IMG/VR virus record: IMGVR_UViG_3300001419_002029
Coordinates: 1 to 26,366 of that record
Source of the DNA: a virus
Strand: one strand, 5' to 3'
DNA length: 26,366 bases
The notes beneath the pieces are model-generated. The model did no database searches, was not told where the DNA came from, and saw only the letters and a list, made by a program, of their open reading frames with translations. Positions 1 through 26,366 of this stretch are shown piece after piece. Made by a program: the position numbers and the translations under genes. How positions within the stretch are numbered: position 1 is the first letter of the stretch; each line of letters opens with the position of its first letter.

Positions 1-57
1 GGAACTCCTGCCTCTAGATGGGTTAAGAGGGCTATCCGTAAACTCGAAGCAGAGTAA
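1..57 (+). CDS. C-terminal end of a plus-strand gene cut by the window edge (tentative)
   Basis: Frame 1 is open from the first base to a TAA at 55-57 and reads GTPASRWVKRAIRKLEAE. The tail is basic and amphipathic, and its codons (CTC GAA, GCA GAG) look like those of the other genes here. It would be the 3' end of a gene entering from the left, converging on the minus-strand replication operon. Against it: only 18 codons are visible, and one other plus frame and one minus frame are also open over this stretch. No function can be assigned. Confidence 0.35.
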   Translation, partial: GTPASRWVKRAIRKLEAE

Positions 58-100
58 AAATACAGATAGAAACAGATAAAATACAGATAGAATACAGATA
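56..100. repeat. Left iteron array and left arm of 45-bp inverted repeat
   Basis: Four copies of ACAGATA lie at 62-68, 72-78, 83-89 and 94-100, spaced 10, 11 and 11 bp, which is close to one DNA helical turn. The array begins at the stop codon of the partial plus-strand gene. Its reverse complement matches 285-329 except for one-base shifts and one or two substitutions. Confidence 0.85.
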
Positions 101-128
101 CTAAATACTTTTATACGTTCGCTACTGT

Positions 129-163
129 GGGCTCGATGTACTATTCTAGGGTACTTCGGGCCT
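129..163 (+). terminator. Imperfect hairpin, possible plus-strand terminator
   Basis: GGGCTCGATGTAC (129-141) can pair with GTACTTCGGGCCT (151-163) over 13 positions with two mismatches and one G-T pair, leaving a 9-nt loop. The 3' side continues as CTTCTTT, which is a weak U-rich tail. It would end transcription from a plus-strand gene stopping at 57. It could equally be a structural element of the origin-like region. Confidence 0.3.
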
Positions 164-251
164 CTTCTTTGCTAGTATAATATAAATACCCCCCTCTATT
201 TATATACTTCTTATAAAAACTACTCTATATCTGTTAAATATTGGTACTTTG

Positions 252-268
252 TCCCCTAACGTAGGGGA
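252..268. repeat. Perfect 7-bp inverted repeat in AT-rich core
   Basis: TCCCCTA (252-258) and TAGGGGA (262-268) are exact reverse complements around ACG. The GC-rich palindrome stands out in an AT-rich stretch, 16 bp before the right iteron array. It has no U-tract, so it is more likely a protein-binding or structural site than a terminator. Confidence 0.6.
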
Positions 269-284
269 TTATAGGATATTTGGG

Positions 285-343
285 TATCTGTTTTCATCTG
301 TATTTTATCTGTATTCTATCTGTATTTTTCATTACCGATCTGT
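285..343. repeat. Right iteron array (inverted) plus one extra unit
   Basis: TATCTGT or a one-base variant occurs at 285-291, 295-301 (CATCTGT), 306-312, 317-323 and 337-343 (GATCTGT). Spacings are 10, 11, 11 and 20 bp. The orientation is opposite to the array at 56-100, and the first 45 bp mirror that array almost exactly. Confidence 0.85.
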
Positions 344-429
344 ATTTTTTATTAGATTCGAGGTGTACTGGTTTATTTTTCTTACTGGTTATCAAGTATG
401 ACTTTATTTATATCGAAGATTCTAAACGC

Positions 430-460
430 AAAAAGAGCCCAGAGATAACTCCGAGCCCTT
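430..460 (-). terminator. Intrinsic terminator of the replication operon
   Basis: Read on the minus strand, AAGGGCTCGGAG (460-449) pairs with CTCTGGGCTCTT (444-433) as a 12-bp stem, counting G-U pairs, with a 4-nt loop. A run of Ts follows (complement of the A run at 430-434). It lies 54 bp past the helicase stop codon, where a terminator for the minus-strand operon is expected. Confidence 0.8.
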
Positions 461-513
461 AAGCCTATAACATTCATTCAATCAACTCGATATAAGTATA
501 CTGTATTCTAAGA

Positions 514-1785
514 TTACTTCCTAATATAAACTCGAGATCCATCCTTATTGATCTGTTTGTATCCGGATTCCTTCGCTATCTTCATAATCCTTCTAGCGTT
601 CCCAGTATGCTGCTGATTGATTGGAAGATCTAAGAACTCCATAATCTCCGCGCTTGTATTCTGTCCACTAAGTAGAGCTTCTCTTACTCGGATAGTCCAA
701 GGATCATCGATTATATAAGCCTGCTGCAGCTCGCTTAACATTCTTTGAGATTCCCATTCTAGATGGAAGATGCTCTCCGGCTCTCGATAGGCTGCAAGGG
801 CTTCCGCGAAGAGTTGCTCTCTCCATGCTTTTATGTATCCTTGATCTATCTGGCCTGTGCAGGTGATAGGCCATACTCTTCTCTCCGGGCCATCTGTTAA
901 AAACTGATAGTTATTCGAAGTACCAGCGAACACTACTCTCCGGAGATAACTCTTTGGGAACTGTTGATAAGCAGGCCTAAATTTATCCTCACTTGAGGAG
1001 ATGAAAGCCTTAAAGTTATCCGCAGTCTTACCGCTTAGAGAGTGTAGCTCCGCGAGTTCCCAGAGCCAAGTTTCTGTAGAATGGATTAACTCGAGAGAGT
1101 CCTTCTTAGCGATATCGAGATTACTATCGGAGAACCACTGCGAGCCTACGAGATTCCTTAGTCCTGTACTCTTTCCGAGTCCTTTCTCACCGCAGAGGAT
1201 AAGGAAGGTATCCATTTTACACCCCGGATCCAATGCTCTAGCGACTAGAGAGATAAACCACTTCGAGGACATCTCTTCTATAATCTGATCGCTACCGGGT
1301 ACTCTCTCCGCTCGGAATACATTATGGAAAAAAGAATGGATTCTCTCTGCTCCATCCCACTCCGGAAGGGCCTCGAGCCAATCCTTAATCCTTTCCTCGA
1401 GATTCTGATGGGCTACTCTAAGAACTGCTCTCTTAATATCTGCAGAAGGATATTTTATTCGATAGCATCTCTCGATATGTAATCCTATCTCCTCGAGATC
1501 TGGATCCCATAACTCTCTATCGTTCCACTTAACCTTGTTCGCGTGGTCATTGTAACAGAGCGAAGTAAAGAGAGGATCGTTCTCTAAGATTAGGGCTATG
1601 TTATTTCGATTGGCATATGGCCTCGGAGGCTTGGTTAACTCTCCATCCTTATCGTACTTCGCTTCGCTCTTCTGTAGAAGATCCCAAGTATCGATATCTG
1701 CACCTTCTGGAGCGTGTTTATATTCTGCATCGATTCCCATCTGCTTAGCGAGTTCTAACATCTTCTTCATTGTTTCCTGGTTCAT
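514..1785 (-). CDS. VirE-family P-loop replicative helicase
   Basis: This is a VirE/VapE-type ATPase (423 aa), the helicase half of many phage and mobile-element primase-helicases. The entry motif EWDGAERI is at 142-149. Walker A GEKGLGKST is at 199-207, the acidic Walker B-like WELAEL at 242-247, a polar sensor strand FAGTSNN at 286-292, and an arginine-finger motif GPERRVWPI at 299-307. No primase domain precedes it; residues 1-60 are a short hydrophilic lead. The primase is instead encoded separately at 2661-3506, so the pair probably acts together at the replication fork. The start overlaps the upstream stop as TAATG, behind GAGGAGG. It is the last gene before the terminator at 430-460. 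Family assignment is firm; the partnership with the primase is inferred. Confidence 0.92.
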   Translation of the reverse strand: MNQETMKKMLELAKQMGIDAEYKHAPEGADIDTWDLLQKSEAKYDKDGELTKPPRPYANRNNIALILENDPLFTSLCYNDHANKVKWNDRELWDPDLEEIGLHIERCYRIKYPSADIKRAVLRVAHQNLEERIKDWLEALPEWDGAERIHSFFHNVFRAERVPGSDQIIEEMSSKWFISLVARALDPGCKMDTFLILCGEKGLGKSTGLRNLVGSQWFSDSNLDIAKKDSLELIHSTETWLWELAELHSLSGKTADNFKAFISSSEDKFRPAYQQFPKSYLRRVVFAGTSNNYQFLTDGPERRVWPITCTGQIDQGYIKAWREQLFAEALAAYREPESIFHLEWESQRMLSELQQAYIIDDPWTIRVREALLSGQNTSAEIMEFLDLPINQQHTGNARRIMKIAKESGYKQINKDGSRVYIRK

Positions 1786-2054
1786 TACTTCCCCTCCTCT
1801 AATCGTTTTACTGCGTACTCATAATCTTTTATACAGGCTGCAATCGCTTCGATAATCAAACCATCGAAGGAATCTTTATCTCCCTCTTGTACCTTATTCA
1901 TAACTTCGCAAAGGATAACGAGATTATCCAATCGAGGTCTAAAGGTGTTTGTAGTCTGTAAGGTTCGATAGTTGATACCGGTTACCTCTGCGAGATACTT
2001 TCTAGTAATCTCTAGCTCTGCAGCCTTCATTTTTAACCATTCATTAAAGATCAT
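1785..2054 (-). CDS. Small XRE-like HTH protein, tandem paralogue A
   Basis: This 89-aa protein opens with MIFNEWLKMK, followed by a helix-turn-helix (about residues 16-45, TRKYLAEVTGINYRTLQ) and a helical C-terminal tail ending in RLEEGK. It aligns without gaps to the product of the next gene upstream (2051-2323) at roughly 45% identity by hand count, so the two arose by tandem duplication. It is coupled to its neighbours by ATGA upstream and TAATG downstream, with a GAGGTG ribosome site. It probably binds DNA, perhaps as a homo- or heterodimer with its paralogue. It could be a repressor or a helicase/primase accessory factor. The turn is less canonical than in textbook Cro/CI proteins. Confidence 0.8.
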   Translation of the reverse strand: MIFNEWLKMKAAELEITRKYLAEVTGINYRTLQTTNTFRPRLDNLVILCEVMNKVQEGDKDSFDGLIIEAIAACIKDYEYAVKRLEEGK

Positions 2055-2323
2055 CTCTTCACCTCTTCGAGTCTTTCCATAGCGAAGCGATACTCTCTGC
2101 TAGATACTCTAATCGCTTCCAATATGAGAGCATCGAGAGAAGATTGATCTCCTCCTTGCTCTTCGTTTAGTACCTCACACACTAGCACAAGATTAACGAG
2201 TCTAGGTTGGAACTTTTTAGATAGAGATATACTCGAGTAGCATATCCCGGAGATATCGCAGAGATGCCTCCTAGTGATAGATAATTGCTCTATCTTGCTT
2301 TGAACCCATTTATTAAAATACAT
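2051..2323 (-). CDS. Small XRE-like HTH protein, tandem paralogue B
   Basis: This 90-aa protein is the sister of the product of 1785-2054. It shares the opening MYFNKWVQSK, the ITRRHLCDISGICYSSIS HTH, the PRLxNLVxxCEV helix and the RLEE tail. Two Cys residues, at positions 22 and 28, are not matched in paralogue A. It starts behind a perfect GGAGGTACAA site and overlaps the following gene by four bases. The shared opening M-x-F-x-x-W-[VL] also appears in the HTH gene beside the large terminase (24743-24979), which links three genes into one paralogue family. A DNA-binding role is inferred from fold and context. Confidence 0.8.
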   Translation of the reverse strand: MYFNKWVQSKIEQLSITRRHLCDISGICYSSISLSKKFQPRLVNLVLVCEVLNEEQGGDQSSLDALILEAIRVSSREYRFAMERLEEVKR

Positions 2324-2343
2324 TTGTACCTCCGTATTTTTTG

Positions 2344-2664
2344 TTATTTGGGATTGTTGTTATCGTTTATTTTCTCTTTGTATCGGAGCCTTCTATCTGC
2401 GAACATATGCTCACTCATTACAGATAAGCCTCCTATTAGATTGATCTGGAACTCCTCTCGACTATCCGAGATTACTTCGATTAAGGCTATGTATCTATCG
2501 ATCTTCGGATATCTGGATCCGGTTAGATAGATTCTTAAAGTCTGCTTCGAGATTCCTGTTTTAAGGGCTACATCTTTGAGTGTTAGATTCTTACGCTCTG
2601 CAGCTCTAAAGATAAACATTCCGAAGGGAGTACACCCCTTAGGGATTACTTCTTTGTAAGTCAT
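2344..2664 (-). CDS. XRE-type HTH protein
   Basis: A 106-aa protein with a clear helix-turn-helix in its middle part (NLTLKDVALKTGISKQTLR), followed by YLTGSRYPKIDRYIAL, the usual final helices of an XRE domain. The C-terminus is polar and Asn-rich. The longer reading frame reaches 2700, but the start at 2664 is preferred. Its ATG overlaps the primase stop as ATGA, and a GGAGG lies 10 nt upstream. It is a third HTH protein between the primase and helicase genes, only distantly similar to the two that follow. It is probably a transcription regulator or a replication accessory DNA binder; the target is unknown. Confidence 0.8.
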   Translation of the reverse strand: MTYKEVIPKGCTPFGMFIFRAAERKNLTLKDVALKTGISKQTLRIYLTGSRYPKIDRYIALIEVISDSREEFQINLIGGLSVMSEHMFADRRLRYKEKINDNNNPK

Positions 2665-3506
2665 TGTATCAAGTCCTCCAATCTTCCCCACCATCCACAC
2701 TTATTAGCGCGGTTACAATGAGGCCATAAAACAGAATGAGGAAGATAAGGATCTATTGAGAAGTAGACTTCATCTTTACCGCAGGAAGGGCAAGTTACAT
2801 TCCTTGCGATATTCCCATCTATGCTAGCCCCTATCCGGTTCGCTATCTTCATTCTAAAATCTAGATTGTGGAATAATCCCTCTACTCCGATCTTAGCTCC
2901 TGCCTTCCTTGACTTCCATCGTTCATATCTTTTCTTCGGCTCTTCCTTTGGAATATGGGAATAATCCAATCTTAAAAGACCCTTTCCTTTATGGGCTGCA
3001 GTAGATTGAAGATCCTTGTCTTTTCGCTCCGGGTATGCAAAACGATAATACATTCTAGCGCAATCCGTTAGAGCGTTAGAATCTGGCTCTCCCTCTCCAA
3101 TAGTATTATCCCATAGTTCCTTCGCTGCCTTCGCTGCTCTCTTCCAATCGATAGCAGGAATAGGCTCCTCGAGAGGAAGGATAATCCTCCACTTGTGGAT
3201 CTCTTCGGAATGAGAGAAGGAGGTATGGGCTATGTAATGATACTTAGAAAAACTGTATCGATGGCCCCAGTCCGTACCATCATCCATATCGAATACTAAG
3301 CAGGAGATCTCGATAGCATTAACCCCGCTTCGATTCCCGTTAAAGGTAGTAGGACTCCAGAGAGGGAGGCTTCCTTTCTCTCGTACTGGGAAGGGCTTCG
3401 AGGGCATCATTAAGGCCCGCGCTAGATTGCGGAGAGATACTTCTGCAGGTACTGGAATCCTCGTAAACTTATTCGAGAAGGTGCTTATCTTAAACTTCTT
3501 ATCCAT
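2661..3506 (-). CDS. AEP/PrimPol-type DNA primase with zinc finger
   Basis: This 281-aa protein looks like a stand-alone archaeo-eukaryotic-type primase. Catalytic-type acidic motif FDMDDGT is at residues 72-78. A strand carrying His/Arg, HKWRIILPL, is at 104-112, and a third motif, LTDCARMYYRFAYP, is at 146-159. These match the order of AEP motifs I to III. The C-terminus holds a zinc-binding module with Cys at 239, 242, 264 and 270. The frame is open to 3599, but the true start is 3506: AAGGAGGT lies 5 nt upstream and overlaps the methyltransferase stop. It should make primers for the VirE-type helicase encoded at 514-1785, normally fused to it in related systems. AEP assignment rests on motif reading only. 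Confidence 0.8.
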   Translation of the reverse strand: MDKKFKISTFSNKFTRIPVPAEVSLRNLARALMMPSKPFPVREKGSLPLWSPTTFNGNRSGVNAIEISCLVFDMDDGTDWGHRYSFSKYHYIAHTSFSHSEEIHKWRIILPLEEPIPAIDWKRAAKAAKELWDNTIGEGEPDSNALTDCARMYYRFAYPERKDKDLQSTAAHKGKGLLRLDYSHIPKEEPKKRYERWKSRKAGAKIGVEGLFHNLDFRMKIANRIGASIDGNIARNVTCPSCGKDEVYFSIDPYLPHSVLWPHCNRANKCGWWGRLEDLIQ

Positions 3507-3516
3507 CTTAACCTCC

Positions 3517-4146
3517 TTAAAATAGTTTACTTTGCTTCGAGTACTCTTGGAACCTCTTCGAAGTTTTCTCGAAGTAGTCTGTATCGAGTTCCCAAGCATC
3601 TAGATCGAATCCGAGATCGTAGCAAGCGCAAGCGATAGAACCGCTCCCTAGATGGGTATCGAGTATCTTATCTCCTTCCTTAGCGAACTTCTCTAAGCAC
3701 CATTTATAAAGAGGGATAGGCTTCTGCGTAGGATGAATCTTTCCTCCGGTTCTATTATCGAACTTGAATAGAGGAGCGGGCTTATTATAAGAAGTCCAGG
3801 CCATCTCCCACCCTGAGAAGTTCTCCCAAGGTTGTACTTTATCCCAAGCGATAACGCATCTCGTAGGAGGGAGATCGAAGTAGTTCCCACCCCAGATTAT
3901 TTGATTCTTGGATACTCGAAAGAGTTCCTCGAAGTACTCCGGAGGAGGAGCCTTATCCCATCTCTTAATATTCGTATCTCGATTAAGGGTTCTGTTCTTT
4001 AGCTTTCCCGATCCTTGGAAAGCAGAAGTAGTATTAACTCCATATGGAGGATCTACTATCGCTAGATCGTATTGGTTATCCTTCATCTCTCGCATTGCAG
4101 CTAGAGAGCATCCAAGAGAGAGAGTTATATTTGGATCCTTACGCAT
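3517..4146 (-). CDS. DNA adenine (N6) methyltransferase, beta class
   Basis: A 209-aa AdoMet-dependent DNA methyltransferase. Catalytic motif IV (DPPYG) comes early, in the context LAIVDPPYGV. It is followed by the HPTQKP signature and then the AdoMet-binding motif LDTHLGSGS near the C-terminus. The order IV before I defines the beta class, and DPPY indicates N6-adenine or N4-cytosine, most likely adenine. The frame extends to 4200, but the start at 4146 is chosen for its GGAGGGAAG site; it overlaps the RusA stop by eight bases. No restriction enzyme lies beside it, so it may protect phage DNA from host restriction or mark replicating DNA. Target sequence unknown. Confidence 0.9.
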   Translation of the reverse strand: MRKDPNITLSLGCSLAAMREMKDNQYDLAIVDPPYGVNTTSAFQGSGKLKNRTLNRDTNIKRWDKAPPPEYFEELFRVSKNQIIWGGNYFDLPPTRCVIAWDKVQPWENFSGWEMAWTSYNKPAPLFKFDNRTGGKIHPTQKPIPLYKWCLEKFAKEGDKILDTHLGSGSIACACYDLGFDLDAWELDTDYFEKTSKRFQEYSKQSKLF

Positions 4147-4579
4147 CTTCCCTCCACTGGTAGATAGAGAAGAGTGTATGGGCTTCCTCATCCTCTCCAC
4201 AATAGCAATCTTCTGCAGTAAGAGATACTACTCGGTTATCATCTATCCAGATCTCCGATTGGGTAATGCAATCGAGTACCATCTTAAGAAGATTATCGAT
4301 ATCTGGCTTCTTAGGCCTCCATATTCTACCATGAGGAAGGCTACCCTTCTTAAGGTGTAATCTCTTCGTTCTCGGATGCACAAAGGATACTTTAATCTTA
4401 AAGATACCATCGAGAGGAATCCAATCCTCTCCGGTTCCATCTTTGAGAGCCTTAACCGCTTCATCCTTATAGGTTCTACTCGTTTTCGGAGTGTATGCTC
4501 TTCCGGTTCGAGTTATCCGAGGCCTTCCCATTGCTACCGGAGGGCCTTGGATTATACTTTGATAGGCTAATTTCCACAT
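4139..4579 (-). CDS. rusA: RusA-type Holliday junction resolvase
   Basis: A 146-aa RusA-family endonuclease that cuts four-way DNA junctions. The family signature KPDIDNLLKMVLD is at residues 91-103 with metal-binding Asp93 and Asp95. It is followed by IWIDDNRVV with Asp113/Asp114. The N-terminal GPPVAMGRPR strand and the YTPKTSRTY segment are also typical. Length matches the family. The start overlaps the previous stop as TAATG. In phages RusA resolves recombination intermediates before packaging, which fits its place in the replication operon. Confidence 0.93.
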   Translation of the reverse strand: MWKLAYQSIIQGPPVAMGRPRITRTGRAYTPKTSRTYKDEAVKALKDGTGEDWIPLDGIFKIKVSFVHPRTKRLHLKKGSLPHGRIWRPKKPDIDNLLKMVLDCITQSEIWIDDNRVVSLTAEDCYCGEDEEAHTLFSIYQWREDA

Positions 4580-5082
4580 TATACTCGCTCCATCTCTAAG
4601 ATCTTAGAGAGTGTTAGATATTGCGCTTCCCAGTAAACTCCGTAAAGCATCTGACATAACCTAACTAGATATGGACAAGTAGGATGAGAATCTCCGGAGA
4701 TCCACTTAGAGATCGCGTTCTTTGTAATCCCGATAGTATCCGCTATATCTTCGATTGTAAAATCACTCTCGGAGATATCCTTCTGTATTACCCAAGCGAA
4801 CCTAGGATTTTTTATAGCCTGGTACTTCTCTCGAGCCCATGAAATAACGATAAGCGGATCTCCTGTATAGATCTCTCTACGGAGTACTAGCCCATTTATC
4901 TCTACTGTAGCCTCGTATACCCATGAGCAATAGATAGAGCTCCAGACTTTACAGAGAGAGCCTATCTTTCTAGATGGAGTATCATCTAAGAAGATGGGGT
5001 TAGAGGGTGTTCTCTTGTTACTCATCTTTCGGAGAGATGTTCTTCCATTCTCTTTAATGTAGTTTCTTCTGCGCTTATTCAT
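4579..5082 (-). CDS. HTH-domain protein of the early operon
   Basis: A 167-aa protein. The first 30 residues are very basic (NKRRRNYIKENGR), the middle is a mixed alpha/beta stretch, and a C-terminal XRE-like helix-turn-helix reads FTIEDIADTIGITKNAISK. The frame is open to 5115. The start at 5082 is preferred because it comes one base after the stop of a 34-codon gene (5084-5188), with a GGGGGTG site in front. It is probably a DNA-binding regulator or recombination accessory, since RusA follows directly. The middle region is not recognised. Confidence 0.75.
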   Translation of the reverse strand: MNKRRRNYIKENGRTSLRKMSNKRTPSNPIFLDDTPSRKIGSLCKVWSSIYCSWVYEATVEINGLVLRREIYTGDPLIVISWAREKYQAIKNPRFAWVIQKDISESDFTIEDIADTIGITKNAISKWISGDSHPTCPYLVRLCQMLYGVYWEAQYLTLSKILEMERV

Positions 5083-5083
5083 C

Positions 5084-5188
5084 TTACACCCCCACCGCAT
5101 AGCATAGGAGAGCATAAGTAGCGAAGATCGCAGAGAAGGCCCCAGTTACTAGGATATGGTTTATTATTTGTTCTTTAGTTGGTTTCAT
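5084..5188 (-). CDS. 34-residue membrane peptide
   Basis: A short gene that is easily overlooked. It has an ATG at 5186-5188 behind AAAGAGGTACACA, 34 codons, and a TAA one base before the next start. The product begins MKPTKEQIINH and continues as one hydrophobic segment of about 23 residues (ILVTGAFSAIFATYALLCYA), then VGV. It should be a single-pass inner-membrane peptide. It uses the same 46-bp leader as 5235-5594, which supports its being expressed. Possible roles are an early membrane-active or superinfection-related peptide; nothing in the sequence settles this. Confidence 0.65.
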   Translation of the reverse strand: MKPTKEQIINHILVTGAFSAIFATYALLCYAVGV

Positions 5189-5230
5189 TGTGTACCTCTT
5201 TGAGTGAATGGGGAGGAAGGCCCTCCCCGG
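5185..5230 (-). repeat. 46-bp direct repeat, leader copy 1
   Basis: Identical over 46 bp to 5591-5636. On the transcribed strand it holds a 7-bp GGGGAGG/CCTCCCC hairpin with a 5-nt loop (5210-5228), then ATTCACTCA, the SD AAGAGGT and the first start-codon bases of the gene it serves (5084-5188). No U-tract follows the stem, so it looks like an intercistronic RNA hairpin rather than a terminator. Confidence 0.9.
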
Positions 5231-5234
5231 TTTA

Positions 5235-5594
5235 TTAGTTAGTTTGTTTTTTTAACCATGTTTTTTGATCTTCTATTTCCCATCCATCATCTTTAAGATT
5301 AAAGTACTCTTCGCATAGGTCTAAGTACTCTTCTAGAGTAAGATTAAGTTCTGCAGCTGCTTTGATATCTCGCTTAAGCATATTGATATAATCTTGTTCT
5401 TGAGTTGTTCTTTCTTCTTGGTTTGCTTTTACAAATTGGTATTTCGAATCAATAATTTTTTCCATTTCAGATTGTACCGCACTGACTGTATCAATAGATA
5501 CATGCAATTGATACAAAGTGTATAATACCTGTTGTAATTTTTCGATTTGTTCGTTGAATTTGTTAATGTGATAATTGTATTGTGATTGTGTCAT
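5235..5594 (-). CDS. Small coiled-coil early protein
   Basis: A 119-aa, highly charged, Gln/Glu/Lys-rich protein predicted to be almost fully helical. Heptad-like patterns run over residues 8-55 and 60-100. No known domain is recognised. It starts behind an SD within the 46-bp leader, and a second copy of that leader lies just after its stop. The gene is therefore flanked by perfect direct repeats 406 bp apart. Its base composition is visibly more AT-rich than the structural genes, as expected of a recently acquired or early host-takeover gene. Confidence 0.75.
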   Translation of the reverse strand: MTQSQYNYHINKFNEQIEKLQQVLYTLYQLHVSIDTVSAVQSEMEKIIDSKYQFVKANQEERTTQEQDYINMLKRDIKAAAELNLTLEEYLDLCEEYFNLKDDGWEIEDQKTWLKKQTN

Positions 5595-5636
5595 TGTGTA
5601 CCTCTTTGAGTGAATGGGGAGGAAGGCCCTCCCCGG
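5591..5636 (-). repeat. 46-bp direct repeat, leader copy 2
   Basis: Exact second copy of 5185-5230, placed between the stop of 5646-5855 and the start of 5235-5594. It has the same hairpin (5616-5634), spacer and ribosome site. Only the last 16 bp (TCATTGTGTACCTCTT) also occur in front of 5646-5855, at 5853-5868. Confidence 0.9.
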
Positions 5637-5645
5637 ATTGATTGA

Positions 5646-5855
5646 TTAGTATTTTCCATTCATTTTTGACATAAACCATGATGGCATTTCGTAAGATACT
5701 CCGTATTCTTTTTGAGCATCTGCGAACATCTCTCTACGGAGTTTCGGATATGGTTCATAACTCCAACCGATACCACCCATAAAGAAATCTTCTGATTTTC
5801 TTACTTTAGGCCATACTACTTTTTCAAGTTCTTTGTAAAATTGTTCTTTAGTCAT
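5646..5855 (-). CDS. Small hypothetical early protein, first gene of early operon
   Basis: A 69-aa protein beginning MTKEQFYKELEKVVWPKVRK, rich in aromatic and charged residues, with no recognised domain. It starts behind AAGAGGTACACA and lies about 40 bp downstream of an extended -10 promoter (5895-5903), so it is probably the first early gene transcribed. It is AT-rich like its neighbour. The length and position suit an early host-interaction protein; function unknown. Confidence 0.7.
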   Translation of the reverse strand: MTKEQFYKELEKVVWPKVRKSEDFFMGGIGWSYEPYPKLRREMFADAQKEYGVSYEMPSWFMSKMNGKY

Positions 5856-5894
5856 TGTGTACCTCTTGTTTGTATCCCTTATTGGATATAAATA

Positions 5895-5903
5895 ACTATA
5901 TCA
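5895..5903 (-). promoter_or_regulatory. Extended -10 promoter for the early/replication operon
   Basis: The minus strand reads TGATATAGT, a TGN-TATAGT extended -10. A TTGATA lies upstream at 5926-5921 with a long 20-bp spacer; an overlapping TATGAT gives 15 bp. The region is AT-rich and no other promoter is apparent for the genes from 5855 leftward. Confidence 0.55.
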
Positions 5904-5955
5904 TAGTTTTCTATATTGTGTATCAATAAAATGAATCTTTTTTCACTTATTTTTA

Positions 5956-5964
5956 TGCTATAGT
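5956..5964 (+). promoter_or_regulatory. Extended -10 promoter for the plus-strand gene
   Basis: TGCTATAGT is an extended -10 motif placed 24 bp before the ATG of 5988-6515. It leaves room for a short leader carrying CCGGAGG (5974-5980). No good -35 is seen, as is usual for extended -10 promoters. It is divergent from the promoter at 5895-5903. Confidence 0.6.
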
Positions 5965-5987
5965 GCATCGACTCCGGAGGCTACGGA

Positions 5988-6515
5988 ATGAATACACAAT
6001 ACAGATTAAAAGAATCGGATCGATTATGGTTTGATTGGGTAGTACCTACTCTCGCAGAAAGATTTCCCGGAGAATGGATAACGGAGATTGGAACGGAGCG
6101 AGATCTTAAGCAAGGGATAGATTATACATACCTCGAGGAAGGCTCCCCAGAGGTAACGATATCCGCTCGATTATGGAAGAGTAGACCCGCTAGACACTTC
6201 GCTCTTAGATGGAAGAGAACAAAGTACCCGGAGATGCCTCTGGAGATTGCTTCTCGATTGGATTCGATAAAGAACGGAGGAGAGATCTCCGATATTACTA
6301 TGGAAGGATTCCTATACTCCGGTAAACTCTGGATGGCCATAATCGATACTCGGAGATTGTACTCCGCTATTGATGGGCTCGTTCCATTCCTAAGCGAGTT
6401 CTATGTAGAGAATACAGGCCCCAATGATAAGACCATATTCAAGAGAGCATCGTGGGATCTCTTCCAAGATGAGGAGATTGAAAGGATTATCCTACCCTTA
6501 CGAACTTCGCTTTAA
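5988..6515 (+). CDS. Unknown protein, only complete plus-strand gene
   Basis: A 175-aa soluble protein starting behind CCGGAGG with its own promoter. No family is firmly recognised. Residues 36-76 contain TERDLKQGIDYTY followed by strand-rich VTISARLWK and FALRWKR. A D-x-K-x-G-I-D turn followed by beta-strands with basic residues is reminiscent of the core of some phage PD-(D/E)xK-like nucleases, but the E-x-K pair is not in the usual form, so this is only a hint. The last 29 bp overlap the 3' end of the holin gene on the other strand. Its solitary reverse orientation suggests an independently controlled accessory gene, perhaps a regulator or anti-host factor. Confidence 0.85.
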   Translation: MNTQYRLKESDRLWFDWVVPTLAERFPGEWITEIGTERDLKQGIDYTYLEEGSPEVTISARLWKSRPARHFALRWKRTKYPEMPLEIASRLDSIKNGGEISDITMEGFLYSGKLWMAIIDTRRLYSAIDGLVPFLSEFYVENTGPNDKTIFKRASWDLFQDEEIERIILPLRTSL

Positions 6516-6804
6516 TTTCATCTACTATATTGAAGATATGCTCTATTTTTGTTTCTAGCATCGTTAACCGCTTATCGAGATCGTTTATCTCCGATACGAG
6601 TTCTTTTCTTATGGCATCTTCTCGAGCTTGCATATCTGATATAACTTTATCGTATCGAGCCCTTAGATCCTCTTCCTTCTTATCTTGCTTCGATTCTCTA
6701 GAATCTGCTCTCTTCTGGAGTTCCTTATTCTGCATGTATAAGAACATTCCGAAAGCGATATTAGCTCCTCCATTCAATAGAAGATTGATAAGCTCTTGTT
6801 CCAT
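6487..6804 (-). CDS. BhlA-like holin
   Basis: A 105-aa protein with one hydrophobic N-terminal segment (about residues 5-25, LINLLLNGGANIAFGMFLYM), immediately followed by a long charged coiled coil to the C-terminus. This layout is that of BhlA/UviB-type holins. It follows the endolysin with a TAATG overlap, forming a two-gene lysis cassette at the end of the late genes. Its 3' end overlaps the convergent gene 5988-6515, leaving no space for a terminator between them. Holin activity is inferred from topology and position. Confidence 0.7.
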   Translation of the reverse strand: MEQELINLLLNGGANIAFGMFLYMQNKELQKRADSRESKQDKKEEDLRARYDKVISDMQAREDAIRKELVSEINDLDKRLTMLETKIEHIFNIVDEIKAKFVRVG

Positions 6805-7382
6805 TACAGGCTCCAGGAAACAATACCGGAAGCTATCGCTCCTCCGATTGTCTTTAAGTGTTCGAAGGTAAGTAGATCTCTATGGGTATCCATAAAAATA
6901 GGTTCACAACAAAGAGCAATAGGTTTTTTTACTCCCTTGATTGTGTAGTGTGCATTTTTAGTCCAATCATTAGGAGAGGCCTTCTTAGGTAAACATCTAA
7001 CTAGACCCGGAAGAGATGCCTCTCTTAACTTATCACATATTGAACTTGCTAGAGTTACTCCTCCTGTACTTCCCATATGAAAGAAAGAAGCGTAATCTCC
7101 TCCACCTGCATTGAGATGTAAAGCGAGATAAACCTGCTTATCTTGTGGAAATTTTTTTGAATACTCATTCACTCTATTGTGTCTTTCTGAATATTTCCCA
7201 TCTCCAATGGGCATAACCTTAACACCATGCTCTAATAGTTTCTCCTCTATCATCAGAGAGAGATAACCTGTATAGATTGCTTCCATACCATTAGCGAAAG
7301 CAGGGCAAGGACTAGCCTCCGCTCCTCTTGCGTTTATTCTGTGGATCTGGCCTGCATGTTGTCTATCTAAATATACTATCAT
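6804..7382 (-). CDS. N-acetylmuramoyl-L-alanine amidase (Amidase_3) endolysin
   Basis: A 192-aa zinc amidase that should cut the bond between MurNAc and the peptide stem. The N-terminal strand YLDRQHAG supplies His9, Glu34 is in GMEAIYT, and His89 is in LALHLNAGG; these are the usual three zinc ligands. CCEPIFM gives Glu160 as likely catalytic acid. It is a single catalytic domain with no signal peptide or wall-binding domain. It therefore probably depends on the holin encoded next (6487-6804) to reach the wall. An AGAGGTA site lies upstream. Confidence 0.88.
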   Translation of the reverse strand: MIVYLDRQHAGQIHRINARGAEASPCPAFANGMEAIYTGYLSLMIEEKLLEHGVKVMPIGDGKYSERHNRVNEYSKKFPQDKQVYLALHLNAGGGDYASFFHMGSTGGVTLASSICDKLREASLPGLVRCLPKKASPNDWTKNAHYTIKGVKKPIALCCEPIFMDTHRDLLTFEHLKTIGGAIASGIVSWSL

Positions 7383-7424
7383 AATGCTACTATACCTCTG
7401 AAAATAGAGAAAGATGGGAAAGTA

Positions 7425-9128
7425 TTAATCTCGGATGGTTACTAGAGGATTATCTTCGATATGGAGTACGTATCTCCATCGGTTATCGCTCCAAGATTTC
7501 GCTACGATCTGACACTTATGGTTTGAGAATCCGACTTTCTCCGAAGAGATAGAAACAATATCTCCGAGATCCAGATATCCATACTTTGGAGCTGCAGAGA
7601 TCTCGATAGCGTAGTTCCCTAGAGCATGGGCTCGAATCTTATCTCTCGCTATTCTTATCGCAGTCTGTAGATCGTAAACGAAAGGAGCTTCTACGACCTT
7701 CTCTCGAAGTCCGTAGCGAGTATAAGATATATAAGCGAGGGGATCTCTATACTTAAGAGGCTCATCTTCTTTAAGTAAAGGATCTATAACTACCTTAGAT
7801 CGATAAGCATCGCTCTGGCCTGCATAAGAAAACCGGATAGTAATCTTATTTATAATCTCACTCTCGAGCGGAGTAAGTGGGCTAATAATCTCTAGCTCTC
7901 CACTCTCTATTAGATGATGAGAAGGGATAATCTCTTGGGAGTATGTATAGAGATTAAGAGCAGCTTGTATCCCCTTCCCTCCATTTACTACCATAATAGG
8001 AAGGAGATCCCATATATTACTCTGGATCCATTCGAGAGCGTTAACTTCTATATCGTTAACATACCCTCCAAACTTGTATCGATTGAGTACAGGAGAGAGG
8101 CCCTTCCATGATGAAAAATCAAAGAATAACTCCGATTTCTCCAGTACATAAAGGGAAAGATCCACCGCTCTCTCTATAGGCCCGCTTCCATCTATACTAG
8201 GAAAGCCTCCTCCAGATTGGCCCCATGAGGCATAATAAGAGAAGGATAACTCCGGACTCGATACTTGGAAGTTATCAAATTGTAAATTGGTTCCCTCTGG
8301 AGAGCCTACTCCGGTAATATAGAAGGGAACGTAAGAATGAACGAACCCCTTAGAATCTATCTCGATCTCTACTGGATTGGTAAAGGATCCTCCCTTACCA
8401 TCGAATATTTGAATATTTGATCCTGTATTAGGCCTTACTACCTCATGATATGCTACTTGGAAGTATTGCGTTAATAAGGTGGGAGTTCCTCCGGCTTGGT
8501 ATGCAGGAGTAACATGGAGATCTGTATCGAAAGAGATACTCCCTGCTTCCTCTCTCGCGCTTATTCCTAGAGTACCGAATACGAAAGGAACTACCTTACC
8601 CTTACTTTGTGTAATGATACCGATAGAATAGTTATCCTCGATTATTACGTGTTGCTCTCCTAAGAGCTTCACTACTCGAATATTAACAGAGTTCTCTATC
8701 GTAAAGGATACAGTACCCTTTGGAGAGGATGGATCTCCGAAGATAGCATCCAGTACTCTACCCTTAAAGATGCCTATCTTATCTTGCTGAGTAAAAGAAG
8801 TTTTCCCCTCTTTTATAATCACCATCGAGAGTTCGCATAGAGCATCGTTTAAAGTTCTTCCCTTAAGGAACTCCGATACCCAATCTACATTCTCAAAGAT
8901 GAGTTCCATCGAGATTGTATTGGCTTCTAGATCTACTCCGAGGAGATCGCTCTGGAGATTAACAGGAGGATCCGAGAGGGCTCCTCGATATGGGATTACT
9001 GTATTCTCTGATAAGTCCGATATATCGATGGGTACTGTAGAAAAACGGTATATCGCTCCATAATATGAGATATCTAAGAGGAAGCAAACATCTCCCTCCT
9101 CTATCTGTGATCTCTTGATTGTATCCAT
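7425..9128 (-). CDS. Tail-tip/hub-like minor tail protein
   Basis: A 567-aa protein dominated by beta strands, with no membrane segment. The C-terminal part (about 420-560) ends in a pattern typical of phage tail hub proteins, where a GYLDLGDIVSISSE strand pair precedes a short barrel-like tail. Position supports this: it follows the 1061-aa tail-tip protein with a TAATG overlap and precedes lysis genes, as hub or host-specificity proteins do in siphoviruses. Exact family not recognised; a gp27-like or tail-fibre-attachment role is possible. Confidence 0.7.
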   Translation of the reverse strand: MDTIKRSQIEEGDVCFLLDISYYGAIYRFSTVPIDISDLSENTVIPYRGALSDPPVNLQSDLLGVDLEANTISMELIFENVDWVSEFLKGRTLNDALCELSMVIIKEGKTSFTQQDKIGIFKGRVLDAIFGDPSSPKGTVSFTIENSVNIRVVKLLGEQHVIIEDNYSIGIITQSKGKVVPFVFGTLGISAREEAGSISFDTDLHVTPAYQAGGTPTLLTQYFQVAYHEVVRPNTGSNIQIFDGKGGSFTNPVEIEIDSKGFVHSYVPFYITGVGSPEGTNLQFDNFQVSSPELSFSYYASWGQSGGGFPSIDGSGPIERAVDLSLYVLEKSELFFDFSSWKGLSPVLNRYKFGGYVNDIEVNALEWIQSNIWDLLPIMVVNGGKGIQAALNLYTYSQEIIPSHHLIESGELEIISPLTPLESEIINKITIRFSYAGQSDAYRSKVVIDPLLKEDEPLKYRDPLAYISYTRYGLREKVVEAPFVYDLQTAIRIARDKIRAHALGNYAIEISAAPKYGYLDLGDIVSISSEKVGFSNHKCQIVAKSWSDNRWRYVLHIEDNPLVTIRD

Positions 9129-12100
9129 TACTCGATCTCCTCAAGATTAACCGTAGCTACTCGGAACATCTCCGATACTCGCTCCTCTCCGATAACACTT
9201 TCTACGGATACTTCTCCAGTAGTCCGGGCTAGCATATGCTCCTCTCGATGATTAAGCAATACTTGATCCATAGATGGATCCTTCGGAATGGAAGGGAGAT
9301 ATACAAGAGGCTCTTTATTACTCAAGTATCGAAAGATTCCATTCATTAGATATGGATCTCCATAGTTCGCTACTGGTTGCGCTCCTGCAGTGTTAGATAC
9401 TTTCCAGTAGTCCGGATTGAGATCATATAATCGAGTTGTATCAATAGGTTCTGTCCAGGCTATAGAAGCGGTTCTCCTTCCGTTACTCATCTTCCGAGCA
9501 AAAAACATTCCATCGAGGCTCTCTTGCTCTTGGATATTGGGATTAAAGGAGATTGTTCTTCCTCTTTGATACTGAGGAGCGGGGAAGGCTACGGAGCCCA
9601 TAAGAAGAGATCCTATCTGATAATATCCCTCGAGAGTAGTCTGTACTGGAATATCTATCGAGAGAGCATACTGCCCAAGATTAACTCCATCGAGTCTATT
9701 TTTAAGGAAGGTAATCTTATCCGGGATAAGTTTAATATTTCCGGAAGCAGGAATAGAAGATGGATTCGTTAAGCTTGTATCGTATTGGATTACGGCCTGC
9801 TTAACTGTGGCATCTGTACTCCAGATTCCCTCGCTATTCATTCGAATCTTAACGATCTTAGTAGTTTCTCCGGAGGTTAACTCTGCTCTCCATCCGATAG
9901 CCTCTCCATATTGGAGTAAAAATTGTTTGGTACTATCGTTCGAGATTAAAGTATTCCCCTTCTTAATAAACTTACCTTGGAACCCTTCGGAAGTATCTAC
10001 CGCTGCGAGAGTTACCCAGGAGGATCCGTTCCAAGATTGAAGATTAAAAGTACGGAAGTTTATATTAGAGAGATGCACTCCTAACATATCCGATAACCCT
10101 AGGCTCTTCTCTGTAGTCTGTACTACTGGATCGATAAAGAGAGGTATCTTCTGCAGTGTAGTAGCGTTCTTACTTCTCCAAGTCACTCGAGGAGATAAAG
10201 ATACTCCATGAAATATATTTTCTATTGCATAATCGTATCGAGGAGAGATCTTATATTCATCCTCTCCGCGAGCGGGGCTATCCTTTGCGGTTATCGCGAG
10301 CCCTTGATCTATGTATTGATACTCTCCAAGAGGAGGATACTCCGCTCCTCGAAGATTAAAATCAAAGAGGCCCGCTTCCTCTCCGCTTGTTATTGATACT
10401 TCCTGCCAATGAGATCGATAAGTAGTAACTCCGGAGAAAGCCTTATGGCCCCATTCGATAGTATTACCCAATCCAGTACCGCTAAGAGTTATCCCGCTAA
10501 TCGTTTGGAGAGTCCACTTCTTAGCTTGGGCTCCGTTCGCAGTTCTGTAATATATATTAGCGTTGGTATCTGTCCAAGCGATTACAATCTCTGTTGATTC
10601 TGTCATATCGTGAGAGATGGTAGCCTTAACTCCTCCGGTATCTCTTACAACGATAGAAGATGTAGAGAATCTTAGGAGTAGCTCCGCGCTATTGGTTGCT
10701 CCGTTATCCTGTTTAATCGAGATAGCAATAAAATCGCTCGAGGTACTTGTATTCTGGTCTACTTGTAGCCTTAATCGGATAACTTGACCTTCTGCGAAGT
10801 AGTTACCGGAATGGGCATAGATATAATTTCTTGTATTGCCAGATGTTTCTATCTTAAGGCCTTCACCATCTAGAACTTGAGTACCCGCTCCAGTGGTTGT
10901 ATATTGGCTACTCGTAGCAGGTAGCATAACCGGAAGATAAGTACTCTCCCACATAAGATACTGATATCGAGAAGGAGCCTCCGATCTGGGAGGATAAGAG
11001 AAAGAAGAGTACCCGGAGAGATTAAGACTCCATACACTGTTAGTATTATGGCCTATTATCTTCGCTCTCCCTTCTTGTACACACGAGGAGAGGGCCTTAA
11101 GCCTATCACTATTCGAACCGTAATCGAGGATAACCGCATCCGCAGAAGTAGAACCGCTCGCATATTCCCAAGTAACTCCGAAATCTTCCGAATAGTATCC
11201 GATTAACTTACCATTATTGTACACTTGAGCAATTACCCATACTCTACCATCCTTATAGAATGTAGTTACATTCCCTTCGGAGAGTTGATTAGAGGATAAT
11301 AAAGCGAAGTCTACCCCACTTGTATCTATCTCGTACTCGTTAGAGGTTCTCCAGTAAGAAGCAGAGGCTCGGATTCCTGGATTGGGAATCTTTGTAAATT
11401 TTAGTTCATCAGCTGCAGAGATATAAGCGATACCGATAGATCCATCTGGAAGAGCGATCGGGCTAGGTTGATGGAAGTACCCATCCGAAGAGGGAGAGAT
11501 TCCATCGATTAGATTAAAAGTAGTACCACCATCTCTAGATACGTATTGCGCTAATCTATTCCGAACTGTAGATAAGGCCTCTACAAAGAGAACTACAGTA
11601 TTATCTACTGTTATTAATCGCATCTTCTTTGGTTCATACGTTCCAGTACTTATCGATTGAGATAGGCCTCGAGGAGAGATCTCTTTCCAGTTATCCCCAT
11701 TATCGATACTTCGATGTACTTTTATATTCACCGCGTTCTCGTTTGTATATTGGAAGTATGCTACTAAGAGGCTTCCATCCTGCAATCGAGTTATACAAGG
11801 ATGAGCAGTAGAGGAAGGAGTAGAAGCAGGAATAATCGATACAAAGGTTTTAATCAGATCGATACTTCCGTTCTTCTCTTGCCTTCTTAGAGAGATTGTA
11901 TATCTCCCACTCGAATCTAAGATCTCCGATACTACCCAGATAGTACCCTCGAGGCTAGAAGTACAATCGCTATTGAAGTAAGTCCCTACGGTAGTACTCG
12001 AGGAGTATCTCCAATATCCGCTCTCTGTTAGGATATGGGCTGCATCTTGTCCAAGATCTACAGAATCCTCTCCGCTCCATTTAAAGAGAGCATCTCCAGG

Positions 12101-12313
12101 GAGGCCTCCTTGGATGGTTTCTACTTTGATCTCTTCACCTTGAGAGCCAATAGAAGAGAGAGTTAGGTTAACTCCTTGCGATTGGGCTTCTGGTACTCCT
12201 GCTCTAGAATTCCCTTGAGTAAAGGAGGCTTCTGCAGTCCATAGATTATCCTTCGATATGGAGATACTCGGAATAAGGAATCCTCTTAAATAGTCTGGGG
12301 TAATATTGGCCAT
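9128..12313 (-). CDS. Large tail-tip protein with sialidase-type Asp-box propeller
   Basis: The largest gene (1061 aa). Residues about 120-430 carry three Asp boxes, S-x-D-x-G-x-x-[WF], at 202-209 (SIDNGDNW), 259-266 (SRDGGTTF) and 375-382 (SEDFGVTW). These mark blades of a sialidase/BNR beta-propeller. Residues about 470-640 form a jelly-roll-like (LamG/concanavalin-type) region. The C-terminal 300 residues are strand-rich and probably attach to the tail. It sits between the tape measure and the hub protein. The combination suggests a receptor- or glycan-binding tail tip. Catalytic sialidase residues are not recognisable, so enzyme activity is not claimed. An SD AGAGGAT precedes the start, two bases after the tape-measure stop. 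Confidence 0.8.
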   Translation of the reverse strand: MANITPDYLRGFLIPSISISKDNLWTAEASFTQGNSRAGVPEAQSQGVNLTLSSIGSQGEEIKVETIQGGLPGDALFKWSGEDSVDLGQDAAHILTESGYWRYSSSTTVGTYFNSDCTSSLEGTIWVVSEILDSSGRYTISLRRQEKNGSIDLIKTFVSIIPASTPSSTAHPCITRLQDGSLLVAYFQYTNENAVNIKVHRSIDNGDNWKEISPRGLSQSISTGTYEPKKMRLITVDNTVVLFVEALSTVRNRLAQYVSRDGGTTFNLIDGISPSSDGYFHQPSPIALPDGSIGIAYISAADELKFTKIPNPGIRASASYWRTSNEYEIDTSGVDFALLSSNQLSEGNVTTFYKDGRVWVIAQVYNNGKLIGYYSEDFGVTWEYASGSTSADAVILDYGSNSDRLKALSSCVQEGRAKIIGHNTNSVWSLNLSGYSSFSYPPRSEAPSRYQYLMWESTYLPVMLPATSSQYTTTGAGTQVLDGEGLKIETSGNTRNYIYAHSGNYFAEGQVIRLRLQVDQNTSTSSDFIAISIKQDNGATNSAELLLRFSTSSIVVRDTGGVKATISHDMTESTEIVIAWTDTNANIYYRTANGAQAKKWTLQTISGITLSGTGLGNTIEWGHKAFSGVTTYRSHWQEVSITSGEEAGLFDFNLRGAEYPPLGEYQYIDQGLAITAKDSPARGEDEYKISPRYDYAIENIFHGVSLSPRVTWRSKNATTLQKIPLFIDPVVQTTEKSLGLSDMLGVHLSNINFRTFNLQSWNGSSWVTLAAVDTSEGFQGKFIKKGNTLISNDSTKQFLLQYGEAIGWRAELTSGETTKIVKIRMNSEGIWSTDATVKQAVIQYDTSLTNPSSIPASGNIKLIPDKITFLKNRLDGVNLGQYALSIDIPVQTTLEGYYQIGSLLMGSVAFPAPQYQRGRTISFNPNIQEQESLDGMFFARKMSNGRRTASIAWTEPIDTTRLYDLNPDYWKVSNTAGAQPVANYGDPYLMNGIFRYLSNKEPLVYLPSIPKDPSMDQVLLNHREEHMLARTTGEVSVESVIGEERVSEMFRVATVNLEEIE

Positions 12314-12315
12314 GA

Positions 12316-14337
12316 TTAATATCCTCTTATTCCTACGGGTTGAGCTTTCGAGATTCCTAGATCCTTAGCGAACCTTCCGAAGTGCTTAAAGGGTTGTATT
12401 ACTACGGTATTGGTAGAAGAGGAGCCTCCTTGCTGAAGATTTCTAACTCCTTGCTCTCCTCCTATTCTTCTTACTGTAGATCTATCTAGAATAGCCTCTC
12501 CTCGCAATACTCGAGCAGTAGCCTCATCCGGAGCCATCCCTCCCATATGGAAAGAGGGCATCTGTTGAGACATTACGACTCCGGCCTGGGCTACCCCGGT
12601 AGCGATTGCTAATCCAGATTGGATCGCATTAAATGGTATCGGTAGTTTTTGAGCTGCCATAATAGCCTCTGCAGTTCCCATCGCTACTTGAGCAAGGGCC
12701 ATACCCTTCTCGAATCTGAATAGGGCTCGGAGTTGCTTCTGCTTCTGTTCGTATGCAGATCTCTCGATCTCTCCCATCTGTGCTAGTTGCTCTTGTTTCT
12801 CTTTCTGGGCTTCTACATCGATCTTATCGCTATTGATTCTGGCATCTGCTAAGGCTGCGAGAGCCTCACCCATCTCGAAGATAGCATCTAGATTAGCGCG
12901 GGCTCCTTCCTTTCTTTTTTCTTGGAGCTTCTCTTCATTTTCAAGAAGTTCATCGTTAAGATCTTCTTCCGCTTCTTTTCGCAGGGCTATCGCTGCGAGT
13001 TCTGCTTCTGCTTCTCTTCCGGTTGCTAGTCCCAGATCTTCTATCGCTTTAATCTGCTCTTCTACTCTCTCTCTCTGTGCTAATCTTTTCTTCCCTTCAT
13101 CATCTAGGAAGGCCATAGCCATAGCCTTATCCATCTTCTCTTCGAGAGATTTCCCCTTAAGAATATCATCCGAAAGAGCAAAGGCCTCTTCTAAGGCTTC
13201 GTTATTGAGCTCTTCCGCGGTTAAGGCTCTCTCTGCGGCATCTGCTCTCCTTTCTGTTTGAGTAGCTGCTTTAGATTCTAACTTCGCTATCTCTACTAGA
13301 TTAGATTGTAATGTTTTAGCCTGCCTCGCTATTAGATTCTCTTGCCCTTTTAATTCTTTTATTCTGTCTTGATCTAGTTTTAATTGCTCATTTAAGATAT
13401 CTGTTTTCTTTCTTAACTGCTCCTCCTCGAAGCTCATAGCCTTAAACTTTTGTGGAGATCCTGCTATTCTTTCCGTTAGAGATTGCTCTATTTTTCTTTG
13501 ATCTTTTAATGTTCTAATCTGTATATTCATTAATTGAATTTCATCTTTACGAGATTTTACACTCGTTTCTAGAGCTTCTTTCTGTTTCTTTAATGTTTCT
13601 TCGTTTTCTCTTCTAAAATTATCCGCAGTTAATGTAGCCTTCATCGTAGCAGCATCGAGCTTGGAGATCTCTCCTCTCATTACTGAGAGTTGTAAACTAG
13701 ACTCGTTTACTTTCGAGGTCATATTCCCGAAAGTAGTATTCATAGATTCAATAATTACTTTCTGTTGTTTTATTGATTCATTTATTTTTATAATCTCTTC
13801 TTTGATCTCTTCGGAGCGGATTCGAGCCTGCTCTACTTTGTCAGTGTAAACAGTATAAGCAAGCGTTAATCCTGCTACTACACCCGCTCCGGCTATTACA
13901 AGAGGATTAAGAGCAGCAAAGGACATCGTTAAGCCTTCTGTAACTGCGAAAGCATCCGCAAGCCCATCCGCAGCCTCTGCGAGTTGAGGATTAACCCCTC
14001 TAAGAGCCAATCCCATAGAAGAGAAACCTCTATCGATATCTCCAGAGGCCTCTCCTACATTCTCTAAGCGTTCCTCTGCTCTGCGGGCTGCTTCTGCCAT
14101 ATCATCAAAATCTTTAACCCCTCTTCGCGCTGCTTTCGCTGCGTTCTGAGAAGCTTTCTTGGAGGCTTCCGCGCTCTTCTTTGCTGCTTTCTCCGCTTGC
14201 TTAAGTTGCTTATCGAGAGCCCCTACCATCTTCTTAGCTTCTGCTTCGGTTACGTTAGGCATCTGCTTAAGTTTAGATATTAGATCCTTGAGATCTGCCT
14301 TATAGGAGATCGATATACTTCTTTTCTCTTCTGCCAT
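12316..14337 (-). CDS. Tail tape-measure protein
   Basis: A 673-aa, mostly helical protein. It has an Ala/Lys-rich N-terminal coiled coil (about 15-95), a hydrophobic segment at 138-164 (LNPLVIAGAGVVAGLTLAY), long coiled coils to about 540, a second Ala/Gly-rich hydrophobic stretch (546-592), and the MPSFHMGG...LRGEAILDRSTV C-terminus common in tape measures. It directly follows the tail chaperone and gp10-like genes. It sets tail length and threads the membrane at infection; at about 1.5 A per residue this suggests a tail near 100 nm. Confidence 0.93.
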   Translation of the reverse strand: MAEEKRSISISYKADLKDLISKLKQMPNVTEAEAKKMVGALDKQLKQAEKAAKKSAEASKKASQNAAKAARRGVKDFDDMAEAARRAEERLENVGEASGDIDRGFSSMGLALRGVNPQLAEAADGLADAFAVTEGLTMSFAALNPLVIAGAGVVAGLTLAYTVYTDKVEQARIRSEEIKEEIIKINESIKQQKVIIESMNTTFGNMTSKVNESSLQLSVMRGEISKLDAATMKATLTADNFRRENEETLKKQKEALETSVKSRKDEIQLMNIQIRTLKDQRKIEQSLTERIAGSPQKFKAMSFEEEQLRKKTDILNEQLKLDQDRIKELKGQENLIARQAKTLQSNLVEIAKLESKAATQTERRADAAERALTAEELNNEALEEAFALSDDILKGKSLEEKMDKAMAMAFLDDEGKKRLAQRERVEEQIKAIEDLGLATGREAEAELAAIALRKEAEEDLNDELLENEEKLQEKRKEGARANLDAIFEMGEALAALADARINSDKIDVEAQKEKQEQLAQMGEIERSAYEQKQKQLRALFRFEKGMALAQVAMGTAEAIMAAQKLPIPFNAIQSGLAIATGVAQAGVVMSQQMPSFHMGGMAPDEATARVLRGEAILDRSTVRRIGGEQGVRNLQQGGSSSTNTVVIQPFKHFGRFAKDLGISKAQPVGIRGY

Positions 14338-14807
14338 TAGATTCTCCGCATTAGATCATCGGCTAGAGCCTTTACGATCTTGTTAGATGCCTTTTTCTGA
14401 GGCTTAATCATTAACTCATTAGATACCCTCTTTCCTTGAGGTTGGATAATGTGCTGCCCTCTATTGTTCTCCGATTCTACTCCAAACTTTATAGCCCAAG
14501 AGTAAGGAGCTCTATTACTAAGATAGGCCTCGAAAGATCCATTCGGTAAGATTCGGAAGCCTCGCTCGAACATCTTCCAAGATCCCTTCGATACTTTACG
14601 AAAGAATACGATATCTCCATCTTTATCTCTTCTTACTTGAGGCTGCCTTACTGGCCAATCTTTTTTAGCATCGCTTTCGATCTTGATTAGAGTATCTTCG
14701 AGAATCTTTCTAGCATTGGGAGCGACCTTATCTAAGAAGCCTGTATAGAATTCTTGGAGATCTGTATCTATCTCTATTCCGGCTCTCTTTGTTGTAAATT
14801 TTTTCAT
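14337..14807 (-). CDS. HK97 gp10-like tail completion or head-tail joining protein
   Basis: A 156-aa protein resembling HK97 gp10-type proteins. It has an N-terminal helix, then KDWPVRQPQ, a strand pair (FRILPNGSFEAYLSN), the RAPYSWAIKFG motif, and a basic C-terminal helix ending KALADDLMRRI. Such proteins sit at the head-tail junction or help finish the tail. Here the gene lies unusually between the tail chaperones and the tape measure rather than before the tail tube gene. ATGA overlap with the chaperone gene upstream. Confidence 0.65.
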   Translation of the reverse strand: MKKFTTKRAGIEIDTDLQEFYTGFLDKVAPNARKILEDTLIKIESDAKKDWPVRQPQVRRDKDGDIVFFRKVSKGSWKMFERGFRILPNGSFEAYLSNRAPYSWAIKFGVESENNRGQHIIQPQGKRVSNELMIKPQKKASNKIVKALADDLMRRI

Positions 14808-14986
14808 GGTCTACCCTTGCTAAGCATCTCCTCCATTCTAGCCCTTTTTATCCGCTCTTGTCTATCTTGCCTATCTTTCGAATCTTCATTGGATAACCTA
14901 TACTCCGCGAGTAGAGATATCTGTAAATCTTCTGGGAGAGAGTAATACCATAACGGATGCTCTCCCCATCGAAGAGCGATCCGCAT
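14804..14986 (-). CDS. Tail assembly chaperone T domain (frameshift extension)
   Basis: A 60-aa ORF reading MRIALRWGEHPLWYYSLPED and then a charged helix rich in Arg, Asp and Glu. It is the type of short domain that follows a -1 frameshift in lambda-like G/GT genes. It is in the -1 frame relative to 14998-15360, and its frame is open back to the slippery site with no stop. The predicted GT fusion is 185 aa (15360 to 14804). Independent initiation at 14986 is poor, because the nearest GGAGG is about 16 nt upstream. It should recruit tail tube subunits to the tape measure. Confidence 0.8.
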   Translation of the reverse strand: MRIALRWGEHPLWYYSLPEDLQISLLAEYRLSNEDSKDRQDRQERIKRARMEEMLSKGRP

Positions 14987-14989
14987 AGC

Positions 14990-15028
14990 GAGGAGATCTA
15001 GCCCTCCTCTCCCACTTGCAAAAAATTT
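14990..15028 (-). promoter_or_regulatory. Programmed -1 ribosomal frameshift signal
   Basis: The minus strand carries A AAT TTT TTG (15028-15019) in the zero frame of the chaperone gene. This holds two overlapping canonical X-XXY-YYZ heptamers, AAATTTT and TTTTTTG. Nine bases further on, GAGGAG (15009-15004) can pair with CTCCTC (14995-14990) around an 8-nt loop, a stem in the usual stimulator position. Slipping back one base joins 14998-15360 to 14804-14986 in frame, as in lambda G/GT. Confidence 0.85.
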
Positions 15029-15360
15029 GCTTTCTCTTCTACCTCTTTCTCGCTTGGGATTACTTTCATCATCTCAATAAGAATAGAAGAGCCCATCTCG
15101 TAGACTCTCGCAGGAGTAACTCCATTCTCCATTAATCGATCGAGGATCTTATAACCGTAGGCTATTGGATCTCCACTCGATACAGGATAAGCAGGGAGTA
15201 TCCGCTTATGGTCAACGGATACCGCGATAGCTGCAGCGCAAAGTCTACCGAGTTGGGCTCTATTGGGATCCGAGCCCCAGATAGAAACAAAGTCTAAGCA
15301 AGTAGCAATCGAGGAAGGAATCTTCCCCTCGTGCTTTCCGAGTTTTCCAAGATTTAGCAT
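14998..15360 (-). CDS. Tail assembly chaperone G
   Basis: A 120-aa protein at the canonical G position, between the tail tube gene and the tape measure. It is largely helical (CLDFVSIWG, RAQLGRLCAAAIAVSVD), with a short C-terminal tail that spans the frameshift site. Most ribosomes should stop at the TAG at 14998-15000, and a minority shift to make GT. Strong AGGAGGT ribosome site. G and GT coat the tape measure before tube polymerisation and are absent from mature tails. Confidence 0.85.
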   Translation of the reverse strand: MLNLGKLGKHEGKIPSSIATCLDFVSIWGSDPNRAQLGRLCAAAIAVSVDHKRILPAYPVSSGDPIAYGYKILDRLMENGVTPARVYEMGSSILIEMMKVIPSEKEVEEKANFLQVGEEG

Positions 15361-15377
15361 AGTACCTCCTTATGCTA

Positions 15378-15875
15378 TTAAGCTACAGTTAATCCACCGT
15401 AGCAAGTGAAATTCAAAGTGAACGCAGAAGGATCTCCTTCTGAGAAGTCCAAAGAGCATATACACTTACTAAGTGTTACTACGTGGTCTGCTTCTGCGAG
15501 ATCTGGGCTATCTGCTACATACTTAATATCGATAGTGTAGTGCTCTACGAAAGGAGTACCAGTTAACCCGGTAGAGATGTTCCCATTATAGAATCCAGAT
15601 TGAGAGATAAAATCTCGGATAGATCCTGCTTCTGAAGCATCTGTAAACTGTCTAAAGTGGAAAGAGAAAGAGCCTGTTTTCGCTTGCTCATCTTGCTTTC
15701 GTACTGCAGCGAAGTTACCGCGATCCATTACTACAAGTTCTGAGAACTGCTGAGGATCTGAGAAAGTAAAGTTACCATCTTCGTAGGCTACTTCGAGAGT
15801 TACAGAGGGTCCAGTTCCATCGAGAAGAGTAATAACTCCATCGCGCTTAGTCTTGGGTATTGTTGAATATGCCAT
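15378..15875 (-). CDS. Major tail (tube) protein
   Basis: A 165-aa, beta-rich protein of the tail-tube type: VTLEVAYEDGNFTF, a central hydrophilic loop, and a strand-rich end (ADHVVTLSKCICSLDFSEGD, then FTLNFTCYGG). It lies between the tail terminator and the G/GT chaperones, the standard position of the tube protein, and is preceded by a GGAGG site. Codon use looks more selective than in flanking genes, as expected for an abundant protein. Confidence 0.82.
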   Translation of the reverse strand: MAYSTIPKTKRDGVITLLDGTGPSVTLEVAYEDGNFTFSDPQQFSELVVMDRGNFAAVRKQDEQAKTGSFSFHFRQFTDASEAGSIRDFISQSGFYNGNISTGLTGTPFVEHYTIDIKYVADSPDLAEADHVVTLSKCICSLDFSEGDPSAFTLNFTCYGGLTVA

Positions 15876-15917
15876 AATGGCCTCCGGGGATAATGATTAC
15901 TATTGTATCCGATATGG

Positions 15918-16346
15918 TTAAATAGTGTGTAGAATATTGAACGATAAAGTAATAAGGATATACTCTTGGGAATCTGTTACGGTTCTCTGAGATGCTACAT
16001 ATCGGATAGTAAACTGATTATCCGTAGTATAGGCCTCGAGTACCTTGTTAATAACCTCTTCCTCTGAATCAAGAGAGGCATCGTAATCCGTTGGATAGAT
16101 ATCGAGAGGCCTTAACCGATAAGAGAATAGGACTTGCATTGGAGTAGCAAGATAGACTCCTACCGCTCTCCGCTGCCTCTCTTCCATTGCGGTAGAGGTT
16201 GCTACTGAGATAGAGAAGGCTCGATGGGCTACAGTGTTCTCCGTTCTTCCAAAGTAGTCCGGAGTATGCTTAGATTCTTTGAATCCGGAGATCTCTTCGA
16301 TCTTAGAGGCTATTCCTCTGCGGATACTGGATAAAGATTGTGCCAT
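15918..16346 (-). CDS. Tail terminator-like protein
   Basis: A 142-aa alpha/beta protein: an N-terminal helix, AFSISVATST strand, a conserved-looking YRLRPLDIYPTDYD segment, a helix with EEEVINKVLEAY, and two C-terminal strands. Size, mixed fold and place directly before the tail tube gene fit the gpU-type protein that caps the tail and joins it to the head. CGGAGA precedes the ATG; TAATG overlap with the upstream gene. Sequence families are too divergent to be sure. Confidence 0.6.
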   Translation of the reverse strand: MAQSLSSIRRGIASKIEEISGFKESKHTPDYFGRTENTVAHRAFSISVATSTAMEERQRRAVGVYLATPMQVLFSYRLRPLDIYPTDYDASLDSEEEVINKVLEAYTTDNQFTIRYVASQRTVTDSQEYILITLSFNILHTI

Positions 16347-17113
16347 TATCTTCTCCGGAATCTTCGTGTATATGTACCTTGTCCATTCAGATAGATTACA
16401 GGCTGCTTAGATACTCGATTATCTGGACTAGAACTCTGTCCACTATGATTGTGATCATAGATAAAGTTAATTTGCTTCCACTCATCCTTATACTGTGAGT
16501 AATGTTCATTAGCTAGATCTAGATATCTTCCGTTACTCTGGCCTAAGCTAGAATGAAAATCTCGGAAGATGTAATAGAGAGATAGATTCTGATGAGCAGC
16601 TCGGAAAGCCTCCGCGCTCATTACAAGATATTCGAGCCCTCCTCCTTCGGTTCTCATCCGTTGGATCATCGTATACCAGGCCTCATCGATGTAAGTCTGA
16701 TAAGAAGTAAGATTGGATGGTCTGATATCTTCGAGTTGAGAGTAGGTAGCAGTAAGATCTCCATCCGATACTACAGGATACAATCTTCGAATAACGAGAG
16801 CTCCCATTCTGCGGAAGGTAAAGACTTCTCCTACAATTGTAATCTTCCACTCTTGGAGGTATCCCTCTCCGAGTGCGAGGCTAGAGTCCAAGATAGCAGG
16901 GCTATGTACATAGGTAGGAATATTAGCAGGGAAGGAAGCAGTAGCATTATCGATTAACTTCTCTTGGTTAGGTTTATAGAGAGTATATCGAACCTCTGTA
17001 GGAACTACGAGCACCCCATCTCGATAGATAGGAAGGGTAGAAGTATTACTTATCCCTCTCTCGAGTAACTCTGGTATCTTAATCTGTGGAGCGTAAGGGG
17101 TGCTAGTAGGCAT
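16346..17113 (-). CDS. Head-tail connector region protein
   Basis: A 255-aa protein. The first 110 residues are strand-rich (LPIYRDGVLVVPTEVRYTLY); residues about 130-220 are helical, with SQLEDIRPSNLTSYQTYID and an AWYTMIQRMRTEGG helix resembling the gp6-type connector layout. The C-terminus is very basic (TRRFRRR). It sits between the capsid and the tail terminator, where connector proteins lie. It is coupled to both neighbours by TAATG. No firm family match. Confidence 0.55.
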   Translation of the reverse strand: MPTSTPYAPQIKIPELLERGISNTSTLPIYRDGVLVVPTEVRYTLYKPNQEKLIDNATASFPANIPTYVHSPAILDSSLALGEGYLQEWKITIVGEVFTFRRMGALVIRRLYPVVSDGDLTATYSQLEDIRPSNLTSYQTYIDEAWYTMIQRMRTEGGGLEYLVMSAEAFRAAHQNLSLYYIFRDFHSSLGQSNGRYLDLANEHYSQYKDEWKQINFIYDHNHSGQSSSPDNRVSKQPVIYLNGQGTYTRRFRRR

Positions 17114-17772
17114 TATTTTATCTCGTTATAAATTTCGAGTCCTTTCTTATTGAACTCTTCGATAAAGGATAGCATATCCTTCTTTATCTTGTAGTGCTCT
17201 TCGATCTTTACCTTGATCTCTGGAATGTGTTGAGTATTCTGTAATCTTCCGATCGTTTTATTATGGGTAAGAGTTTCCAGTTCCCAGAAGTGAGGCTCTA
17301 CAGGTTGGAGCGTTCTATCTAATACTAGAGAGATTCCCCACTTATAGAAAGCATCTCTATCGAAGTTCTTGATAACTCGATTACCTACTACTCTTACGGA
17401 TTGCCATTTAGGGCAATGGTATCTCCCACCTCTTACTCGATATTGATGTACGTATTGATACTTACCCGCTTCGAGGTAGATCCATCCTTGCTGCTGCAGC
17501 TTCCCAATCCGAGATCCTGCGTTACCCATCTCTCCATTGATCTGTTGTACACCATTAACACCGGGTACTATCCGCTCCATTCTAATCGATGGAATAAAGT
17601 ATCCCTTCCGTTCTATCTTTGTACTCTTTCCCTTAGTTACTTCGGTATCGAAGTAATGAAAGAGCCAATTACTCGGATGCCACTTATAAAAGAAGGGGTG
17701 GTTAGGTTGCTCCGGAAGGAGTGTATCTTGGCTCGATTGCATTGGAGCCCAAGGCTGGGGGGTAAAACTCAT
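17113..17772 (-). CDS. Unknown virion-region protein after the major capsid gene
   Basis: A 219-aa protein rich in aromatic residues (FFYKWHPSNWLFHYF near the N-terminus) with a basic, charged C-terminal helix. No domain is recognised. It is the first gene after the capsid terminator and begins the head-tail joining cluster, behind a GAGGTA site. Reasonable guesses are a connector or minor capsid protein, but the sequence does not decide. Confidence 0.65.
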   Translation of the reverse strand: MSFTPQPWAPMQSSQDTLLPEQPNHPFFYKWHPSNWLFHYFDTEVTKGKSTKIERKGYFIPSIRMERIVPGVNGVQQINGEMGNAGSRIGKLQQQGWIYLEAGKYQYVHQYRVRGGRYHCPKWQSVRVVGNRVIKNFDRDAFYKWGISLVLDRTLQPVEPHFWELETLTHNKTIGRLQNTQHIPEIKVKIEEHYKIKKDMLSFIEEFNKKGLEIYNEIK

Positions 17773-17794
17773 AATTTTTGTACCTCATTTAAGT

Positions 17795-17830
17795 TTATAA
17801 AATAAAGGATGGGAACCGAAGCCCCCATCC
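17795..17830 (-). terminator. UUCG-loop intrinsic terminator after the capsid gene
   Basis: On the minus strand GGATGGGGGC pairs with GTTCCCATCC around a TTCG tetraloop closed by C-G, followed by TTTATTTTATAAA. It lies 15 bp past the capsid stop codon and before the ribosome site of the next gene. Read-through must occur, or another promoter must serve the tail genes. Confidence 0.78.
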
Positions 17831-17844
17831 AACCATAGGAAAGA

Positions 17845-18777
17845 TTATACCAAAGTAGCGATTTCTACTCCGCGAGCATCTTCCAAGATTGCCATACCGA
17901 TATAAGCGTGGCCTACAACCTTAGTTAATGCCTTAGTAGCATCACGATCCATCTCTACCATTACTTCACCCATTTCGCGGGCTTCAACTGCACCCGGAAG
18001 AGCAGAAGGCATACCAGTTGCATAACCGATAGCACCAGGGCAAAACATAGCAGCAGCATAGTTAGAACCGTTATCCGTTACGTAAGAACTTGTATAGATT
18101 TCAACACCCATAAAAGAACCTTTGTAGTGAGAACCCTTAGCAGAGATAGCCTCGAAAGAAGCAGGAGCGTAAGCAACCGCACCAGTTTCTCCACGAATAC
18201 CATCTTGTAACTCTGCGAACTGTGCAGGATGCAATACGCAAACGTAAGGGCCTGGGGCTCCTTTGTTAGAGTCTGCAGCTTCCAGAGCTTGGATAGCACT
18301 TACCCAAACATCTACAGTAAGAGCAGCAGTAGCACCGACTTGAGCAGTAAAACCACCGAACAAAGCAGCAGTAAGATTAGCAAACAAAGCATCGTAAGAG
18401 CGAGAGATATGCTCTGCGATACGGAAAGGATCGATATCTTGACCCATTCCAGTCATAGAAGCGAGATCAGTAATCGCGTAAGCTAAACTCTGTCGTTTGC
18501 ATACGATATCAGTGTGAGTATCTACGAGAGCAGTATTACCCACTGCACCATCTTCGGTTCCACCTGTAAAAGCAGAAAATCCAGATTCACCATCTAGGAA
18601 CGCTTGTCGAACTCGAATCGTATCGGATCCCATTCCGTTAATACTTCCGCAGAAGTCTACGAACGGGGTATTACGGAGGTTTACGGAGTCTTTTAGTAAT
18701 AATTTGATCTCTTGAGAGATCATTTGAGCGAGTCTTAAATCACCGACTAGCCCGGTGTTAGTAATTTCATTAGCCAT
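17845..18777 (-). CDS. Major capsid protein (HK97-like)
   Basis: A 310-aa protein with HK97-type capsid features: a helical N-terminal arm, SDTIRVRQAF strand, a long helix around ISRSYDALFANLTAALFGG, the P-domain-like APGPYVCVLHPAQFAELQD segment, and the GVEIYTSSYVTD strand. Its C-terminus is rich in Ala, Glu and Gly. It follows the portal-scaffold block. The frame reaches 18789, but the start at 18777 (MANEITN) is preferred because a GGTG lies 8 nt upstream and nothing precedes the earlier ATG. The gene has its own upstream promoter and is bounded by terminators on both sides, consistent with very high expression. Confidence 0.85.
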   Translation of the reverse strand: MANEITNTGLVGDLRLAQMISQEIKLLLKDSVNLRNTPFVDFCGSINGMGSDTIRVRQAFLDGESGFSAFTGGTEDGAVGNTALVDTHTDIVCKRQSLAYAITDLASMTGMGQDIDPFRIAEHISRSYDALFANLTAALFGGFTAQVGATAALTVDVWVSAIQALEAADSNKGAPGPYVCVLHPAQFAELQDGIRGETGAVAYAPASFEAISAKGSHYKGSFMGVEIYTSSYVTDNGSNYAAAMFCPGAIGYATGMPSALPGAVEAREMGEVMVEMDRDATKALTKVVGHAYIGMAILEDARGVEIATLV

Positions 18778-18859
18778 GATATGCACCATTAGAAGAAAGG
18801 GGAAAAAATTAGTTTCTGGGCTCTTCTGCTGTTTCGGGAGCGACCCTACCCATTAGTAT

Positions 18860-18886
18860 CTTATATCAATAAATAACCACTTGCAA
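18860..18886 (-). promoter_or_regulatory. Promoter for the major capsid gene
   Basis: On the minus strand TTGCAA (18886-18881) is followed 15 bp later by TATAAG within the extended -10 motif TGATATAAG (18868-18860). It lies just beyond the terminator at 18891-18921 and about 80 bp before the capsid ATG. It shares the TGN-TATA form with the two early promoters. Confidence 0.55.
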
Positions 18887-18890
18887 GCAT

Positions 18891-18921
18891 AAAAAAACCT
18901 CTCTGCAGGAGAACAGAGAGG
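18891..18921 (-). terminator. Strong intrinsic terminator upstream of the capsid gene
   Basis: Minus strand: CCTCTCTG pairs perfectly with CAGAGAGG around TTCTCCTG, followed by seven Ts. It ends the transcript of the fibre-like gene (18972-20342) and separates it from the capsid unit. Confidence 0.9.
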
Positions 18922-18930
18922 AAGGGGATC

Positions 18931-18959
18931 GGGGGAGGTACGACCCACCCCTTTTTTTT
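18931..18959 (+). terminator. Possible plus-strand terminator back-to-back with the minus one
   Basis: GGGG...GGT pairs with ACC...CCCC around ACG, with a two-base internal mismatch, and is followed by eight Ts on the plus strand. It could stop antisense transcription into 18972-20342. The stem is imperfect, and no plus-strand gene leads into it. Confidence 0.4.
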
Positions 18960-18971
18960 AGGAAGATTCGA

Positions 18972-20342
18972 TTACAAAGAAACGACTATTTCAGCACCTG
19001 TAATATTGATTACTGATTTAACTTTAACGTTATTGTTATCTACAAGTTGAACATCCAATTGTACTTTGTTTCCATTGCTATCATATGCTGATACGTGTAC
19101 GATCTTCTCACCTAATTGGTGATTCAATGTAGCGAAAGTATTAGCAGTAAGATTCTGAGGAGCGAAAGTTCTGCGGAACTGAGAAAGAGCAACTAAAACT
19201 TGACCATTAGTAACAGATGCCAAGTTACCCGCTGCAGGATCTGCAGTAATAGCGGCTTTGGCTCTGGCTTCTGTGAAGTAGAGGTTACCTGCTTCTGCGA
19301 TATCATCCGTATCAGCATCAAGCGCAATTTGACCAGTAGCAGAGTTATAAGCCAATCCATCAGTATCTACAGACATAGCCAATCGAGCGCGGGCTTCTGT
19401 GAAGAATAAGGCTGAAGAATCCTCTGTAATTTGGCTCGTATTGGCTGCTAATGTATAGACACCGTTAGAGTAAGATAATCCAGTACCTGCAGAGAACTCC
19501 GAGAATACATCGCTTAACTGTACAGAGAGAACTCCGGTAGTACTGTTATATTGCAATAACTGAACATCTGGAGAAGTAACAGAAGCGATAGAGATAGATC
19601 CTCGAGATCTGGCATCTGTGAAGAAAAGATTACCTTCTTCTGTGATATCATCGCTACCGACTGCCAAGGAAATAACACCTGTAGAACTATCATAAGCAAT
19701 ACCATCACCCGATACAGAGATAGATCCTCGAGATCTTGCATCCGTATGGTATAGGTTCGAACTTCCCTCGGAGATTCCATCGGTATCGACATTCAAAGAG
19801 AAAGCACCGTTAGCACCATCATAAGCAAGGCCAGAACCCGCAGAGAAGAATCCTCGGATCTCTCCTTGATCTGCAGTAAACGCACCAGTAGCAGCATTAT
19901 AATCGATACCGGAAGATGCACTTAAGAAAGAGCGAACTTCTGAAGCTTGGATATCTTGCCCTTCGATCTCTGTAAAGTCTGCGGTAGAACCTGCAGAGCC
20001 ACCGTTATGGATCCAAGATTCCGCGCGACCACTGACACCGGTCAAGATGATAATATCACCTTCTTGTTTTTCATCTCCATTAGTGTAGTTAGAAGCTACC
20101 CAAGCACTCAAAGAAGCGGCTACGGTATCTACTGCTACATCTGTAATAGTGAGAGGCTTAAGCTTAAGTTTAAGATCTCCACCTTCTGTTACAAGCTCTG
20201 CATAGTTTGCGCTATCTGTAGCGATACCTACTACGGCATTAGCTTCCAAGTATGTTTTGGTTACTGCGTGGTTATCTGCGGTTGGAGCTTGGTTAAGTTG
20301 AACCGCTCCCTCGAAAATATTATTAGGTGCAAGGAATTGCAT
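18972..20342 (-). CDS. Fibre-like protein with tandem beta repeats
   Basis: A 456-aa protein with a fibre-type N-terminus (LNQAPTADNHAVTKTYLEA at 16-34, like tail-fibre DAATKxYVD motifs). Tandem repeats of about 40 residues follow, in the form DI-x-E-x-x-NL-[FY]-[FH]-T-[DE]-AR-[SA]-R...DG-[IL]-AY-[ND]-S-x-TG-x-[IL], starting near 189, 232, 304 and 347; shorter SAGSGLAYDGANGAFS-type units lie near 140 and 168. The C-terminal domain (397-456: TLNHQLGEKIVHVSAYD...) resembles the separate 72-aa protein upstream. Such repeats occur in phage fibres and whiskers. Its place inside the head module suggests a head fibre or capsid decoration rather than a tail fibre. The leader (20343-20390) has a weak GAGGG/CCCTC hairpin. 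Confidence 0.75.
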   Translation of the reverse strand: MQFLAPNNIFEGAVQLNQAPTADNHAVTKTYLEANAVVGIATDSANYAELVTEGGDLKLKLKPLTITDVAVDTVAASLSAWVASNYTNGDEKQEGDIIILTGVSGRAESWIHNGGSAGSTADFTEIEGQDIQASEVRSFLSASSGIDYNAATGAFTADQGEIRGFFSAGSGLAYDGANGAFSLNVDTDGISEGSSNLYHTDARSRGSISVSGDGIAYDSSTGVISLAVGSDDITEEGNLFFTDARSRGSISIASVTSPDVQLLQYNSTTGVLSVQLSDVFSEFSAGTGLSYSNGVYTLAANTSQITEDSSALFFTEARARLAMSVDTDGLAYNSATGQIALDADTDDIAEAGNLYFTEARAKAAITADPAAGNLASVTNGQVLVALSQFRRTFAPQNLTANTFATLNHQLGEKIVHVSAYDSNGNKVQLDVQLVDNNNVKVKSVINITGAEIVVSL

Positions 20343-20390
20343 TTTGTATACTCCATGTAAGATTAAGAGGGGTTATCCCTCGCTCTTATA

Positions 20391-20609
20391 CTACCTCAAG
20401 ATAATCTCTCCGGATAGTGAAATTTGGAAAGATATAACCACTTGAAACAAAGAGTTATGGGTTACCTCTCCCTCTGCAAGCGTTCCATCGGATAAGATGA
20501 TTTGTACCATCGGCTTATATCCGAGATTGTGATTAATCAATACTTGAGTACTATTGGTAAAAGCGTGTAACTGTGGCCTCTGGCCTCCAGGTGCAAAGTA
20601 TAAGGCCAT
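20391..20609 (-). CDS. Single-domain fibre-cap-like protein
   Basis: A 72-aa protein made of one beta domain: TNSTQVLINHNLGYKPMVQI, then an ISLSGEIIL end. It lines up with the last 60 residues of the neighbouring fibre-like protein (LNHQLGEKIVHV...GAEIVV) in the H-x-LG-x-K pattern, spacing and final strands. It thus looks like a free-standing copy of that C-terminal domain. It may cap or decorate the same structure. It begins three bases after 20613-20921 ends. Confidence 0.65.
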   Translation of the reverse strand: MALYFAPGGQRPQLHAFTNSTQVLINHNLGYKPMVQIILSDGTLAEGEVTHNSLFQVVISFQISLSGEIILR

Positions 20610-20612
20610 CTC

Positions 20613-20921
20613 TTAAGCCTCCTCAAATATTAAGGTAACTAGAGCATTGCTAGAGGATTTAGTAGCGATGTAAATAGCATTGGATCGATTGTATCCCTTA
20701 CCGAGATCGATCTGTAAATAGGCCCCTCCAGTTATAAAGGCCTTATCCGCTCCGAGTGCTACTCCATCCGTTCCGATCTGAGTAAAAAATATCTCGTGTT
20801 GCTCGCATCCGATAGTAACCTTCCGAGCAGTTTTCGGAAGGAGTATCTCTGTAGCTAGTTGGTTAGCGGTGAAAGTTTTCACAATTGGAAATAGATTAGA
20901 AGATCTGAGATCTAAGGACAT
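20613..20921 (-). CDS. Small beta-rich head protein
   Basis: A 102-aa protein composed of alternating strands (KTFTANQLATEILLP, RKVTIGCEQHEIFF, AYLQIDLGKG, ALVTLIFEEA) without helices or membrane segments. This resembles small capsid decoration or head-stabilising proteins. It follows the scaffold gene and begins behind GGGGGGT. Family not recognised. Confidence 0.65.
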   Translation of the reverse strand: MSLDLRSSNLFPIVKTFTANQLATEILLPKTARKVTIGCEQHEIFFTQIGTDGVALGADKAFITGGAYLQIDLGKGYNRSNAIYIATKSSSNALVTLIFEEA

Positions 20922-20941
20922 TGTACCCCCCTATATATGAT

Positions 20942-21568
20942 TTAAAATTTTCGAGTTCTCCAGGCCTTTTTAATAGCCTCTCGATTCTGTGCATAAAACT
21001 CGCTATCCTGTGCAGCTCTCTTAAGAATATCTCCGCTCTGTACTGGAGCGGGCTTCGCTCCTGTATTGGTTTTGGGAGGAAGGAGAGATGGGCTCGCGAT
21101 TGGTTCTGCGGTTGGAGCTACTGCTTCCGGATTGGATGCTTCTGCGGTTGGAGGAGTAGCCTGCTTAGATTGGAGATGCGGTCTTAAGACTAGAGGAGCC
21201 TCGCTTGGGTTCTCTTTGATTCCCTTAATCCACTCATCCAAAGGAGCCTCGCTCTTACTTCTTTGATAAGCCCATTCTACGGCCTCTCGGAGTTCTGGAT
21301 CTGTAAAACCTTGCTCGGATAGCATCGATACTCGAGAATACTTGCTCTCTGCATCCGTTAAGGATTGCTCGAGAGTAGATACCTTCTCTTGTAGTTTGGA
21401 GATCTTCTGCAGTTCTCCCGATTGGTTATCTAGACTCTCTTGGAGAGCCTTTGCAGCCTCTTCCGCTTGGATTGCTCTGGAAGATAGTTTGGAGATTCGA
21501 TCTTTAAAAGCAGCTTCGATATCTGCTTTAAGAACGTACTCTACTCCTTCATGATTTATTGTTTGCAT
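20942..21568 (-). CDS. Capsid scaffolding protein
   Basis: A 208-aa protein with the usual scaffold architecture: an N-terminal coiled coil (about 15-80, rich in Glu, Gln, Leu), a helical middle (AVEWAYQRSK...DEWIKGIKENP), a Pro/Ala-rich flexible linker (about 135-175), and a basic C-terminal helix (NREAIKKAWRTRKF) that would bind the capsid protein. It lies between portal and capsid. The ATG follows AGAGGTACACC, and the gene overlaps the previous one by 13 bp. No protease gene is seen, so the scaffold probably leaves uncut. Confidence 0.85.
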   Translation of the reverse strand: MQTINHEGVEYVLKADIEAAFKDRISKLSSRAIQAEEAAKALQESLDNQSGELQKISKLQEKVSTLEQSLTDAESKYSRVSMLSEQGFTDPELREAVEWAYQRSKSEAPLDEWIKGIKENPSEAPLVLRPHLQSKQATPPTAEASNPEAVAPTAEPIASPSLLPPKTNTGAKPAPVQSGDILKRAAQDSEFYAQNREAIKKAWRTRKF

Positions 21569-21870
21569 GGTGTACCTCTGGTTAGTTGGTTTCTCTCGTT
21601 AATGTAATGTAAAAAAGCGGATTTCGCTAGCCTCTTAGAGTCCCAAGGCATCTCAAAGGCTATATCCAATAAAGATTCGATATCGATAAGCGGTAGCCAA
21701 TGGTCATTAGCATCCATCTCCTCTAGTATCTCCCTCTTCTTCTCGTAATAGCAGCAGTCCGGATGCACTATCCGAATATACATAGAAAGAGCCCAATCAT
21801 CGGAAGAGATCCACTCTACCTTACAATCTTTTATCTCTTCGATGGGCTTATTACACTCCTCGCAGTTCAT
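21556..21870 (-). CDS. Small Cys/His (zinc-binding?) protein
   Basis: A 104-aa protein starting MNCEECNKPIEEI with Cys3, Cys6, Cys16 and, after a WALSMYIRIVHP strand, His36, Cys39 and Cys40. This pattern suggests one zinc site. The C-terminal half is helical. It is nested between portal and scaffold with TAATG coupling to the portal. It may be a head-assembly accessory; no known family is recognised. Confidence 0.65.
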   Translation of the reverse strand: MNCEECNKPIEEIKDCKVEWISSDDWALSMYIRIVHPDCCYYEKKREILEEMDANDHWLPLIDIESLLDIAFEMPWDSKRLAKSAFLHYINERNQLTRGTPCKQ

Positions 21871-23330
21871 TACATAAACTCCGCTCTTTCTCTTCGAATC
21901 TGTAGAAGGTATTCTCTAGCCTCGCGATCGTCCATATCATCATACATCATTAGAACCGCTTGAACTGGAGAGATTAGAGAGGCTTGCATCTTCGCGATTA
22001 TATCCTCTCTCTGTGCTCTCATTTCATCCGGGGTTAATGGCATTGAGTGATAACTTACTCGATATCCATCTTCCGGAAGAGATGTACCTAGGAAGCGATT
22101 AGAGAGCATTGCAGTTTTAGCGAGTAGCTCCTCATCTCCTAAGCGGAAGATCGGAGCGAACTTCTTTTGGGCTTCTCTCTGGCCACTCTTAGAAACTGCG
22201 AGAGCATATCCAGATCTCGGATCTCCATTCGTTCTACTTAGCTCGCTTGGAGAGAGGCCTGCAGCTAGTCCCACTCTCATCTCGTACTTAGAGATACTTT
22301 CGAGGAGAGCATGGGGATCCGTAGGAATAGAGAAGGAACCTACAAGGGGCTGGCCTTGAGCATCTGGATCTTGAGTAAATACGAGAATAGAACTCGGATC
22401 GGTAGCGATAGAAGATCTCCGCGCTATCTCGTTCTGGTCAATCTGCGATAAGCCCGCTACGGAGAGGCCTGCTACATACTTCTGGCTCCAACACGCATCA
22501 CGTACCAAATGAACCCACATACTATAGAGGACTGCGCTAGTAAGGGAGCCATAGACCATTTGAGAAGCGTTATAAGAATCCCATAAGAATCCAGTTTTCT
22601 CCGCGTGGTATAGAACTACAGGAAGGAAGGGATTCCCTTCTGCATCTCGATAAGGATAATCCTCTCCTCGGTGAGTAGGATGGCCCATAAACTCTTCCGA
22701 TACATCTCTACCGAGAGATCCATCTGTTTCTATTATGTACATTCCGAAGATAGGCATAAGAGGATCTCGGATATCGATTACATCTGCAACCCATAGAGGC
22801 TTCCCATTATGCTCTCGAAGTCTAGCCTCTTGATAATATACAGGAATATCCGGTTGATCTGGATGGGCTTCACAATATAGGAGATCTGGAGTAACAATTC
22901 GATACTGTATACCCGGTGCGATAGTTGGAGCCCCTTCTACATGAGGATTGACATCTATTCGAATAGCACTCTCTCGAAGTCCGATTACCATCTGTTGAGC
23001 TCTTTGCATTAACTGCCATAATCCGGCCTTCGTTACAAGTCCTTCTCGAGATGTAAGATCGGAGATATCTCCGTTAAGATTAGTTACTGCGGGTATCTCG
23101 TGATAAAGAACCGATAATTGTCTTGTAATCTGTTCGAAGGGATTCGAGGAAAGATCTGCAGGGCCCCAGGCCTCTCTCCGATCTGCGGGTAGATGCCTCG
23201 CGAGTTCATCCTCGAGATCTTGCTCCCATGCTCCGATTATCATTCTCTTCCGTAGAGAAGTGTGGCTCCATCGATCTTGCTCATCTGGATTGGGTGCTAA
23301 AGGTTTTAGGGGTGTATTCATATACTGCAT
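21870..23330 (-). CDS. Portal protein
   Basis: A 486-aa portal, the ring at the capsid vertex through which DNA is pumped. The C-terminal wing carries GLSPSELSRTNGDPRSGYA followed by the KSGQREAQKKF helix, and a long terminal helix region (EMRAQREDIIAKM...REYLLQIRRERAEFM), both typical of portals. It directly follows the large terminase (start immediately after its TAA, SD AAGGAT). Length is in the normal range. Confidence 0.88.
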   Translation of the reverse strand: MQYMNTPLKPLAPNPDEQDRWSHTSLRKRMIIGAWEQDLEDELARHLPADRREAWGPADLSSNPFEQITRQLSVLYHEIPAVTNLNGDISDLTSREGLVTKAGLWQLMQRAQQMVIGLRESAIRIDVNPHVEGAPTIAPGIQYRIVTPDLLYCEAHPDQPDIPVYYQEARLREHNGKPLWVADVIDIRDPLMPIFGMYIIETDGSLGRDVSEEFMGHPTHRGEDYPYRDAEGNPFLPVVLYHAEKTGFLWDSYNASQMVYGSLTSAVLYSMWVHLVRDACWSQKYVAGLSVAGLSQIDQNEIARRSSIATDPSSILVFTQDPDAQGQPLVGSFSIPTDPHALLESISKYEMRVGLAAGLSPSELSRTNGDPRSGYALAVSKSGQREAQKKFAPIFRLGDEELLAKTAMLSNRFLGTSLPEDGYRVSYHSMPLTPDEMRAQREDIIAKMQASLISPVQAVLMMYDDMDDREAREYLLQIRRERAEFM

Positions 23331-24746
23331 TTAATAAATCCTTAGTTTACCGGGTATGTTAGCTCGAGTACTCTCTAGGGTTGGAACTACACAATATCGA
23401 AGGGCATCGACCGCATGGCCAAATTCATCCTTAGATCTTGCTGATTGGTTTTTCTTCATTGTCCATCTCTGGAGCGAGAGTATCAACCTCTCACACTTCG
23501 GATTTACAAAGAACTGCCTACGGGCCATAATAGAGTGTATCATAGCACTTCCATAATATACACTATATCGAGGCTTCTTTATCGTTCTAATTCTAAAGGG
23601 GAGATTCCCTTGCGGATACTGCATAACCTTCTCGAAGGCTCGCATTAAAAGAGAGTTACTCATCTTCCCACCTCCGGAGCCTCCATAATGTATATTATCT
23701 CCAGTCCATCTACAGGAAGCGGGCTCGATATGATTTCGAGAAAGCATCTCTAAGATTGCTCTAGCATGGGCTTCCGGAGGAGCGGAACCGCTAATATATT
23801 CATCGAGTACATATACCCAAGGCCTCGAGGTATCGCTCATCTCTACCGCTGCGAGTATTGCTACCTGTGCATTTGGTTGGGATCCATGATCTACTCCAAT
23901 ACAGAAGGTATAGTTACCTATCGGAGCGGGTTCCTTAGATATCATATCCTCCGAGAACTGATCGAATACTCTACCCTCTGGGATACCCACTACCCAATCA
24001 CCGTTAAGCCTCGCAGCTCTATCTATTGGGAGGTAGGTTTGAGAGATGTTATCTACCTGCTCTTGAGTTATGATAGGTTTACAATACTTTGGAGTAGTTT
24101 TCTCTACGGTTAACGGGGCCTTATGGCATGTAACTCGACCTTGATCTACAAGTTCTTTAAGGTATCCTACATCTTGACCGACTGGAGTCATAGTTATACC
24201 TATCGTTCCAGTAGTTCCTCCCGCTCCACCTCGTAAGACTCGAGCAGCAAGTTCTCCCCAGACCTCCGAGGATACAGGCTCATCGATCGCTACATAGCCC
24301 ACTGTAGCGGAGGCTAGCCCTAATCCTTGATTAGCAGTTTTAACGTATATCATAGATCCATTATTAAATTTTACTACTGGATGGATTCCTCGGAAGCCTC
24401 TACCGGGAACGAACTCGCAAGAAGGATGGAGAGCATCCTTTGGACACATTGCGTATAACTTCTCTTGGATAGTTATACTCTGTTGATGAGAGTGGGTAAT
24501 AAGAAAGCATTGAATAGGAGGAGGAGCGGTATCGATATAAGGATGGTTTCCGAGGCATCGATAGAGGAGTTCTGCGGTCTGTGCGTAGGTTTTTCCTACT
24601 TGGTTCCCTCCGAGTAATAACTTAATCTTCGAAGGATCCTTTAACCATGCCTCCTGGGGTGGAGTAGGACAAAAATAAGCGAGAGGATTCTGGGTAGCCC
24701 GGTTCCTTAATCTCCTTAGATTCTTTGTAGTATCCCTTATGCTCAT
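23331..24746 (-). CDS. terL: Terminase large subunit
   Basis: A 471-aa packaging motor with ATPase and nuclease domains. Walker A GGNQVGKT is at 46-53. Walker B YVAIDEP is at 151-157 with Asp155 and Glu156, and a coupling motif TMTP is at 185-188. The RNase H-like nuclease carries GVDHGS (Asp286), LDEY (around Glu316) and DEFGHAVDALRY (Asp447), the expected metal-binding acids. The start overlaps the upstream HTH gene as ATGA. It works with the small subunit and portal. Confidence 0.95.
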   Translation of the reverse strand: MSIRDTTKNLRRLRNRATQNPLAYFCPTPPQEAWLKDPSKIKLLLGGNQVGKTYAQTAELLYRCLGNHPYIDTAPPPIQCFLITHSHQQSITIQEKLYAMCPKDALHPSCEFVPGRGFRGIHPVVKFNNGSMIYVKTANQGLGLASATVGYVAIDEPVSSEVWGELAARVLRGGAGGTTGTIGITMTPVGQDVGYLKELVDQGRVTCHKAPLTVEKTTPKYCKPIITQEQVDNISQTYLPIDRAARLNGDWVVGIPEGRVFDQFSEDMISKEPAPIGNYTFCIGVDHGSQPNAQVAILAAVEMSDTSRPWVYVLDEYISGSAPPEAHARAILEMLSRNHIEPASCRWTGDNIHYGGSGGGKMSNSLLMRAFEKVMQYPQGNLPFRIRTIKKPRYSVYYGSAMIHSIMARRQFFVNPKCERLILSLQRWTMKKNQSARSKDEFGHAVDALRYCVVPTLESTRANIPGKLRIY

Positions 24747-24979
24747 TTAAGTTTTATCCCCATCTTACTCGCTCCCTCGATTATCGTTATCTCTATGGGT
24801 TCTCTCCGCAGAAGAGAGATCTCTCTGCATACTAGAAAGAAGTATTCTGTTTTCGGGTTGGATAAGCCTGCTCTCCACTTGCACAAGAGAGAAGGATGGG
24901 AGCCTATCCTCGAAGCTAGCCAAGAGAGGCTCTTTTCGTGCTTTATTAATTCCAGTTGTACCCATAAACCGAAGTTCAT
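24743..24979 (-). CDS. XRE-like HTH protein upstream of the large terminase
   Basis: A 78-aa protein opening MNFGLWVQLEL, then an HTH (SLSWLASRIGSHPSLLCKW) and a hydrophobic tail. The opening matches the M-x-F-x-x-W-[VL] start of the two HTH paralogues at 1785-2323, so it belongs to the same family despite being 22 kb away. It sits between the terminase subunits. It could regulate late genes or bind packaging-site DNA. ATGA overlap with the large terminase start; a GGGG lies 6 nt before the ATG. Confidence 0.75.
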   Translation of the reverse strand: MNFGLWVQLELIKHEKSLSWLASRIGSHPSLLCKWRAGLSNPKTEYFFLVCREISLLRREPIEITIIEGASKMGIKLK

Positions 24980-25061
24980 CCTCTACCCCATGGCAATCGC
25001 AAGGATCACATTCACATACTTCACAATATTCTACTTTCGAGTATCTAGTACTTTTAAGCAT
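24765..25061 (-). CDS. Possible overlapping Cys-rich ORF
   Basis: A 98-aa reading frame that overlaps most of the HTH gene in another frame. Its first 25 residues contain a dense motif, YCEVCECDPCDCHG, that does not look random, and GGAG lies 8 nt before its ATG. The rest (after residue 28) shares DNA with the HTH gene, whose paralogues show that the HTH frame is real. So only the N-terminal part may be meaningful. It may be a real overlapping gene, a remnant, or chance. Confidence 0.3.
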   Translation of the reverse strand: MLKSTRYSKVEYCEVCECDPCDCHGVEDELRFMGTTGINKARKEPLLASFEDRLPSFSLVQVESRLIQPENRILLSSMQRDLSSAERTHRDNDNRGSE

Positions 25062-25456
25062 AGATCTATCTCCATCCCATTCTCTTTACAGGCTCCGATA
25101 ATCGAGATGGTGTTATTAAGATTGGCTATCTCTTCGCACTCCGATTGGGAAGCTCCATCTCCTTCTCTCGTTTGGAGTCTACAGAACATCTCTCTACAGA
25201 GGCCCTCTCCATTTAAGCCCATATACTCCGAAGAGCAAGGAACTTGTAACAGATCTGGAGCGGTTAGAGATTTCTGTATCTCGAGCTCTCCCTTCTGTAT
25301 CTCTCCCTGTAGTGTTGATAGATTGTTGATTACTTCGGATTGAGAAGTAGAGAACTCTTCCCATTTCTTAGAGCGGCTATCCAATCCGAGGAGAGCCCCA
25401 GTAGTTAGAAGAGAGCCTCCCATCGCAGAGATTAAAATAATTTGTAGTATTGTCAT
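25031..25456 (-). CDS. Membrane-anchored Cys-rich protein between the terminase genes
   Basis: A 141-aa protein with an N-terminal hydrophobic anchor (residues 3-24, ILQIILISAMGGSLLTTGAL), a short coiled coil (about 30-65) and a globular end with six Cys (74, 87, 92, 107, 123, 133). The even Cys count and single anchor suggest a periplasmic, disulphide-bonded domain held at the inner membrane. That is spanin- or exclusion-like, and odd beside packaging genes. ATGA overlap with the small terminase. Function not recognised. Confidence 0.75.
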   Translation of the reverse strand: MTILQIILISAMGGSLLTTGALLGLDSRSKKWEEFSTSQSEVINNLSTLQGEIQKGELEIQKSLTAPDLLQVPCSSEYMGLNGEGLCREMFCRLQTREGDGASQSECEEIANLNNTISIIGACKENGMEIDLCLKVLDTRK

Positions 25457-26118
25457 CGTTTCACCGTAGGGAGTTTTATAATATCTTGCATAGTTGTTAT
25501 CGTACCTTCGAGCCTCTGTCTAAGTATTGGAGGAAGAGATACAATAGCAGAAGTTATCTCGCTTAGCAGCTGCTCATCGGTTAACCCTTCGAGCTCATCT
25601 CCGAGGCCTTCCTCTGCTTCGATCTGTCTAATCTGTTGTACTACTTGGAGGAGTTGCCTCTGGAGTGCTGCATAGGCTTGCCAAGATTGGCTCGATTCTG
25701 CTTTGGCCATACTCGAGCGGAGTTCTTTGGCTTGCATCTTCATAAGTTCTAACATACTCGAGGGGAGTTCCATCTCTTTCGATTGCTCTTGTACTTTCAT
25801 TACACCATCTTTGGAGTAACCATGCCTACGCTCTAATAACCACGCTGCAGCCTTCCAATCTTTCTTCGAGGCTTGGGCTATCGTTCCGAGATGTACTACC
25901 GCTCCTTCTGCTTCTGCCTTTTTTACATTGTCGTAAAAAGATCGATATACTCCGGTTTCGAAACTCTCTCCCTTCTTTATCCACTCGTACAAAGTACTCC
26001 GAGATATTCCTGCGTACTGTGCAGCTATCTCGTAAGTAGTACCCGCTCGGAGTGCTTCGATTATTCTTTCTCTTACTGGAGCGGTAAATTTGCTCTTTCT
26101 TCCTTTAGGTTTTGGCAT
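25453..26118 (-). CDS. terS: Terminase small subunit
   Basis: A 221-aa protein with a basic N-terminus (PKPKGRKSKFT), a helix-turn-helix (TYEIAAQYAGISRSTLYEWIKKG at about 28-50) and the DWKAAAWLLERRHGYSKD motif common in phage small terminases. A long helical region for oligomerisation and a short basic tail follow. It should recognise the packaging site and load it onto the large subunit encoded at 23331-24746. The start is supported by AAGGA 6 nt upstream and overlaps the preceding gene by 14 bp. Confidence 0.85.
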   Translation of the reverse strand: MPKPKGRKSKFTAPVRERIIEALRAGTTYEIAAQYAGISRSTLYEWIKKGESFETGVYRSFYDNVKKAEAEGAVVHLGTIAQASKKDWKAAAWLLERRHGYSKDGVMKVQEQSKEMELPSSMLELMKMQAKELRSSMAKAESSQSWQAYAALQRQLLQVVQQIRQIEAEEGLGDELEGLTDEQLLSEITSAIVSLPPILRQRLEGTITTMQDIIKLPTVKR

Positions 26119-26281
26119 CTTCTATCCTTGCTTTTAATTTTAATTTAGTATTACAATCTATACATCTAACCGCAGTAACTCTCTCGATTCTTAAAAACAT
26201 TTTTTTCTTACATACTGGGCAATCTATTGTGGATATTTGATGGAAGTACGATTCCGGAACTACCTCTATATTTTTTTCCAT
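26105..26281 (-). CDS. Zinc-ribbon protein upstream of the small terminase
   Basis: A 58-aa protein with two CxxC knuckles (Cys21/24 and Cys40/43) in DCPVCKKK and VRCIDCNTK, forming a small zinc ribbon. The frame continues to the contig end as a longer ORF, but that N-terminus (MCSSDL...) is the reverse complement of the sequencing adapter. The start at 26281 has an AAGGT site and is the sensible one. It may bind nucleic acid or aid packaging; function unknown. Confidence 0.7.
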   Translation of the reverse strand: MEKNIEVVPESYFHQISTIDCPVCKKKMFLRIERVTAVRCIDCNTKLKLKARIEDAKT

Positions 26282-26345
26282 TATACTACCTTGGTTTTTT
26301 CTGTAAAAATTAACCCATATCAAAAAAAGTTCGCGGTGAGTGAAG

Positions 26346-26366
26346 AGATCGGAAGAGCACACGTCT
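26346..26366. other. Illumina TruSeq adapter sequence at contig end
   Basis: The final 21 bases, AGATCGGAAGAGCACACGTCT (26346-26366), equal the first 21 bases of the TruSeq read-1 adapter as commonly published. This is library sequence left in the assembly, so the contig is truncated here and no gene start should use it. Confidence 0.97.

Follow-up and report, generated by a model that had tools for sequence, protein, structure and literature searches.

The closest described systems are the pri-rep-ori regions of PICI and SaPI elements (SaPIbov1, EcCICFT073), in which two iteron sets flank an AT-rich region right 3' of the helicase gene, and a Rep/VapE-type helicase is the initiator (PMC6092414). 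For EcCICFT073 the same paper used a plasmid assay in laboratory E. coli at restrictive temperature. Both SaPI Rep and the SCCmec helicase Cch2 bind iterons downstream of their own genes through a C-terminal domain, which in Rep is the part that recognises the iterons (PMC7581432). In the putative SCCmec origin short direct repeats likewise lie downstream and are bound by the C-terminal domain of a self-loading helicase, but Cch2 belongs to a D5-like helicase family and the iterons are limited to three of 5 nt (PMC7581432). Here we describe a locus with the same plan in a 26,366-nt IMG/VR virus record (G000; 'the window' denotes this whole stretch of DNA), which is real and conserved and most likely represents a VapE-linked variant of a PICI-type origin in an uncultured group of cos-ended phages. 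The shared elements are the two iteron sets around a moderately AT-rich region, the location right 3' of the helicase gene (with an extra gene between in some relatives), and a Rep/VapE-type helicase as proposed initiator. The C terminus of the helicase is here predicted to be a winged helix. Unlike PICIs and SaPIs, the members of this group are phages that encode a terminase, capsid and tail of their own, and the search for an integrase in them found none; they are also set apart by the strictly opposite polarity of the arrays, their one-turn phasing and a near-fixed core, PICI iteron orientation lying outside the comparison.

Iterons accompanied by an AT-rich region, as in the window, also make up lambda ori and the ori1-crr of phage P4. 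P4 needs two separate regions, and its origin is bound by alpha, a protein that is both primase and helicase. In lambda the iterons fall within the gene for O, which is no helicase; the arrays of the window, in contrast, are intergenic, between the 3' ends of the convergent gene X and VapE gene. The features of the window are as follows.

1-57, plus strand: 3' end of gene X (~110 aa, without Pfam match), the remainder lying beyond the contig start
62-100, plus strand: VapE-distal array, ACAGATA at 62-68, 72-78, 83-89 and 94-100, one helical turn apart
101-284, no strand: core, candidate melting region, 74% AT at 161-240
241-254, minus strand: core element GGACAAAGTACCAA, recurring with variants in several relatives
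285-323, minus strand: VapE-proximal array, inverted units at 285-291, 295-301, 306-312 and 317-323, one helical turn apart
337-343, minus strand: outlying fifth unit GATCTGT, two turns (20 bp) outside the array
433-460, minus strand: intrinsic-terminator-like hairpin, after the VapE gene and before the arrays
514-1785, minus strand: VapE-type helicase, 423 aa, proposed initiator
1785-2054, minus strand: HTHa, weak HTH match below cut-off
2051-2323, minus strand: p3, small protein without Pfam match
2344-2700, minus strand: HTHb, HTH_3 match above cut-off
2661-3599, minus strand: putative primase, 312 aa, in the same operon as VapE

The units of the VapE-distal array follow one another in steps of 10, 11 and 11 bp, and those of the VapE-proximal array read TATCTGT (285-291), CATCTGT (295-301) and twice more TATCTGT (306-312 and 317-323), with hexamer steps of 10, 11, 11 and 20 when the outlier is included; an extra TATCTGT lies within the core, at 228-234. 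A repeat search returned inverted arms at 65-99/296-330 (86%) and at 78-100/306-328 (100%). Positions 51-400 contain 83 inverted 7-mer pairs, against a mean of 6.8 and a maximum of 22 in 300 dinucleotide shuffles of positions 1-400, while the runner-up among the record's non-overlapping windows contains 21 and whole-record shuffles (n=20) gave at most 21. The mirror-image ACAGATA arrays at helical-turn spacing described in an earlier note on this DNA are thus real and beyond chance, and its statement that they lie beyond the replication operon also holds: the VapE gene closes an operon with genes for the putative primase, a methyltransferase, a RusA resolvase and HTH proteins, and the arrays directly follow its 3' end, with the nearest unit 170 bp past the VapE stop and the stop codon of gene X ending at 57. 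Identification of the primase is weak (PHROG DNA primase, 4.4e-05).

Not every part of that description fared equally well. The core is AT-rich in the sense that its AT content (64% over 101-284, 74% over 161-240) exceeds the record mean of 57%, but the enrichment is moderate and AT-richer stretches occur elsewhere in the record. The GC palindrome TCCCCTAACGTAGGGGA at 252-268 is real and its arms are kept in the close relatives L006 and L009, but L004 and L008 have an imperfect form and more distant relatives show no evident counterpart; being absent beyond the window's own clade, it was rejected as a conserved part of the origin. For the core element at 241-254, nine of 14 regions compared contain AAAGT[A/G]C or its reverse complement, which in G013 is located outside the core. 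The element CAAAGTACC or close variants of it also occur in the cores of G001, G005, G011, G012, G014 and G015, inverted in G014.

Relatives were gathered by scans for VapE and terminase, and conservation of the arrays and of their spacing, a check proposed beforehand, was found. The densest inverted-repeat window of the record is the X-VapE intergenic region in 14 of 14 records, whole or partial, and arrays were detected by our search rule in 51 of 52 loci examined; many of these loci are near-duplicates, so that counts here refer to loci and not to independent events. The repeat unit is ACAGAT in the window's clade and ACACTA, with some ACAGTA or ACAGAA, in another, while other lineages have ATACAC, TCAGAT, TCACAC, CCAGAT, GCAGAT or GGGAT. 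Both arms bear the same lineage-specific unit, i.e. they change in concert, and the 10-11 bp steps persist across lineages, one unit standing off by two turns; L029, L030 and L035 have such a unit at either end, in exact mirror image (steps 21, 10, 11, 10 and 10, 11, 10, 21). The distance between inner units is near 195-198 bp in most loci, giving a core of ~196 bp: it is 193-200 bp in 29 of the 51 array-bearing loci, 201-210 bp in 11 (among them L017, with an inner unit decayed to TATGTGT), and 174, 184, 186, 188, 219, 109 or 283 bp in the remaining 11. The 109-bp case (L021:7231-7430) has lost the AT-rich part of the core between intact arrays, by natural deletion or an assembly fault. In L005 and L011 an extra gene, presumably for a cytosine-C5 methyltransferase judging by a sequence motif, stands between VapE and the array, which still adjoins X. 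Within ~3 kb 3' of VapE no arrays were found in the distant relatives L148, L159, L163, L168, L175 and L176. L160 (6198-6980) has several DnaA boxes right after VapE and no mirror array before the end of the fetched DNA.

Since the arrays directly follow the replication operon and share the plan of PICI/SaPI origins, since DnaA boxes cluster beside them in relatives, and since no recombinase was found that could use the site for integration, we consider it highly probable that a cos-ended phage has its replication origin at 57-343, where VapE would bind the units as head-opposed hexamers and the core would be opened. The two-sided initiator-binding origin proposed in the earlier note is accordingly still the best reading, backed by the conservation of arrays and spacing. 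In the 34.0 kb of DNA at and near the arrays, counted from 450 bp on the VapE side up to 200 bp past the far end, perfect DnaA boxes (TTATCCACA) number 39, versus 18 in 236.8 kb elsewhere. At least two strict boxes are present in 12 of 37 loci, all of them there on the VapE side, and fewer than two in the other 25; the window itself has no DnaA box (TTATNCACA) near its array and does not share the cluster. The GC-skew inflection that had been suggested as a further sign did not appear, which counts against an origin here: in 11 genomes there is no extreme at the array, and the detrended minimum lies 12.3-14.0 kb away in nine and 3.0 and 8.9 kb away in the others, although with large genes on one strand coding may dominate the skew.

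We propose that VapE, made from the adjacent operon, would use the winged helix predicted at its C terminus to bind the phased units, and that one hexamer would assemble on each mirror-image array, the two pointing in opposite ways. The core of ~196 bp between them would then be melted and the two helicases would depart in opposite directions, giving bidirectional replication in which the putative primase of the operon may start the strands of both forks. In some lineages host DnaA could assist through the box cluster on the VapE side.

VapE of the window matches Pfam PF05272 with 200.4 bits (cut-off 25), the VapE domain spanning residues 137-357. In the AlphaFold (AF2) model, which has a mean pLDDT of 86.8 and values of 72-86 in the C-terminal blocks, a winged helix is predicted at residues 364-422 (helices 364-372, 378-384 and 395-406; strands 409-414 and 417-422), with R398 within its third helix. 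The nearest solved structure is that of PriRep1 with dsDNA (7pds, 'Similar to D. nodosus vapE'), which has the same fold over model residues 31-423 at 27% identity (Z 30.3, rmsd 8.2, 374 residues aligned; Foldseek 9e-22), followed by a next Z of 13.6 and by the SaPI5 primase-helicase (7ola/7om0) at Z of about 12, the VIA-align and Foldseek match lists being dominated by the VapE helicase domain. The sequence-profile match to 7pds (hmmsearch 1.2e-50, profile positions 54-368) stops at position 368, which suggests that the DNA-binding end has diverged.

It is at this end of the protein that a residue was found to vary with the repeat unit. In a first comparison of 39 loci (L145, L170 and L177 set aside before the count, columns with more than four gaps unscored), column 398 was the sole scored column separating loci with CAG units (22 R) from those with CAC units (17 K). 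In a comparison of 49 loci, with L145 scored as CAC and L170, L177 and L193 left out, 48 combine CAG units with R398 or CAC units with K398, the exception being L145 (R with CCACAT). The labels were assigned by hand from the printed units, a mixed arm receiving that of its commoner type; L156 was labelled CAG in this way although the strict array rule found none there, and loci without a found array (e.g. L148, L159, L160, L163, L168, L175, L176 and L219) were unlabelled. Outside the two labels fall L170/G013 (mixed units, K), L177 (TGTCC, R) and L193 (GGGAT, R), and the CAC label is itself impure, the VapE-side arm in G002/L011, L013 and G011 mixing ACAGTA or ACAGAA with ACACTA. In phylogenetically independent pairs the four label changes are all concordant (4/4, p 0.125); after ten loci were added and L145 was taken as CAC, three pairs are concordant and one is without difference (p 0.25). 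Against a null matched for the number of label changes and weighted by length, an equally good VapE column was found for 49 of 400 random labels, and within residues 393-404 for three of 400; the uniform version of the matched null gave one in 400, and a cruder null, unmatched for label changes, 209 in 400. We regard an R/K code at position 398 for CAG/CAC units, read from sequence comparison, as suggestive, and VapE as the likely binder of the units.

The small HTH proteins had been put forward as candidates for this role. The homologue search found no p3 in 22 of 49 array loci, no HTHa in 13 and no HTHb in 9, counts affected by loci that are short upstream and by an iterated search that may include unrelated HTH proteins; not being found in every array locus, the small HTH proteins were rejected as array binders, and the winged helix predicted from the VapE model appears the better candidate. 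In column comparisons the best columns of HTHa, HTHb, p3 and RusA agree with the unit in 31/36, 33/40, 25/27 and 30/37 loci.

Some other phage protein (HTHc, the primase or X) or a host protein might instead read the origin, with VapE recruited later, and the wide presence of these genes lends this some appeal: primase homologues were found in 48 and HTHc homologues in 42 of 49 array loci, and X in 45 of 51 loci (convergent with VapE in 44 of the 45, on the same strand in L170). The DnaA boxes further suggest that a host factor participates in some lineages. Yet the best columns of HTHc (34/42), the primase (41/48) and X (34/43) track the unit more loosely than VapE 398 does, no X turned up in the DNA fetched for L193 or for L162, L186, L187, L189 and L190, the latter five bearing arrays, and the switching of units between phage lineages disfavours a host protein as sole reader; we judge this alternative unlikely. 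Far less probable still is a regulatory function, with the region acting as operator or terminator for the convergent genes. The position between two convergent 3' ends and the terminator-like hairpin at 433-460 (one such hairpin found, shuffle mean 0.1) would suit it, but promoter-like sites are not above chance (1 found versus 2.0 expected), and two phased arrays with a core of conserved length would be superfluous for a terminator.

Two-armed repeats around a core resemble the arms of attP, and the site lies at the end of an operon, so an integrase with arm-type sites in the arrays and a crossover in the core has to be considered. The recombinases that such a site calls for were not detected: tyrosine recombinase PF00589 was matched in none of 20 records at E<=10, with control genomes positive in 14 of 14, and resolvase/serine recombinase PF00239 in none of 14 at E<=1, some of the records being fragments and the window record itself lacking ~2 kb. 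A scan of 84,980 bacterial and archaeal species moreover gave only remote relatives of VapE (23 loci, with best-segment identities of 27-43%). With neither integrase nor resolvase matched we rejected the attP interpretation, to which we give very little credence; the PF00589 result likewise separates these records from PICI elements, with their integrase and attachment site. Phased repeat arrays are also known from plasmid partition sites, and a centromere-like site read by a phage DNA-binding protein could look similar. ParB_N, however, was matched in a single one of 14 records (G003:27856-28089, 45.3 bits), on which ground a partition site was rejected; the arrays also adjoin the replication operon in the records compared and in 12 of 37 loci are accompanied by DnaA boxes, and a partition function thus seems highly improbable.

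Returning to the origin, we asked how general it might be among VapE genes, taking 21 other VapE regions (19 phages, 2 plasmids) from the records that matched, 558 of phages and 99 of plasmids. In 12 of the 21 replicons the inverted 7-mer pairs within 400 bp 3' of VapE outnumber those in every one of 200 shuffles, narrowly so in L310 (18 vs 16) and L312 (22 vs 17). The others are L295, L297, L298, L301, L303, L304, L307, L308, L309 and L314, and the positives comprise cultured phages (e.g. Bacteroides F2, L295; Marinobacter PS3, L297; Enterococcus phiFL4A, L307; Streptococcus SW6, L314) and a Komagataeibacter plasmid. In L300 the densest inverted window begins ~300 bp further along. SW6, a Streptococcus thermophilus phage with inverted repeats 3' of VapE, shares its host with Sfi21, the origin of which was reportedly the subject of an older study. 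Two-sided iterons behind VapE are therefore broader than PICIs. Unit orientation alternates in these replicons, with 3-7 switches in 11 of the 12, whereas a single switch is seen in 15 of 19 loci sampled from the present phage group (exceptions L171, L177, L195 and L145; in L016 the 6-mer counted was not the array unit). Strict mirror polarity together with a near-fixed core is the distinctive trait of this group.

The occurrence of arrays in autonomous phages, and of a looser form behind other VapE genes, points to VapE as the common cause. It is tempting to extend this, tentatively, to a view in which the VapE class carries an origin behind its own gene, the rigid ~18-turn version seen here loads head-to-head hexamers, and R or K at 398 helps set CAG or CAC; we hold this to be a serious possibility, though slightly less likely than not. 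If true, a self-loading helicase and its origin would be paired by a code that evolves and can be read, and with it origins could be located in hundreds of phages and islands. The natural unit/helicase swaps offer ready specificity pairs for studying how helicases of this kind recognise and open an origin. Streptococcal vapE has been described as affecting virulence 'through an unknown mechanism' (PMC6813308); vapE would gain a concrete candidate replication role.

The window has its own terminase, major head and tail matches, and a protein search with the terminase did not find a cultured relative. At the DNA level, positions 1-8000 matched two of 50,697 phage records, through a single 130-base match in a methyltransferase gene, and a literature search at title and abstract level, with subscription journals mostly outside its scope, returned nothing on these phages as a group, nor on mirror arrays linked to VapE other than in PICIs. 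The last 21 bases of the window (26346-26366) read as Illumina adapter sequence, and just before them GTGAGTGAAG (26336-26345) is the 10-bp repeat present at both ends of G003; the end repeats of G001 (9 bp), G005 and G011 (both 10 bp) are variants of it. Between the corresponding end and the small terminase gene there are about 60-100 bp in G001, G005 and G011, and 1.3 kb in G003. Given these shared 9-10 bp end repeats and the small terminase gene nearby, the right end of the window is probably a physical, cos-type end of the virion DNA. At the left end ~2 kb, including the rest of gene X, is probably missing, by comparison with G001. End repeats of 127 and 123 bp in G004 and G012 are typical of circular assemblies; the phage DNA is probably circular inside the cell. 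Adapter read-through at the right end of the window would fit many reads stopping at one physical DNA end.
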